DNA of 64,000 nucleotides from Alicyclobacillus hesperidum (GTDB lineage: Bacteria; Bacillota; Bacilli; Alicyclobacillales; Alicyclobacillaceae), in assembly GCF_900107035.1 (NCBI RefSeq), contig NZ_FNOJ01000014.1:1-64000 (forward strand), given 5' to 3'. This document shows, in pieces, positions 1 to 64,000 of the stretch. Under the pieces are notes generated by a model that saw only the letters and a list, made by a program, of their open reading frames with translations, was not told the origin of the DNA and made no database searches. The number at the start of each line of letters is the position of its first letter. Within the stretch, counting starts at the first letter, position 1. Made by a program: the position numbers and the translations under genes.

Positions 1-152
1 GAGCGCTCATATGGCTCAGCCTGCAGTTGCTCAGACGCCTGCGCATTCAGAACCTGGTTCAACACCTTCTCCAGCAACAACGCTACCCCCTTATCCCCAG
101 TAAATAGCCCTTTCAAAACCTCGTCATCCACGGTAATGTTGTACTGTGCCAT
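1..152 (-). CDS. IS256-family transposase, N-terminal 50 residues (partial)
   Basis: The minus strand has AGGAGG (161-166) eight bases before an ATG at 152-150. The visible peptide starts MAQYNITVDDEVLKGLF and continues to a segment with LLEKVLNQVLNAQ and AEPYERS. This matches the usual start of IS256-type DDE transposases, where a short N-terminal helix region is followed by the E-P-Y-E-R motif. The DDE catalytic core lies outside the window. The gene is not evidently broken in the part seen. Confidence 0.8.
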   Translation of the reverse strand, partial: MAQYNITVDDEVLKGLFTGDKGVALLLEKVLNQVLNAQASEQLQAEPYER

Positions 153-248
153 CTCGCATTCCTCCTAGTAGATTTGTGCTCGTCACACTGATTCTACCAA
201 AGAGGGACGGGGTGGCACGTCTACATGATGTCACCCAGCGCTTCCACT

Positions 249-278
249 GAATTTACACCAATTATATGGACTCAACTC
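249..278 (-). repeat. terminal inverted repeat of the IS256-family element
   Basis: On the minus strand this is the outer end of the element and shares the AGTCC, TATAATTG and TGTAAA blocks with the IS256 terminus. The exact last base is uncertain by one or two bases. Confidence 0.65.
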
Positions 279-393
279 CCGTGAGGTAGCAGGACACAAT
301 GAAAGATGCCCAAATTGAATGATCAAAGCCATTGCGGTCGCGGCCACCGAACACAGAGCATGCGAACTGCAGGTGCAAAAGGAGCTGGATTTT

Positions 394-1350
394 ATGAATA
401 AAGGAATTCTTGGAATTCATCATATCACCGCCATGTCCGGCATTGCACAGGAAAATATAGATTTTTATGTTGGCGTTCTCGGGCTTCGATTGGTAAAGAA
501 GACAGTAAACTTTGATGCACCGGACGTGTACCACTTTTATTACGGTGACACCGTCGGCAATCCCGGAACCATCTTGACGTTCTTCCCGTTCGGCGAAGGC
601 CCAAGAGGTCGCAGCGGAGCAGGTCAGGCAACCGTCACGTCGTTCTCCATTCGCCCTGAATCAATTGCCTTCTGGATCCAACGGTTGCAAGACCATGGCT
701 TGTCTGTCAGCGGTCCGCAAGCGCGATCGCATGATCGACAAGTCATCACGTTTTACGATCCTGATGGTCTTGCGCTCGAACTGGTTGCACATCAAGGAGC
801 CGAGAAAAGGCCGGGGTGGCAAGATGGCCCTGTGCCAAGCGAGCATGCGATCCGCGGTTTCTACAGCGTCACGATAAAAGTGAAGAATCACGTATTAACT
901 TCCGCGTTGCTTAAGGACGTGATGGGTTTTCGATTGATTGAACAGAACGGGTGCCGTTTCCGCTATGAGGTTGGAGAAGGCGGACCTGGAACCATGATTG
1001 ACGTCATTAGCCAAGAAGATGCCGCGTATGGGAGACAATCCATCGGAACTATTCACCATATTGCTTGGCGTGTAGCCAATGAAGAAGAACTCGTTTGGTG
1101 GCAACAAAAGCTTCTAAATGTTGGTTTACATGCCACGGAAGTCAAAGACCGCAATTACTTCAAATCCGTTTACTTCCGCGAGCCAGGCGGTGTTCTGTTT
1201 GAATTGGCAACTGATCCGCCGGGATTCGCGATCGATGAATCCGTCGAAAACTTGGGATCGAGTTTAAAGTTGCCCGAATGGCTTGAGCCCACCCGTTCCA
1301 ACCTGGAAGCTCAATTACCGCCTATCAGCGTGCCGAAGATCAGGGGGTAA
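394..1350 (+). CDS. mhqO: ring-cleaving dioxygenase, glyoxalase family (MhqO-like)
   Basis: A 318-residue protein made of two vicinal-oxygen-chelate (glyoxalase/extradiol dioxygenase) halves. The first half opens with GILGIHHITA (His9/His10); the second has IHHIAWRV (His221) and GVLFELATDPPGF (Glu270), the residues expected to hold the divalent metal. MhqO-type proteins in Bacillus act in detoxifying hydroquinones and quinones. The start at 394 is preferred over the in-frame ATG at 319 because AGGAG lies about 9 bases before it and homologues begin at this point. The next gene, a carboxylesterase, follows after 6 bases, as in the mhq operons. No MarR-type regulator is nearby, and an IS256 end lies about 115 bp upstream. 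Confidence 0.88.
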   Translation: MNKGILGIHHITAMSGIAQENIDFYVGVLGLRLVKKTVNFDAPDVYHFYYGDTVGNPGTILTFFPFGEGPRGRSGAGQATVTSFSIRPESIAFWIQRLQDHGLSVSGPQARSHDRQVITFYDPDGLALELVAHQGAEKRPGWQDGPVPSEHAIRGFYSVTIKVKNHVLTSALLKDVMGFRLIEQNGCRFRYEVGEGGPGTMIDVISQEDAAYGRQSIGTIHHIAWRVANEEELVWWQQKLLNVGLHATEVKDRNYFKSVYFREPGGVLFELATDPPGFAIDESVENLGSSLKLPEWLEPTRSNLEAQLPPISVPKIRG

Positions 1351-1356
1351 TTCACG

Positions 1357-1974
1357 ATGACCTTCATACACAAGTGGATTCCGTCTGCCACTGGTTCGAA
1401 CGAGACCACTTTGCTTCTATTACACGGCACCGGGGGAAACGAAGAGGACCTGTTTCCCCTTGCGCGGTTTTTAGCTCCTCATGCCGCAATGCTTGGGGTA
1501 CGCGGTAAAGTCCTTGAAAACGGAATGCCACGTTTTTTCCGTCGACTAGCCGAAGGTGTATTCGATGAAGAGGACCTGATTTTCCGCACGCATGAACTGG
1601 CTCGATTTATTGAGGAAGCAACCAAGACGTATTCGCTTAACCCAGAACGAATCTATGCTGTAGGTTACTCGAATGGAGCCAATATAGCGGCTAGTGTGCT
1701 GTTCCTTGAGCCGGCCGTTTTATCAGGAGCCGTCTTATTCCGCGCGATGGTTCCACTTGAACCAGCAGAACTGCCCGACCTAGCAGGCAAGCGTGTGCTG
1801 ATGCTATCAGGAAGACATGATCCGATTGTTCCAGCAAACAACAGTGAGACGCTTGCACAGATGTTCCAACAGGCGGGTGCAGACATCACGTTAAACTGGC
1901 AAAACGCTGGACACGGCTTAACAAATTCAGACCTTGCGGTGGCCCGGAAGTGGATGGAACAGTTGCAAAACTAG
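1357..1974 (+). CDS. mhqD: carboxylesterase/phospholipase family alpha/beta hydrolase (MhqD-like)
   Basis: A 205-residue cytoplasmic alpha/beta hydrolase. The triad can be placed: nucleophile Ser105 in GYSNG, Asp155 in GRHDPIVP, His186 in AGHGL; HGTGGNEED near residue 23 is the oxyanion-hole loop. Length and motifs fit the YodD/MhqD group found beside mhq dioxygenases and implicated in quinone/thiol stress. It is 6 bp behind the dioxygenase with a GGGGG-type ribosome site formed by that gene's last codons, so the two are almost certainly cotranscribed. The natural substrate is not known. Confidence 0.88.
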   Translation: MTFIHKWIPSATGSNETTLLLLHGTGGNEEDLFPLARFLAPHAAMLGVRGKVLENGMPRFFRRLAEGVFDEEDLIFRTHELARFIEEATKTYSLNPERIYAVGYSNGANIAASVLFLEPAVLSGAVLFRAMVPLEPAELPDLAGKRVLMLSGRHDPIVPANNSETLAQMFQQAGADITLNWQNAGHGLTNSDLAVARKWMEQLQN

Positions 1975-1988
1975 GCTTCGTGCACGAT

Positions 1989-2687
1989 TTACGCATCGTG
2001 ATTGATGTGTTCACCAGTAGCCGGAGTCCACTTTTTGGGCAGGTGCCACCCATAATGTAAAGAGATCATTCGCAGCACAACGACTACTACAAATAAGGCG
2101 TACTGAGCGGGTGCCACCGGAACGATGCCCAGTCCGACACAGAGCCCCGCAAACAACGCCCAAACAGCATAGATTTCGGATTGAAATACGAGTGGCTTGC
2201 GCCCCGCCAAAACGTCGCGAATGATTCCTCCGCCAATGCCCGTCATGAGACCGGCCACAAGCGTAGTCGCGAATGTACTATGTACATGATGGGCGTAAGT
2301 CGCTCCTTCGATCGCAAAGGCAGATAACCCAATTGCATCAAAAAAGCTAACGATTCGTTGCCAACGATGCATCCACTCATAGGGCAACACAAATACAATA
2401 CATATTGTAATGGTCGCCGTCAGAAACAGTGATGGCTGGTGCCAGATATTCGCGACCGGCAAGCCAACTATTAAATTGCGAATCATGCCACCACCGAACG
2501 CAGTGACGAATCCCAAGATAAATACACCTAATAAATCAAACTGCTCCTCGATAGCCACCAGCGAGCCGCTGACCGCGAAGGCAATCGTGCCAATGATGTT
2601 CAAAACGCCCCAGACGATTGCAAATCCCTCCTGCCGTACAAGCAGCGACAATGATGCGCCCACGTTCGACCGAAACGACCGCCGCAT
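1989..2687 (-). CDS. TRIC-like channel, UPF0126/YadS family membrane protein
   Basis: A 232-residue integral membrane protein with about seven hydrophobic helices and the internal duplication typical of bacterial TRIC/YadS proteins: the paired motifs AFGGGMIRNLIVG and GIGGGIIRDVLAG mark the kinked pore helices of the two repeats. Bacterial members conduct potassium-like cations or have unassigned transport roles. The ATG at 2687 overlaps the stop of the upstream DCC gene (TGATG), so translation is coupled. An upstream in-frame ATG at 2759 lies inside the DCC gene and is not favoured. The short inverted repeat CACGAT/ATCGTG at 1983-2000 covers its stop codon. Confidence 0.85.
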   Translation of the reverse strand: MRRSFRSNVGASLSLLVRQEGFAIVWGVLNIIGTIAFAVSGSLVAIEEQFDLLGVFILGFVTAFGGGMIRNLIVGLPVANIWHQPSLFLTATITICIVFVLPYEWMHRWQRIVSFFDAIGLSAFAIEGATYAHHVHSTFATTLVAGLMTGIGGGIIRDVLAGRKPLVFQSEIYAVWALFAGLCVGLGIVPVAPAQYALFVVVVVLRMISLHYGWHLPKKWTPATGEHINHDA

Positions 2688-3100
2688 CACCAATCGTCGA
2701 GAAACTTCTTCCGTTCGTTTGGTGCCGGAATCCGACAGGCGTTGCGCTGGCCGAACCAAGCATAACGGTGTCTAGCAACCCAGTCGTAGATTGTATCGCG
2801 TGTCTCCTGTGGAATCCATCGAAAATAACTCAACCACGACCAAGGCCAGGGAAGTTCCGTGCAGATTTGCACAATAGCGGAGGATCGTTCATAAAGCGTA
2901 CCACGAAAAAAGACATACACCGAGTTCCGGCATCGTCTGCTCATCCCGTGTTGTTCCAGCAACTTTTCGGCAAATGGCGATTGCAATGAAGCAAATCGCA
3001 AGATATCTTTACGATCTCGCCGCAAAAGCCAATCCACGATTCCGTTACATAGTGGACAAACACCGTCAAACAAAACAATGATTTTGTCATCCTCCGCCAT
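2687..3100 (-). CDS. DCC-family thiol-disulfide oxidoreductase
   Basis: A 137-residue soluble protein of the DUF393/DCC1 group. It begins near LFDGVCPLCNG, where the D-x-x-C-x-x-C motif gives the family its name, then LLRRD and FASLQS, all usual for the family. These thioredoxin-fold proteins are presumed disulfide oxidoreductases; substrates are unknown. The stop codon overlaps the start of the TRIC-like channel, so the two form a coupled pair. An inverted repeat at 3143-3177 separates it from the lipoprotein gene behind it. Confidence 0.88.
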   Translation of the reverse strand: MAEDDKIIVLFDGVCPLCNGIVDWLLRRDRKDILRFASLQSPFAEKLLEQHGMSRRCRNSVYVFFRGTLYERSSAIVQICTELPWPWSWLSYFRWIPQETRDTIYDWVARHRYAWFGQRNACRIPAPNERKKFLDDW

Positions 3101-3142
3101 ACCCTCACCACCACACTAGGGGTGACCCATACTCCCAATATG

Positions 3143-3177
3143 CAATGAACGCGTCGGAATGTCCGGCGCGTTCATTG
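3143..3177 (-). terminator. probable terminator of the lipoprotein gene
   Basis: An 11-bp perfect stem (CAATGAACGCG, 3143-3153, pairing with 3167-3177) lies just past the stop codon of the lipoprotein gene. There is no strong T run on either strand, so activity is less certain than for the other terminators here. Confidence 0.55.
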
Positions 3178-3188
3178 TATAGCATGCT

Positions 3189-3770
3189 TTACTTTACCTT
3201 AAGTACGGTTTGTACACGTGGTCCGCCTTTGACCAGCACCTCAGCGTCCAGAGCAAGCTCTGTGCTGGACTTCGGCAAGCTCTTGGGAACGGCAATCGTC
3301 CCGCTCCATGCATCGTTTTTGCCGGCTTGAAAAATTCTCGTCACCAGCGTCTTGGAACCGTGCGCGGTACCATCGAAGAGTGTTACCTGTACGTCCTTCT
3401 GCGTAAAGCCATTGGCAACTGTGCCTGTAACGGTTAACGTCTGCCCTGGCGCGACCATTTGTTCCGCTTTTGGCGAGGTCACTGTGATGGTGTTCGCCGC
3501 GTGGACACTATCTGACTTCGATTGGTTCGAGGTCGCTACGGTACCTTTGGTCGTGGCTTTCTTGGTTGTACTTTTAGCTGCCGCAGATTTCTTTGCGCTC
3601 GTAGCCTTGTCCCCCGACGTCGTGTGTTTTGCCGAAGAAACGGTTGTACTTGCCGCACCGCCATTTGTGCTGTTACCACTCGTGCTATTGGCAGATGTAC
3701 CACAACCAGCCAAGGCCAGAATGGCCACTGCTGTAATTCCAAACATGCTAATCTGTTGCTTGCGGTTCAT
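3189..3770 (-). CDS. lipoprotein with Ser/Thr/Lys-rich linker and C-terminal Ig-like domain
   Basis: A 193-residue secreted lipoprotein. Residues 1-23 form a signal peptide with lipobox LAGC (Cys23). Residues 24-90 are low-complexity, rich in Ser, Thr, Ala and Lys, probably a flexible wall-spanning linker. From about residue 92 (TITVTSPKAEQMVAPGQ, then LTVTGTVANGF) it looks like a beta-sandwich of the Gmad2/bacterial Ig type seen in sporulation and surface proteins. The ATG follows an AAGGGAG site. It is transcribed on its own. Function unknown; the Ig assignment is by pattern only. Confidence 0.8.
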   Translation of the reverse strand: MNRKQQISMFGITAVAILALAGCGTSANSTSGNSTNGGAASTTVSSAKHTTSGDKATSAKKSAAAKSTTKKATTKGTVATSNQSKSDSVHAANTITVTSPKAEQMVAPGQTLTVTGTVANGFTQKDVQVTLFDGTAHGSKTLVTRIFQAGKNDAWSGTIAVPKSLPKSSTELALDAEVLVKGGPRVQTVLKVK

Positions 3771-4013
3771 ACACCCATCTCCCTTGTAAAATCAGCGCGA
3801 TCGCGCGCCAATGGGTATGCTGAACCTCCTAACTCAAAAACGCCTCAGAAGAAAGCCCTCACATATTTGACGGTTTTATGAACGGCGGTAAATGACGGTT
3901 GCAATACAGGGCCCTACGCCATGATTTGCCCTTCGTGGATCAAGGTGCAAGCTGCGGGTACATTGAGTACAATCTGTAATGGACACAATGATATCTCACA
4001 AAGGGTGAACAAC

Positions 4014-4562
4014 GTGCCCCCACTAACGAATCGGCAAGCTGCGTTACTCGAACTGTTGGTCAATGCGACGGCGCCCATCCCAGGCCAGGCGCTCGCAGAC
4101 GAACTAGGCGTAACGCGCCAGGTTATTGTGCACGATATTGCACTTTTGCGCGCTGCTGGGCAACGAATCTTCGCAACCCCCAAAGGATACCTTATCGAGT
4201 CTGTACTACCTGCCAACAAACAAACCGTTTTGGCTGTCTCGCATACGCCGGAGCAAACCGAAGCGGAACTGTGCATTCTGGTTGACTGCGGCCTGCGTGT
4301 GCTCGATGTACGTGTAGAGCACCCAGTCTATGGGGAATTGGTGGGCAACCTGTTGTTATCTTCACGCCGCGACGTCGACTTATTTATGCAGAGAATTCGC
4401 ACAGAACAAGCACCTTTACTGTCGACATTAACAGGTGGTTATCACTATCACCGCGTGGAATACCAGGAAGACGAGCAGTTGCATGCAGCCATCCACCAAC
4501 TGACACAGGCGGGAATCCAGCTCCTCACAAATGGTGAATTGCCGATTGTGCCGGAGAGATAG
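4014..4562 (+). CDS. niaR: transcriptional repressor of NAD biosynthesis NiaR (YrxA)
   Basis: A 182-residue regulator. Residues 5-55 form an HTH_11 winged helix (LTNRQAALLELL ... ALADELGVTRQVIVHDIALLRAAG). The rest is a 3H domain: histidines in VSHTPEQ, VEHPVYGE and GGYHYHRV are the metal and nicotinate-binding residues that name the domain. NiaR binds nicotinic acid and represses NAD synthesis or niacin uptake genes; none of its usual targets (nadABC, niaP) is in view. A GTG at 4014 with AAAGGG eight bases upstream was chosen; the frame is open back to 3921 but without a better site. Confidence 0.9.
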   Translation: MPPLTNRQAALLELLVNATAPIPGQALADELGVTRQVIVHDIALLRAAGQRIFATPKGYLIESVLPANKQTVLAVSHTPEQTEAELCILVDCGLRVLDVRVEHPVYGELVGNLLLSSRRDVDLFMQRIRTEQAPLLSTLTGGYHYHRVEYQEDEQLHAAIHQLTQAGIQLLTNGELPIVPER

Positions 4563-4619
4563 TTGCAGTGTCCGGCACATCTCCTGTCCGTTCGACCTGC
4601 ACGCGCCCATACATGGCAA

Positions 4620-4641
4620 AAGGCCGTCCTTGGACGACCTT
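4620..4641 (-). terminator. terminator of the prkA-yhbH-spoVR operon
   Basis: On the minus strand a GC-rich ten-base hairpin (one mismatch, tiny loop) runs straight into TTTTG, about 50 bases after the spoVR stop codon. It also lies in the convergent gap after niaR. Confidence 0.6.
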
Positions 4642-4692
4642 CACCACTTGCTCCAATCCGCGACGGACCTGTCCCGATCTATCCAAACCACT

Positions 4693-6141
4693 TTACTCCT
4701 TCACAAACCGGCGCTGTGTCTTCTTTCCGTCATAAGAAAAGATCACATCACGGCCTTCGACAACGGTTTGCAAATGCACTTGCCTGCCCCATACTCGATG
4801 CAAGTAGGGCAAGGTTCGTTCCAGATGCCGCAGATCCAATTCAACTCCCTCATACTCGTGCTTGATGTATAACTCGCCATTCCGATTGTAGTCTCCATCT
4901 TCGACGTACAATACGGGAATTCCACCATTGACGCGGGAGGCGACGATGGTGTCACGAACCTTTTCCCAGTCTGTCTCCACGACGCGCCAGTCGTTACCAA
5001 CTTTCTGGTATAGATATAGATCCAGCTTCTCAATCAGTTCCTTCGTGAGATAATTGCGCAGGAACGAAACGTCGTTCTCCATCTCGCGCACTTCGAAAAT
5101 CTTTTCGCGACCCTGCCCTGGTTGACGCCCAAACTTGTCGATCTCGTCAACGGTTGGTTCATTCCATCGCCGTTCGATATCTTCCCAAATCGCGAGTCCG
5201 ATGTGGTAAGGATTGATACTCATCCGCGATGGCAGCACTACGCCGGAATGCATTTTGGCAAACTCGATGGCCTCATCGTCCGTCAAGTCCATCTCGCGCA
5301 TGATTCGCAAATGCCAATATGTGGCCCAGCCTTCATTCATGATTTTCGTCTCGAGCTGAGGCCAGAAATAAAGCATTTCTTCGCGCAAAATAGAGAGAAT
5401 GTCGCGCTCCCATTCCTCCAGTGCCGGACTATTCTCAATGATAAACAACATGACGTCCTTCTGCGCTGCTCTCGGTTTGACAATCGGTTTTTTTACATCG
5501 TCCGCAGGTGGCTTGCCATCCAACTCCCAGAGATCGTCGTATGGTGTACGCGCATGTGGATTCGATGTAAAAACCACCTGATTGTCGCCGCGACGCTGCA
5601 GGAACTGTTGCTGTTTCACGACTTTACGCGCATTGCGTCCATCTGTCGAAGCGTCGATGTGTTCAGAGAGTGCGAGGCCTGCGTCAAGCAACTGCTCAAC
5701 CCGGCCCCGTCCGTACTGTAGTTCATAATGGTAAATGCGTTCCGCACTGGCGGCCATGCGTTCCACCATATCGCGGGAAGTATAGCGAAATGTTGCGTTG
5801 TTCTTAAAGAAGTCACAGTGCCCTAACACGTGTGCACACACTGTCTTGTTCTGGAGAAGTGTGTTGCCATCGAGCAAGAACGCGTAACAGGGATTGGAAT
5901 TGATGACGAGTTCATAAATCCGACTCATACCGAGATCATAATCGAGTTTCATTCTGTGAAATTGTTTACCAAACGACCAGTGGTGGAACCGCGTCGGCAT
6001 GCCATACGCACCAAAGGTATAGATAATATCCGCCGGACATACCTCATATCGCATGGGGTAAAAATCGAGCCCGAACGATTTGGCGATTTCTGTCATCTGT
6101 TCGATACTGGCGCCAAGCTGTGCCATTTCTTCGTTGGTCAT
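4693..6141 (-). CDS. spoVR: stage V sporulation protein R (SpoVR family)
   Basis: A 482-residue protein, close to the family length. It carries the conserved block [20 protein letters not shown] near residues 38-57, the histidine-rich segment [13 protein letters not shown], and [13 protein letters not shown] in the middle. SpoVR is needed for normal spore cortex formation in Bacillus; its biochemical activity is unresolved. Its ATG overlaps the yhbH stop (ATGA), and it is the last gene of an operon prkA-yhbH-spoVR. The hairpin at 4620-4641 ends the unit. Confidence 0.96.
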
Positions 6142-7298
6142 GCGCTTCTCACCCCGCCGCTGCTTTGCGAAAAGAAATGGCGTAACGCTCCGTAGACTTC
6201 CGATTTTTCACGAATGACGTACTTCCGGAATTGCGGAAGCTCAAACTTTCCGTAGGCGCTCATCAGTGTTGACGCGCGCGAGTACTGGTTCACCTCCGCA
6301 TACCCAAACATGCGCGACATCGCACACAACTCTGTGACCAATTTGACGCATTTTTCGTTGTCGGAAGTCAAGTTGTCACCGTCCGAAAAGTGGATCGGGT
6401 AAATGTTATAGCGTTCGGGTGGATATTCGTTTCGGATCATCGTCAATGCGTATTCATAGGCGGAGGAGCATATCGTGCCCCCGCTTTCACCTTTATTGAA
6501 GAAATGCTCTTCATCGACTTCGTGCGCCTCCGTATGGTGCGCGATGTAACGAATTTGCACATTCGCGTACTTCGTCCGTAAAAAGCGCGTCATCCAGAAG
6601 AAGAACGTACGGGCACAATATTTTTCAAACAACCCCATAGACCCGGACAGGTCCATCATCGCCAGGATGACCGCGTTGGAATCCGGCTTCGTGATATCTT
6701 CCCAGGTCTTATAGCGAAGGTCTTCCGGCGTGATGCTCACCCGTTTTTCATGCGGACGACCTGCACGGCGGATGGCTTGTAGCAACGTACGCTTTTTATC
6801 AATGTTCGTGGATAGGCCTTTTTTTCGCACGTCGCGAAAATCGACCGTCTCCACGGTCATATCCGCCGCCTCTTTGTCGGCCAGGTCAGGAAGCTCCAAT
6901 TCCCGAAAGAGTACCGCTTGAATTTCGTCCAAGGTCACTTCCGCCTCGGTGTAATCGACACCCGGCTGCTCGCCGGCGCCCTCGCCCTGCCCTGGCCCAG
7001 GAGCACCGTCCTGATCCGGACGACCACGGGCGACGACGTCGCCCACTTGTGTGTTGCCAGAACCTGTACCGGCATGGCGTCCCTTTTGGAAGTTGTAACG
7101 AATCCGGTATTCCTCCAGTGAACGTATCGGGACCTTCACAATCTGCTTGCCGTCACTCATGATAAGACTTTCGTCGCTGACGAGATCGGCCAGATTTTCG
7201 CGAATCGCCTCTCTCACCTTTTCTCGATGCCGTTCCTGATCTTGCTGGCCCTTGCGATGCAAGGACCAGTCTTCACGCTCCAAGGTAAATTCGATCAC
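6138..7298 (-). CDS. yhbH: sporulation protein YhbH (DUF444, vWA-like)
   Basis: A 386-residue member of the YeaH/YhbH family. A Gly/Gln/Asp-rich flexible stretch (about 72-112) separates an N-terminal basic helical region from a von Willebrand A-type domain with the MIDAS motif DLSGS (Asp216, Ser218, Ser220), followed by conserved [10 protein letters not shown]. YhbH proteins act together with PrkA and are required for proper sporulation. GTG start with GGGGGGAGAGG upstream. It sits 21 bp behind prkA and overlaps spoVR by four bases. Confidence 0.95.
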
Positions 7299-7319
7299 GC
7301 CGCCTCTCCCCCCGCCTTG

Positions 7320-9218
7320 TCAGCGATTGAGCAAGCTACCGGTATACCGCAGCAACTCGTTTGCGCAGACCGAGCAATATCCGTGTTCGTCGATCAACCG
7401 TGCGGTTACCTCGTTGATCTTTTTCAACTGCGTTTCGTCCGGCGTCTTGGAGGAAGTCGTAATCTTGACGACGTCTTTCAAGTCCGCAAACAGCTTCTTT
7501 TCGATCGCTTCGCGCAACCGCTCGTGCGAATGATAATCAAACCGCTTGCCACGGCGGGCATACGTAGATATACGAATCAAAATTTCCTCGCGGAACGCCC
7601 GTTTCGCATTTTCCGAAATGCCGATCTGCTCCTCAATGGAACGCATCAACTTTTCGTCGGGATCGATCTCCTCGCCTGTCAAGGGGTCCTTCAGTTTTTG
7701 CCAGTTGCAATATGCCTCGACGTTATCGAGGTAGTTATCAAGCAGGGTCTTTGCCGATTCCTCAAACGAATAGACGAACGCCTTTTGCACTTCCGTCTTC
7801 GCCATCTCGTCGTATTCACGCCGCGCCATGGCGATAAAATTGAGCAGCCGTTCGCGATCCTCCGCCGAGATCGACGGATGTTGATCGAGGCCATCCTTGA
7901 TTGCGCGCAAGACGTCGAGCGCATTGATGCACTGCGTATCACGGCGAATGAGCGCTGTGGATATGCGGTTGATGATGTAGCGCGGATCGAGCCCGGACAT
8001 ACCCTCGTCGGGGAACTCTGAGCGAAGTTCCTTGACGTCTGCTTCCTTCATCCCTTCCACAGTCTGGCCATTGTACAAGTAAAGCTTCTTCAATAGATCG
8101 ACGCCCTGCTTCTTCGATTCCTTCAGCCGGGTAAGAATCGAGAAAATTGCAGCCGTGCGCAGGGCGTGGGGCGCGATATGCACATGCTTCAAGTCACTCT
8201 GTTGAACCAGTTTCTCGTAAATTTTGACTTCATCATCGACGCGCAGGTTATAGGGCACAGGCATGACAATCATGCGCGATTGTAAAGCCTCGTTCTTTTT
8301 GTTGGAGACAAATGCGCGATATTCCGCCTCATTGGTATGTGCGACGATCATTTCGTCGGCCGAAATCAAGGCAAAACGGCCAGCCTTAAAATTGCCTTCC
8401 TGCGTAAGGCTAAGTAAGTGCCACAGGAATTTCTCGTCACACTTCAGCATCTCTTGGAACTCCATCAGACCGCGGTTGGCCTTGTTCAATTCGCCATCAA
8501 AACGATACGCCCGCGGATCGGACTCGGAACCGTACTCCGTGATTGTCGAAAAGTCGATGCTGCCGGTGAGGTCGGCGATGTCTTGCGACTTTGGATCGGA
8601 CGGGCTGAATGTGCCGATACCGACGCGCCGCTCCTCCGACAGCAAGACGCGTTCGACAGGCACTTGCTCGATCCGCCCGCCGAACTCCTCATCGAGCCGC
8701 ATGCGGCAACTTGGGCAGAGATTGCCTTCGATGCGAACGCCATACTCCGCCTCAAACTCACTGCGCAGTTCCTGTGGAATCAAGTGAAGTGGTTCCTCGT
8801 GCATCGGGCAATCGGCAATTGCGTAGACGGCGCCAGAAGGTGTGCGCGAATAGCGTTCAAGCCCGCGTTTTAGCATCGTGACGATGGTCGACTTGCCGCC
8901 GCTTACGGGGCCCATTAAGAGAAGGATCCGTTTCCGGACATCGGTCCGCCGGGCTGCAGCGTGGAAATATTCCTCGACAAGGCGCTCAAGCGTCGCCGAC
9001 AGTCCATACATTTCCCTTTCGAAAAATAGGTAATGATGGTTGCCGTCGGCGTCCGTCTCAATACCCTCAGAGGCAATCATGTCATAAATTCGAGCATGGG
9101 CCGTCTTGACAACATCGGGGTTCTCGCGAACGATTTCCAGGTAATCAGCAAACGTTCCTTTCCAACGCAGAGCTTCTTCCTCCGCGCGATACGAGTTCAG
9201 TCGGTCAAGAAAACTCAT
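7320..9218 (-). CDS. prkA: PrkA AAA+ serine protein kinase
   Basis: A 632-residue protein, the family's usual length. It has an AAA+ module with Walker A GPVSGGKS (103-110), a cysteine cluster (CPMHEE and NLCPSCRMRLDEEFGG) likely to bind metal, and the PrkA C-terminal domain. In Bacillus, PrkA is tied to sporulation through SigK and Hpr control, and family members have been reported to act as AAA+ proteases as well as kinases. The start at 9218 is preferred over the frame's first ATG at 9296 because GGAGGAGGAT lies nine bases before it and MSFLDRLNSYR is the conserved N-terminus. First gene of the operon with yhbH and spoVR. Confidence 0.96.
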   Translation of the reverse strand: MSFLDRLNSYRAEEEALRWKGTFADYLEIVRENPDVVKTAHARIYDMIASEGIETDADGNHHYLFFEREMYGLSATLERLVEEYFHAAARRTDVRKRILLLMGPVSGGKSTIVTMLKRGLERYSRTPSGAVYAIADCPMHEEPLHLIPQELRSEFEAEYGVRIEGNLCPSCRMRLDEEFGGRIEQVPVERVLLSEERRVGIGTFSPSDPKSQDIADLTGSIDFSTITEYGSESDPRAYRFDGELNKANRGLMEFQEMLKCDEKFLWHLLSLTQEGNFKAGRFALISADEMIVAHTNEAEYRAFVSNKKNEALQSRMIVMPVPYNLRVDDEVKIYEKLVQQSDLKHVHIAPHALRTAAIFSILTRLKESKKQGVDLLKKLYLYNGQTVEGMKEADVKELRSEFPDEGMSGLDPRYIINRISTALIRRDTQCINALDVLRAIKDGLDQHPSISAEDRERLLNFIAMARREYDEMAKTEVQKAFVYSFEESAKTLLDNYLDNVEAYCNWQKLKDPLTGEEIDPDEKLMRSIEEQIGISENAKRAFREEILIRISTYARRGKRFDYHSHERLREAIEKKLFADLKDVVKITTSSKTPDETQLKKINEVTARLIDEHGYCSVCANELLRYTGSLLNR

Positions 9219-9516
9219 GGTCCCATCCTCCTCCAGGATCGGTTGCACGTCTTCTCGCCTGAAGCGACCTGCAACAGACTGGACGCCTTTGTTCATCCTA
9301 TTCCGTTTTGGCTTGCCAACATGCCCATGCTGTCAGTTTTGGGCCAGTCCTGGCATCTCTTTTGCAAAGGACGCATACAGAGGTGAGAAATTTCGCCGCT
9401 ACGGCTTTTCATCAATAAGGCGATTTCGGTATGGTTTGCATCGTAGAACAGTTGTCTGAGATCGTTTATAGTTAAGCGGGCTGTCGATCTATTCAATCGT
9501 TGACAAGGGGTATGAG

Positions 9517-10725
9517 ATGAAGGCAAACACAAGACATGTTCGACTCGCACTGATGTTAGCCATGTTTTCCGGGCTTGGGCCGTTCACCTTTGACATGTAT
9601 CTCCCTTCATTCCCGCAAATGGTGAAATTCTTTGCGACGAGCGCCTCAACCGTTCAGGTCAGCTTGACAGCCTGCCTCTTGGGACTCGCACTTGGCCAGA
9701 TCACCATGGGCGCATTAAGTGATGTTCACGGCAGACGCAAACCTCTTATCATCGCGATGGTGATGTATTGCCTCTCGTCGCTCGCGTGTGCCGTAGCACC
9801 CAATATCGGCGTGTTCATCGCTTTGCGCTTCGTTCAGGGATTCGCCGTATCCGCGGGTACCATTGCAAGCGCGATTGCACGCGACACATACAACGGTACG
9901 GAATTGACAAAGTTCTTTTCGCTCATCAGCGTCATGAGCAGCGTTGCACCGTTGCTCGCACCACTTGCGGGAAGCGCGATCATTTCGTTTACGAAATGGG
10001 AAGGCGTATTCTACTTATTGGCCATCCTCGGTTTCATTCTTTCGATCGCGACCACCTGGCGGTTGAAGGAGACTTTACCTGAAGACAAGCGCATCCACAG
10101 CAATATTGGACAGATGGTTGGCAACTTCAAGACACTCTTAGGCAATCGGGTATTTATGGGCTACGTATTGGCACAAGGGTTTATGTTGGGCGGCGTGTTT
10201 GCATACGTCGCGGGAACCCCGTTTGTGTACCAAAAGATTTACGGCGTTTCGCCGCAGGTATTCTCTATGCTCTTCGCACTAAACGGGATCGTGCTCATTA
10301 CAGCATCCCAAGTTGTACGCAAGCTGGCGGGACGCATGCCCGAACACCGCATTCTCCATTTCGGTCTTGGTCTGTCCTTTGCAGCAACTGTCGCCGTGCT
10401 CGTCGTCATATGGGCTCATGGCCCGTTGTTTACACTCGTCATTCCACTCGTCTGTTATGTCGCGGCCATGGGCACGATTGGCCCGGTTTCGTTTACGCTG
10501 GCCATGGCGTCACAAGGCCATATCGCCGGTAGCGCCTCTGCACTTCTTGGCGTCATTCCTTTTCTGTTAGGATGTATCAGTTCGCCGCTCGTTGGCATCG
10601 CAGGTGAGTATTCGGCCGTGCCGCTGGGGGTCATTCTTTTTATGGCGAGTGTACTTGCGATGAGCTCCTACATGTGGCTAAGCGCAAGGAGGAACACGGA
10701 CGTATCGACGGCAGCGTCGATGTAA
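9517..10725 (+). CDS. Bcr/CflA-family multidrug efflux MFS transporter
   Basis: A 402-residue, 12-helix major facilitator. The N-terminal pattern FTFDMYLPSFPQM and the loop-2 motif GALSDVHGRRKPL, followed by RFVQGFAVSAG, are those of Bcr/CflA (DHA1) drug:H+ antiporters. ATG start with AAGGGG six bases upstream. It appears monocistronic apart from a possible small gene behind it. The divergent gap to prkA (9219-9516, 297 bases) holds the promoters of both genes, but I could not point to convincing -35/-10 pairs there. Substrate cannot be predicted. Confidence 0.92.
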   Translation: MKANTRHVRLALMLAMFSGLGPFTFDMYLPSFPQMVKFFATSASTVQVSLTACLLGLALGQITMGALSDVHGRRKPLIIAMVMYCLSSLACAVAPNIGVFIALRFVQGFAVSAGTIASAIARDTYNGTELTKFFSLISVMSSVAPLLAPLAGSAIISFTKWEGVFYLLAILGFILSIATTWRLKETLPEDKRIHSNIGQMVGNFKTLLGNRVFMGYVLAQGFMLGGVFAYVAGTPFVYQKIYGVSPQVFSMLFALNGIVLITASQVVRKLAGRMPEHRILHFGLGLSFAATVAVLVVIWAHGPLFTLVIPLVCYVAAMGTIGPVSFTLAMASQGHIAGSASALLGVIPFLLGCISSPLVGIAGEYSAVPLGVILFMASVLAMSSYMWLSARRNTDVSTAASM

Positions 10726-10815
10726 AAGGTGTATACATCCTCATTGCCAGGAAGCATGGCAAAGCGATTCGCCGAGCACACTATGGCATCATGTGTGTCA
10801 AGGAGTGTGCCGATC

Positions 10816-10986
10816 ATGACAACGGGTAAAGAGCGTGAAGGACGGAACAAAATCCAGGATATGACCATCGCCTTAACCGGTTCCGACTCGGTACAAAAGG
10901 ACAAACGGTACCATGAACCGACGGACAGCACGGTCAAGGCGATGGACGGGAATTGGCGAGAACAAGAGAAAAGAAAACACCAATAA
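10816..10986 (+). CDS. possible small hydrophilic protein (56 residues)
   Basis: ATG with AAGGAG ten bases upstream, then 56 codons to TAA at 10984. The product is very polar (MTTGKEREGRNKIQDM at the start, REQEKRKHQ at the end), has no cysteine or membrane segment, and resembles no family I recognise. It lies between the Bcr-like transporter (same strand, 90 bp upstream) and the convergent esterase gene (8 bp away). The good ribosome site and its tight fit argue for a real gene; short length argues caution. Confidence 0.42.
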   Translation: MTTGKEREGRNKIQDMTIALTGSDSVQKDKRYHEPTDSTVKAMDGNWREQEKRKHQ

Positions 10987-10994
10987 AAGAAGGA

Positions 10995-11723
10995 TTATCG
11001 ATCCCGGTTCGCAAGCCAGATGAGCGCGTCCGGGATTTGCTTTTGCCACACGCCCCAGATGTGATTGCCGGGACCGACGCGATAGGTAATATCGGCACCG
11101 CGATCGATCAAAAGGTCTCGCATGGACTGGTTGTACGACAAAAAGTCGTAAACGCCCGACGGCGTCTGCGCCTGAGCTTCCTCGTCACCAATGAACATAT
11201 ACGCAGCTAACCGCGACAAATCCGGCTCTTGTTCAATCCGCCTTTGATACTCCGGAAAATACGCGCCAGAGAACAAAATCGTCCGATGAAACCACTGCGG
11301 ATACGTCAATACGAAACTGAGTGTCGCGACCGCTCCCAGCGAAATTCCTGCCATATAGCGAGCGTGATCGTCCATTGGATACATCGCGTCTAGGTACGGA
11401 ATGCATTCCTCGGCGACGAACTGCAGATACTGGCGATGGCGTTTGCCGTCCATGGCGTAGTCGTCGCGCCGCTTGTCCAAATTCACGGCGATCCCGACGA
11501 TGTAAAACGGAGGCAGTTGCCCTTGGGACATCAATTGGTGGGCAATGGTCGCCGTTCTGCCGTGCGTAAAAAACTCAATCCCGTCGTGGCAATATACGAC
11601 CGGAAGCGGACCGTGTCCCTCGGCAACCGGCGGCACAAAAACCTTAAGGACCCGCTCCTCCCCGCCAAGAGCGCGGCTTGTGATCACATGAGATGCAACT
11701 TTTCGGGGGTGAAGTTCCGACAT
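10995..11723 (-). CDS. esterase, enterochelin-esterase/YbbA-like family
   Basis: A 242-residue alpha/beta hydrolase of the putative esterase (esterase D/IroE-like) family. VVYCHDGIEFF is the strand-turn near the oxyanion hole, the nucleophile is Ser in GISLGAVAT, and GNHIWGVWQKQ near the end supplies the catalytic His. No signal peptide, so cytoplasmic. The start at 11723 has AAGGAGG ten bases upstream; an in-frame ATG at 11789 has none. Divergent from the pyruvate dehydrogenase operon. Substrate unknown. Confidence 0.85.
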   Translation of the reverse strand: MSELHPRKVASHVITSRALGGEERVLKVFVPPVAEGHGPLPVVYCHDGIEFFTHGRTATIAHQLMSQGQLPPFYIVGIAVNLDKRRDDYAMDGKRHRQYLQFVAEECIPYLDAMYPMDDHARYMAGISLGAVATLSFVLTYPQWFHRTILFSGAYFPEYQRRIEQEPDLSRLAAYMFIGDEEAQAQTPSGVYDFLSYNQSMRDLLIDRGADITYRVGPGNHIWGVWQKQIPDALIWLANRDR

Positions 11724-11789
11724 CGTTCGCCAGCCTCCTTGTGACGCCGTGCGATCGCGCCAAATCGTCTGTGAAAGCGCTGTACACAA

Positions 11790-11825
11790 CTGTTATACTC
11801 GTAAAGCAAGCTTATTCTATAACAG
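11790..11825. promoter_or_regulatory. 8-bp inverted repeat between the esterase gene and pdhA
   Basis: CTGTTATA at 11790-11797 is matched by TATAACAG at 11818-11825, with 20 bases between. It lies in the divergent control region; the left arm includes a TATACT. It could be an operator for either unit or chance; no known regulator is assigned. Confidence 0.35.
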
Positions 11826-11840
11826 AACATTTCGCGCTGA

Positions 11841-13001
<1,161 letters not shown>

Positions 13002-13982
13002 ATGGCGCAAATGACGATGATTCAAGCAATCACGCACGCGCTCGACCTCGAGTTAGCGCGCGACGAACGCGTGCTCGTGTTTGGTGAAGACGTAGGTAAC
13101 AACGGCGGCGTGTTCCGCGCGACAGAAGGGCTACAGAAGAAATACGGCGCAGATCGCGTCTTTGATACACCGCTGGCGGAAAGCGGCATTATTGGGCTGG
13201 CGAACGGCTTGGCCATTCAAGGATTTCGTCCTGTTCCAGAAATTCAGTTCTTCGGCTTCGTTTTTGAGGCCTTCGACCAAATCGCAGGACAACTTGCACG
13301 CACGCGGTACCGCTCGGGCGGCCGCTATACTGCACCTGTGACCATCCGCTCTCCGTTCGGCGGCGGTGTACATACACCCGAAATGCACGCCGACAGTTTG
13401 GAAGGATTGTTCGTGCAGACACCCGGGATCAAAGTGGTTATCCCAAGCAATCCATATGAAGCTAAAGGACTGTTGCTTGCGGCCATTCGCGATCCGGATC
13501 CTGTCATCTTCCTCGAGCATATGAAGTTGTACCGTTCGTTCCGTCAAGAGGTTCCAGAAGACGACTACACCATTCCGCTTGGTGTGGCGAATGTCGTACG
13601 CGAAGGTAAGGATGCGACCGTGATCGCCTACGGTGCAATGGTTGGTGTTGCGCAAAAGGCTGCTGAACAATGGTCGAAAGAAAAAGGGTTCGAAGCCGAA
13701 GTCATCGACTTGCGTACCATCAGCCCTATCGACATCGACACGATTGTCAAGTCGATTCAGAAGACAAATCGTGCTATTGTCGTGCAGGAAGCACAGCGTT
13801 CGGCTGGTGCCGCGGCGGAGATTGTCGCTCAGATCAACGAGCAAGCCATCTATCATCTGGAGGCTCCTGTGCTGCGTGCGACGCCGCCTGACACCGTCTA
13901 TCCGTTTGGCATGATCGAAGACGAATGGTTGCCGACGCCGCAATACGTCGTCGATACGCTTAACAAAGTGATGACGCTTTAA
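13002..13982 (+). CDS. pdhB: pyruvate dehydrogenase E1 component, beta subunit
   Basis: A 326-residue transketolase-like beta subunit. It contains [17 protein letters not shown] and [17 protein letters not shown], the conserved TPP-pocket segments, and the C-terminal transketolase domain. ATG directly follows the pdhA stop codon (TAAATG), with GAGGGGG ribosome site inside pdhA, implying coupled, stoichiometric translation. Forms the alpha2beta2 E1 with PdhA. Confidence 0.95.
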
Positions 13983-13999
13983 TTTTTGGAGGTGATCGA

Positions 14000-15280
14000 A
14001 TGGCTCTGTTTGAATTCGGCTTGCCCGAGTTAGGTGAAGGTCTGCACGAGGGCCGCATCAGCAAATGGCTGGTCAAACCCGGTGACCAAATTCAGGAGGA
14101 CGACGCTGTCGCCGAAATCGAAAACGACAAATCGCTGGTCGAGTTGCCCTCCCCTGTCAGTGGCAAGATCGCAGAGATCAAGGTGCCGGAAGGAACGACC
14201 TGCGTCGTTGGCGACATCATCCTGACGATTGAAGTCGAAGGTGATGCACCGGCAGCCGCCCCGCCGCAACAACAGTCCGCACCTGAGGCTGCGACTGCGC
14301 AAGCCCAGCCGGCACCTGTGTCAACACAGCCAGTGGCGGGTGCAACTACAACGGCACAAAGTGCTGCACAGCAGGTACTTGCAACGCCCGGAGTGCGCCG
14401 TTATGCCCGCGAGGCTGGCGTCGATATTCGTGCAGTGCAAGGAACAGGAAACAACGGAAAAGTGACGAAAGAAGACATTGACCGTGCGAAATCGGGTGCG
14501 CAACCAACACCAGTCGAAGCCTCGACAAGTGTGGATTCTGCGCCGACGACGCAAGGTGCCGTATCCGTCACAGGCGATGAAGTCGAAGAACGTGTGCCGT
14601 TGCCGATGATCCGACAGGCGATTGCACGTGCGATGGTCAAGAGCAAGTATACGGCTCCACACGTCACCCTGATGGACGAGGTAGACGTGACGGAACTCGT
14701 GAAACTGCGCAAGGAAATCAAGCCGATTGCGGAACAGCGCGGCGTCAAAATCACATACTTGCCGTTCATCGTCAAGGCGTTGATTGCAGCACTGCGGACA
14801 AAGCCACAGTTGAATTCGACGTACGACGAGGAAAAGCAGGAGCTCATTCTTAAGCACTACTACCACATTGGCATTGCGACAGACACGGATCGTGGGTTGC
14901 TCGTGCCAGTGGTTCGTCACGCCGATAAGAAGAACATGTGGACAATTGCTGAGGAGATCAACGATCTCGCCACACGCGGACGCGCCGGCAAATTGACGCC
15001 AGCTGAAATGCGCGGAAGTACGATTTCCATCACCAACATCGGCTCTGCCGGCGGCATGTTCTTCACGCCCATTATCAATTATCCGGAAGTGGCAATTCTC
15101 GGCGTCGGACGTATTACGGAAAAGCCGGTCATCCGCAATGGAGAATTTGCAGTTGGTCAAATGATGTCGCTCTCACTCAGCTTCGACCACCGCGTGATCG
15201 ACGGTGCACTCGGTCAACAGTTCGTCAACGACATCAAGCGCATGCTGGAAAATCCGCGCTTGTTGCTCCTGGAGGTGTAA
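14000..15280 (+). CDS. pdhC: dihydrolipoamide acetyltransferase (E2) of pyruvate dehydrogenase
   Basis: A 426-residue E2. One lipoyl domain (1-78, lipoylated Lys44 in ENDKS), an Ala/Pro/Gln-rich linker (85-125), a peripheral-subunit-binding domain (about 128-162, with [15 protein letters not shown]), a second linker, and the catalytic 2-oxoacid dehydrogenase acyltransferase domain with SFDHRVIDG (His397, Asp401). It moves acetyl groups from E1 to CoA and forms the core of the complex. GGAGGTG lies five bases before the ATG. The single lipoyl domain is usual in Firmicutes. Confidence 0.96.
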
Positions 15281-15283
15281 TCC

Positions 15284-16696
15284 ATGGTAGTGGGAGATAT
15301 GTTGGAGGAAGTTGAAGTTCTAGTTATTGGCGCTGGCCCTGGCGGATACGTGGCGGCCATTCGCGCCGCACAACTCGGCAAGTCAGTCACCATCGTCGAC
15401 AAAGCAGAACTCGGCGGCGTGTGTCTCAACCGCGGTTGTATTCCTTCGAAGGCGCTGATTTCTGCGGCTCACCACTATGAGGCCGCGAAAGAGTCGCCGT
15501 TCCCAGGCGTAGAAACGACGGCTGCGCTTGACTTCGCCAAGGTTCAAGCGTGGAAACAAAGCGTTGTCGACAAGATGACCGGTGGCGTCCAACAATTGAT
15601 GAAGGGCAATCGCATTAATGTCATCTCCGGCGAAGCATTTTTTACGAAGCCGAACGAAGTGCGCATTATGCACGAGAATGGCAGCCAACGCATTCAGTTC
15701 CAACAGTGTATTCTGGCGACAGGGTCTCGCCCCATCGAGTTGAAGAACTTGCCGCTAGGCAAGCGCGTGATTGATTCGACTGGCGCGCTCGCGCTTGATC
15801 ACGTTCCGAACCGCCTCGTTGTCGTCGGCGGTGGATACATCGGTATTGAGCTCGGCCAGACATTTGCGAAGTTTGGCAGCCAGGTCACCATCATTGAGGG
15901 TCTGGACAGCATCCTGGCGCTCTTCGACAAGCAAATGGTGCGCTTGGTGGAACGCAACTTGAAGAAGTATAACGTTGAGATCGAAACAAACGCCTTGGCG
16001 CAATCGGTCGAAGAGACGGATGACGCGGTCAAACTCACCTACAAGAACAAAGCTGGCGAGGAAAAGACGATTGAGGCGGATTACATCCTGGTCACCGTTG
16101 GCCGTCGCCCGAACACGGACGATCTGGGTCTTGCCGACGCGGGCATTGAGCTTACCGAGAAGGGCCTCGTCAAAGTGGACGCGCAGTGCCGGACGACGAA
16201 TCCGAATGTCTATGCCATCGGCGATATCGTGCCGGGTGCCGCCCTCGCCCACAAGGCATCGTATGAAGGCAAAGTGGCCGCAGAAGCGATTGCCGGCAAA
16301 CCGAGCATCGTGGACTATCGTTGCATTCCGTCTGTTGTCTTCTCCGATCCGGAGATGGCCTCTGTCGGCTTGTCCGAAGAAGAGGCGAAGAAACAGTACG
16401 GCGATATCGCGGTTGGCCGCTTCCCGTATGCAGCCAACGGCCGGGCGACCGCCCTTAATGCGGACGCTGGTTTTATCAAGCTGATTGCCAACAAGGAAAA
16501 TGGCGTGCTCGTAGGCGCCCAGGTGGTCGGCATCGAAGCGTCCAACTTGATTGCAGAACTTGGCCTCGCCATCGAGATGAGCGCGACGCTCGAAGATATC
16601 GCACTCACCATTCATGCACACCCGACGTTGGGAGAAATGGTGATGGAAGCTGCCGAAGTTGGACTTGGCGAACCCATTCATATCATTACCCGTTAA
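15284..16696 (+). CDS. pdhD: dihydrolipoamide dehydrogenase (E3)
   Basis: A 470-residue FAD disulfide reductase. FAD motif [10 protein letters not shown] (16-25), redox-active Cys47/Cys52 in [16 protein letters not shown] motif [13 protein letters not shown] in the middle, a second FAD motif ending in YAIGD, and the C-terminal HAHPTLGE with the catalytic His-Glu pair of the dimer interface. It reoxidises E2 dihydrolipoamide. ATG at 15284 is six bases after GGAGGTG, three bases beyond the pdhC stop. Last gene of the operon, followed by a strong terminator. Confidence 0.96.
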
Positions 16697-16700
16697 CAAG

Positions 16701-16740
16701 CATGAAAAAGCTCAGGCCGAAACGCCTGAGCTTTTTCATG
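16701..16740. terminator. bidirectional terminator after pdhD / trmL
   Basis: A perfect 17-bp stem (16701-16717 with 16724-16740) and six-base loop CGAAAC. Each strand ends the stem with a run of five T. It closes pdhABCD on the plus strand and can serve trmL on the minus strand. Confidence 0.93.
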
Positions 16741-16823
16741 CCCTTTATTGTGACGTCGTCATCGCATCTTCGACATATTTCCCGCGCAATAGTTCGACAA
16801 GCCTTGACCTGTTCCCCAAGTCG

Positions 16824-17288
16824 TTACACCATGCCAGAAAAGCCCACCTGTCGCAACGCTTCGAATACAACAACGGCCACAGCATTCGACAAATTTAAGC
16901 TCCGAGCCGCCGCATCTGGAAGCATTGGAATGCGGATTACGTGATCTGGATGTGCCGCAAGCACGTCTTTGGGCAGCCCTTGTGTCTCTTTGCCAAACAC
17001 CAGGAAATCCTCTTGTGTGTATGTGACGTCTGTATACCAATGACCGCCTTGTGTCTCCACGTAATGAAAACGTGCCTGCGGGAACTGCGCCCACAACTCA
17101 TCCAACGAATCGTGATAACGGATATCGAGAAGATGCCAGTAATCGAGACCTGCCCGCTTTAACTGTCGATCATCGGTCGAGAAGCCAAGCGGCCGTACCA
17201 AGTGGAGCGTGCTTCCTGTCACGGCGCAAGTCCTTGCAATATTTCCGGTGTTCGCCGGTATCTCTGGTTCTACGAGAACAATGTGCAT
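16824..17288 (-). CDS. trmL: tRNA (cytidine/uridine-2'-O-)-methyltransferase TrmL
   Basis: A 154-residue SPOUT methyltransferase. MHIVLVEPEIPANTGNIART is the signature N-terminus of the YibK/CspR group, and LVFGKETQGLP plus IPMLPDAAARSLNLSNAVA form the knotted SAM site. It methylates the wobble ribose (position 34) of tRNA-Leu isoacceptors. The amidase gene lies 87 bp upstream on the same strand; a shared transcript is possible. Confidence 0.94.
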   Translation of the reverse strand: MHIVLVEPEIPANTGNIARTCAVTGSTLHLVRPLGFSTDDRQLKRAGLDYWHLLDIRYHDSLDELWAQFPQARFHYVETQGGHWYTDVTYTQEDFLVFGKETQGLPKDVLAAHPDHVIRIPMLPDAAARSLNLSNAVAVVVFEALRQVGFSGMV

Positions 17289-17375
17289 AACGGATGTACC
17301 CCCAAATTCGAGTCCGCAACCAGTCTATCACGGCCTTGGACGAGGGGCCAATGCGAACTGCGCAAAGGACGTCAT

Positions 17376-18362
17376 TCACCCTTTATCCAAGATCGCGATC
17401 TGATCGGGCAAGTGGACAAATGCGTAACGCGTGTTGGGGGTATACGCACGGCTATCGTAATACAAATACGGCCGATGAAAACTATCATCCGTATGAGCGT
17501 TGACTAGAGGTTCACCTGCTGCATCGAATTCTGTGACAATGGTCGTATGGTGATATGTCCCCGAACCGCTCCAATCGTAAAAAATTAAGTCGCCCATTTT
17601 CAAATCGCTCGCCTTCGCGACCACTTGCCCGCCGAGCGCAGACGTGACAACGCCAAAGAGCGCATTCGACGTCGTCCAGCTGTAGCTCCACCGTCCTGTC
17701 CGCGGATCGTTTGTATCCATCCACCATCCCTTATTGACATCCGGCTGTCCCCACATCGGTATCCCACCTGCGTGCAAACACTGCGAGATGAAATTGGTAC
17801 AGTCGTCCTCCAAACGCAGGTATTGAGGATTGGTGGAGTCCCACCAGACGTCGGCGTAACGTATGGCGCGTACCCTATCGTACACACCCTGCCGCCGATT
17901 GCGATCCTGAGGCAACCGTGGGAAGACGTAGTTGCCGCGCGTCTCTTTAACGCTGTCAAACGATCGGCCATCCGTGGTCTCTTCCGCTTGTACAAGCCGC
18001 CATGTATGACCGAGCTGCTGCCACAGTTGGCGGTGCTCGATAGTTCTGCACTCAACCTCGACGACGTTTTGTTTATCTTCATATGTCCAGCACAGTCGTT
18101 CGATGGCTCGCGCATGTACGAGATTCGGCTCTTTGCCCTGGACAAGTTCCCGAACTTCAATTTGCGTGTGAACGCGTAGCAATTGTTTACCTTGTGCTTG
18201 ATACGCACGGTGCTTTCGTTCCGCCAGATGAACCGAGCGCTTCACCCAAGGCTCGTTCGCAGCTGCACCTTTGAGAGCTGCAAAGGATCCCACATCGCGG
18301 GTCAACCAGACGCGTGATCGCGCGTCGAAGTACTGGCGCAATGCTTCAATACAAGAATCCAC
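17376..18362 (-). CDS. amidase-domain protein (Amidase_6 type, NlpC-like)
   Basis: A 328-residue protein. The N-terminal 155 residues are a poorly conserved alpha/beta region. From about 160 it is the Amidase_6 domain: YADVWWDSTNPQY, then DDCTNFISQ with catalytic Cys188, and TYHHTTIV with His271/His272. Members are thought to cleave peptidoglycan peptide bonds and are common in spore formers. No signal peptide is visible, so it may act in the mother cell or leave by another route. GTG start with GAGGTG upstream. Substrate is inferred from the family only. Confidence 0.85.
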   Translation of the reverse strand: MDSCIEALRQYFDARSRVWLTRDVGSFAALKGAAANEPWVKRSVHLAERKHRAYQAQGKQLLRVHTQIEVRELVQGKEPNLVHARAIERLCWTYEDKQNVVEVECRTIEHRQLWQQLGHTWRLVQAEETTDGRSFDSVKETRGNYVFPRLPQDRNRRQGVYDRVRAIRYADVWWDSTNPQYLRLEDDCTNFISQCLHAGGIPMWGQPDVNKGWWMDTNDPRTGRWSYSWTTSNALFGVVTSALGGQVVAKASDLKMGDLIFYDWSGSGTYHHTTIVTEFDAAGEPLVNAHTDDSFHRPYLYYDSRAYTPNTRYAFVHLPDQIAILDKG

Positions 18363-18515
18363 GGCGTCTCACACCTCACTCCTTGCTGGTGCATCATATG
18401 ACAAACGCCGTGCCGCGTTACCTACGGAATGTTCTAAAAACGCAACCTGGCGGCGGTTTGTGATATACTCGCTCAAGAGTGCGTTTTGCAGTATGAAACA
18501 GAGGGGGCGTCCTTT

Positions 18516-19283
18516 TTGCCGTATCGATCGACTCCACCCACGACCGTTCGCGCCGTCGAAAGGGCGCTCGACATTTTACTCTGTTTCACGAAATCCACTC
18601 ACGAATTGAGCCTGAGCGAGATTGCACGCGACGTCGGACTGCATAAAAGCACAGCCCATCGGCTGCTTTTATCACTGCAGCAAAAGGGCTTTGTGCGCCG
18701 ACATCCTGGTTCTGACAAGTACATGCTCGGCTGGAGCGCCCTTTGCCTGTCGGCGAATGCGCCGCTTTTTGACAGCTGGACTTCCGTCGCGCTGCCCACC
18801 ATGGAGGAACTTCGCGATCGCACAGGAGAGACGGTCAGTCTGTATGTGCGTAGCGGGATCGAACGCATCCGCGTGCAGGCTGTCGAAAGCCGTGAACCCA
18901 TCCGCAATGTCGCGACCGTCGGCGAACGCTATCCGCTGTATATCGGTGCATCCGGCAAGGTTTTGCTGGCCTGGTCTGATGTCGATCTACTCGATGAAAT
19001 ACTTCGCAGAGAACGACTGCCAAGCGGCTTTTCGGTAAACGAGTTGCAATTACAGTTGCAACAAGTACGGGCCGACGGGTATGCAGTGAGCATTCAGGAA
19101 CGGGATGCAGGAGCGGCCGCGATGGCTGCACCTGTCTTCGGGCCAGATGGCGATTGCATTGCGGCTTTGGCTGTATCGGGGCCTGTGTCTCGTTTGACCG
19201 AATTCAAAATGGAGAATTTGGTATCCCACCTTTTGGGCGCCGCGCAGACCTTGTCGAAGGCCATTGCAAACGCCTCGCGTTAA
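18516..19283 (+). CDS. IclR-family transcriptional regulator
   Basis: A 255-residue regulator: an N-terminal winged helix (VRAVERALDILLCF ... LSLSEIARDVGLHKSTAHRLLLSL) and a C-terminal IclR effector domain (YPLYIGASGKVLLAW, RDAGAAAMAAPVFGPDG). TTG at 18516 with AGGGGGC about eight bases upstream fits the usual N-terminus better than the upstream ATG at 18486. The dehydrogenase gene follows after 46 bp on the same strand, so it probably controls that gene and itself; the effector is unknown. Confidence 0.9.
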   Translation: MPYRSTPPTTVRAVERALDILLCFTKSTHELSLSEIARDVGLHKSTAHRLLLSLQQKGFVRRHPGSDKYMLGWSALCLSANAPLFDSWTSVALPTMEELRDRTGETVSLYVRSGIERIRVQAVESREPIRNVATVGERYPLYIGASGKVLLAWSDVDLLDEILRRERLPSGFSVNELQLQLQQVRADGYAVSIQERDAGAAAMAAPVFGPDGDCIAALAVSGPVSRLTEFKMENLVSHLLGAAQTLSKAIANASR

Positions 19284-19329
19284 GCAATCGGGGTCTATCG
19301 TGTAGTGGAACGTAAATGAGGTGAATGAG

Positions 19330-20418
19330 ATGACGAAACCAACTATCGTCGTAATGGAAGGCGACCAAACCGGACAGGAACTTCTGGAGGAAGCTCTACG
19401 TGTGTTGGCGCCCGAGGTGACAGGCTTCGAACTCGCTCTGTCGCGCTTTGATTTAAGCTTGGAGAACCGCCGCAAAACTGGCAACCAGGTTGTGCTTGAA
19501 GCTGCGCAAGCCATGCGTGAAACGGGCCTCGGGCTCAAGGCCGCAACGATCACGCCTGAAGAAAAAGGCGACGTCGGAAGCCCAAATGCGATTCTCCGCA
19601 AGGAAATCAACGGAACCGTAATTGTCCGTACAGGCCGCCGTATTCCCGGTATCGCGCCGCCGGTCGGCGTGTATTCGCCCATTTCGGTCGTACGCATGGC
19701 CGTGGACGACGCCTATGGTGCGAAAGAATGGCGTGAAACTGCGGACAACGGCGACGAGATCGCATTTCGCACAGAGAAGATCTCCCGCTCGGTGTGCCGT
19801 GGTGTAGCGAAGTACGCATTTCAACACGCGCGTCGCTTGCACGCCAAGGTATTTGGCGGTCCAAAGTTCACCGTCAGCCCTGTGTATGAAGGCATGCTGA
19901 AAGAGGAGATGGATGCGGCGGCGAAGGAGTATCCGGACGTCGCTTACGAGCCCCAGCTCATCGATGCGACCTACGCGCTATTGCTCGTCAAGGCGGGTGA
20001 ACCGCTCGTCATTCCCGCGCTCAATCGCGATGGTGACTGCCTGAGCGACTTGGTGCTGCAAATGTTTGGGTCCATTGCCGGCTCGGAATCCATGCTCTTG
20101 GCCTTAGACGACGATTTCCGGCCGCAGGTGGTCATGGCAGAAGCGCCACATGGGACGGCGCCAAGCCTGTTTGGCAAGAACATCGCCAACCCGATGGCCA
20201 TGATCCTCGCTGGTGCGGCGCTGCTCGGTTACATCGACGACAAAGATGCACATACCGCCTCGCGGGCCATTTACGAGTCGACGTTAGAAGCCATCGTCGA
20301 CGGTTGCCGGACGTCCGATCTCGGTGGCAGCGCAAGCACGACGGAGTTCACAGACGAAGTCATCCGCCGCGTTCGTACGAAGCGCGAGGTTTGGAGCACG
20401 TTCGGAGACAACGTATAA
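19330..20418 (+). CDS. isocitrate/isopropylmalate dehydrogenase family protein
   Basis: A 362-residue beta-decarboxylating dehydrogenase homologue. The nucleotide-binding segment HGTAPSLFGKNIANPMAMIL is typical, and an Arg-rich substrate region is present (VRTGRRIPGI). The central lysine region reads GGPKFTVSPVYEGMLKEEMD, unlike the usual KANV of isopropylmalate dehydrogenase, so substrate is uncertain: isocitrate, isopropylmalate, tartrate and homoisocitrate enzymes share the fold. ATG at 19330 has GAGGTG seven bases upstream (a GTG at 19321 overlaps that site). Paired with an IclR regulator, which suggests a catabolic rather than a central-cycle role. Confidence 0.85.
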   Translation: MTKPTIVVMEGDQTGQELLEEALRVLAPEVTGFELALSRFDLSLENRRKTGNQVVLEAAQAMRETGLGLKAATITPEEKGDVGSPNAILRKEINGTVIVRTGRRIPGIAPPVGVYSPISVVRMAVDDAYGAKEWRETADNGDEIAFRTEKISRSVCRGVAKYAFQHARRLHAKVFGGPKFTVSPVYEGMLKEEMDAAAKEYPDVAYEPQLIDATYALLLVKAGEPLVIPALNRDGDCLSDLVLQMFGSIAGSESMLLALDDDFRPQVVMAEAPHGTAPSLFGKNIANPMAMILAGAALLGYIDDKDAHTASRAIYESTLEAIVDGCRTSDLGGSASTTEFTDEVIRRVRTKREVWSTFGDNV

Positions 20419-20431
20419 TGCGAACTTGGTG

Positions 20432-20467
20432 AAAGCCGTCCGGCCACTGACGTGGTCTGGCGGCTTT
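20432..20467 (+). terminator. probable terminator after the dehydrogenase gene
   Basis: AAAGCCG at 20432-20438 pairs with CGGCTTT at 20461-20467 and the stem continues with mismatches (GGCCA/TGG); a short T run ends it. It lies 14 bases after the stop codon. Confidence 0.65.
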
Positions 20468-20620
20468 GCCATGGGCAAATCATTCTGCCTGATCCGCCTT
20501 GTACCCAACCAACTGTGCAATGCCAGCGCTGCTTTGCTTGGAACCTTCGCAACCATAGGCCATCGCCTGTTCACCCACTGCGCTCTGCGAATAGGCTGGT
20601 GACCGAAGGAGATGCGAACC

Positions 20621-21907
20621 ATGCCAAAGTCCCCACGAACGAAATTGCCTGACTGGGTGCAACAACTCATTGACGAATTTACACGTCCACCTTACTTCCT
20701 CAATCCAAGCAACGGAGCCAACCAAAATACTGGGAACAAGCGAAGCCAGCCAAGCAACGAATACGAACCATCCTCTACGCCACAGCCCGAATCTAGGCAC
20801 CAGCAGAAAACGTCCGTCCATCCTATGCAGCAGTCAGACCGTGAACGTCGCCATGAACCCGCCCAAACTTCAGGCCTGCGCGCCGGTACGGCTGCCGACT
20901 CAGCACGCATACCAAGGGCCGTCCTCGCCAAGTATGAGTTCGCCTCTGCAAAGCGCGAACAGCTTCAAGGTGTTGAACAAGTGACGACAGAAGACGGTCA
21001 ACGTTATGCAGTCAAACGGGCGTCCATCCCCCCAGCGCGAGTGCGCTTCATGCATCGCGCGCTCGTATATGCACGCAAGCAGGGTTTCACGCGTTACGCA
21101 CCGTTTGTGTTGAGCAAACAAAAATCGCCGGTCGTGATTGACGACGGTCAAGCGTATTACGTCACCAAGTGGATCGACGGGCAACCGGCTCATTTTGCAT
21201 CTGCGGAACATGTTGCGCAAACAGCCTATACTCTGGCACAGTTTCACGAAGCCACACGCGGCTTTGTCAACGAAAAATACGCGCCTGCCGACGCCTTCGA
21301 CCTCTTCGGCATGCTGCAACGACGCACACGCGATCTCCGGCATATGCTCATACGCGCCGATGCCAAGCGAGATAAGGATGCCTTCGACGCCCTTCTGCTG
21401 TCGCTGCGCGACGCACTACTCAACGATGCGGCACATAGCCTGCATCTGGTCGACGACGCCGAAGCCATTGCCTTTCTTGCCGAAGACAAAGACGAGGCAG
21501 GGCTCTGCCACCTGGATGTGATCCCAGGAAACTGCCTGTACACACCAGATCACCATGTCTGCCTTATTGATTTCGATCTCGCCACGTATGCCCCGCGCGC
21601 ATTGGACATGGCACATTTACTCCGCCGAGGCTTTCAGGCGAGTGATTGGAATGGCGAGCTTGCCTACGCTTGCTTTCTCCACTTCGATGCTGTGCGGGCT
21701 ATTCCGAAAGTCGAATATCGGCTGGTTGAGTCGCTCTTGCGCTTCCCATACCTACCATGGCGACTAGCACACACCCGCTACCGATACTTCGTGAATGAAG
21801 CGCAACTTGATGAACTACAGCGGTATGCACTCCAAGAGGAGAAACGCCAGGCCTTCCTCTCTTCACTGGCGGATCAAGTCGAACATCTGGGGGAGCAGGA
21901 GGAATGA
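20621..21907 (+). CDS. CotS-like spore coat protein / APH-fold kinase
   Basis: A 428-residue protein. Residues 1-95 are low complexity (Gln, Ser, Pro, Arg, Glu) and probably disordered. The rest is an aminoglycoside-phosphotransferase fold of the CotS/YutH type: a lysine in YAVKRA, the catalytic loop LCHLDVIPGNCLY and metal motif LIDFDLA. CotS proteins sit in the inner spore coat. The ATG at 20621 has AAGGAG nine bases upstream; the ATG at 20612 is inside that site. The last 45 bases overlap the ogt gene on the other strand. Kinase activity is not proven for CotS proteins. Confidence 0.82.
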   Translation: MPKSPRTKLPDWVQQLIDEFTRPPYFLNPSNGANQNTGNKRSQPSNEYEPSSTPQPESRHQQKTSVHPMQQSDRERRHEPAQTSGLRAGTAADSARIPRAVLAKYEFASAKREQLQGVEQVTTEDGQRYAVKRASIPPARVRFMHRALVYARKQGFTRYAPFVLSKQKSPVVIDDGQAYYVTKWIDGQPAHFASAEHVAQTAYTLAQFHEATRGFVNEKYAPADAFDLFGMLQRRTRDLRHMLIRADAKRDKDAFDALLLSLRDALLNDAAHSLHLVDDAEAIAFLAEDKDEAGLCHLDVIPGNCLYTPDHHVCLIDFDLATYAPRALDMAHLLRRGFQASDWNGELAYACFLHFDAVRAIPKVEYRLVESLLRFPYLPWRLAHTRYRYFVNEAQLDELQRYALQEEKRQAFLSSLADQVEHLGEQEE

Positions 21908-22396
21908 GCCTTGTTCCAATGCCAGTAAGCCCTGCTGAATGTCGATGGCCGAACCTGCATAGCCGCGCAGGACGCTGCCTTTGCCGACGACGCGATGACA
22001 GGGTATGATGACCGCGACCGGATTCGCCCGGTTTGCCTGTCCAATCGCCCGCACGGCAGCGGGCCGTCCAATCCGTTGGGCAATGTCTCCATATGTCGCC
22101 GTTTCGCCGTAGGGAATAGCGCACAAGGCTTGCCATACAGCCTCTTGAAACGCGGTACCGCGGGTACGGACCGGAACCGTGAACGCGGACAAATCGCCGC
22201 GAAAATACGCCTTTATCTCTTCGATGGCCTGTTCTGCAAGCCTACGAGACGCTCGTGAACCATTTCGATTGTTCCGGATCCGCTCCACATCCGGCTCCTC
22301 CCGTAACCACGCCGCTTCCACGACAGCGTCATCGTCCGCCACCACGGCAAACGGCCCAAACGAAGTGTCGGTTACTCGCACACTGCGCCCATCCAC
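21863..22396 (-). CDS. ogt: methylated-DNA--protein-cysteine S-methyltransferase
   Basis: A 177-residue suicide repair protein that transfers O6-alkyl groups from guanine to its own cysteine. C-terminal domain signature TAFQEAVWQAL, PYGETATYGDIA, and PCHRVV containing the acceptor Cys133. GTG at 22396 has GGGAGG ten bases upstream; the TTG at 22405 is directly against that site. It overlaps the end of queG upstream only if the TTG is used. The 3' end overlaps the CotS-like gene by 45 bases in convergent orientation. Confidence 0.94.
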   Translation of the reverse strand: MDGRSVRVTDTSFGPFAVVADDDAVVEAAWLREEPDVERIRNNRNGSRASRRLAEQAIEEIKAYFRGDLSAFTVPVRTRGTAFQEAVWQALCAIPYGETATYGDIAQRIGRPAAVRAIGQANRANPVAVIIPCHRVVGKGSVLRGYAGSAIDIQQGLLALEQGSFLLLPQMFDLIRQ

Positions 22397-22401
22397 GCCA
22401 T

Positions 22402-23577
22402 TCAAGCCTCCCTCTCCCGCGTCTTCTTCCGCGCCGCCTCAATGGCATCCGCTATCTCACATTGCACCTGCGCATCCGATTCCACGGCGCGTGCATCCAG
22501 CAGGAGCCTTACGGCATCTGGGCCGCCAATCTCACCCAACGCCCACGCTGCACTCGCCCGTAATTCCGCCCGTTCCGATTGCAGAAATGGCTCAATGTGT
22601 GGTATGGCCTCCACACGTCCCATGTTGCCAAGCGCAATGAGTGCATTGCGCTGCAACGTTCGCACGCCTCGCCAACCCATTGCCGTCTCCCCATACACGC
22701 GCAGAAACCGACGATTGGACATTTGAAGGAGTTCGACCAGGTCGGGAAACGCAAGCTCTGCGTTGGGATGAAAGGCGGAATCGTCCGGCGCTTCGCGCAA
22801 CCGGTTCACCGGGCACGCCGTCTGACACACGTCACATCCCCAAACGCGACGCCCCATTTTTTTGCGAAATGGACGGGGAATCACACCCTTCATCTGCGTG
22901 ATGTACGACAGGCAACGCGTCGCATCCAGTTGGCCAGGCCCCACGATGGCCCCTGTCGGACATGCGGTCATGCACAATTCGCAGGTGCCGCAATGACGGC
23001 CAACGGCAGGCGGATGTGCGCTCGCATCGGCAATTTCGACGTCGAGTAACAAAGCGCCTAAAAACACGTATGATCCGTAGCGTTGGCTGTATAACATGCC
23101 ATTCTTCCCAACCCAACCAACACCACTGCGCTCTGCCACCCGTCTGTCGACGAGCGGCGAAGTGTCCACCGCGATGCGCCCAGCGACAGGCCTTCCTAAG
23201 CGCTCTGCAATTGCCATCTGCAGTTGCGTCAGGCGATCCCGCAAGACTTCGTGATAGTCCTGACCATAGGTGTAGCCAGAGGCTTGACCGCGCAGTCCGC
23301 CGCGCGGATGTGACCTTGCCAGCGCTTGCCCATCTGGCGTCATGTAAGGTAACGCGGCGACAACAATCGACTTAGCCTCCGGAAACCATAGAGATGGTTG
23401 TGTTCGCGCGGCGAGATCGCCAGCTTCAAACCCTGTTCGCCCCCGCTTTTCATACGCGAGAAGTGGTGCAATCAACTCGGGAAACGGTTGTGCATCTGTG
23501 ACGCCAATCTCCGGGAGATGAAGCGCAGCAGCCATATCCGCAATATCCTGCCGCGTGAGTTGTACAGAGGAGGTCAT
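22402..23577 (-). CDS. queG: epoxyqueuosine reductase QueG
   Basis: A 391-residue cobalamin and iron-sulfur enzyme that performs the last step of queuosine synthesis in tRNA. Two [4Fe-4S] cysteine clusters are visible: CGTCELCMTACP, and GCDVCQTACPVNR plus the earlier Cys of ATRCLSY. The DUF1730 N-terminal domain comes before them, and the last 90 residues contain HEAT-like repeats (ALIALGNMGR, AAWALGEIG) that bind tRNA. Its ATG overlaps the rnhA stop (ATGA). Confidence 0.95.
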   Translation of the reverse strand: MTSSVQLTRQDIADMAAALHLPEIGVTDAQPFPELIAPLLAYEKRGRTGFEAGDLAARTQPSLWFPEAKSIVVAALPYMTPDGQALARSHPRGGLRGQASGYTYGQDYHEVLRDRLTQLQMAIAERLGRPVAGRIAVDTSPLVDRRVAERSGVGWVGKNGMLYSQRYGSYVFLGALLLDVEIADASAHPPAVGRHCGTCELCMTACPTGAIVGPGQLDATRCLSYITQMKGVIPRPFRKKMGRRVWGCDVCQTACPVNRLREAPDDSAFHPNAELAFPDLVELLQMSNRRFLRVYGETAMGWRGVRTLQRNALIALGNMGRVEAIPHIEPFLQSERAELRASAAWALGEIGGPDAVRLLLDARAVESDAQVQCEIADAIEAARKKTREREA

Positions 23578-24014
23578 CGCGGAATCGCCTGCCGCGCGAG
23601 TTCGTCACAGCGTTCGTTCCATTGTACACCGGCGTGTCCCTTGACTTTTTGAAAGCGCACGTTGTGTGGTTTCATCGCGGAAAGCAGCTCTTCCCACAGG
23701 TCCTTGTTTTGAACAGGATCTCCCTTACTGTTGCGCCATCCGTTTTTCTGCCAGTTCACATACCACTTCTGCTGAAAGCAATTGACGACATAGGCCGAAT
23801 CTGAGTGAATCACCACGTCGCATGGGCGTTTTAAAGCCCGCAATCCTTCGATCACGGCGCGAATTTCCATGCGCTGATTCGTCGTGTCGCGCTCGCCTCC
23901 GGACAATTCCTTAACGTTATCGTTCCATTGCAAGATCGCTGCCCAGCCACCCGGCCCCGGATTCCGGGAGCAAGCGCCGTCGGTATAGACAATAACCGGT
24001 TCGCGGTTTTCCAT
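23574..24014 (-). CDS. rnhA: ribonuclease HI
   Basis: A 146-residue RNase HI. All catalytic residues can be placed: Asp12 (YTDGACSRNPGPGG), Glu50 (NQRMEIRA), Asp72 (HSDSAYVV), His127 (KGHAG) and Asp137. The basic protrusion WYVNWQKNGWRNSKG is present, as in the E. coli type. Start at 24014 is nine bases after GGGAGG; the ATG at 24023 overlaps that site. Degrades RNA in RNA-DNA hybrids. Operon with queG and ogt. Confidence 0.95.
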   Translation of the reverse strand: MENREPVIVYTDGACSRNPGPGGWAAILQWNDNVKELSGGERDTTNQRMEIRAVIEGLRALKRPCDVVIHSDSAYVVNCFQQKWYVNWQKNGWRNSKGDPVQNKDLWEELLSAMKPHNVRFQKVKGHAGVQWNERCDELARQAIPR

Positions 24015-24093
24015 AGGCGTCATCCTCCCTGCCACCAACAAGGTGGCATTCAATCCAGAACAGAATATACCGGGTCAGCTGGACGGTCAAACA

Positions 24094-24267
24094 TCAAGTC
24101 AACAGTTTCCAGAGGACAGCTGCGCTGACGGCCAACGATAAAATGCCCAGTGTACCGGCGGATATCTGCGCAGTCGCACCGGCGCGACTGCCGACCCAAC
24201 GAGTGAAGGACATCGTGTATACAAAAATCATCACGGGGATGATCATGGCAAACAGGAACTTAAACAC
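24094..24267 (-). CDS. 57-residue two-helix membrane protein of the ger operon (candidate receptor D-type subunit)
   Basis: A GTG at 24267 lies six bases after AGGAGG and eight bases inside the end of the GerAB-like gene. The product (starts MFKFLFAMIIPVMIFVY, ends AAVLWKLLT) has two hydrophobic helices, about 3-20 and 35-56, joined by a basic/polar loop RWVGSRAGATAQ. Some Bacillus gerA-type operons encode small two-helix D subunits that modulate germination; size, topology and coupling fit such a role, but this is inference from context and no direct similarity could be tested. No GerAC lipoprotein gene follows; rnhA comes next after 79 bp. Confidence 0.72.
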   Translation of the reverse strand: MFKFLFAMIIPVMIFVYTMSFTRWVGSRAGATAQISAGTLGILSLAVSAAVLWKLLT

Positions 24268-25414
24268 GCTGCATCCTCCTTCGGCCGCGCTGGCCCCCGT
24301 GCAAACGACCGCCTCCGCGCATCGATCTCACCATGGCACCAATCGATAACACCGCAATCGGGATCGCAAACACGACAATCCATCCCCAACGAAGTAAGTA
24401 GGTGCCGTCGAAATTGATGACCTGAATCCAGTTTTCAGGCCACATGCCTAGGGAGAACGACAACAGGACAAGTGCGGGTACCGCCGGCCGATACGTGGGC
24501 CAACCGAACGCCTTGCCGAGCAAGTATGAGCACCCCCACAAGGTGACGGCCATGCGCACAGTTGCAGCGGTCACCCACAAAAAGATGAAGATACTCTCCA
24601 GCCTTTGAAAAAAAGGCCCAAGATGAATCATGCGCGCCAACCTGTACAAGGCAAACGACGTCTTTCCCGTTTCTGCGGCCGGGAAAACCATGTGATAGGT
24701 AAGCATGAGCCCGACAAGCAACAGTGTCGAGACCACTATGCTGACAAAACCAATACGCCGCATTTTCGATGTATCGTGAACGTGTGGGTAAATAATGGTC
24801 AGCAACAACACGTTGGCGAAAATCGAACTGTATTGAAGAGAGCCTCGCAAAACCTGTTCTGGCCCCGTCCCCCAGAGCGGCAAAAGCATGTAAGGATGCC
24901 ACCAGTTGACGGTCATCAGACAGACGGCAACGAGCCCAACTAAAAGTATCGGCAAAAAGATGAACGCGGTTCGACAAATACCCTCAATACCACCATACAC
25001 GATGTATCCCACCGCAAACATGAACACCGCGCCGACAATCAGAATGGGGGTCGAAGGCAACACCGTGCTGACCACGTTTTCTGTAAACTCGCGCATCACC
25101 GCGGCCGTCGAACACAAGAAATACAGGGAGAATACAAGCGCGATCAGGATGGCGCCAAACCTTCCAAACACTTCTTTCGAAACCTCGACAATGTCCAGGT
25201 TTTTAAAGTACCTGCGCAATAACTGTTCGACCAAGAAAAATAAAATAAGCGTCAACACGCCTGAAAAAACAGGCTCCATCCAAGCCGCCTCATACCCATT
25301 TAAACTGATGTAACGTGGATAGGTAAGAAACGCATTGGTGCTGACGAAGATGATAAGCATCGCCGTCATCTCGGAGCCCGGCACTTTGGCGTTGCGCCGC
25401 GCCGACTGGCTCAT
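24260..25414 (-). CDS. spore germination receptor B subunit (GerAB family permease-like)
   Basis: A 384-residue integral membrane protein with about ten helices, of the Spore_permease (APC-like) family. Typical segments: a SFL-like first helix (TAMLIIFVSTNAFLTYPRYI), VVSTVLPSTPILIVG, and a C-terminal WGWIVVFAIPIAVL helix. GerAB subunits bind the germinant (amino acids in known cases). The ATG at 25414 overlaps the GerAA stop (ATGA) and follows GAGGGGGGAG. Upstream in-frame sequence to 25462 lies inside GerAA. Ends in a basic Gly/Arg tail. Confidence 0.93.
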   Translation of the reverse strand: MSQSARRNAKVPGSEMTAMLIIFVSTNAFLTYPRYISLNGYEAAWMEPVFSGVLTLILFFLVEQLLRRYFKNLDIVEVSKEVFGRFGAILIALVFSLYFLCSTAAVMREFTENVVSTVLPSTPILIVGAVFMFAVGYIVYGGIEGICRTAFIFLPILLVGLVAVCLMTVNWWHPYMLLPLWGTGPEQVLRGSLQYSSIFANVLLLTIIYPHVHDTSKMRRIGFVSIVVSTLLLVGLMLTYHMVFPAAETGKTSFALYRLARMIHLGPFFQRLESIFIFLWVTAATVRMAVTLWGCSYLLGKAFGWPTYRPAVPALVLLSFSLGMWPENWIQVINFDGTYLLRWGWIVVFAIPIAVLSIGAMVRSMRGGGRLHGGQRGRRRMQRV

Positions 25415-27213
25415 GTTTCTCCCCCCTCTTTCCCAGTTGACTTGCGCGTGGGCGCGCTCCATGGCCTGGACATGGGCTTTTGGCGCCAGCTTCGCAGAGG
25501 ATACAAAAAGGATGGACGCTTATTCATCGACCAGAGTGGTCCGCGCAACAAAACGTCGCGCGATGCGCCACTAGACGGCGCGATGGGCGATAAAATCGGA
25601 ACACCGAACGATTTGAGCATCGACAAACGAACGACATACACGACAAACAAAATAGCAATGCCGTAAAATCCAAGTACGGCGCCGGCAATCAAAAAGGCAA
25701 AACGCATAATCCGAATACCCATACTCAATTCGTAATTGGGCACCGTGAACGAAGCGAGTGCAGTCGTCGCCACGACGATGACCAACAGGGGGCTGACGAT
25801 GCCCGCCTGTACGGCCGACTGGCCAATGATCAACGCACCGACAATGCCTATTGTCGGACCAATCACCGAAGGAATGCGAATGCCGGCTTCCCGAATCAGC
25901 TCGATTGCAAATTCCATGAGCAGAACTTCCACCACGACCGGAAACGGCACTTGTTCGCGACTACCGGCAATCGCAAGCATCAGATCCGTTGGCAACATTT
26001 CTGCATGATAATTGGTGACTGCCACATACAGACCTGGTAGCAACAAAGCCGTAAACAGCGCGATCCACCGAATGAGTCGCATAAACGTGCCTGGCAAAAA
26101 GCGAATATTGGAATCCTCCGAGCTATGCACCAAGGACCAGAGAACCACCGGGACAATGAGACAATACGTGCTATTGCCTACAAACAGAGCCACGTAGCCT
26201 TCAGCCAGAGAAGCCGCGACGCGATCCGGTCGTTCCGTCGCCATGACCTGCGGGATCAGCATGCTCGGCCGATCTTCGATAAACTGCTCCAACATGCCGC
26301 TATCGAGGACAAAGTCGACGTCGATTTGCGATATGCGCCGACGCACCTCACGTACCAGCTTCGGATTTGTCACGCCATGAATGTACATGATGGCGACGTC
26401 GGTCCGCGCCAGATTGCCAACGCTGTGAATTTCGGTGACCAAGTGCTCCGTGCGCAGGCGGGCACGAACCAAGCCGGTGTTCGCGCGAAAGTTTTCGGTA
26501 AACGCATCCTGCGAACCACGGACGACATTTTCCGTCTGTGGCGTCGATACGGATCGATGTTCCCATCCCTTGGTCTCCATGACGAGCGCACCATTGCAGC
26601 GATCCAGAAACAGTACTGTCGATCCTGTCAGAATATTGGCCACTGCCTCTGACCACTTGTTCACGATTTGCGATTGATTGCTGGGAAGCAGTTTCTCCAC
26701 GACGTACTCCAGTGTTCGCCGCGGGTTTTCCTCGCTCACGTGCGTCAAAATCATCAACGGCTCAAGAATGGCCGAGTTGATGACGTTCTTATCGGATAGC
26801 CCATCAACAAACACTGCCATACCGCGCCATGGCGCCTTGGTGTCAACGCCGACGCGAAACTCCCGGATCACGATATCTTTGTTCTGTGGCAAGTGAAAAA
26901 AGCGTTCCAAGCGCCGCTTCATCTCATCGATGTCACATTCGATCTCGTCATCCTGGCCCACATGAGCCTTTTCCACCGCTTCTTCATACTCTTTTGTCGC
27001 TCTCCGCAGAAACGTTCGCATCGAGACAGGCTTCTTTGAGGTATCTGTCTTGTTTTCCGCAGTGGTGAAATTGACCGTCTCCGGCTGCGGCGTCTCTCCG
27101 TAGGTGTCAGCTGGTTCTGACGGATCATCGTCGGCGAGTGAAAACTGGTCGTCGAGCATCGAATCGTCGACCGTCAACAGGCGTTTAAGTGCCCCTGTAA
27201 AGCTCATATCCAC
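25411..27213 (-). CDS. spore germination receptor A subunit (GerAA/GerKA family)
   Basis: A 600-residue protein, longer than the usual 480-540. Residues 1-95 are acidic and polar (DDDPSEPADTYGETPQPE region) and look like a disordered extension. The N-terminal GerA domain follows (YIHGVTNPKLVREVRRRI, DSGMLEQFIEDRPS), then the conserved PxVMATERPDRVAASLAEG stretch and five or six membrane helices in the C-terminal half (PFPVVVEVLLMEFAIELIREAG, RIPSVIGPTIGIVGALIIGQSAV). GTG start with GGGAGGG seven bases upstream. Inner spore membrane. First gene of a three-gene operon. Confidence 0.94.
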   Translation of the reverse strand: MDMSFTGALKRLLTVDDSMLDDQFSLADDDPSEPADTYGETPQPETVNFTTAENKTDTSKKPVSMRTFLRRATKEYEEAVEKAHVGQDDEIECDIDEMKRRLERFFHLPQNKDIVIREFRVGVDTKAPWRGMAVFVDGLSDKNVINSAILEPLMILTHVSEENPRRTLEYVVEKLLPSNQSQIVNKWSEAVANILTGSTVLFLDRCNGALVMETKGWEHRSVSTPQTENVVRGSQDAFTENFRANTGLVRARLRTEHLVTEIHSVGNLARTDVAIMYIHGVTNPKLVREVRRRISQIDVDFVLDSGMLEQFIEDRPSMLIPQVMATERPDRVAASLAEGYVALFVGNSTYCLIVPVVLWSLVHSSEDSNIRFLPGTFMRLIRWIALFTALLLPGLYVAVTNYHAEMLPTDLMLAIAGSREQVPFPVVVEVLLMEFAIELIREAGIRIPSVIGPTIGIVGALIIGQSAVQAGIVSPLLVIVVATTALASFTVPNYELSMGIRIMRFAFLIAGAVLGFYGIAILFVVYVVRLSMLKSFGVPILSPIAPSSGASRDVLLRGPLWSMNKRPSFLYPLRSWRQKPMSRPWSAPTRKSTGKEGGET

Positions 27214-27344
27214 CGACGCACCCTCCCATCGTCTCGCAAACCATTTGTTTCATGTCTCGTAGGGTGCGACAGGTGACAAAAAGTTATCCCGCCGCCACCT
27301 CGGCGCCGGGACAAAATTTACTCTTATGATGCACAGATAGGGAT

Positions 27345-27941
27345 TTATTGGTTTCCGGGCATTACAGCTTGTGGGGAAATCGTCAATTGGAGGGCTAGCT
27401 TTTTTGTGGCTTCCGAGTAATTCAACATCCGAATGCCGAACGGACGCTGCGGCCGCTTCGAGAAATCGATCTCGACATCGTCTTGACTCGCGTTCATCTC
27501 CACCCAATTTGGCGTGTGCGCTCGCTCCAGAACCGAAAACAAAATGCTGTTCGGGATTGGAAAAAACGACATCGAAGCGCTGTCGACGTGAAGGACAAGA
27601 TTACCCGCTGTCACCTTTGGTGTGAGCACGAGGTGAAAGGGTACGATTTTGCCCAACAAACGAATGCCAAAGTCGCAATTCCAATCGTGATCGAACTGGA
27701 CATTTGCCGAGCCGAGAATCTTGCCCACTTCTTCATCGTGAGCGATAGCATATGACAGATATGCGTTAATGGCCTCCTGACCAATTTGGACTTCGACCGC
27801 TGGCTGTTGACCGGCAACCAAAGGAGCGGCCCCACCGGTCGACTGGTTCTTGGTCGGGAATGTATTCCAAACGATAAGAGCAGCTATGACGATGAGCAAG
27901 TTGATCGACAACAATATGATAAACGCACGCTTCCAGGCCAT
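27345..27941 (-). CDS. YpmS-like protein (DUF2140), single membrane anchor
   Basis: A 198-residue protein with a short basic N-terminus and one membrane helix (AFIILLSINLLIVIAALIVW), then an extracytoplasmic domain with QIGQEAINAYLSYAI, VTAGNLVLHVDSASMSFFPIP and FGIRMLNY, features of the YpmS/DUF2140 family. Function unknown; in Bacillus ypmS is near ypmR and DNA metabolism genes. ATG at 27941 is ten bases after GGAGGAGG. It follows nth by 28 bp, so it is probably the last gene of that operon. Confidence 0.82.
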   Translation of the reverse strand: MAWKRAFIILLSINLLIVIAALIVWNTFPTKNQSTGGAAPLVAGQQPAVEVQIGQEAINAYLSYAIAHDEEVGKILGSANVQFDHDWNCDFGIRLLGKIVPFHLVLTPKVTAGNLVLHVDSASMSFFPIPNSILFSVLERAHTPNWVEMNASQDDVEIDFSKRPQRPFGIRMLNYSEATKKLALQLTISPQAVMPGNQ

Positions 27942-27969
27942 CTCGAAGACGCCTCCTCCAACCCTTTGC

Positions 27970-28650
27970 TCAGGGTTCTGCCTTGCGCCGCTGGTTTCCC
28001 GCCGCGAGCCGCACTTGCTCACGGGCGTAGTGACACAGCTCGAAAACTGGGCAGATATCGCACTTGGGTTTGCGCGCGACGCAAATTTGCCGACCGTGGT
28101 GGATGAACAAGTGATGGGCTTGCGTCCACATTTCGCGCGGCAATTTGCGGCACGCCTGTTCCTCGGTTTTTAATGGATCGTCGCTCTTCACAATGCCGAT
28201 GCGGTTCGTCACGCGCTGAACATGTGTGTCGACGGCAAACGCAGGAATGCCAAAAGCGTTGGATAGTACGACGTTTGCCGTCTTTCTGCCAACGCCGGGC
28301 AACTCAACTAGCTGCTCGCGGTTTTTCGGCACTTCACCACCGTATTTCTCGAGCAGGATGCGCGCCGTTGCAACGATGTTCTGAGCCTTTGTGCGAAACA
28401 GCCCCACCTCGCGAATATCTTCTGCCATTTGCTCAGGTGTCGCAGTAGCAAAGGCCCTGGGCCCTTGGTACTTTTGAAACAGGCGTGCCGTCACCATGTT
28501 GACGCGAGCATCTGTACACTGTGCGGACAGCATGGTCGCAATGAGCAACTCAAAAGGGGTTGTGAAGTTGAGTGCACATTTGGCATCTGGATAACGTTCC
28601 GCCAAACGCGCAACCACTTCCGCCGTCTCTCGCTTAGTCAACAAGGCCAT
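27970..28650 (-). CDS. nth: endonuclease III (DNA glycosylase/AP lyase)
   Basis: A 226-residue HhH-GPD glycosylase. Helix-hairpin-helix LPGVGRKTANVV with catalytic Lys123, Asp141 in AVDTHVQRV, and a [4Fe-4S] loop Cys190-x6-Cys197-x2-Cys200-x5-Cys206. Removes oxidised pyrimidines and nicks at abasic sites. ATG at 28650 with GAGGGG about eight bases upstream; the open frame back to 28737 lies in the metallophosphatase gene. Four bases behind that gene. Confidence 0.96.
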   Translation of the reverse strand: MALLTKRETAEVVARLAERYPDAKCALNFTTPFELLIATMLSAQCTDARVNMVTARLFQKYQGPRAFATATPEQMAEDIREVGLFRTKAQNIVATARILLEKYGGEVPKNREQLVELPGVGRKTANVVLSNAFGIPAFAVDTHVQRVTNRIGIVKSDDPLKTEEQACRKLPREMWTQAHHLFIHHGRQICVARKPKCDICPVFELCHYAREQVRLAAGNQRRKAEP

Positions 28651-28654
28651 CGTC

Positions 28655-30088
28655 TCATCCCCTCTTTGCGGCGGACACACGGACGTAACGCCGCAACTTC
28701 GCCCGCTCGATCCGCCCTTCATCCGCGATGCGGGCAATCAGAACTTCCCGCACCAATGGTGGTTGATACGTGATATCGCGGGCGGCGCGAAACGGCTGGA
28801 AAACAGGTGCAAGCCAGAGATACTCACAGGTGATGACGCGATAGGTCCGATCCGGTTCCAATTCTCTGCCTTGGTGCAGAATGCGACGGACGTGCTGGCG
28901 CTCACCATCGTCCACCAACTCGACGACCGCTCCTGCGATCACAAGATAACCAATCTTCCCTCCCCGAAAGCCGAAGCCGATACCCAAGCGACCGTACGTT
29001 TCAGGCTGAATGCCTTGTTCGATGGCGGCCTGTAACTCGCGCCCCGTCAGGCTTACAACAATTGGGCGAGTTGGCGTTGGACAAGCTGCGAGCAAATCCT
29101 CCAATGTCAAAGTCCCCGGCAAAAGGCTGGCGTTTAGCGCACCCGTCATCATCACGGCGAGATCGCCTTGAAATTCGTCAAACAACACGTCGACCAGCAG
29201 ATTTGCGAAAGTCGATTCGTCGTGATAGACAATGGGCAGCCCTTCCGCAAGCGACGCGACTGGACGCCCGAGGATCGCTTGTATATGCTCCTCGTACCTG
29301 CGGTAGACCTGCTCCATGGCCATGTCAAACGGCGTTTCGTGCAACACCGGAACAGGCTTCGAGACGACTTGCTGGACACTTCGACCGTCCCAATCGATGA
29401 TGGTATGACCAAATGCAGTTGCATGCTTGCCAGGTTGGAAAATGGCTGTCTTCTCGACGTATTCTGCCCTTGGCATCGACTCGTGCGAATGCCCGCCGAG
29501 AATTACATCGATGCCGGGCACCATCGCAGCCAGCCGACGGTCATCGCGCAATCCAAGGTGGGACAGGCAAACGACGATATGGGCACCTGCGGATCGTAGA
29601 TTTTTCACCGCAGTGCGGGCACAGGCGAACGGATCGAGCGGCTGTACGTGAAGCATCTCGTAGGGAAGATCGTAATTCGGCGTCAATCCGAACGCGCCGA
29701 CGCGAACGCCATGTACGTCAAACACGTGCGTATCGATAAAAAAGGGAAACGGGTCGCCGTTGGGCTGGCGCAGATTGGTCCCAAATACAGAAGTGTTCGC
29801 TCTCGCCACCAAACCAGGCCAGTCTTGAACCGGAATGGTCAGCCCTTCGTTATTGCCAAACACCCAGCCGTTCACGCCAAGCGCAGCCATCATCTCCGCG
29901 TTGAGTGTGCCCATGGTGGCTTCGGTTTCGGGGCGGACCCGATCAAGCACGTCCCCGATGTCGAACGTGAGCACCGGCTCGCCAAGGTCCTCTAGGCGCG
30001 ATCTCAATGCCCTTAGTTGCTGTCCAAGACGCATGTAACTCTCTAAACGACTGTGAACGTCATTCATGTGCAAAAGATGGACGCGCAC
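28655..30088 (-). CDS. cytoplasmic metallophosphatase / 5'-nucleotidase family (YunD-like)
   Basis: A 477-residue UshA-family enzyme. The calcineurin-like domain has HMNDVHSRLE, FDIGDVLDR, GNNEGL (His of GNHE replaced by Asn), CLSHLGLRDD and GGHSHESM; a 5_nucleotid_C domain follows from about 290 (ANLLVDVLFDEF, SLTGRELQAAIEQG). There is no signal peptide, as in B. subtilis YunD. GTG start with GAGGTGAAGG upstream. The Asn in GNNEG deserves attention, since this His is normally a catalytic residue. Operon with nth and ypmS-like. Confidence 0.88.
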   Translation of the reverse strand: MRVHLLHMNDVHSRLESYMRLGQQLRALRSRLEDLGEPVLTFDIGDVLDRVRPETEATMGTLNAEMMAALGVNGWVFGNNEGLTIPVQDWPGLVARANTSVFGTNLRQPNGDPFPFFIDTHVFDVHGVRVGAFGLTPNYDLPYEMLHVQPLDPFACARTAVKNLRSAGAHIVVCLSHLGLRDDRRLAAMVPGIDVILGGHSHESMPRAEYVEKTAIFQPGKHATAFGHTIIDWDGRSVQQVVSKPVPVLHETPFDMAMEQVYRRYEEHIQAILGRPVASLAEGLPIVYHDESTFANLLVDVLFDEFQGDLAVMMTGALNASLLPGTLTLEDLLAACPTPTRPIVVSLTGRELQAAIEQGIQPETYGRLGIGFGFRGGKIGYLVIAGAVVELVDDGERQHVRRILHQGRELEPDRTYRVITCEYLWLAPVFQPFRAARDITYQPPLVREVLIARIADEGRIERAKLRRYVRVSAAKRG

Positions 30089-30100
30089 GCCTTCACCTCA

Positions 30101-30742
30101 TCATCCATGGCTGACCTGTGCCCGGCTCGCCTCAATCCACAGCTTACAAAGCGGCGTGAATGTGCTCTCGACCCACTCCACCAGCTGAGCCCCCGAATGG
30201 GTGATGGCAAGTTCTTTGTCCAGGCGCCGACCAATCAACAATTCCGCCTTTTTTACCTGTACAAGCCTTTCGCCAAACGCCGCAATCTCGCGATCCGCAA
30301 CTTGTGCCGCCGGAATGGACGAAGGCTGTGTATGATCCGGTATGTAGATAAAATCATCTGGTACAATTCGTTGAATCTCACTCGCTTGTGCCTGCAAATA
30401 GTGTCCAAACGCCACCTTGTCTTTGGCTTCGTAAATGTAGCCGAACGCCGCAAAGACATGTGTAGGCCAAATCCCAATTTGGAAGTGTGGATGTTGCTTA
30501 TAGCCGCGGCTGTTCGCACTAAACGCGACCCACGTATCACTTGGCGGGTTTACCGTGCGGCGCGCGTGCTTGGCGACATGGGCATACATCGAAGATTGCA
30601 GCCGCTCAGACAAAAATGGCACGAAGTAATCACCGAGTACCGCGAGTTTTGGCTGGATTCGCGCCCGAATAGCTGTCATACGCGGTTCTAGACCTGGAAT
30701 GAAAAACACGTCAAAATCCGCTTCGTCAAAACCGTTGAACAA
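30101..30742 (-). CDS. DUF1054 family protein (UPF0637/YktB)
   Basis: A 213-residue soluble protein with the family start FNGFDEADFDVFFIPGLEPRM and the RRTVNPPSDTWVAFS segment. Function unknown; structures of relatives suggest a lipid- or nucleotide-binding fold. The TTG at 30742 has AGTGAGGTG six bases before it and gives the usual family N-terminus; the GTG at 30751 is part of that ribosome site. It is 12 bp upstream of the metallophosphatase on the same strand. Confidence 0.88.
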   Translation of the reverse strand: MFNGFDEADFDVFFIPGLEPRMTAIRARIQPKLAVLGDYFVPFLSERLQSSMYAHVAKHARRTVNPPSDTWVAFSANSRGYKQHPHFQIGIWPTHVFAAFGYIYEAKDKVAFGHYLQAQASEIQRIVPDDFIYIPDHTQPSSIPAAQVADREIAAFGERLVQVKKAELLIGRRLDKELAITHSGAQLVEWVESTFTPLCKLWIEASRAQVSHG

Positions 30743-30816
30743 TCGCGGCACCTCACTTTATCAGCTGCGTGTAGCGTGCATCTACCTTCCTCCCTAGACT
30801 AGACAAGACCATAGAG

Positions 30817-32070
30817 TCAGGCAAGATCGACACGCGTCATGGTCGCTAATTTGCGCTTTATGCGCTCCAGCCTGTGGAGCAAAGCCGCTTCTGCCCTAGA
30901 TGCTCGTTGTACTCGCTCTAACGCCAATGAAGTCGCCTGTTTTGCCGCATGCAATTCGATGGCACGATGCTCGTAATACTTGGCGAGTTCAACGAGCGGT
31001 TCCGGTTGCTGGGGATAGCTCTCCGCCATCTCCCACCAAAGACGAACTGCTTCGTCCCACAGCCCACGCCGCTTGAGAAAGAGGCTGAACAGCCAAAACG
31101 CGCGCCAATCGGCATCGTCCGCGACCACTGCCCGCCGATACGCGTTTGCAGCCGCTTCCCAATCGTGCCAAGCGTCAAACCAAGTCGCTATCGCCAAATT
31201 GGGCCTTGTCGCCATATAGACTGCATGCCCCGACAAGGCTTCGGCGATCGCGATGAGCACGCCTACAAGTGAACAGACATCGTGTAAATTGTGCCGAAAC
31301 ACATCCTCCATCACCGAAAACGGCGCTCCCCCGACAAACTCAAAATAACGCGCTGGTGCCTCACGCCCTGGCAAATCATCCATTCGCGTTACCCCAAGCA
31401 GACGCTCGACCTCCGCCAGCGATACGCGACCGAGAACGTCCTTCCAAAGGCGTCTACTCGGATGTAGAAGATCTAGTTGCGTGCGTTCAATGCGCGGCAT
31501 TTGGTGAAGGACTCGGCGATTTTGCAAAAGCGGCCAGTCAAACGATTTGCCGTTAAAGGTTACGACCACTGTTTCTGTGTCGCCGAGCGGTCCCGCTTCC
31601 ATCGCCGCAAGCACCGCACCCTCAGCCCCGTAATCGTCGACAAAGTATTGATCGACGCAAAATTCATCGTCTATGAAATAGCCGACACTGTGCAAAAATG
31701 GAAGTGTACCGCTGCCAAGTCCCAACCCATTCGTCTCCGTGTCATAAAAGCGCAGGTTAGCAATGGCGATGGGTGCCTTCGCCAACTTGGCCACGGGGGC
31801 AAGGTCGAGATCAAACACATCGAGGAATGGACGCTCCCCATGCTTCGTAAACACGTCAAACGATGTCGTACGGCACCAACAGTGTCCTGCGTCCGTCGCG
31901 ACCTGACGAAAGCCAGCCTCCAATAACTCCTCATCGCGCGGTGTGCATGCACTGGTTTTACAATGATCACCAGACATGGACGGATTGTCGTCAGTCGCCA
32001 CCGGGTCACCTGTCACCCCACGGACGCTTTGTTCCAATGCGCGCAGCTTATCAAGCAGGCTTCGCGCCAT
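30817..32070 (-). CDS. mrfB: mitomycin repair factor MrfB (YprB), RNase H-like exonuclease
   Basis: A 417-residue protein. Residues 100-290 form a DnaQ/RNase H-like DEDD nuclease: FYDTETNGLGLGSG (first Asp/Glu pair), TFNGKSFDWPLL, and NLHDVCSLVGVL near the end. The C-terminal 110 residues are TPR-like helices (WEAAANAYRRAVV, LVELAKYYEHRAIEL). With MrfA it removes mitomycin adducts from DNA outside the UvrABC path. ATG follows AGGAGG and the mrfA stop by three bases. Confidence 0.92.
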   Translation of the reverse strand: MARSLLDKLRALEQSVRGVTGDPVATDDNPSMSGDHCKTSACTPRDEELLEAGFRQVATDAGHCWCRTTSFDVFTKHGERPFLDVFDLDLAPVAKLAKAPIAIANLRFYDTETNGLGLGSGTLPFLHSVGYFIDDEFCVDQYFVDDYGAEGAVLAAMEAGPLGDTETVVVTFNGKSFDWPLLQNRRVLHQMPRIERTQLDLLHPSRRLWKDVLGRVSLAEVERLLGVTRMDDLPGREAPARYFEFVGGAPFSVMEDVFRHNLHDVCSLVGVLIAIAEALSGHAVYMATRPNLAIATWFDAWHDWEAAANAYRRAVVADDADWRAFWLFSLFLKRRGLWDEAVRLWWEMAESYPQQPEPLVELAKYYEHRAIELHAAKQATSLALERVQRASRAEAALLHRLERIKRKLATMTRVDLA

Positions 32071-32073
32071 CGT

Positions 32074-34350
32074 TTAAACCTCCTGTAGCGGCCGACCATC
32101 AAGGCAACGCACCACCAGCTTTTCGACCATTTGTTTCAGTTGCTCTTCCTCGGTTCCCGGCCCGACACAGCCCGGACACCCCCACTCGCAACGACAACCG
32201 CGAACCATGTCGAGTGCAGACTGTAAGATCAGATCACGATCCCGAAACGCCCGCTCACAAATGCCAATGCCTCCCGGATAGGCGTCGTACACGTAGACCG
32301 TTGGCTGGATGTAAAGCGGATCGCGCACTTGGACAGCCGCGTGAAGATCCGACACGGAACACATGCAATGAAGCGCAACCGCGTGTTTAAGCAGATGGCC
32401 GAAGCCTTTAAGAGCCGACTCCCACGCGTCAGATCCGACCGCGAGCAAGTCTTGGTCGAACGTGCACCAGTAACCTGTCGTATGCAATTCGGCCTCTGGC
32501 AAATGAATGCGCCCCCAGCCGAGATTCTCGTGCGTATCGAACTTGATTTTTTTAAACAACGTTGGCGTCGCATTGACGGCAACCTCGCCCGTGCGGTGTA
32601 TGACGCCTGCCCCTTCGACATGCTGCAACTCATCAAGCACCTGCAGACGGACGGCGAGCTCAGCGTCCGTGTAGTAGTCGCAATCGACCGCCCGCACATA
32701 CGCTTTGCCATTGTCGAGATCGAGCTTTTCTACTTGATAGGACTTTGCCTGATGCAAATAGATAGCCTCTTCGTGCAACGTCGTGAGAGCACTAAAGCGA
32801 TCTGTTTCACCGATGACAATCGGCCTTGCCACGTCCGTTTGATCAATGATGAGGACATTCTCCTGCGCCGCACTGCGCAACGATATGCCATGCGACGGCA
32901 GCGCGTCGGCCATCCAGTGATAGCGATTGTCGCTGCCCTTGTGCAGCACGCGTGCATCGGCCAGATATTCGAGCAATTCAGCAGTTGTTTCGACGGCAAA
33001 CGACTCGTCAGCGGCGAATGGTAACTCGTAAGCCGAGCACTTCAAGTGATCCATAAGAATCAACAAGTTATCCGGGTAAATGCGAGCTGCTTCTGGCGAT
33101 CCCGCCAACAAGGCTTCCGGATGGCGCACCAAATATTGGTCAAGCGCCGAGGCATTTGCCACAAACAGCGCAAGAGATATGCCCTTTCGGCGCCCAGCGC
33201 GGCCGCTCTGCTGACGAATGGAAGCGATGGAGCCTGGATAGCCAACCGTGATGGCCGCTTGTAAGGAGCCGATATCCACGCCAAGTTCTAAAGCGTTCGT
33301 ACTGACGACACCGAGAATATCACCACTTCGCAGCCCTCGTTCGATGGCACGGCGCTCATTCGGGAGATAACCTCCACGATAACCGACGATCCGCGAGCGC
33401 AACCGCTCACGCGCGTCTGCTTTCAAATAGGAAGCTAGTACTTCAACCTGTGTGCGCGTTTTGACAAATGCTATGGTTGAGACCTCAGAGTCCAATAATC
33501 TACGTGCCAGGCGTCTGGCCGTTTGCAACGACGAGGCCCGAAGACCTAACTGCGAGTGCACAATGGGTGGATTGTAAACCACGGTGTGCCGTTCGCCTTC
33601 AGGGCTTCCAGACTCATCGATGACCATCGTCTCCCGGCCACACAGACGCGACGTCAGTTCACCTGGGTTGGCAATTGTGGCAGAACTAAAGATGAACTGT
33701 GGGTGCGAGCCGTAAAATGCGCAAATCCTCTGTAGCCGCCGTAACACATTGGCCACATGGCTACCGAAGACACCGCGATAGATATGGGCTTCGTCAATGA
33801 CGACATAACGTAGATTTTCAAACAGGCGAAGCCACTTTGTATGGTGCGGCAGAATTGCGGCATGCAGCATGTCAGGATTCGTGACCACGATGTGCCCCGC
33901 TTCGCGAATTCTTTGTCGCGCATGTACAGGCGTATCGCCATCGTATGTGAACGACTGTACTTGCGTTCGCAAGCGTCCAATCCACTCGTTGAGCTCTGCC
34001 ACTTGGTCCTGTGCCAGGGCTTTGGTCGGAAATATGTACAAGGCCCGAGCACTCGGGTCGCGACAGATGGTATCGAGTACAGGCATGTTATAACAAAGGG
34101 TCTTGCCACTTGCCGTCGGTGTGGCGACAACAATATCGCGACCCGCCGCAAGCGCATCCCAGCACTCCGCCTGATGGCTGTACAATCGCTCAATACCACG
34201 CGCAATCAGAGCTTGTTTGACATCCTCATGAAGCGCCTTAGGGATCTCGCGAAATCGACCGAGTCGCGCTGGCGCAACATCCCATGCTGCTACTTGTGCC
34301 GCAAACGCCTCATCTCGCCGCCACTCTTCCAATACTTGCTCCAAAACCAT
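32074..34350 (-). CDS. mrfA: DEAD/DEAH-box DNA helicase MrfA (YprA)
   Basis: A 758-residue superfamily 2 helicase. Walker A TPTASGKT near residue 83, Walker B VIDEAHIYRG, motif III SSATIANP, motif VI QQSGRAGRRKG. The C-terminal MrfA (DUF1998) domain has CRCEWGCPGCVG, a four-cysteine cluster for metal. It is a 3'-5' helicase that works with the nuclease MrfB in mitomycin-damage repair. The ATG at 34350 has only a weak ribosome site. First gene of mrfAB. Confidence 0.95.
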   Translation of the reverse strand: MVLEQVLEEWRRDEAFAAQVAAWDVAPARLGRFREIPKALHEDVKQALIARGIERLYSHQAECWDALAAGRDIVVATPTASGKTLCYNMPVLDTICRDPSARALYIFPTKALAQDQVAELNEWIGRLRTQVQSFTYDGDTPVHARQRIREAGHIVVTNPDMLHAAILPHHTKWLRLFENLRYVVIDEAHIYRGVFGSHVANVLRRLQRICAFYGSHPQFIFSSATIANPGELTSRLCGRETMVIDESGSPEGERHTVVYNPPIVHSQLGLRASSLQTARRLARRLLDSEVSTIAFVKTRTQVEVLASYLKADARERLRSRIVGYRGGYLPNERRAIERGLRSGDILGVVSTNALELGVDIGSLQAAITVGYPGSIASIRQQSGRAGRRKGISLALFVANASALDQYLVRHPEALLAGSPEAARIYPDNLLILMDHLKCSAYELPFAADESFAVETTAELLEYLADARVLHKGSDNRYHWMADALPSHGISLRSAAQENVLIIDQTDVARPIVIGETDRFSALTTLHEEAIYLHQAKSYQVEKLDLDNGKAYVRAVDCDYYTDAELAVRLQVLDELQHVEGAGVIHRTGEVAVNATPTLFKKIKFDTHENLGWGRIHLPEAELHTTGYWCTFDQDLLAVGSDAWESALKGFGHLLKHAVALHCMCSVSDLHAAVQVRDPLYIQPTVYVYDAYPGGIGICERAFRDRDLILQSALDMVRGCRCEWGCPGCVGPGTEEEQLKQMVEKLVVRCLDGRPLQEV

Positions 34351-34536
34351 TCATACCATCCGCTTTCACTCGTACCTTGTGTAAAGTTGCCTACGAAAAA
34401 CTCCTTTAATGTGTCACCTATTCAGTCACGATTTGAAAAATCAATCATAGCATGTAATACAGCCCTCGATAGAGAGGGTATGAATCTTGTACAGCATGGC
34501 AATAAGGTATAGTACCGAGTAGAGGGAGGAATCACC

Positions 34537-35094
34537 TTGCAAACGGTTGAGAAATGGGCGACACGCTCAGATGCGTGGACTCCCGACGATGATACTCGTT
34601 TGGCCGAACTCGTTCTGCAACATATCCGCTCAGGCAGCACGCAACTCAAGGCTTTCGAAGAAGCAGCAACACTGCTCGGGAGAACGGCAGCAGCCTGCGG
34701 TTACCGCTGGAATGGCGTGATCCGAAAACATTATCAAAACGAGATCGAAGCGGCCAAACAAGAACGAAAAACACAGCAGACAAAGGCCGATATAACTACA
34801 CCCGGCAAATCACTGCAGCCCGAGACGAGTGCATCTATGCTCGAGGTGATCACGTTCCTGCAGACGTTCGACGAACAATATCAGAAACTTAAGGCGTACG
34901 TGAGCCAAATCGAGCAGGAAAAGCAATTTCTTGCGGAGCGCGTGGAAACCCTCGAAGCCCAATTGCAAGCGCAGGGCAAGGCGTTTGAACAACCATTCTC
35001 GCCCGAACAGCTCGAAGAAGATTCGCGCACACTTTTCGCCATCATGGAGCGGGCTCGCAAGCTATTAGGTGACAACCGTCCGGCTGGAACTTGA
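34537..35094 (+). CDS. rsfA: RsfA-family prespore regulator (Myb-like)
   Basis: A 185-residue protein. The N-terminal 55 residues are a Myb/SANT-like DNA-binding domain (WTPDDDTRLAELVLQHI, RTAAACGYRWNGVIRKHY), followed by a linker and a coiled coil (about 95-150, EQYQKLKAYVSQIEQEKQFL). RsfA tunes the SigF regulon in the forespore. TTG start, seven bases after AGGGAGG. Upstream TTGTAC and TATAGT stand 15 bases apart, a weak promoter candidate; a SigF site was not recognised. Convergent with the DUF402 gene, three bases apart. Confidence 0.88.
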   Translation: MQTVEKWATRSDAWTPDDDTRLAELVLQHIRSGSTQLKAFEEAATLLGRTAAACGYRWNGVIRKHYQNEIEAAKQERKTQQTKADITTPGKSLQPETSASMLEVITFLQTFDEQYQKLKAYVSQIEQEKQFLAERVETLEAQLQAQGKAFEQPFSPEQLEEDSRTLFAIMERARKLLGDNRPAGT

Positions 35095-35097
35095 GTG

Positions 35098-35574
35098 TCA
35101 TACACAAAGTTTGGCCCGCAGCGCGGCAGCGAGTGCGGGCCGAAACGGTCCACTGCCCTTTTTCGCCATCGCAAACAAACGCTCAGCTGCAGCCATGGCT
35201 TCGCCCCGCCAACTCTGTGGATAGAGGTGACTGCGCCGCGTAAACTCGTCCATATCCACCAGCGAAACGCGATGGCTCTCTACGCGCACGTCCAAATCGA
35301 GATCGATAAATACCACGTCGGTCCCGAAGATTGCCGGCGTAATCACGTTGGCATAATAATCGGTAACTTCCGGTTTGAGAAGCACAAAAACTTGGTAAAA
35401 CACGCCGGGCCAAAACAGCGCGGCAACGGGGTAATCCGAACTCCATGTCGTGCCATCGCGTTCCCGTACGGTTGCACCAGCCGGAATGAAATAGCAGCCC
35501 GGGATGTTTACCTTTTCGACGCGTTGCCATACGCGATGGAGTTGCCCATCATAACGCAAACTGATGAAGCGCAA
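35098..35574 (-). CDS. DUF402-domain protein (first copy)
   Basis: A 158-residue protein with the DUF402 beta-barrel (WFPGGWWYN-like region reads YFIPAGATVRERDGTTWSSDYPVAALFWPG; DVVFIDLDLDVRVE, RVSLVDMDEF near the end). DUF402 proteins include nucleoside-diphosphate phosphatases and RNase-linked proteins; activity here is unknown. Its ATG abuts the stop of the YtvI-like gene, so the two are coupled. A second DUF402 protein occurs at 43.2 kb. Confidence 0.82.
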   Translation of the reverse strand: MRFISLRYDGQLHRVWQRVEKVNIPGCYFIPAGATVRERDGTTWSSDYPVAALFWPGVFYQVFVLLKPEVTDYYANVITPAIFGTDVVFIDLDLDVRVESHRVSLVDMDEFTRRSHLYPQSWRGEAMAAAERLFAMAKKGSGPFRPALAAALRAKLCV

Positions 35575-36705
35575 TTAACCATCCCCTCCCGCACCACCGT
35601 CAACTTTCTCGCTCCGCTCCGACTCATGTGGTAGAAAATCGACGAATAGGCGCGTACGCAAAAGGCCTTTCGCTCCAATCAAAACGATGGGGCCAATGAA
35701 TAGCCCGATCACGCCCAACACCTTCAAACCCACATACAATCCGAATAGCGTCGTCAACGTGTCCAAGCCAACGCTTTCCGCGAGAATCTTCGGCTCGATA
35801 GCATGCCTAATGAGAGAGATGATCACTTGTAGTGCGAGCACCTTCACCGCCGTCGCAGTATCACCCATGACCAGCGCCCCAACCGCCCATGGCACCGTGA
35901 GCAACGCCGATCCGACAATGGGAACCAAACCCGTCAACCCAAATAAAATGCCAAGCAGGACGGCGTACGGAAAACGCAAGATGTACATGCCGATGACCCC
36001 AAGAAACGCAGATAGACACATGAGGATGAACTGTACGCGGATTGTACCAAGAAACGCGCGTTCCATGTCCGTAAAAACGACGTTGACTTTTGGGGCCCAA
36101 CCAGGCGGAAGTAAGCGATAAAAAGATGCAAGCATGCGTTCACGCCGTAGCAAGATAAAAAACGCGGTGACGACAGAAATCACAAAGATAAACAACGTGT
36201 CAGGTAAATGCGTAACAATGGAGATGAGCGATGTGACGAACTTATGGACGCTACCTTCCAGTCCGTGGACGAACTGCGTAACCGCGGATTGCACTGCACT
36301 ACTTACCTGCGGCGGCAATTGGCCGTAGAGAGGTTGCGTACCATCAAGACGCTGTTCCAACTGAAACAATTCCGCTTTTAAGAACCATTGACTATGCGTT
36401 AAAAAGGATGTGGCTTCGCGCAGCGTGCCGATGATGATACCGACGGAAATCGCCAGCGCAACCACAACCGCAACGGTCATGACGCTGAGTACCGATGTCA
36501 GCCGTCGCATGCCCCGACGCTCACACAATCGCACGACGGGGATGAGCAGGATGGCAAAAATCCAGCCAATCACAAACGGCAAAATGTACTGCATGAGGTA
36601 CGCTAGCGTCAGTGCGACGGCCGCGATAAACGCGAGCATGATGCAGACTTCAAGGGCGCGCCATAAATAGCGGCGCAGTTGCACTTCGCGTCCCATCCCT
36701 TGCAA
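35575..36705 (-). CDS. YtvI-like sporulation membrane protein, AI-2E/PerM transporter family
   Basis: A 376-residue protein with about eight helices: two close N-terminal pairs (CIMLAFIAAVALTLAYL, PFVIGWIFAILLIP), a long extracytoplasmic amphipathic stretch (about 110-200), then the conserved core (FLLRRERM-type turn, LGILFGLTGLVPIVGS, LTTLFGLYVGLKVLGVIGLFIGP). YtvI is linked to SigE/SigK-stage sporulation. TTG at 36705 has AGGAG eight bases upstream; the ATG at 36696 has AAGGG directly against it. Confidence 0.86.
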   Translation of the reverse strand: MQGMGREVQLRRYLWRALEVCIMLAFIAAVALTLAYLMQYILPFVIGWIFAILLIPVVRLCERRGMRRLTSVLSVMTVAVVVALAISVGIIIGTLREATSFLTHSQWFLKAELFQLEQRLDGTQPLYGQLPPQVSSAVQSAVTQFVHGLEGSVHKFVTSLISIVTHLPDTLFIFVISVVTAFFILLRRERMLASFYRLLPPGWAPKVNVVFTDMERAFLGTIRVQFILMCLSAFLGVIGMYILRFPYAVLLGILFGLTGLVPIVGSALLTVPWAVGALVMGDTATAVKVLALQVIISLIRHAIEPKILAESVGLDTLTTLFGLYVGLKVLGVIGLFIGPIVLIGAKGLLRTRLFVDFLPHESERSEKVDGGAGGDG

Positions 36706-36718
36706 GCAAAGCGCTCCT

Positions 36719-36913
36719 TTATTCAGCGGCTGTGGGTTTGATAAACCGGCGACGCAACATAAAGCCAACGCCGGCAAGTAGTATGCCAATCACGTAGCTC
36801 AAGGCTGAGAGCCATCCATGATGCCCTACGGCCATGAGCATCGCACCAGCGGCTAGTAAGGCCATCGTGAACAATGCAATACCAAAAAACATCAGACGCA
36901 CGGGAACAGACAT
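36719..36913 (-). CDS. DUF5325 family small membrane protein (YlaF-like)
   Basis: A 64-residue protein with two hydrophobic helices (FFGIALFTMALLAAGAMLMAV, ALSYVIGILLAGVGFML) and a basic end RRRFIKP. Length and layout match the DUF5325 family of Bacillales. Function unknown. It is 13 bp upstream of the YtvI-like gene. The gap ahead (36914-37154) holds no clear gene; a 27-codon ORF at 37050-37133 with GAGGAG ahead is too short to trust. Confidence 0.78.
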   Translation of the reverse strand: MSVPVRLMFFGIALFTMALLAAGAMLMAVGHHGWLSALSYVIGILLAGVGFMLRRRFIKPTAAE

Positions 36914-37154
36914 GACGTTCCCCCCAATTGTGTTATAGAGACCAACAGGTCATTTGATGTGATCATCATACCATAAGACCTCGCGCGTGCAGAGAAGGAA
37001 GGGAATCACCAAGCTCATTTTCGGGGTGCCTTATTGAAGAGGAGTCAGAATGATACCAATGAGTAGTGAACGATTCTTGCTGCGCTCACCTTGCTCGCGA
37101 TGGACCCATTGTTCAGGCCACAGCCGCGTCTAGCCCTGCGGCCTGCGTCTACCA

Positions 37155-37580
37155 TCACGCGGAGACATGCAGATGCAGGTACGGCATGATGCGATCCCAC
37201 GCGTCTTCCCGGTGATCTACCACCACAACATTGTTTGCCCCACAACGACGATACATCTGCGCGCGCGACTCATCTTTACAAATGACAATCACCTGTGGCA
37301 CGCCCGCCTCGCGCAAGGTCTGAATCAGCAGCGCCGACCGAATGGCATCGTTCATTTCACGGACGATCGCGATGTCCAACTGCGCACTTTGTACAGCCGC
37401 TTTTACAGTCGCTTTATGAGCTGGAACTAACATGGTACGGTTGGGGTACCAAGCTCGCACCTTATGATGAACGTCTTCAAAGCAAGTGAGCACTCGCACG
37501 TCGATGCCTGCGCCAAGAGCGCGTTCAATCAGCAGTCGATCCTCTTCCGAGCAAGCAGCCACCAGCATTTTTTGTACCAC
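37155..37580 (-). CDS. small protein with TrkA-N-like Rossmann pattern
   Basis: A 141-residue soluble protein, not firmly recognised. The strand-helix pattern MLVAACSEEDRLLIERAL, LDIAIVREMNDAIRSALLIQTL, QVIVICKDESRAQMYRRCGANNVVVVD resembles the NAD-binding RCK/TrkA-N domain, especially the last strand-turn where RCK proteins have GAD-VV-P. The usual N-terminal GxGxxG is not seen, so nucleotide binding is doubtful. A response-regulator-like fold is another option. GTG start nine bases after GAAAGG. Confidence 0.6.
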   Translation of the reverse strand: MVQKMLVAACSEEDRLLIERALGAGIDVRVLTCFEDVHHKVRAWYPNRTMLVPAHKATVKAAVQSAQLDIAIVREMNDAIRSALLIQTLREAGVPQVIVICKDESRAQMYRRCGANNVVVVDHREDAWDRIMPYLHLHVSA

Positions 37581-37658
37581 GTAAATCAACCTTTCAGAAG
37601 CACATAATTGATAGCGCTTTCATCAACAGTATAACATAAAACGGCGGCGAGCAGAACC

Positions 37659-38357
37659 TCAGAACGCCGATTTGGGCGTCCGTTTTTTCAGTTGCATCGC
37701 ACGCAACAGTTCCTCGCCATATGCATACACGACTTCACGCGCCAAGTCAGGACGTTCCATTTGCACCGCATCATAGATGGAGCGACACGTACGCAGACCG
37801 AGATCGAGCTTCGGGTTAAGCACGCGCAAGCTGCTGCGCAAGGCCTCTTGCAGGACGCGAAACGCATTTTCGAGCACACGGTTAGCGGCACACTCGGCCA
37901 GTACGGAATAAAAGTGCAGTTCACTGGCGATGCGGTGCTCACTGTGCCGCCCCGAGGACTCAAGTTCAAATAAAGCACGAGCCAGCGCCGAATAGTCCGA
38001 TCCGCCTCGTCGCTTCGCTGCAGCGTGCGCAATACCGGCGAGCACAGCTGTCTGCAATTCGATCAGGTCGCGCACCTCGTCCAAGCCAAGAAGGATTGCG
38101 GCATCGAGAGGCTGCATCCACATCTCGACCGATGCCGTACGCACATACGTGCCATTACCGTGTCGAAATTCAACCAGTCCCTGTCCGCGCAGCGCCCCAA
38201 GCGCCTCGCGAACGGTCGCGCGGCTACAGCCGAACTGCTCTGCCAATGCCTGCAACGTGGGCAGCTTTTCCCCAGGTTGAAACAAGCCTTGCTCGATCAT
38301 CCGGCGCATATCGTCGGCAATCTGCATATACAGCTTCTTTGGGGTTCTGCCGTCCAC
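37659..38357 (-). CDS. FadR-subfamily GntR transcriptional regulator
   Basis: A 232-residue regulator. GntR winged helix at 6-74 (LYMQIADDMRRMIEQG ... LAEQFGCSRATVREALGALRGQGLVEFRHGNGTYV) and a FCD all-helical effector domain (LIELQTAVLAGIAHAAAKR, ASELHFYSVLAECAAN, with the metal-ligand histidine pattern). Such proteins sense small carboxylates. GTG start seven bases after GGAGG. It stands alone between leuS and the small protein, so its target cannot be read from context. Confidence 0.9.
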   Translation of the reverse strand: MDGRTPKKLYMQIADDMRRMIEQGLFQPGEKLPTLQALAEQFGCSRATVREALGALRGQGLVEFRHGNGTYVRTASVEMWMQPLDAAILLGLDEVRDLIELQTAVLAGIAHAAAKRRGGSDYSALARALFELESSGRHSEHRIASELHFYSVLAECAANRVLENAFRVLQEALRSSLRVLNPKLDLGLRTCRSIYDAVQMERPDLAREVVYAYGEELLRAMQLKKRTPKSAF

Positions 38358-38416
38358 GCTGCCACCTCCCTACAGTTGCCACGGCCATTGTACGGCCCGA
38401 AAAAATGCGTGCATCG

Positions 38417-40822
38417 TCAGCGCACGACGATGTTGACCAACCGCCCTGGCACGTAAATCTGCTTGACGATCTCTTTGCCTTCGACCCACTCAGCCAGTTC
38501 CGGCAAGGCCTTTGCCCGCTCGATGGCGTCTTCTTGGCCAATATCGGCAGCCACGGTCAAGCGCGTCCGAACGCGCCCGTTCACTTGCACGGCAATTTCA
38601 ACTTCGTCATCCTTCAGCCACGCTTCGTCATACGTCGGCCAAGTTGCATCAAAGACAGAGGATTCGTGACCCAATAGCGACCACATTTCCTCGCCAAGGT
38701 GCGGTGCGAACGGCGCGATCGCAACCGTCAAGGTTTCTAGTGACGCCCGGTCAATACCGTCTTTCGCTTCACTGCTCAGGGCATTGACGTATTCCATAAA
38801 CGCGCTCACTGCTGTGTTAAAGCGAAAACCTTCCATGCGCTCAGTCAACGAAGCGACAAAGCGATGACGCAACTTGGTGAGTGCCGGGCGTTCGCGAGAT
38901 GGGTTCGCAGCATGGGCGCTGACTAGCCTATATGTGCGGCTGAGGAAACGGGCGACCCCTTCCAAGCCGTTGGTGCTCCACTCCGCTTCGTCTTCCGGAG
39001 GGCCGACAAACATCTCATACATGCGCAACGCGTCGACACCGTAGGCTGCGATGATGTCGTCAGGGTTGACGACGTTCCCCTTCGATTTGCTCATCTTTGC
39101 CCCGTTCAGTGTGATCATGCCTTGCGTGAAAAGGCGTTGGAACGGCTCGTCGAACTGAATAAGTCCGAGATCGTAAATGAACTTGACGTAAAAACGCGAA
39201 TACAAAAGGTGTAACACCGCGTGCTCGACACCCCCGATGTACATGTCGACAGGCAGCCAATAATCGATGGCCTCCTTCGAGAAAGGTGCCTTGTCGTTAT
39301 GGGGATCGGCATACCGCAAAAAATACCAGCAAGAACCAGCCCACTGCGGCATGGTGTCGGTTTCGCGCTCAGCCGGACCGCCGCACTTCGGACAGGTCGT
39401 ATGAACAAATGACGGAATAGCCGCCAGCGGCGATTCACCGGTGCCCGTCGGCTCGTAGCGCTCGACGTCAGGCAAAGTAACCGGCAACTGATCTTCCGGC
39501 ACCGCCACCGCACCACACTTTGGGCAATGTACAATCGGGATGGGCTCGCCCCAATACCGCTGACGGGCAAACACCCAGTCGCGCAGGCGATAGGTGACGG
39601 CCGCTTCCGCATGCCCCGTTTGCGCAAGCAAATCAATGGCCGCCTTTTTTGCCTCGGCCACCGTTTGTCCGTCGAGTGGGCCTGAGTTATACATGACGCC
39701 ATCGCCCGTGTACAGTTCCTCCGTCTCGCCCGCTAAAGGCTTCACGACCGGAATGATGTCAAGTTGAAACTGCTTCGCGAATTCGTAGTCCCGCTCATCG
39801 TGCGCAGGTACGGCCATAATGGCACCTGTGCCGTAATCCATCAGCACGTAGTCGGCAATCCATACCGGCAACTTGCGGTCAAGCAAGGGATGTTGGACAT
39901 ACGCGCCCGTGAAAACGCCGGTCTTCGTCTTATCAACCACTTGCCGCTCGATATTGGATTTGCGCAGAGCTTCCTCGATATACGCCTCGACCGCCGCGCG
40001 TTGGGGAGGTGTAGTAATGCTCTGCACGAGCGGATGTTCCGGTGCCAACACCATGTAGGTAGCTCCATAGATGGTATCCGGTCGCGTCGAAAATACTTCA
40101 ATTTCGCCATCGTGATCGACCAACTGAAAGCGAATGCGCGCTCCCTCGCTGCGCCCAATCCAAGCGCGCTGCATGCGCTTGACATGTTCCGGCCAATCCA
40201 GCTTGTCCAAGTCGTCCAGCAAGCGATCCGCATATGCCGTGATTTTCAGCATCCACTGATCCATTTCGCGCTTGGTCACTTCAGCTCCACAGCGCTCGCA
40301 CTTGCCTTCGACGACCTCCTCGTTGGCAAGGCCCGTCTTACAGCTTGGGCACCAGTTGATGGGCATCTTCTTGCGATATGCCAGGCCGCGTTCAAACATT
40401 TTGACAAAAAAGTACTGGGTCCAACGATAAAACGACGGGTCAGTCGTGTTGACCTCGCGCTCCCAGTCGTACATCGCACCAATCTCTTCGAGCTGGCGCT
40501 TAAAATTTGCGATGTTGCGCTCCGTTGCGATGCGCGGATGAATGCCGTTTTGAATCGCATAGTTCTCAGCCGGCAGGCCAAACGCGTCCCAGCCCATCGG
40601 GTGCAGAATTTCATATCCATGCAGCCGCTTATATCGACTCCATACGTCGGAAATTGTGTAACCCCGCCAGTGGCCAACGTGCAGACCGTTGCCGGACGGA
40701 TAGGGAAACATATCGAGGCAGTAGTACTTCGGCTTGCCGCTTTTGCCGTGAGCGCGATGTACGCCCGTCTCCCGCCACCGTTCCTTCCACTTGCGTTCAA
40801 TTTCCTGTGGCTTGTATTCCAT
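38417..40822 (-). CDS. leuS: leucyl-tRNA synthetase
   Basis: An 801-residue class Ia synthetase. HIGH motif as HVGH (48-51) in [17 protein letters not shown], a zinc/ZN-1 knuckle [22 protein letters not shown], the CP1 editing domain in between ([23 protein letters not shown]), and KMSKSKGN near residue 575. ATG at 40822 has AGGGGG eight bases upstream; the extra 12 residues up to 40858 are not conserved. No T-box leader is seen ahead of it: the space to the upstream gene is only 126 bases and holds an ordinary terminator. Confidence 0.97.
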
Positions 40823-40876
40823 GTCTTGTCCCCCTGTTAGGTGCGTCGGCGGCCACATGGCCGCATTCTGACAAAA

Positions 40877-40906
40877 AACTCTCGTCCGTATTATAGGACG
40901 AGAGTT
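40877..40906 (-). terminator. terminator of the BI-1 family gene
   Basis: On the minus strand AACTCTCGTCC pairs with GGACGAGAGTT around an eight-base loop, followed by TTTTTT (six T). It lies 43 bases after the BI-1 stop codon and ahead of leuS, so leuS must have its own promoter within about 55 bases, or read through. Confidence 0.92.
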
Positions 40907-40948
40907 CCCTACGGCGCCAGGCCGTGTCTGTTGATGTCGATTTCTAAC

Positions 40949-41602
40949 TTAACGGCGATCGGACGATCCGCCCATAATCCCCATCAAGCGCAGGATGAAC
41001 AGGAACAGGTTGACGAAGTCCAAGTACAGCGAGAGCACCATCCACGGCACGTGTTGTTCTGCCACGCCGTACTGCGCCAGGCGATTGACGTCAAACAACA
41101 CATAGCCGACGAAGATAGCAACGCCGAGAAACGCATAAATGAGGCTTGCCACCGATGAAAACCCTGTAAAAATAGACACGATACCCATCAAGAGCAAAGC
41201 CAGCATTCCGATGAACAAAAAGCCACCAAGGAACGAAAAATCCATCGACGAACGCGTTGCCACAAACGACGCGACAAGAAACGCACCAGCCGTTACGGCC
41301 AGCGCTTTGATCACGATACCGACACCAAGACCAACCGCGTAATAGCTGATAATGGGCCACAGCGTGATGCCAGAAATGAAGGTGAAGAGATACACAAACG
41401 GAAAACCGATGGCACGCGTGCGCTGCCGGAACATCGCGTAGATAATCATCCCAAGTTCGACGAGGCTAAGTACAGGTATCAAACCCATGGGTAGTTGCGT
41501 GCCAGCCAACACGCCGACCAATGCCGTCAACAAGGTGCCAAACAGGCCTAAAAACACACGTCCCAACAGGCGATTTTGCGTAATCGTATAGGTCTGCTGC
41601 AT
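40949..41602 (-). CDS. Bax inhibitor-1 family membrane protein (YbhL/YetJ type)
   Basis: A 217-residue protein with seven membrane helices. Characteristic features: a PIISYY-like turn, GFLFIGMLALLLMGI, FVGYVLFDVNRLAQYG with the buried Asp and Arg, and SLYLDFVNLFLFILRLMG with the C-terminal Asp. Relatives act as pH-dependent calcium leak channels (YetJ). ATG follows GGAGG. Own terminator downstream. Confidence 0.93.
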   Translation of the reverse strand: MQQTYTITQNRLLGRVFLGLFGTLLTALVGVLAGTQLPMGLIPVLSLVELGMIIYAMFRQRTRAIGFPFVYLFTFISGITLWPIISYYAVGLGVGIVIKALAVTAGAFLVASFVATRSSMDFSFLGGFLFIGMLALLLMGIVSIFTGFSSVASLIYAFLGVAIFVGYVLFDVNRLAQYGVAEQHVPWMVLSLYLDFVNLFLFILRLMGIMGGSSDRR

Positions 41603-41640
41603 GCCGATGTCCTCCTTTAGCCTTCTCCATTCATCGTCCC

Positions 41641-42786
41641 CTAAAGAACGAGCAAGCCATGAAGCAGCTGTGAGAGAAGCGTTTGATAGACTTTAGGCCA
41701 CACAAGCTTGGACAGTTCGCCGCGTGGAACCCACATCGCATCGTCAGATTGAGTTGCGATGTGTACCTGATGATACCCAACTGGCCGCACAACGACAACC
41801 CGCCATTCTAGGTGCGTAAAGACGTGCCTTGCCTCCGCCGCAATCACAAAATCAACTGCCGCGGGCTTTTCGGCAACAGACGACACGTCCTCCTCTATGG
41901 TATTGCCGAATGCGAGTTTATGCAATCGTGTGCGAGCCGCAAGGTATAACTGGTCTCTGCTATACGGCGGATCGTCCGGCAGTTCAACCATCGGCAGTTG
42001 CCACATCCCCGCCAGCAAGCCGTCGTCCGCGCGACGCTCGGCGAGCAAAGCCCCGTCCCGCTCAATCCAAAGTGCCACAACCGTGACCTTGCGGCGGGCT
42101 TTTTTCGCCGTTTTCAACGGCAATTCCGGCGCCGTGCCCTGTTGCCGTCCCAGACAAGCGGAAGCGACTGGACACATCTCGCAACGTGGACGGCGCGGAA
42201 CGCAAACCAGTGCGCCGAGTTCCATCAACGCTTGTGTCAACAAGCGTGGCTCCTCCGTGTGGATGGCGAGATCGACCGCATCGGTGATCGTACGCTTGGT
42301 CGCGGGCAGGTCAACGGGATGAGTGATAGATAAGAAGCGGGCCATGACGCGCAACACATTGCCGTCTACAGCGGGCTGCGGCCGGTTAAACGCGATACTC
42401 ATCACCGCACCTGCCGTGTATGGGCCAACCCCCGGCAAGGCGCGAACAGCCTCGGCATCATCCGGGATCTCACCTCCATAGGCATCCCGGACGACTTGCA
42501 TCGCTCGGTGCAAATTGCGGGCCCGGCGGTAATAACCAAGCCCCTCCCACAGTTTCATCACGTCATCCTCGGCCGCATCCGCCAGCGCGACGGCGTTTGG
42601 ATACGCCTCAACAAAGCGGTGATAATACGGGATTACGGTTTCCACCCGCGTCTGTTGCAACATGGTCTCGCTGACCAGAATGCGGTATGGATCCGTGGTT
42701 TCACGCCACGGGAGCTTGCGGGCGTTGACGCGATACCACGCCACTAATGTATGAGCGAAATCAGCCAAGCTTTCCGCCGAGTGCAT
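41641..42786 (-). CDS. mutY: A/G-specific adenine DNA glycosylase
   Basis: A 381-residue MutY. Catalytic Glu40 (LVSETMLQQTRV), HhH loop ALPGVGPYTAGAV, Asp141 (PAVDGNVLRV), [4Fe-4S] loop Cys195-x6-Cys202-x2-Cys205-x5-Cys211, and a C-terminal NUDIX-like domain that reads 8-oxoguanine (TVVALWIERDGALLAERR, VFTHLEWRVVVVRP). Removes adenine opposite 8-oxoG. ATG six bases after GGGAGG. A BI-1 gene follows after about 40 bp on the same strand. Confidence 0.96.
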   Translation of the reverse strand: MHSAESLADFAHTLVAWYRVNARKLPWRETTDPYRILVSETMLQQTRVETVIPYYHRFVEAYPNAVALADAAEDDVMKLWEGLGYYRRARNLHRAMQVVRDAYGGEIPDDAEAVRALPGVGPYTAGAVMSIAFNRPQPAVDGNVLRVMARFLSITHPVDLPATKRTITDAVDLAIHTEEPRLLTQALMELGALVCVPRRPRCEMCPVASACLGRQQGTAPELPLKTAKKARRKVTVVALWIERDGALLAERRADDGLLAGMWQLPMVELPDDPPYSRDQLYLAARTRLHKLAFGNTIEEDVSSVAEKPAAVDFVIAAEARHVFTHLEWRVVVVRPVGYHQVHIATQSDDAMWVPRGELSKLVWPKVYQTLLSQLLHGLLVL

Positions 42787-42939
42787 GCCAAACCTCCCGT
42801 TCTCGCGCAATGTACATGTCGACGCATTGGATAAGCCAGAAAGTCAAACTTCGCGGCGGCGAAAACAACCGAGGATTCCAGTTTACTCGTTCATACTGTG
42901 TCGGATTGCGGACACAATATGTTTTGGGGGGTGCTGTCC

Positions 42940-43167
42940 ATGTGGAATGTGATGAACGCAATGACGGGCATGGCGCGCCAGCGCATGATGCCGCGCCGTC
43001 GCGGCAATGGCGTCGGCACGATGACCGCCCTGCTGATTGGCGCGAGTGTCGGCATCGCCGCGTGGGAAGCAGTGCGCCAAGTCCAAGGCAGGAATAGCGG
43101 CTCCCAAAGCAATAACAGCAGTGCGATGGAAATCGCTCAGGAAGTGATGAGCGAAATCCAGGAGTAA
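42940..43167 (+). CDS. small hypothetical protein with one membrane helix
   Basis: A 75-residue protein starting MWNVMNAMTGMARQRMMPRRRG, Met- and Arg-rich, then one helix (TMTALLIGASVGIAAWEAV) and a polar Ser/Asn/Glu tail. The ATG at 42940 follows GGGGGGTG by six bases; the frame is open to 42898 without a better site. It resembles the short YtxH-like or DUF-type spore-former proteins in layout only. No function assigned. A hairpin ends the gene. Confidence 0.65.
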   Translation: MWNVMNAMTGMARQRMMPRRRGNGVGTMTALLIGASVGIAAWEAVRQVQGRNSGSQSNNSSAMEIAQEVMSEIQE

Positions 43168-43185
43168 ATTCGGGTAACCATCGCT

Positions 43186-43236
43186 CTGCTGGTTCGTCGA
43201 TGCGCCGTTTCCAGGGGGAACGGCGCCGACGAGCAG
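43186..43236. terminator. shared terminator between two convergent genes
   Basis: A long imperfect hairpin: CTGCT, CGTCG and GCGCCGTT on the left pair with AACGGCGC, CGACG and AGCAG on the right, around CCAGGG. It fills the gap between the small protein gene (plus) and the second DUF402 gene (minus). T runs are absent. Confidence 0.55.
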
Positions 43237-43243
43237 TGTTCAG

Positions 43244-43759
43244 TCAAGGGTAGCGGCGATGAATACCATACTTATGTTTCCAAACCTGATACGATAGCCG
43301 ACTACGCTTAAAGCTGTCTACAAACCTTTGCGTGTTGTCCAATACCCGGCGCGCCTCAGCCATACTGACCTGCCGTGTGAACAACGCTTCCCCAAATTCC
43401 TCGAGATCGATGATATGGTAGTACGACCGTTCGTACAACAGCACGTCCACATACATATCCTCAACGTATATGTACTCTTGGTCTTCCCAGACCTTGACGA
43501 GATCGACATAGTGATCAAACCGAAGCCGCGGATGCTTAACGGGAACCCCTTGATCCATGCACGTGCTTACGGCAATCCCCCACTGCGGATAAATTTCCCG
43601 CATGTGATTGCTGTAGCCGTGCTCAAAAGCGGGGCGTTCCACGACGACCAACCCCGGGCGCCGAAAGAACTTGTCGATGGTGAACGGCTCATTCGATCGG
43701 TCGATCCCGCGCTCTTCCCGTTTATGTATCTGCTGGACGCGGCCTGCTCGAAGCGCCAC
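43244..43759 (-). CDS. DUF402-domain protein (second copy)
   Basis: A 171-residue protein with the DUF402 pattern: FFRRPGLVVVERPAFEHGYSNHM, a strand-rich middle (YPQWGIAVSTCMDQG), RFDHYVDLVKVWEDQEYIYVEDMYVDVLLYE with acidic residues that could bind metal, then a helical end (MAEARRVLDNTQRFVDSFKRS). GTG at 43759 with GGAGG seven bases upstream. Differs markedly from the first copy at 35.1 kb, so it is not a recent duplicate. Function unknown. Confidence 0.75.
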   Translation of the reverse strand: MALRAGRVQQIHKREERGIDRSNEPFTIDKFFRRPGLVVVERPAFEHGYSNHMREIYPQWGIAVSTCMDQGVPVKHPRLRFDHYVDLVKVWEDQEYIYVEDMYVDVLLYERSYYHIIDLEEFGEALFTRQVSMAEARRVLDNTQRFVDSFKRSRLSYQVWKHKYGIHRRYP

Positions 43760-43845
43760 ACACGCCCCTCCTGACTCCGTGAAATCCGCTTTTCCATATA
43801 GACTACCATGAGTTGCGGAAAACACAAAGCCAAGGCTGCCGTCCC

Positions 43846-44382
43846 TTACCACAACCTGCGCGAAGATTTGGCGCGAAATCGCTTTGGACGCCGCTTGACG
43901 GTCGGCACATGTATGGTTTCTTTGCGCGTCCCCCGCAGATACATACGCTTTTTACGCAACGCCCGACGTCGATGCATCATCCACCAAAAACCGCCTCCAA
44001 TCATGGCCAGCATGATCAAATACCAGTATGGTGGCGCACTCTCCAAAGGTTCCGCATAGGTGAGCGACGCGGCATCCGCGTGCTCAATGACAACCCATTT
44101 GCCGTCGGCGCCAAACAACTTTGCGCTCGGGGGCAACATTGAATGGCCACCCGTAGTCGGATTGTAAAATTCCAGGTAACCCTCTTCGTTTTCACCTTCG
44201 TATTCCCAGTTGTCGATCACGGTTTGTCCGAAGTTGACCTCGTGATACAGCGGATTGCGGGAGACAAAAGGCATAACCAACCGATACGCCTCAAACATAA
44301 AAAGCAGTACCAGCGCACCCAGTACAGCCATGATCCATATGGGAATGCGGCGGCGGCGCCCAAGATTCATGCGTGATTGCAT
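43846..44382 (-). CDS. hypothetical protein with N- and C-terminal membrane helices
   Basis: A 178-residue protein not recognised. Basic start, helix 1 (IPIWIMAVLGALVLLFMFEAY), a 65-residue outside domain with many aromatic and acidic residues (GQTVIDNWEYEGENEEGYLEFYNPTT is its centre in shorter form: NWEYEGENEEGYLEFYN), helix 2 (YWYLIMLAMIGGGFWWMM), then a very basic tail (HRRRALRKKRMYLRG, KRRPKRFRAKSSRRLW). ATG six bases after GGGGGTGAG. Possibly cotranscribed with the DUF402 gene 86 bp downstream. The charge asymmetry suggests nucleic-acid or membrane-surface contact by the tail. Confidence 0.62.
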   Translation of the reverse strand: MQSRMNLGRRRRIPIWIMAVLGALVLLFMFEAYRLVMPFVSRNPLYHEVNFGQTVIDNWEYEGENEEGYLEFYNPTTGGHSMLPPSAKLFGADGKWVVIEHADAASLTYAEPLESAPPYWYLIMLAMIGGGFWWMMHRRRALRKKRMYLRGTRKETIHVPTVKRRPKRFRAKSSRRLW

Positions 44383-44478
44383 GGACTCACCCCCATGCTT
44401 CCTTCACGACTATGAATATGAACAAGCCGCTCGGGACAGAACGGGGCGAGGAGGAAAGCAGCGGAGAGTAAGGAGCGT

Positions 44479-44742
44479 TTAAAACAGTTGATCCGACTCA
44501 ATCAGCTGGCTCAGTTGCTCAACAGCCGTCTCTTCATCCGAACCGTCAGCCCGCAAAACCACCTTCTGCCCGGATGCAATAGCCAGCGACATGACACCCA
44601 TGATGCTTTTGGCATTGACGGTACGACCGTCTTTTTCGATAAAAATTTCCGATTTGAACGTCGTTGCCTCCTGCACAAACTTTGCAGCCGCGCGAGCGAA
44701 CAAACCTCCCTGCAAACGCACAGTGGTTTCTCTTTCCACCAT
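44479..44742 (-). CDS. crh: catabolite repression HPr-like protein Crh
   Basis: An 87-residue HPr fold. The HPr active-site motif GIHARPA reads GLFARAAA, so His15 is Phe15 and the protein cannot carry PTS phosphate; Ser46 is kept in KSIMGVMS, the HPr-kinase target. That pattern, and position right behind whiA, identifies Crh, which when Ser-phosphorylated works with CcpA. HPr kinase is encoded at 52.3 kb. Start: ATG at 44742 gives correct numbering; ATG at 44748 would add two residues. No strong Shine-Dalgarno is seen for either. Confidence 0.92.
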   Translation of the reverse strand: MVERETTVRLQGGLFARAAAKFVQEATTFKSEIFIEKDGRTVNAKSIMGVMSLAIASGQKVVLRADGSDEETAVEQLSQLIESDQLF

Positions 44743-44821
44743 CTTCATCACCAGTTTCTCATGATTTGTTTTGAGTATAACACGCGCCAAGGCCCACTCG
44801 ATAGCGGTTACAGGGGCGTTT

Positions 44822-45799
44822 CTAGACCAAATCTGACGAATCGTTGACAGTCCGTTGTCCAATATTTGAACGATCGCGATGTTGCAACGCAATCTCTTCT
44901 AATTTACGAAAGCGGTGATTCAACCCAGACTTGGTAACGCGCCCGTTGAGAAGCTTGCTCAGCTCCTGCAAGTTGGCCTCTGGGTGACGCAAGCGGATGT
45001 CCGCCACCTCCCGAAGATGCTCCGGCAGGCTGTCGAGGCCAATGGTCTGCTCAATCCAGCGAATATGCTCCAATTGGCGAACCGCCGCGGAAATCGTCTT
45101 GTTCATGTTAGCAGTCTCGCAATTGACCAAGCGATTCACCTGATTGCGCATACCCTTTAAAATCCTTCTATCCTCAAACTGCAATAAAGCTCGCACCGCG
45201 CCGATAATGTTCAAGAAGTCCACAATTTTCTCGACTTCCTTGATGTACACGATGTAACCTTTTTTCCGATTGGTCATCCGCGCGTGCAACTCGTATGCGT
45301 TCATCAATTCGTGCACCCAATGTGCCAAATCGCGCGATGGGGCATAGATCTCCAAGTGATACGAGGAGCTACCAGGTGCATTGACGGAACCACCAGCCAA
45401 AAATGCGCCCCGCAGAAACGCGCGCCGCCACTCATCCACAGGCGGGAGATCCCAGGCTGCCGACAGAGGACCCTCCTCATAAGAACCGTGATACCCCAAA
45501 TCCGATAGAACTGCTTCCGCCTGCACCCGCGGCAAACGTACCGTGTAGACATGGTTCTTCTTCAGCCTCATCTTCTTGCGCACGACGACTTCCGGACGAA
45601 CGTGGCAGAGATCCTTCAGCGATGTGTAAATTCGCCGCGCAGTCGCAACATTTTCCGTTTCGATCGCGAGTTCGCTTCGCCCATCAAAAGTCTTAAATAC
45701 GGCCCCCAGAGCAAGGATAGCCATCAATTCGAAACGCGATGCCGCCGCATCGGACGTCAATTGCGTGAGTTCTTTTTTGGTCTCTGCGGCAAACGACAT
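44822..45799 (-). CDS. whiA: DNA-binding protein WhiA
   Basis: A 325-residue WhiA: N-terminal LAGLIDADG-like domain without nuclease residues ([25 protein letters not shown] pattern, seen as [16 protein letters not shown]) and a C-terminal helix-turn-helix ([28 protein letters not shown] core, seen as [10 protein letters not shown]). In Bacillus it affects chromosome segregation and Z-ring formation. ATG follows AGGAG. In operon with nudix, rapZ, yvcK and crh. Confidence 0.95.
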   Translation of the reverse strand: [325 protein letters not shown]

Positions 45800-45810
45800 A
45801 CGCGTGTCTC

Positions 45811-46971
45811 CTATTCTCGCCTGGTGTCTCGCTCATAGCCGAGCAAGCTGACGATTTGTTCGGCGATCTTGCGACTGTCATGACGGGCATAAGTCGCATA
45901 ATGCACAAAATCGCGCGCGATCACCTTGAGCCCCAGTCGATTCAATTCTTCAATATCCACACGCACTGGGTAGCTCATCTGCTGCTGATACTGTTGCAAT
46001 GCTTCCTCGGGAAGCGGAGCTGCATTGACAAGCACATAGTCGAACAAAGGCTTGCCAATGTGTTTGTAAATCGCCTTGACGTGGCTTGAAGCAGAGAGAT
46101 CGTCCGTTTCGCCACGTTGCGTCATGACGTTACAAACGTAAATCTTACGTGCGCTACTGCCTGCAATGGCATCGGCAATGCCCGGAACCAGCAAATTTGG
46201 CAGCACGCTTGTGTAAAGGCTTCCCGGGCCGACGACGATGGCGTCCGCCGACGCGATCGCGCTCAAGACATCTGGCAGCGGTTCAAGATCCTTTGGAACG
46301 AGTTCCAACAGTTCGATGCGGCCACCGGCCTCCGGGATCTTCGATTCCCCCTCGATCACGCTGCCATCCGCCAAATGAGCTCGCAAGCGAACGTCCTCGC
46401 GCACAGCGGGCAGGACCTTGCCACGCACCGCCAGAACCCGACTTGTTTCGCGGATCGCAGATTCGAAGTCACCCATGATGTGCGTCATGGCGGCGAGAAA
46501 CAAGTTGCCGAAACTATGTCCTTCAAGCCCTTGTCCCGCTGGAAATCGAAACTGCAGCAAGCGCTCCAAAAGCGGCTCGGTGTCTGCCAGGGCAACGAGA
46601 CAGTTACGAATATCGCCCGGTGGTGGCATGGCGAAGTCGTCGCGCAATCGCCCCGAACTTCCCCCGTCATCCGCAACCGTCACGACCGCCGTCAATTCAA
46701 CCTGATATTCCTTCAAACCACGCAAGATGGTAGACAAACCAGTACCGCCGCCGATGGCGACGATTTTCAGGCGCCGCTCTTGCCAGCGCTGGCGCCGACG
46801 CGACTGCCGCATATCCGACCACCAGCCAAAGGCCAGCAACAGTACGGCCGCCAATAACACGGCCAGACCCAGCATCGTCGCATGCGGCCAGTGCGCCAAG
46901 CGGACCACGCCAGCCAAGATACCCATGCCAAAGCAGGCGATGGTCCATGCCAATAGCCACCACTGTCGCAT
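45811..46971 (-). CDS. yvcK: YvcK/GluY family gluconeogenesis factor with N-terminal membrane anchor
   Basis: A 386-residue protein. The enzyme-like core begins near residue 71 (KIVAIGGGTGLSTILRGLK) and carries VVTVADDGGSSGRLR, GHSFGNLFLAAMT and PGSLYTSVLPNLLV. YvcK proteins bind UDP-sugars and are needed on gluconeogenic carbon sources and for cell-wall homeostasis. Unlike the roughly 317-residue B. subtilis form, this one has a 68-residue extension with two hydrophobic helices (LLAWTIACFGMGILAGVV, ATMLGLAVLLAAVLLLAFGWW). ATG at 46971 has GGGAGGG six bases upstream. Confidence 0.94.
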   Translation of the reverse strand: MRQWWLLAWTIACFGMGILAGVVRLAHWPHATMLGLAVLLAAVLLLAFGWWSDMRQSRRRQRWQERRLKIVAIGGGTGLSTILRGLKEYQVELTAVVTVADDGGSSGRLRDDFAMPPPGDIRNCLVALADTEPLLERLLQFRFPAGQGLEGHSFGNLFLAAMTHIMGDFESAIRETSRVLAVRGKVLPAVREDVRLRAHLADGSVIEGESKIPEAGGRIELLELVPKDLEPLPDVLSAIASADAIVVGPGSLYTSVLPNLLVPGIADAIAGSSARKIYVCNVMTQRGETDDLSASSHVKAIYKHIGKPLFDYVLVNAAPLPEEALQQYQQQMSYPVRVDIEELNRLGLKVIARDFVHYATYARHDSRKIAEQIVSLLGYERDTRRE

Positions 46972-46973
46972 GC

Positions 46974-47840
46974 TCAACCCTCCCGCCGAAAATCGCGATG
47001 CGTGAGCTCGACATCGGCCGCCTGCGCGAGATGATTCGCGATGTGTTTAGCAATGGCAACCGATCTATGCTTGCCACCCGTGCACCCGATGCCGACGACC
47101 AAGTGACTCTTCCCTTCACGCTGGTATTCGGGAATCAAAAAGTCGAGCATGTCTTCAGTCTTTTTAAGGAACTCCTGCGTCGCTGGCCACTGCATCACGT
47201 ATTGATACACCGGAACGTCCTCGCCGGTGTACGGACGCAGCCCATCGATGTAGTGTGGATTCGGCAAAAAACGAACATCCAATACCATATCCGCATCCAG
47301 CGGCACCCCGTACTTGAAACCGAACGACATGACATGGACAGGCAAACGCATGACTCGCTCGACGAAACGTCGGCCAAGCTCCTGCTTAAGTTGATTGGCT
47401 GTCAGTTGACTCGTGTCGATCACGGCGTCGGCCGCCTGGCGCACTGCCGCTAAGGCCACGCGCTCCTCCTGAATGCTCTCCAGTAGACGGGCGCCTTGCG
47501 CGAGCGGATGCCGGCGACGCGATTCTTTGTAGCGACGGACCAGTGTCGCGTCGTCGGCATCGAGGAACACCAGTTGAACTTCAGCGTCCTTGCGTTCGCG
47601 GATCGCCTTAAGCGTCTGCAAAAGAGGTTCAAACAGCTCGCCTCCGCGCAGATCGCACCCGAACGCCATCTTCGCCAGCCTGCCGGATGCGTGTTCGGCC
47701 ATGTCGAGCAAGCGCGGAATCAAGGCAGGCGGCAAATTGTCGACACAAAAGAAGCCAAAGTCTTCAAATGCCTGCATGGCGACCGACTTACCTGCGCCGG
47801 ACATGCCGGTCAATACGACCGTTTGCAAGCGGCTTGTCAC
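46974..47840 (-). CDS. rapZ: RNase adapter / nucleotide-binding protein RapZ (YvcJ)
   Basis: A 288-residue P-loop protein. Walker A GMSGAGKS near residue 12, FGFFCVDNLPPALIP, and the C-terminal domain with SFGFKYGVPLDADMVLDVRFLPNP and GIGCTGGKHRSVAIA. E. coli RapZ directs RNase E to GlmZ; in Bacillus YvcJ has ATP/GTP hydrolysis and affects competence. GTG overlaps the nudix gene's stop (GTGA), and follows GAGGGGG. Confidence 0.95.
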   Translation of the reverse strand: MTSRLQTVVLTGMSGAGKSVAMQAFEDFGFFCVDNLPPALIPRLLDMAEHASGRLAKMAFGCDLRGGELFEPLLQTLKAIRERKDAEVQLVFLDADDATLVRRYKESRRRHPLAQGARLLESIQEERVALAAVRQAADAVIDTSQLTANQLKQELGRRFVERVMRLPVHVMSFGFKYGVPLDADMVLDVRFLPNPHYIDGLRPYTGEDVPVYQYVMQWPATQEFLKKTEDMLDFLIPEYQREGKSHLVVGIGCTGGKHRSVAIAKHIANHLAQAADVELTHRDFRREG

Positions 47841-48364
47841 ATCGCATCCCCCTCTTGCGCTGCCCCAAACGGCGGATCGAACTCATAATTGGCGGGATCC
47901 ATCTCACAGGCGAGCAACTTGTGTTGAACGTCATATTCGAAGCGGCCGAAAAAGACGCGCTTATCGCCTTGATATTCGGCCGCAATGGTGCGCTTTAACA
48001 TCAGCCGATCGCCTTCATCCATCGGCAAGCCGAGCATTTCATCCGGCCGTACGACGGCGAGCTTTCCTTCCCTATGTTGTGGCAACAAAACCCCACTCGC
48101 GCCGTACCCAACAAACTGTGCAATGAGCCGATGCTTCGGCTCCTCATCGGGACCACCTGCAATTCGAACCTGATATATCCCTCGCAATGCGGCATCCGTC
48201 AGCGTGATTCCCGTCTCTTCTGCAAATTCGCGCATGGCGGCTAGCCGCCATAACTCGTGTTCTTCCACCTTGCCACCCGGCAAATACCACCAACCGCGCC
48301 GCGGCTTGCACAACATGACAAACCCGTGTTCCCAAGGAACATAACAGTTCACAATCACTTGCAA
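47837..48364 (-). CDS. NUDIX hydrolase (YvcI-like)
   Basis: A 175-residue NUDIX enzyme. The box GGKVEEHELWRLAAMREFAEETGI is complete (split here: GGKVEEHELWR then AAMREFAEETGI). It occupies the place of yvcI in the conserved yvcI-rapZ-yvcK-whiA-crh order. TTG at 48364 is seven bases after GTGAGGTG; the ATG at 48391 has no ribosome site. Substrate unknown (8-oxo-dGTPase is only one possibility). Confidence 0.88.
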   Translation of the reverse strand: MQVIVNCYVPWEHGFVMLCKPRRGWWYLPGGKVEEHELWRLAAMREFAEETGITLTDAALRGIYQVRIAGGPDEEPKHRLIAQFVGYGASGVLLPQHREGKLAVVRPDEMLGLPMDEGDRLMLKRTIAAEYQGDKRVFFGRFEYDVQHKLLACEMDPANYEFDPPFGAAQEGDAM

Positions 48365-48407
48365 GGCGTCCACCTCACTTGTGAAAAGCATAGCATTTCC
48401 GTGCCGA

Positions 48408-48436
48408 AGTATACCAGGGTAGAATACCCGGGGCAA
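48408..48436 (-). promoter_or_regulatory. promoter of the nudix-rapZ-yvcK-whiA-crh operon
   Basis: On the minus strand TTGCCC (48436-48431) and TATACT (48413-48408) are 17 bases apart, about 44 bases ahead of the operon's first start codon. The -35 is directly behind a terminator's T run. The spacer contains the short palindrome GGGTA-TTC-TACCC. Confidence 0.65.
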
Positions 48437-48462
48437 AAAAAGGGGCGCCCGAAACGGGCGCC
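48435..48462 (-). terminator. terminator between the TPR gene and the nudix operon
   Basis: GGCGCCCG/CGGGCGCC stem (48444-48451 with 48455-48462) and a three-base loop, followed on the minus strand by seven T (48441-48435). It stops transcription from the right. Confidence 0.85.
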
Positions 48463-48553
48463 AAAAGCTTTATATCAAAAGGGGGTCAAATGTGCTACGG
48501 TTTCATCATAAGGGCTTCATGTTTCAATCGTGTTACAGCGAGGTGAAATTTCG

Positions 48554-48667
48554 ATGACCAACAAACATTTTAGAGCTACCATGGCTGCCCGTACGACGTC
48601 CAATCTGAGCAACGCTGGACTCCTCACGACCGTACCTGCCATCGAGGCCGTCAAACGCCAAGTTTGA
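48554..48667 (+). CDS. possible 37-residue protein
   Basis: ATG eight bases after GAGGTG, then 37 codons to TGA (product starts MTNKHFRATMAARTTSNL). It is the only plus-strand frame in the gap 48365-48650 and overlaps the TPR gene end by 17 bases on the other strand. No promoter or similarity supports it. Confidence 0.22.
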   Translation: MTNKHFRATMAARTTSNLSNAGLLTTVPAIEAVKRQV

Positions 48668-50324
48668 GCAGAATCTGTTCCAAGCGAGCGCTACACTTGC
48701 GTATGGACGAAGGCGACACGCTGAATTCTGCAGCTAATTCCCTTTGTATCACAGGAACTCCGTAATACCGCAAGACGATAAACAGAACGCTTGCCACCCA
48801 GATATCAGGTTTGCTGATCCGCCGGTTTGCATGTAGAAACATGTCGTACAAGTACATGTTCCACACCCGTTTAGCCTCTACAATTAATCTTTCGAGACTT
48901 TTGGTCGATAACCACTCGCATACACGCTCTGAGACGTAACGCCACTGCGGGTTCAGGTTGAGAATGACATCCGAACTGATGTCGTCGAGCGAAATCTCCT
49001 GCAGGGTTCCACTCTGCCAAACCTTCAACCTGCCCTTCGCCCCCATGCGTTTAAGAGCAACGACAGCATAAAGCCGCAAAGTGTCATCGATTTCAGGGCG
49101 CCCCAGGAAAAGCCGCAGAGCCTTTTCCGCATCGCTGTCCGCGACAACTGCGAGTGCGCGAATGACGCGCCGCCGTGTCTCATGATTGCCGTGGCGCAGC
49201 CCCCAATACAGCGAGGCACGCAAAAGCGGGTCGCGCCGCCACTCGTCCGGAGCCGACGACTTCAGCCTGTCTTTAACTTCTGCCAACTGAGCTTCGATAG
49301 GCAAGTCGAGCTGATATCCGACCCGGAAATTAGGAACTGCCCCGCTCCGAACGGTCATCAAGCGCTCCAAGTAGTATTCCGCTACGTGTCGATAATCGCG
49401 ATGGCGCTTGAGCAACAACCAGTAGCGCTCTGCCGTCGCCCACTCGCCACAGTTGGCGGCAGCCGCCGCGATGGCATGAAGCAGGATGGGATCATCCAAT
49501 TGGGCAACGTGAAGCAGTCTGCGAAATGCCACCATCGCCTCGCGATGCCAACCGATAATGCCGAGCGTCGTGCCAATTTTCATGGCAATATCAGGGTTTA
49601 GAGAAAACACTTTCGTTAACGGCTCTGCCGCCACCGCCAAAGCATCTTCCGCTCCGTAGTGCTTTAGCAAAAGAGCACGATTGCAAAGCGCATGCAGGTT
49701 GTCCGGCTGCCGTTCTAAAACCTCTTCGACCATCCTGAGCGCCTTGTCATGCTGCCCAGTGTAATAATAGGCCAGACACAAATTGTTACACGCCGCCAAA
49801 TGTCCTGGATCTTCCTGCACAACTTGTTCCAGCCATTCGACTGCAGCCTCAAACTGTCCGTTTTCCAGAAAATAACGTCCATCCTTTACCGCAGATAAGT
49901 TATCGAGCTTTTCTTTCTCTTCTTGCCATTTCTGAAGAACTCGCCCGCCGCCAAACTCATCCACTAAGATGTCCAACATTTCCTCCGCATCGGCGGCATA
50001 TTCGCCGTTCGGATCCATATCGAGATAACGCAGTACGTATTCTTCAGCGGTATCGTACTGCCCCATGTTTGCATAGTTGTTGGCAAGGTAAAACTGGCAC
50101 TCAGCCATATTCGGATCCAAGTGGTTCAAGACGTGCTGCAGTACCTGATTCGATGCCTCAAAGTCGCCCATTTCGGACAGGACGCCTGCAAGGTTGCAAT
50201 AGTTCACAGGATTGTCCGGTTCATATTCGACTGTTTTACGAAACGCCCTAAGCGCTCGCGGCAAGTCGTTGCGCTGCAAAAAGCGAACGCCGCGCTCAAA
50301 GAAGTACGATGCGTCAAATTCCAT
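48651..50324 (-). CDS. TPR-repeat protein with C-terminal cyclin/TFIIB-like helical segment
   Basis: A 557-residue protein. It begins with MEFDASYFFERGVRFLQRNDL and has at least six tetratricopeptide repeats (RALRAFRKTVEYEPDNPVNY, LQHVLNHLDPN, EAAVEWLEQVVQEDPGHLAA, ALRMVEEVLERQPDN). Residues 330-470 are helical repeats (HEAT-like, ALAVVADSDAEKALRLFL). The last 60 residues read HANRRISKPDIWVASVLF, then GVPVIQRELAAEFSVSPSSIR, resembling a TFIIB/cyclin half. It lies where YvcD-like TPR genes occur near yvcI in Bacillus. Start at 50324; an in-frame ATG at 50381 is 13 bases after AGGAGG. Confidence 0.78.
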   Translation of the reverse strand: MEFDASYFFERGVRFLQRNDLPRALRAFRKTVEYEPDNPVNYCNLAGVLSEMGDFEASNQVLQHVLNHLDPNMAECQFYLANNYANMGQYDTAEEYVLRYLDMDPNGEYAADAEEMLDILVDEFGGGRVLQKWQEEKEKLDNLSAVKDGRYFLENGQFEAAVEWLEQVVQEDPGHLAACNNLCLAYYYTGQHDKALRMVEEVLERQPDNLHALCNRALLLKHYGAEDALAVAAEPLTKVFSLNPDIAMKIGTTLGIIGWHREAMVAFRRLLHVAQLDDPILLHAIAAAAANCGEWATAERYWLLLKRHRDYRHVAEYYLERLMTVRSGAVPNFRVGYQLDLPIEAQLAEVKDRLKSSAPDEWRRDPLLRASLYWGLRHGNHETRRRVIRALAVVADSDAEKALRLFLGRPEIDDTLRLYAVVALKRMGAKGRLKVWQSGTLQEISLDDISSDVILNLNPQWRYVSERVCEWLSTKSLERLIVEAKRVWNMYLYDMFLHANRRISKPDIWVASVLFIVLRYYGVPVIQRELAAEFSVSPSSIRKCSARLEQILLKLGV

Positions 50325-50329
50325 CGCAA

Positions 50330-50389
50330 TCACGTTGGATCGACGGTCGGACGAATCTTGGCGATAATGACGTGTGTCCATACGTCCAT
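50330..50389 (-). CDS. possible leader ORF (19 residues) ahead of the TPR gene
   Basis: AGGAGG (50400-50395) is exactly five bases before an ATG at 50389, which opens 19 codons out of frame with the TPR gene and stops five bases before the TPR ATG at 50324. The peptide is MDVWTHVIIAKIRPTVDPT. Such spacing suits translational coupling. Confidence 0.35.
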   Translation of the reverse strand: MDVWTHVIIAKIRPTVDPT

Positions 50390-50498
50390 ACGCACCTCCT
50401 GCAACGCTGTCCGTTGTCTGCGAAACGGCCCTGCGTTGACAAGCCGGATTGCTGCTGAACCAACCGCAAGGACAAAGATTATGTGAACTGGTGGAAAA

Positions 50499-50509
50499 AG
50501 TATACCACA
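50499..50509 (-). promoter_or_regulatory. extended -10 promoter element for the TPR gene
   Basis: Minus-strand TGTGGTATACT gives a TATACT -10 preceded by TGG. No good -35 is seen at 17 bases. Confidence 0.4.
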
Positions 50510-50551
50510 TCAGAGACCGGTTGGCGAAGTACCTCAAGTAATTCGTCCATG

Positions 50552-50560
50552 TGGTATAAT
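50552..50560 (+). promoter_or_regulatory. extended -10 promoter element for argS
   Basis: TGGTATAAT, an ideal -10 with a TGn extension, 38 bases before the argS start codon. No clear -35. Confidence 0.55.
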
Positions 50561-50598
50561 GAAGAATCAGCTTTGAGCGAAAGCACAGGGGGATTGAC

Positions 50599-52299
50599 GT
50601 GAAATCCATTAAGCATGCAATTGCCACTGCGGTCGCAGAACACACAGGATTTCCCGCAGCGGACATTGTCAACCTGATTGAATACCCACCAAACCCAGAG
50701 CTTGGGGATCTCGCATTGCCATGTTTCCAGTTCGCCAAACAACTGCGGAAGAACCCGGCGTTGATCGCATCCGAATTGGCGGACAAGCTCGCCGGGATAG
50801 ACGGTATCGGCAATGCGAACGCCCAGGGGGGATACCTCAACCTGACTTTGGAGCGCTCGACATATGCCCTTAGTATCGTGGACCGAGCCCTTCAGTCTGT
50901 GCACGATTTATTTTCTGAAGAACGTGGCACAGGGCATACCGTTGCCGTCGATTATTCGGCACCCAACATCGCGAAACCCTTCGGCGTTGGCCACCTGCGT
51001 TCCACCATCATCGGACAGGCCATCGTCCGCCTCATGCGCGAAGATGGATATCGGGTAGAAGGTGTCAACCATCTCGGTGACTGGGGCACCCAATTCGGTA
51101 AAAATATTGCCGCCTACCTCAAGTGGGGCGACGAAGAAACCGTACGCAAGAACCCAGTGCGAGAACTGTTTAAGCTGTATGTTCGTTTCCACGAAGAGGC
51201 ACGTGAGCATCCTGAGCTTGAAGACGAAGGACGATATTGGTTTAAGCAACTGGAAGAGGGACACGAGCAGGCAAATCGACTGTGGCGCTGGTTTATTGAT
51301 GAGAGCCTGCGCGCCTTTCAAGAGACGTACAAGACGCTCGGCGTCGAGTTTGACCACTACCTTGGCGAGAGCTTTTACAACGACAAGATGGACGCTATTG
51401 TCGACGAATTACGGGCCAAAGGGTTGCTTGTCGAAGACGATGGCGCCGAAGTCGTCGATCTATCTGCCTACGATATGCCGCCTTGCATCATCAAGAAGTC
51501 AGACGGAACTTCCATTTATGCAACGCGCGATCTCGCTGCTGCCGACTATCGCCATCGCGTGCTTGGGGCGGACACACTCGTCTACGTGGTCGGGGCAGAA
51601 CAGAAGCTTCACTTCCAGCAGGTATTTAAGGTCTTAGAGTTGCTTGGACGCGACTACGCCAAACGCTGTACACACGTCGCATTCGGCCTGATGAAATTTA
51701 ACGGTGAACGCCTATCCACGCGCCGCGGCCATGTTGTGTATCTCGAAGACGTACTGAACAAGGCTATTGAGGAAGCCAAGCGGATCATTCAGGAGAAAAA
51801 TCCGAATTTGGCCGATCAAGACGGTGTGGCTCGCAGTGTTGGCGTCGGTGCCGTCATTTTTAACGATCTGAAGACCTATCGCATTCACGAAGTCGACTTC
51901 CGTTACGAAGACGTGCTCAACTTTGACGGCGAAACGGGGCCATATGTCCAATACACGCATGCACGTGCTTGCAGCGTGTTGCGCAAGGCAGGAACCGATG
52001 CCCAGCCTTTGAACTGGCCGACACAGGTGCAGCCAGACGACGTCGAGTGGGCGCTTATCCTGCGCTTGGCGCAAGCCGGGGAAGCTTTAGCGCGGGCGGT
52101 CGACGAGTTTGATCCATCGGTCATGGCTCGCTATGTCCTGCACGTCTGCCACGCATTCAACCGTTTTTACCACAACAACCCGATTCTCCAAGCGGACGAT
52201 CCGCTGCGCGCGGCACGTCTCGCCCTCACTCAGGCAACGCGCAATGTCATCGCCAAGGCGCTCTACCTGATTGGCCTTGACGCTCCACAAGAGATGTAA
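50599..52299 (+). CDS. argS: arginyl-tRNA synthetase
   Basis: A 566-residue class Ia synthetase. N-terminal Add-1 domain (LGDLALPCFQFAKQLRKNPALIA), signature SAPNIAKPFGVGHLRSTIIG with the HIGH equivalent, GVNHLGDWGTQFG, the region MKFNGERLSTRRGHVVYLED that stands for KMSK, and a DALR anticodon domain ending LIGLDAPQEM. GTG start six bases after AGGGGG. Monocistronic; terminator follows directly. Confidence 0.97.
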   Translation: MKSIKHAIATAVAEHTGFPAADIVNLIEYPPNPELGDLALPCFQFAKQLRKNPALIASELADKLAGIDGIGNANAQGGYLNLTLERSTYALSIVDRALQSVHDLFSEERGTGHTVAVDYSAPNIAKPFGVGHLRSTIIGQAIVRLMREDGYRVEGVNHLGDWGTQFGKNIAAYLKWGDEETVRKNPVRELFKLYVRFHEEAREHPELEDEGRYWFKQLEEGHEQANRLWRWFIDESLRAFQETYKTLGVEFDHYLGESFYNDKMDAIVDELRAKGLLVEDDGAEVVDLSAYDMPPCIIKKSDGTSIYATRDLAAADYRHRVLGADTLVYVVGAEQKLHFQQVFKVLELLGRDYAKRCTHVAFGLMKFNGERLSTRRGHVVYLEDVLNKAIEEAKRIIQEKNPNLADQDGVARSVGVGAVIFNDLKTYRIHEVDFRYEDVLNFDGETGPYVQYTHARACSVLRKAGTDAQPLNWPTQVQPDDVEWALILRLAQAGEALARAVDEFDPSVMARYVLHVCHAFNRFYHNNPILQADDPLRAARLALTQATRNVIAKALYLIGLDAPQEM

Positions 52300-52300
52300 A

Positions 52301-52326
52301 AAGGCGGTGGGCTCTCCCACCGCCTT
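52301..52326. terminator. bidirectional terminator between argS and hprK
   Basis: AAGGCGGTGGG pairs with CCCACCGCCTT around CTCT (11-bp perfect stem), with A run before and T-bearing sequence after. It starts two bases after the argS stop and ends four bases from the hprK stop. Confidence 0.88.
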
Positions 52327-52330
52327 GCCC

Positions 52331-53272
52331 TTAGATTCCGGTCTGTGATGCAATCACCTGCTCCAATTCTTGCGTAAACGCCTTCGCCGCGTCTAAGCCC
52401 ATTCCCTTTAAGCGAAAGTTCATCGCCGCGACTTCGACAATCACGGCCAAGTTGCGCCCGGGCCGTACAGGCACCGTCACTTTTGGTACCTCGAGATCGA
52501 GAATTTTCATCGTCTCCATATCGATGCCAAGACGGTCGTACGCGTGATTCTCTCGCCAAGCCTCAAGGTGAATGACCATCGAGATGCGCTTGTGTGTGCG
52601 CACCGCACCTGCCCCGAAAAGCGTCATGGCGTTCAGCACACCAAGTCCGCGAATTTCGAGCAAATGTTGCAAAAGCGGCGGCGCACTACCAACCAAGCTT
52701 TCATCTGAAATTTGACGAATGACCACAGCATCGTCGGCAACCAAACGATGCCCGCGCTTAATGAGTTCCAATCCCGTCTCACTCTTGCCGATGCCGCTCG
52801 ATCCCGTAATCAAAATGCCGATTCCGTACACGTCGACAAGCACACCGTGCTGCAGGGTCTCCGGTGCCAAACGCTCTTCCAAATAGTTTGAGATGGCGGC
52901 CGTCAGACGCGTCGTTACCATATTGGTGCCCAACACCGGGATGTGCTTGGATGTAGCTTCGGCAAGCAGCACAGGTGGCGGCGTATCACCCCGCGTGATC
53001 AAGATGCAAGGCGTCTGTTGATAGGAGCAGAACGCAAAAACGCGCAACGCTTTTTCCTTTTCATTCATTCCACGCAAAAACGAGAGCTCCGTTCGCCCGA
53101 GGATTTGCACGCGCTCGGCGGGATGATAGCGAAGATAGCCTGCCAACGCCAACCCCGGCCGGTTGATGTCGCGCGTATAAATCATCTTATCCAAATCCGC
53201 GTCGTCATTAAAAACGCGGAGATCGAGATCCTTGACCAACTGCGAAACGCTCACACCACGCGGTTGCCCCAA
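52331..53272 (-). CDS. hprK: HPr kinase/phosphorylase
   Basis: A 313-residue bifunctional enzyme. Walker A GSSGIGKS (157-164) followed by ETGLELIKRGHRLVADDAV with the catalytic His/Asp region, and the family signature LDLEVPKVTVPVRPGRNLAV near the C-terminus. It phosphorylates and dephosphorylates Ser46 of HPr and Crh in response to ATP, phosphate and fructose-1,6-bisphosphate. TTG start about eight bases after AAGGAGGG. The usual neighbour lgt is absent. Confidence 0.96.
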   Translation of the reverse strand: MGQPRGVSVSQLVKDLDLRVFNDDADLDKMIYTRDINRPGLALAGYLRYHPAERVQILGRTELSFLRGMNEKEKALRVFAFCSYQQTPCILITRGDTPPPVLLAEATSKHIPVLGTNMVTTRLTAAISNYLEERLAPETLQHGVLVDVYGIGILITGSSGIGKSETGLELIKRGHRLVADDAVVIRQISDESLVGSAPPLLQHLLEIRGLGVLNAMTLFGAGAVRTHKRISMVIHLEAWRENHAYDRLGIDMETMKILDLEVPKVTVPVRPGRNLAVIVEVAAMNFRLKGMGLDAAKAFTQELEQVIASQTGI

Positions 53273-53332
53273 AAGACACCCTCCTTTTCACCACAACTAG
53301 ACCCGTCCCGCCGTGTCGGTAAAGCCATCAAC

Positions 53333-56197
53333 CTACGACCGTACGGCCGCATTGCGCAATTTATCCATACGTGCGCGATCGCGCTCGAGGATGGGACCAA
53401 GAAAGCGCCCTGTATGAGATGCTGGGACAGCACACACCGCTTCCGGAGTGCCTTCTGCCACCAACTGACCACCTCGGCTGCCACCTTCCGGCCCAAGATC
53501 AATCAAATAATCGGCCGTTTTGATGACATCCAAATTGTGTTCAATGATGAGCACTGTGTCCCCATTGTCAACGAGACGATGAAGCACGGTCAATAGCCGC
53601 TCAATGTCAGCGACATGCAGTCCTGTCGTAGGCTCGTCGAGAATGTACAACGTGCGTCCCGTGCTTCGACGGTGTAACTCTGAGGCCAATTTTACGCGCT
53701 GCGCCTCGCCTCCAGACAATGTGGTCGCTGGTTGCCCCAAACGGATATAACCGAGCCCCACGTCCATGAGCGTCTGTAATCGGCGCTGGATGCGCGGAAT
53801 ATTTTCGAAAAACGTGCACGCATCCTCCACGGTCATGTCGAGCACCTCCGCGATATTCTTGCCTTTAAATCGGACCTCGAGCGTCTCACGGTTGTACCGC
53901 TTGCCCTTGCACACCTCGCACGGAACGTAGACGTCAGGCAAAAAGTGCATCTCGATTTTAATGATGCCGTCACCCTTGCACGCCTCGCAGCGCCCACCGC
54001 GAACGTTAAATGAGAAGCGGCCCTTTTTGTATCCTCGCATCTTTGCTTCGTTCGTCGAGGCAAACAAGTCGCGGATGTCGTCAAACACCCCTGTATACGT
54101 CGCAGGATTGGATCGCGGTGTACGACCGATAGGCGATTGGTCGATATCGACGACCTTGTCCAAATGCTCCAACCCTGTAATGACATCGTGGGCACCAGGC
54201 CGCACACGCGCTCGGTTGAGGTCACGTGCCAAGGCTTTGTGCAAAATCTCATTGACCAATGTCGACTTGCCCGACCCCGAGACGCCTGTCACACATGTGA
54301 ACACACCAATAGGTATTTTGACATCGATACCCTTCAGGTTGTTTTCACGAGCCCCTTTCACCACCAACCATCGATCTCCAGGCCGCCTGCGCTCATCCGG
54401 CACCGGGATGAAACGGCAACCTGACAAAAACTGGCCGGTCACAGAATTGGGATCGCGCATAACCTCAGCGGGCGTCCCCTGACTCACCACTTCGCCGCCA
54501 TGAATGCCGGCACCCTTGCCCATGTCGATGATATAATCGGCCGCCAGCATGGTGTCCTCGTCGTGCTCGACGACAATCAAGGTGTTGCCGAGATCGCGCA
54601 TATGCTCCAACGTCCGGATGAGACGCTCATTGTCGCGCTGATGTAGGCCGATGCTGGGCTCGTCCAAAATGTAGAGAACGCCCATCAGTGACGATCCAAG
54701 CTGTGTCGCAAGACGAATGCGCTGCGCTTCACCGCCTGACAGTGTCCCCGCCGAGCGCGCCAAGGTCAGGTAATCCAATCCCACGTCGCGCAAAAAGCCG
54801 AGCCGACTCTCAATCTCCTTTAAAATTTGGCGAGCAATATGCATTTCCTTTTCGGATAGTGTCAAATCGCCGAAGAATGCTAACGCATCCCCCACAGACA
54901 TTTCGGTGACATCCGCAATATTTCTGCCCCCGATGAGGACCGCCAGGCTCTGCGGCTTCAACCGCTTGCCATGACAGGCAGGACAAGGCTTAGCGCTCAT
55001 AAACGACTCGATAAACTCACGAATGGAATCTGAAGCCGTCTCCCGATGGCGCCGCTCCAAGTTCGGAATGACACCCTCAAACGGAATCTGTGCCGTCTTG
55101 TGCTGACCAAAGTCGTTTTCATAAGCAAAGCGTATAGTTTCCCCGTTGCCATAGAGCAACTTGTGCAACGCTTCGTCTGGCAACTCTGCGACCGGCACCG
55201 TAACATCGATCCCGAATGATTGGCAGGCGGCCCGTAATAGCTCTGGGTAATAGTTTGAAAAGGAACCCGCCCATGGAACGATAGCGCCATCGTCAATACT
55301 GAGCGCTGGGTTGGGCACCACCAACTGCTCGTCCACCTCCATATTGACGCCCAGGCCCAAACACGTGTCACAAGCGCCAAACGGACTGTTGAACGAAAAC
55401 ATGCGAGGCGCGAGTTCCTCCACCGAAAAGCCACAATTCGGACACGCCGCATTTTGGCTAAACAACATTTCCTCGCCGTCGATCACGTCAACCAACACAA
55501 TGCCACCCGAAAGCCCGAGTGCAGCCTCCAATGAATCGGCTAAACGACTGGCAATATCATCGCGAACGACGAGGCGATCAACCACGACTTCTATGCTGTG
55601 CTTGCGGTTCTTTTCCAGTTGAATGTCGTCTTCAAGCTCGCGAACCTCGCCATCGACGCGCACACGGACATAGCCTGCCTTGCGCATCTGCTCAAATACC
55701 TTCTGATGCTCGCCCTTGCGCCCACGCACCACGGGAGCCAGAACCTGCAATCGTGAACGTTCAGGCAACTTCACAATGCGGTCGACCATTTGCTCCACCG
55801 TCTGCGATTGGATAGGAATATGACAATTCGGACAGTAGGGACGCCCCACCCGCGCAAACAGCAAACGCAAATAATCATAGACTTCTGTCACCGTGCCAAC
55901 TGTCGAACGCGGATTGCGGCTGGTCGTCTTCTGATCAATGGAAATGGCCGGCGATAGTCCATCGATGCCATCGACATCCGGCTTGTCCATCTGACCGAGG
56001 AACTGTCGTGCATACGCAGAGAGCGACTCGACATAACGTCGCTGTCCTTCGGCATAAATCGTATCAAACGCGAGCGACGACTTGCCCGATCCGCTCAGTC
56101 CCGTGATTACCACAAACTTGTCGCGCGGGATTTTGACGTCGATGTTTTTCAAATTGTGCGCACGTGCGCCGCGCACGTAGATGAAATCCTGAGGCAT
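53333..56197 (-). CDS. uvrA: excinuclease ABC subunit A
   Basis: A 954-residue ABC-type damage recognition ATPase: Walker [15 protein letters not shown] near residue 33, zinc fingers [13 protein letters not shown]...CDTCLG and CEACKGDG...[11 protein letters not shown] signature LSGGEAQRI in each half, second Walker [15 protein letters not shown]. All zinc cysteines and both signatures are intact. Loads UvrB at lesions. ATG after GGAGGAAGGG. Directly downstream of uvrB with 30 bp between. Confidence 0.98.
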
Positions 56198-56227
56198 CTC
56201 GTTCTTCCCTTCCTCCCACGCTTGCGA

Positions 56228-58219
56228 TCACGATGCATCCATCAATTCGGCAATCATATCGCGCAACTGGGCAGCGCGCTCAAACTCCAAGGCCTTCGCC
56301 GCCTCACGCATCTGCTGCTCCAGCTTGGCAATTAGCTCTTTGCGTTCACGCCCTTTAAGAGCTTGTGCCTGTTCGGCGACCGCTACATACTCCTCATGGG
56401 TGTCCGCTACCTTCGTCGTCTCGACGACATCACGGACTGCTTTGCGAACGGTCGTCGGCGTGATGCCGTGCTCTTCGTTGTACGCAATCTGTTTAGCTCT
56501 GCGTCGCTCCGTCTCGTCGATTGCGATCCGCATCGAATCTGTAATTTGATCCGCATACATAATGACCGTGCCATTGGCGTTGCGAGCGGCGCGTCCAATC
56601 GTCTGAATGAGCGACCGATGCGCGCGCAAAAAACCTTCTTTATCAGCGTCGAGAATGGCAACGAGCGATACCTCAGGCAAATCAAGGCCTTCGCGAAGCA
56701 GGTTGATGCCAACCAGCACGTCAAATGCGCCCTTGCGCAAATCGCGAAGAATCACCATGCGCTCAATGGTCTTGATATCGGAGTGCAGATACCTCACTTT
56801 AATGCCGATTTCCTTGAGGTAATCCGTCAAATCCTCGGCCATTTTCTTAGTCAGCGTCGTGACAAGTACGCGCTCATCGCGGCGGATGCGGTCGCGAATC
56901 TCGCCGACGAGATCGTCAATTTGCCCTTTAATTGGGCGGACGTGAATGATGGGATCCAGTAATCCCGTCGGGCGAATAATCTGTTCGACAATGCGCTGCT
57001 GGTGCTCCTCCTCATACGGCCCCGGCGTTGCACTGACGTAAATACACTGCCCGACTGCGCGCTCGAACTCCTCAAACGTCAAAGGGCGGTTGTCCGCCGC
57101 AGACGGAAGCCGAAAGCCATGTTCGATCAACGTCAGCTTACGCGTTCTGTCACCGCCATACATCCCTCGGATCTGTGGCAGGGTGACGTGCGACTCGTCG
57201 ATTAGCGTCAAAAAGCCCGGCGGGAAATAGTCGAGGAGCGTGTTCGGAGGTTCGCCTGCAGCACGGCCTTCCAGATGTCTGGAGTAATTCTCGATACCTG
57301 AGCAAAATCCCATCTCCAGCATCATCTCGATATCGTACATCGTTCGCTGTTCAAGCCGTTGTGCCTCAAGCAACTTATCTTGCGAACGCAACTCGTGCAG
57401 CCGCTCGCGTAACTCCTCACGAATGCGCTCGATGGCCGCCTCTAGTCGAGGCCGCGATGTGACAAAGTGCGAGGCCGGGAAGATGCTGAAGTGATTGCGC
57501 CTGGCCACGACTTCGCCTGTGACTACGTTGATTTCCGAAATGCGATCAATCTCGTCGCCAAACAGTTCGACCCGAATGGCATGCTCGTCGCGGGACGCCG
57601 GAAAAATCTCGACAACATCACCACGCACGCGAAATGTACCACGAATGAAATTGATGTCGTTGCGCTCGTACTGCATATCTACTAAGCGCCGTAACATCTG
57701 GTTGCGATCCATCGTCGCCCCAACGCGCAACGACAATACATGCTGGCTATATTCTTGCGGGCTACCAAGACCATAAATTGCAGACACACTGGCAACCACA
57801 AGCACGTCGTTGCGTTCGAGGATGGCAGCCGTCGCGGAGTGCCTCATTTTATCAATCTCGTCGTTGATCTTCGCGTCTTTTTCGATATAGGTATCTGTGG
57901 ATGGAATGTACGCCTCCGGCTGATAATAATCGTAGTAACTGACGAAATACTCGACTGCGTTGTTTGGAAAAAATGCTCGAAACTCTGCTGCCAATTGTGC
58001 TGCCAGCGTTTTGTTGTGAGCGATCACAAGAGTCGGCCGATTCAACTCGGCAATAATATTGGCCATGGTAAACGTCTTACCTGAGCCGGTAACGCCAAGC
58101 AGCGTCTGATGGCGCAACCCGCTGTCCACACCGTCGACCAACTGCTCAATGGCTGCTGGTTGATCACCTTGCGGACGATAGTCTGATACCAACTCAAATT
58201 TCCCCGGCAGGTTCTGCAC
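56228..58219 (-). CDS. uvrB: excinuclease ABC subunit B
   Basis: A 663-residue helicase-like repair protein. Walker [11 protein letters not shown], the beta-hairpin [12 protein letters not shown], helicase motifs [13 protein letters not shown] and [12 protein letters not shown], and a C-terminal UVR motif ([22 protein letters not shown]) that contacts UvrC. The GTG at 58219 is seven bases after AGGGGGG; the ATG at 58225 touches the site. Operon uvrB-uvrA. Confidence 0.97.
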
Positions 58220-58284
58220 TTCCATCCCCCCCTGACCACAAACACACGTTCGCCACTGTACACAATATCACCGAAACGCCAAAA

Positions 58285-58302
58285 AGGGAACGAGCGTTCC
58301 CT
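58285..58302 (-). terminator. terminator of the mot operon
   Basis: AGGGAACG and CGTTCCCT form an eight-base stem with a two-base loop; on the minus strand it is followed by TTTTT (58285-58281). It lies 128 bases after the motB stop and ahead of uvrB. Confidence 0.75.
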
Positions 58303-58429
58303 ATCCAGCGGCACTATTCCATTCACATCAATCGAATCTCATTATAAAGAAGTGGGGAATCCTGTTCAACGAACTGCGGAGGAAAATCAGGAAGGTCTAG
58401 GGGCTTGCAAACACGCTCTGCCGCACAAC

Positions 58430-59257
58430 TTAGTTACCGGCAGGCAGTGTTTGTGCGGTTCCCGGCGAGTACGCTTTTCGTAATACGACAATGTTAACTC
58501 GACGGTTCGCCTGACGCCCTGCAGGCGTGTTATTTGGTGCGACGTTATGGTATTGTCCATATCCCATACCTGCCAAGCGGGTTGGATCGATCCCATGATT
58601 ACTCAAAAACCGTACAACACTCATCGCCCGAGCCGCCGATAACTCCCAGTTCGATGGGTAAATGGGGGTGTCAATCGGCTGCGTATCTGTATAGCCTTCC
58701 ACCACGATACTATTGGTGATTTGCTTGAAAAATGGGACAAACCCCGAAATGATGTGTTGTGCACCAGGGAGTAACACGGCTTGTCCCGTGTTAAACAACG
58801 CCACGTCACGCATCGTGATTTGCACACCGCGTGCTTGATCTTCCACCTGAACTTCACCATTCAAATGGTGTGCAGAGATATATTGCTGTATCTCTTTAAA
58901 CAATTGGTCCAACTGCTGCTGATCTTGCAACGACGACTGCGATTGATTTTGTGCTGTCTGCTTAGATGCGCCATTCGGGGCGGTCAAGTTGTCGGGAAAC
59001 TGCGTCCCGTTGTTCTGATCACCACTGTTCAGCAACGCGGTCGTCCCCATTCCATTGAGTGGAATCTGCTGTCCGGGATGTAGCGCCTGATACAACGACT
59101 GAGCCAACGTCGCAAACCGCGTTTTATCGATTGTCGACATCGCAAACATCACGATAAAGAAAACCAACAAGAGCGTGATCAAATCGGAATACGTAACCAA
59201 CCAGCGTTCGTGATTTTGGTGTTTTTTAGGCCTCTTGCGCCGCGCCACTGGTGACAC
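58430..59257 (-). CDS. motB: flagellar stator protein MotB
   Basis: A 275-residue protein. Basic N-terminus, one membrane helix VTYSDLITLLLVFFIVMFAMS with the ion-binding Asp, a plug (DKTRFATLAQSLYQAL), a Gln/Ser-rich linker (about 75-125) and an OmpA/peptidoglycan-binding domain (VEGYTDTQP, NWELSAARAMSVVRFL, GYGQYHNV, NRRVNIVVL). GTG start inside motA; overlap of 32 bases. A GTG at 59248 is an alternative start. Confidence 0.95.
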   Translation of the reverse strand: MSPVARRKRPKKHQNHERWLVTYSDLITLLLVFFIVMFAMSTIDKTRFATLAQSLYQALHPGQQIPLNGMGTTALLNSGDQNNGTQFPDNLTAPNGASKQTAQNQSQSSLQDQQQLDQLFKEIQQYISAHHLNGEVQVEDQARGVQITMRDVALFNTGQAVLLPGAQHIISGFVPFFKQITNSIVVEGYTDTQPIDTPIYPSNWELSAARAMSVVRFLSNHGIDPTRLAGMGYGQYHNVAPNNTPAGRQANRRVNIVVLRKAYSPGTAQTLPAGN

Positions 59258-60023
59258 CCGCCTTCTTGTCTGTCCGCTCAGAAGCCGCCAGGAATGACAT
59301 CAACTTCTGGCGCAACACATTTGGGTTCTCGCCAGCCTGAATCGACAAGATGCCTTCCACAGTCATCTCGCGTTCAAGAATTTCCTCCTGCGAACGCACA
59401 CGCAACTTGTTCCCTATTGGCATCCAAAACACGTTTGCACTGGCCACACCGTATAAGGTCGCGATAAACGCTGTGGCAATTTCGGGTCCTAGTTTACTCA
59501 CATCGCTCAGGCTACCAAGCACGTGTACCAGGCCCATGACCGTACCGATAATGCCCATCGTCGGTGCAAACCCTGCAGCAGACTCAAACAGATTGATACC
59601 AACTTCATGGCGCTGCTCAATATAGGAAATCTCCGTCTCGAGCATCTCTTTGACCAATTCCGGATCGATCCCGTCAACAATTAGGCGTATACCGTTGCGA
59701 ATAAACGGATCCTCAAACGAATCGACGTGGTCTTCCAAAGCAAGGATCCCTTCTCTGCGAGCCATTGTCGCCAAATCGACCAACTGTTCGATGGTTGCGT
59801 GGGGGTCACGCTTCGGGGCCATAAATGCGATTCGTAAGTAACGGATAATGGACGTAAAGGATTTCATTTTATTGGACAGCAAAGTCGCACCAATCGTGCC
59901 CCCAAACACAATCAACATCGCCGGCGGCTGAATCAGCGCACCAAGCGCTCCTTTGTCCAAAACATAGCCGCCGACCAAGCCTACGACGGCAATCACCAAA
60001 CCTAATATCGTTGCGAGATCCAT
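59226..60023 (-). CDS. motA: flagellar stator protein MotA
   Basis: A 265-residue protein with four membrane helices: two at the start (LGLVIAVVGLVGGYVLD, PPAMLIVFGGTIGATLL) and two near the end (FAPTMGIIGTVMGLVHVL, IATAFIATLYGVASANVFW), separated by a cytoplasmic loop with torque charges. ATG at 60023 is seven bases after GGAGGAGGAGG. The pair is a complete stator unit; other motility genes are not in the window. H+ or Na+ use cannot be decided from sequence alone. Confidence 0.96.
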   Translation of the reverse strand: MDLATILGLVIAVVGLVGGYVLDKGALGALIQPPAMLIVFGGTIGATLLSNKMKSFTSIIRYLRIAFMAPKRDPHATIEQLVDLATMARREGILALEDHVDSFEDPFIRNGIRLIVDGIDPELVKEMLETEISYIEQRHEVGINLFESAAGFAPTMGIIGTVMGLVHVLGSLSDVSKLGPEIATAFIATLYGVASANVFWMPIGNKLRVRSQEEILEREMTVEGILSIQAGENPNVLRQKLMSFLAASERTDKKAGVTSGAAQEA

Positions 60024-60057
60024 ACACTCGCCTCCTCCTCCGGCCAACGGCAGACAG

Positions 60058-61350
60058 TCATTCCGCCTGTGGTTGCGTCACCGTAACATGTGGCTTTTTC
60101 GCACGGCGCAAGTAGATTGTTTCAAGAAACCCAAATGGGCGGATCAAACGGAGTGCTGGCTCGTCGCTGGAGACAACCAGGAGAAGGCCGAGATCGTGCC
60201 GCTCGCCCTCGAAAATGGGACTACTCAGCAGGCGAACTTCCCCATCCGCATCTAGCACTTGAAATCGTGCATACGCCGGGTTTTGTTCCATGGCGAAGTG
60301 AATATCATACTCGGTATGTACCGGCGACTGATTGACATGCGTGACAATCTCGCCTGGTCGAATGCCAATTTTGTCGCTCAGTGAACCACGAATCGTATAT
60401 AGCACGCGCACGCCCCGATTGTTTGGCGTGTATAGCGGCTCCACAGCCGCGTCAATCCGCCGCCAAAGGAAACGAAATACTTCAGCGATGAGGATGAGTG
60501 CAACGGCAGCCCAAACCGCCAAAAGCGGAGCGTACAGGCGGGCAAGCACAAAACCAGCCGCTGCCACCATTGCGCGCACCAAGTCAAACCAGCGAACGTG
60601 CGTCAGCGCTCCTTGCGGCCGGAGGCCTGTGAATACGGCGTGGAGTCCGAACACCAGCGGCAAGATTCCGATTTCGATGGGCTGACCTAGAGGCATCCGC
60701 CAGGGATGGAAGCCGGACTGCCACATCAAGGCATGCCCCCCCAAAGGATGCATCCATACAGCCACAGGCATGGCATAACCCAGTTGCAGTTTGAGCGCAC
60801 CAATCCGCCTGCCCCGTCGCGACGTGAGCAGGGCCGGCAGTATGGCGTCGCGCACGCCCCAAAACGTCATGATGCATTCGGCACAACAACTCACAGCGAC
60901 AATCGCCAGCCATGCACCAATCGGAAAGGATTCAACCACGTGCAACCATGACCATCCGATTACACGCGATAGATGTGCCTGGCGAGCGCAAAATGAGATG
61001 ACTGCGGCGGCTGCGACTGCAAATGGCGTCGCCGCAAAGCGTGATCGGATCACGCCGAGCACAATCGACATGGCACTCACATAGGCTATCGACTGCCACG
61101 TCACGGAGACACCGCAAGCAAACAGCGCGATGGACCCGACCAAACCAACCAGACAGGCCCTTGCGTAGCGCAAAATGAGCGTCTGACCGATGCGCGTCAC
61201 ACGAATACCAAACCATTCACGCTCGCTGCGGACATTGCGAACGAGGTCCCAAATGACGAAGCCTGTCGACAAATAGTGTAACGGATTGAGCAAGAATGAC
61301 AGTATAGCGATTGATACAATCGCCCACCACCCATTCGCCGTCAGATGCAT
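60058..61350 (-). CDS. minJ: PDZ-domain polytopic membrane protein (MinJ-like)
   Basis: A 430-residue protein with about eight membrane helices and a C-terminal PDZ domain (about 320-400, VRVLYTIRGSLSDKIGIRPGEIVTHVNQSPV). Topology and position next to ftsEX match B. subtilis MinJ, which links DivIVA to MinD at division sites. ATG with AAGGG ten bases upstream. The symbol is assigned by architecture and synteny; similarity is low in this family. It follows ftsX by 45 bp and precedes motA by 34 bp. Confidence 0.82.
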   Translation of the reverse strand: MHLTANGWWAIVSIAILSFLLNPLHYLSTGFVIWDLVRNVRSEREWFGIRVTRIGQTLILRYARACLVGLVGSIALFACGVSVTWQSIAYVSAMSIVLGVIRSRFAATPFAVAAAAVISFCARQAHLSRVIGWSWLHVVESFPIGAWLAIVAVSCCAECIMTFWGVRDAILPALLTSRRGRRIGALKLQLGYAMPVAVWMHPLGGHALMWQSGFHPWRMPLGQPIEIGILPLVFGLHAVFTGLRPQGALTHVRWFDLVRAMVAAAGFVLARLYAPLLAVWAAVALILIAEVFRFLWRRIDAAVEPLYTPNNRGVRVLYTIRGSLSDKIGIRPGEIVTHVNQSPVHTEYDIHFAMEQNPAYARFQVLDADGEVRLLSSPIFEGERHDLGLLLVVSSDEPALRLIRPFGFLETIYLRRAKKPHVTVTQPQAE

Positions 61351-61395
61351 GCGGACGTATCCCTTCTCGACTGATGCGCGAACTCATTGGCTCCC

Positions 61396-62286
61396 TTAGA
61401 CTCGCAGGAAGCGGCGAACAGACATCACGCCTCCCCACAGCCCGATGAACAGGCCGATGGCCAACAAAATCACGGCGAGTTTAACACCGAGATCCCCGGC
61501 CTGCACCAACGGGAAAGCAAGCCCGCTAAACACTCCTTTGGCGCGAATATACAGCGATCGGTAGCCGTAGACAAGCACCAATACGGGAACGACCGCCCCG
61601 ACCAAACCGATAAGCATTCCTTCTACGATAAACGGCCACCGAATGAACCAGTTTGTCGCCCCGACCAGCTTCATGATTTCGATCTCGCGGCGCCGTGAAA
61701 AAATCGTAATGCGAATCGTATTCGAAATGAGGAACATCGACGTGATGAGCAAGGCCACGACGAACACGACACCGACGTCACGGACGATGGCTAACGTTCG
61801 GAAAATGGCCGCAGCCAACTGGTGTGGATCTCGCACCGTGGCAACCCCTTGAATTTCTTCAACCTGTCGAGCAATCCGGTCAATCTGATGCGGATCAGCG
61901 GGTTTGACGACTAGCTGTATCGGCAACGGATTCTGTTTGAACGCATTGAGAACGTCGCCCATCTCAGACCCCAGTTCCTTCTTCATCTGCGCCAGGCCCT
62001 CGTTCTTCGAGATCACCTGCACGGACTCCACACCAGGCAGGGCCTTGATTTGAGCGGCAATCGCACTACCTGTCTGCTGCGTCGCATTCACGTTGAGAAA
62101 AGCACTGAACTCCAATTGCGAAGTTACATCCGTCGACATTTGTGCGACGTTGAACGTGAGAATGAGCGAAAACCCTAGCACCGCAAGCGTCACGATAACC
62201 GCACTCATCGATGCGAACGACATCCAGCCATTGCGGATGACGTTTTTGATCCCTTCTCGCAGATGCCGGAATATCCTACTCATCAT
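61396..62286 (-). CDS. ftsX: cell division protein FtsX
   Basis: A 296-residue permease-like protein: N-terminal cytoplasmic segment with REGIKNVIRNGWMSFAS, first helix, an extracellular domain (about 45-170, LEFSAFLNVNATQQTG), and three C-terminal helices. With FtsE it activates peptidoglycan hydrolases (CwlO in Bacillus). The ATG overlaps ftsE. Length is normal for the family. Confidence 0.95.
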   Translation of the reverse strand: MMSRIFRHLREGIKNVIRNGWMSFASMSAVIVTLAVLGFSLILTFNVAQMSTDVTSQLEFSAFLNVNATQQTGSAIAAQIKALPGVESVQVISKNEGLAQMKKELGSEMGDVLNAFKQNPLPIQLVVKPADPHQIDRIARQVEEIQGVATVRDPHQLAAAIFRTLAIVRDVGVVFVVALLITSMFLISNTIRITIFSRRREIEIMKLVGATNWFIRWPFIVEGMLIGLVGAVVPVLVLVYGYRSLYIRAKGVFSGLAFPLVQAGDLGVKLAVILLAIGLFIGLWGGVMSVRRFLRV

Positions 62287-62962
62287 ATCCGTAATACCCT
62301 TTCTCCTCGTCTCTGACGATCACGCCGTTTTCAATGGCAATAACGCGCCTCCGCATCGAATTGACAATTTCCCGGTTGTGCGTAGCCATCACAATGGTCG
62401 TACCACGATCATTGATGTGTTGAAACAACCGCATGATACCCCACGATGTGTCCGGGTCCAAGTTGCCCGTCGGTTCATCGGCGATGATCACCGCCGGGTT
62501 ATTCGCGAGCGATCTCGCAACCGCCACGCGTTGCTGTTCACCGCCAGATAGTTGAGAAGGCAGCATGTCCATCTTGTCCTCCAAACCGACCTGGCTCAGA
62601 ACTTCTCGCACCCGCTTACGGATTTGCTTGTGCGACAAGCCAATCACCTCGAGTGCAAATGCGACGTTTTCAGCCGCAGTCAGCTTAGGGAGTAATTTGA
62701 AATCCTGAAAGACGACCCCGATACTCCGGCGGAGCAACGGAATTTTGTGATCCTTCAGGCGCTCGATGTTGAATCCATTGACGAAAATGTGTCCGCGGGT
62801 CGGACGGACTTCTCTGTACATTAATTTGATAAATGTCGACTTCCCGGCACCGCTGGGTCCGACGACGTAAACGAACTCTCCCTTTTGAATCTGCACAGAG
62901 ATGCCATTCAGGGCCTGCGTACCGTTCGGGTACTCCTTCCATACATCCTGCATTTCAATCAC
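62276..62962 (-). CDS. ftsE: cell division ATP-binding protein FtsE
   Basis: A 228-residue ABC ATPase, equal to the B. subtilis length. [18 protein letters not shown] start, Walker [11 protein letters not shown]-loop [16 protein letters not shown], signature [15 protein letters not shown], Walker [17 protein letters not shown] at 62962 chosen by homology; AGAGGAG is about 12 bases upstream. The frame runs open to 63034. Confidence 0.96.
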
Positions 62963-63134
62963 TGCGCAAATCGACTCCTCTGTCACACAATAAATCGGTT
63001 TAGGTTTACGTCGGCAAGTCCGCCTGTCGGGCAAAAAATCACCATCACCCTCTACACAAAGGAGACAGTTCGACGCGATCCGGCAAAATTCCTGTTGTTA
63101 AAACTTGACCAACCTGCAAACATTGTTCGGCAAA

Positions 63135-64000
63135 TTAGAGATCGCGCAGCTGCACGACGAGTTTGTCCGTCGTGAAGGCATCCACGACCTCCCAATCGAT
63201 CCACTCGGCAACCCCATGCGTCTGCCGCACACGTAGAATTCCAGGTTTCTCAAAGCGAATTGGTTCTTTGAGAATGTCGTGTTCGAAATAGCGATCACTG
63301 GGGCCAGTGTCGGTTGGGAAAACCATGCCTGGAAGGGCACAAACCGCAAGATTGTGCAAGCGTCCTACACCTGTTTCGTACATGCCTCCACACCAAAGGC
63401 CAATCTTATACTGCTGCGCAACCTGATGAGCACGTATAACTTCACCAATCCCGCCAAGACGACCAGGCTTTATGTTGACAATACGACACGCACCAATCTT
63501 GGCCGCCCGCCGCACATCTTCAGCGCTGCGTATGCTCTCATCCAGACATATAGACGTTTGCAACCGGGCCTGAAGTTCAGCGTGATCGACCATATCGTCG
63601 TAGGCAAGCGGCTGCTCAATCATCATAAGAGCCAAGCGATCCAGTTCTAACAGGCGGTCCATGTGATCGAGACGGTATGCACTGTTTGCATCAGCCATCA
63701 GTGCAACATCGGGGAATGCTTTGCGAATAGCAAGAAGCGGGTCACGGTCTGCCTCTGGCGAGATTTTTAGTTTAATCCGCCGATAACCTTCCTGTAGAGC
63801 CCGCTCTACGCGCAAGAGCAATTTTTCCATAGAAACCTGGATGCCAATGCTAATACCTACATTGATCTCCTCGTACACACCGCCTATGAGCTTTGTCATG
63901 GACGTATCGTGCTCCATCGACCACAGATCCCAAAACGCCATCTCCACGGCAGCTTGTGCCATCTTGTTACCACGAATGTCCGACCAGATCTCCGTCAAAG
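63135..64000 (-). CDS. menC: o-succinylbenzoate synthase MenC / N-succinylamino acid racemase family (3' part)
   Basis: The last 288 residues of an enolase-superfamily enzyme; the start is beyond the window. Catalytic lysine motif KLKIS, metal ligands in LMADANSAY (Asp), MMIEQPLAYDD (Glu) and ICLDESI (Asp), and second lysine in IVNIKPGRLGG. These fit menaquinone-pathway OSBS, often with racemase side activity. Single gene in view; the gap to ftsE (62963-63134) shows no gene. Confidence 0.88.
   Translation of the reverse strand, partial: LTEIWSDIRGNKMAQAAVEMAFWDLWSMEHDTSMTKLIGGVYEEINVGISIGIQVSMEKLLLRVERALQEGYRRIKLKISPEADRDPLLAIRKAFPDVALMADANSAYRLDHMDRLLELDRLALMMIEQPLAYDDMVDHAELQARLQTSICLDESIRSAEDVRRAAKIGACRIVNIKPGRLGGIGEVIRAHQVAQQYKIGLWCGGMYETGVGRLHNLAVCALPGMVFPTDTGPSDRYFEHDILKEPIRFEKPGILRVRQTHGVAEWIDWEVVDAFTTDKLVVQLRDL

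Follow-up and report, generated by a model that had tools for sequence, protein, structure and literature searches.

An A-B operon with a conserved two-helix gene and an unlinked gerC suggest a split GerA-type germinant receptor in Alicyclobacillus

Introduction

The GerA, GerB and GerK germinant receptors of Bacillus subtilis are built from A, B and C subunits, of which C is a lipoprotein. Small two-helix proteins are encoded in or beside receptor operons, as with GerUD in Bacillus megaterium and GerKD in B. subtilis, and Ramirez-Peralta 2013 is said to be the main paper on such D subunits. In one report, GerUD is described as placing its loop outside and as remaining functional with its sequence reversed or with a single helix left (PMC4661057). 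The A subunit of B. subtilis GerA is presented as channel-forming and the B subunit as germinant-binding (PMC11841064), roles that may by analogy be assigned to their counterparts in the operon studied here. Receptor genes can also lie apart: split clostridial gerK/gerX3 clusters distribute subunits over more than one transcription unit (PMC5684421, PMC5935672), and yndF2 of Bacillus licheniformis is a single gerAC homolog outside the A-B-C operons (PMC4021175). Literature searches on Alicyclobacillus receptors, on split, orphan and one-gene receptors, on receptor distribution and on D subunits gave nothing that we recognised as the arrangement reported below.

Because Alicyclobacillus spores spoil acidic juices, a receptor conserved throughout the genus has practical relevance. 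We analysed a stretch of 64,000 nucleotides from Alicyclobacillus hesperidum (contig NZ_FNOJ01000014.1, positions 1 to 64,000; "the window"), which carries a receptor operon made up of A, B and a small gene that we call D. Our preferred reading, to which we give a probability of roughly 0.85, is that these genes encode three parts of a split four-subunit GerA-type receptor whose C subunit would be supplied in trans from an unlinked locus. The basis of this reading is orthology, synteny, conservation, the lipobox and promoter-site enrichment in relatives.

Results

Layout of the window operon

The operon and its downstream neighbour comprise the following features.

25411..27213, minus strand: gerA-type A subunit, 600 aa from a GTG start; PF03323 586 bits (cut-off 27)
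24260..25414, minus strand: gerB-type B subunit, 384 aa; PF03845 157 bits (cut-off 23.4)
24275..24280, minus strand: AGGAGG, putative ribosome-binding site of D, inside the last B codons
24094..24267, minus strand: D, predicted two-helix membrane protein, 57 aa, GTG start, overlapping the B stop by 8 bases
23574..24053, minus strand: rnhA, the next gene downstream; NF001236 over cut-off; a synteny marker outside the receptor

An alternative ATG start for A lies at 27207, and residues 111-359 of A have solved relatives (6o59 and 9prb). B also matches TIGR00912 of NCBIfam over its cut-off, with 145 bits, and its ATG (25414-25412) forms an ATGA overlap with the A stop. By these profile matches A and B are members of the GerA-type receptor families. 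In a further NCBIfam comparison the GerXA model alone was matched, far below cut-off. It counts against a place in the SpoVAF/FigP clade, whose A-type proteins lack B and C, that the window A adjoins B and that the A genes of its relatives adjoin B and C. The original prediction, made from the letters of the window, had described GerAA-like and GerAB-like genes joined by ATGA, a short GTG-started gene with its AGGAGG in the last gerAB codons and an eight-base overlap, and no GerAC gene at the locus; the Pfam and NCBIfam matches and the sequence itself bear out each of these points.

The window locus has no gerC. The same holds among relatives, where C matches were found at 0 of 41 A-B loci of the window's family and at 0 of the 13 read in its sister family, most of them scanned with about 1.5 kb or more of downstream sequence. 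All but one of the 41 family genomes have a B ortholog (query 24260-25417, one codon longer upstream than the B gene); the exception, G034, is 62% complete and gave a weak match only. rnhA is kept at 35 of the 41 loci of the family and at all 13 of the sister family. At ten of the 13 sister-family loci (L130-L133, L137-L142) a gap of about 1 kb separates D from rnhA, and a gerC hidden there was considered and rejected: the gap holds a convergent ORF, without a C match. The one such ORF examined by profile (L142) is a polysaccharide deacetylase (PF01522, 107 bits).

A conserved small gene behind B

D lies behind B in all 40 family genomes with a located A-B locus, at 56-62 aa when relatives' starts are chosen, partly by ribosome-binding-like sites upstream, and 33 of the 40 share the identical 8-base overlap. 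A profile built solely from family members found D in 40 of the 41 genomes of the family and in 14 of the 18 of the sister family, with a second, weak match in three sister-family genomes (E 4e-4 to 1e-3); at all 13 sister-family loci read, of the 14 with a D match, D is again behind B. The A-B-small operon that the original prediction put forward as a possible new arrangement does exist; it is shared by two families of one order and departs from the usual layout, and the small ORF singled out there is conserved in relatives. Its two membrane helices also hold: hydropathy agrees with an AlphaFold model that is a helical hairpin (residues 2-29 and 31-56, mean pLDDT 97.3). The loop of D has a mean charge between +2.9 and +3.3; for both ends combined the figure is about +0.7 to +1.5.

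Nine close pairs gave D dN/dS values of 0.04-0.26, dS being saturated in a tenth. Across 30 representatives Tyr17 is invariant and Trp24 nearly so, and some clostridial or MAG operons encode divergent D forms with Y, [NS][FY] and W patterns. We reject a chance ORF on conservation and dN/dS, and on this comparative evidence D is a real gene. That D might be a spurious ORF or a membrane leftover without a role would fit its shortness and the absence of a match to window D in Pfam and NCBIfam, or of a convincing Pfam match to other D members. A spurious frame is nevertheless hard to reconcile with the dN/dS range, with the two conserved aromatic residues, or with a protein recognisable from Alicyclobacillus to clostridial operons. 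Moreover, a widened D profile matched 60 of the 398 genomes of a class draw once each, 58 of them with a B homolog, although this profile was built from many of the same D sequences, so that their own matches follow. The two exceptions, G186 and G295, have a D match without B at its limit, and the G295 match is weak and contains stops. We consider a role-less D scarcely credible.

A matching gerC at a second locus

The window genome (G000) contains six GerA-family, five GerAC and ten spore-permease matches, two of the ten below cut-off. Four of the gerC matches adjoin A and B matches; the fifth is the only one that does not, and it provides the gerAC elsewhere in the genome for which the original prediction had suggested looking. 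As a separate observation, another receptor operon of this genome (L023, G000:C37:4290-9253) encodes two B subunits, arranged A-C-B-B.

G000:C31, about 92073-93338, minus strand: orphan gerC, downstream of an RsfA-family gene and unlinked to A-B-D

The orphan encodes a complete Ger(x)C protein, over cut-off for PF25198 (104 bits), PF05504 (87 bits) and TIGR02887; a PDB sequence search gave no match at E 0.01. An ortholog is present in 41 of 41 family genomes, the next C matches falling to E about 1e-15. We read the orphan-C loci of 40 of these genomes (all except G022) and of eight sister-family genomes. The lipobox cysteine is present in 40 of 40 family copies and in seven of eight sister-family copies, the eighth being cut at a contig end. 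Where a genome is assembled as a single contig, C and B lie far from each other, as at 1,177 and 579 kb in G003 and at 3,163 and 4,508 kb in G008.

An RsfA-family gene stands upstream of the orphan on the same strand at 36 of 40 family loci, the other four having been read with a 1.5 kb flank, and at seven of eight sister-family loci, the eighth starting at a contig end. In the window genome this neighbour also matches the YlbO and GerR models, below their cut-offs, and could be GerR-like. In B. subtilis RsfA is described as acting in the forespore and GerR as a mother-cell factor (PMC4383634); since the YlbO and GerR models match too, we do not take the neighbour as a sign of forespore expression. 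A second RsfA-family gene lies in the window itself (34537-35094, plus strand; TIGR02894 137 bits, over cut-off).

These copies bear directly on the suggestion of the original prediction that the small protein may replace the lipoprotein, the receptor then working as A-B-D without any C. In the window and at the order loci read, D does stand where C would be expected, immediately after B. Nevertheless, a matching C is kept in every one of the 41 family genomes, with its lipobox in all 40 copies read, and the modelled D consists of two membrane helices with no outer domain. Together with the position of D in intact operons, described below, and with homologs of the orphan that adjoin homologs of window B outside the order, this leads us to set the replacement aside as very improbable.

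The undivided operon outside the order

The class draw (398 genomes) yielded 61 genomes with a B homolog (limit E 1e-30) and 72 with a C homolog (limit 1e-25). Of the 23 B loci lying beyond the order, all except G215, G257 and G390 were read (20 loci). At 20 of 20, the closest homologs of window B and of the orphan C adjoin, C directly behind B, and at 19 D follows C, 18 times by ORF scan and once (G135) by profile; at L162 no D was found behind C. Two of the 18 ORF-scan assignments, those at L160 and L161, concern highly divergent sequences (14% and 9% identical to window D) and depend mainly on position. With the widened profile, 20 of the 23 outside-order genomes with B have a D match (not G192, G215 and G390). 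rnhA directly follows D in L148, L152 and L155 with C still in the operon, and lies past D by about 0.9 kb in L150 and about 2.6 kb in L143, so that these loci display the synteny of the window with C still in place. The original prediction had envisaged, as a counter-case, a GerAC gene next to a homologous operon with the small frame disrupted; outside the order the gerC is indeed present, yet the small frame is unbroken.

Since B and orphan-C homologs adjoin in one operon outside the order, the receptor was apparently encoded by one A-B-C-D operon in the ancestor. The C gene would then have moved to a second locus in the lineage leading to Alicyclobacillus and Sulfoacidibacillus/Ferroacidibacillus, and D would have closed up onto the end of B after C left. 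D itself most likely predates the loss, given its place behind C in intact operons, and for the same reason we reject the idea that D is what is left of C. The small protein has the look of a long-standing, conserved fourth component of this receptor.

A scan of named genomes with the B alignment gave 53 loci, many from assemblies shared with the other genome sets, so that these counts are not independent of those above. C is missing from 32 of the 53, all of which have D; the remaining 21 are A-B-C. The loci without C belong to 18 Alicyclobacillus records, Sulfoacidibacillus thermotolerans, Ferroacidibacillus organovorans, one Alicyclobacillaceae MAG and 11 Bacillota MAGs, and those with C include four Tumebacillus species, Brevibacillus massiliensis and the clostridium Anaerobacterium chartisolvens. 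NCBI places Tumebacillus and Sulfoacidibacillus both in Alicyclobacillaceae, while the family codes of the genome collection part them. No D was detected in seven of the 21 A-B-C loci (L211, L216, L217, L230-L233), of which L217 ends inside C. The L217 MAG also carries two receptor operons back to back, one per strand.

Phylogeny of the C subunits

A tree was built from 60 of 89 C proteins, after half of the family orphans had been removed together with near-duplicates and fragments. In it, orphans from both families nest inside operon copies with an SH-aLRT of 99, in a group of 42 rows (20 + 7 orphans and 15 operon copies). The branch that parts this group from the four other C proteins of the genome and GerUC is weak (76) and involves long rows. 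A more careful tree of 40 rows did not join the orphans of the two families as sisters, and a single orphan clade was not rejected (AU p 0.215). Two separate relocations may have occurred, though a single one is simplest, given that C follows a neighbour gene of the same type in both families.

The orphan C might instead serve another receptor or several, with A-B-D borrowing its C from an A-C-B operon. Four more gerC genes are available in the other operons of the genome, and in B. megaterium a B subunit encoded alone is described as working with GerUA and GerUC (PMC5935672). The orphan, however, is closest to the C proteins that adjoin B homologs elsewhere, and its orthologs and those of B are both kept across the family, far ahead of the next C matches. 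We judge borrowing improbable and retain the split receptor, with the orphan as its own C.

Sigma-G-type sites before both units

Upstream regions were scanned for GHATR-N17/18-CATNHTA, which we take to be the sigma-G consensus, allowing at most one mismatch, with expectations from block shuffles; a literature search for the consensus letters found no paper on the consensus. Sites were present before 25 of 47 orphan-C genes (expected 1.64). When nine C loci were rescanned beyond the mechanical start, four more had a site (29 of 47), among them the window genome, with a perfect one. That site falls inside the mechanically extended N-terminus of C, and the true start is therefore probably MRLMSW (L022:9339). 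For A, 19 of 29 upstream regions had a site (expected 0.98), the 29 being those of the 53 named loci with a complete, alignable start. Control regions of six neighbour genes had a site in 2 of 101 cases (rnhA 2/30, queG 0/29, nth 0/26, thiI 0/6, rsfA 0/9, clpP 0/1). As a positive control, four of the five other GerA-family genes of the genome had one, although the stretches scanned were longer there, at about 360 bases and above. The fifth (L027, G000:C8:135351-136721) has no B or C match beside it and is possibly spoVAF; against NCBIfam it matches GerXA only, below cut-off.

27260..27289, minus strand: best sigma-G-like site upstream of A, a weak one; GGATA, 18-base spacer, CACCCTA, with two mismatches to the consensus used

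Among near relatives of the window A, five named A genes likewise lacked a site within one mismatch, and none was found at seven sister-family C loci. On the enrichment in relatives, both units may be expressed in the forespore under sigma G.

Discussion

Taken together, the data are best read as a receptor divided between two unlinked units. In the mechanism that we propose, sigma G would direct reading of both in the forespore; A, B and D would enter the spore inner membrane, C would be lipidated and sit on its outer face, and the four subunits would assemble, C joining A-B-D in one complex. Germinant binding to B would then open the A channel, as has been proposed for B. subtilis GerA, and nutrient-triggered germination is the predicted role. 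D may pack against the membrane helices of A or B, serving as an assembly, stability or sensitivity subunit.

A broader reading, which we hold to be evenly balanced, is that D has from early on been a core fourth subunit of an A-B-C-D receptor class of its own, one that spans Bacilli and Clostridia, and that D is unrelated to GerUD and oppositely oriented in the membrane. On this reading one whole order has divided the receptor, which almost all species examined retain, into two unlinked forespore units. If so, control of C would be separate from control of A-B-D. The arrangement matters on two counts. It points to receptors whose small fourth subunit is constrained in sequence and can be probed by simple deletion or point changes, unlike the reversal- and truncation-tolerant GerUD. 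It is also a natural case in which a usually needed subunit has moved to another locus and been kept in every family genome examined, which opens the question of whether C works solely within the complex to direct test.

Comparison with known receptors

The window receptor shares with B. subtilis GerA, GerB and GerK the families of its A, B and C, a lipoprotein C and, in window relatives, sigma-G-type sites before its units. It departs from them in its unlinked C and its small conserved fourth protein, the operon reading A-B-D rather than the usual A-B-C or A-C-B. A C gene in the same operon is a usual, though not universal, feature of GerA-type receptors; it is absent here, and a matching C is found elsewhere in the genome. 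In the clostridial gerK/gerX3 clusters, B stands alone in the opposite direction to A and C, whereas here C is alone and far away. In the case of yndF2, the ynd operon keeps a C (F1), while the Alicyclobacillus orphan appears to be the missing C of its operon.

The small protein resembles GerUD and GerKD as a two-helix product encoded in or beside a receptor operon, and the likeness to D subunits noted in the original prediction stands by position and size. Profile comparison of D with four GerUD-like proteins (hhalign, GerKD lying outside the comparison) gave a probability of 0.1%, and homology of D to GerUD was rejected for want of profile similarity; D is likened to D subunits by position and size. 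The GerUD loop is net negative (-1) and that of window D basic, which suggests an opposite topology, and the charge pattern points the same way in 49 of 59 D proteins. Finally, GerUD is described as working even with its sequence reversed (PMC4661057), whereas D has conserved residues.
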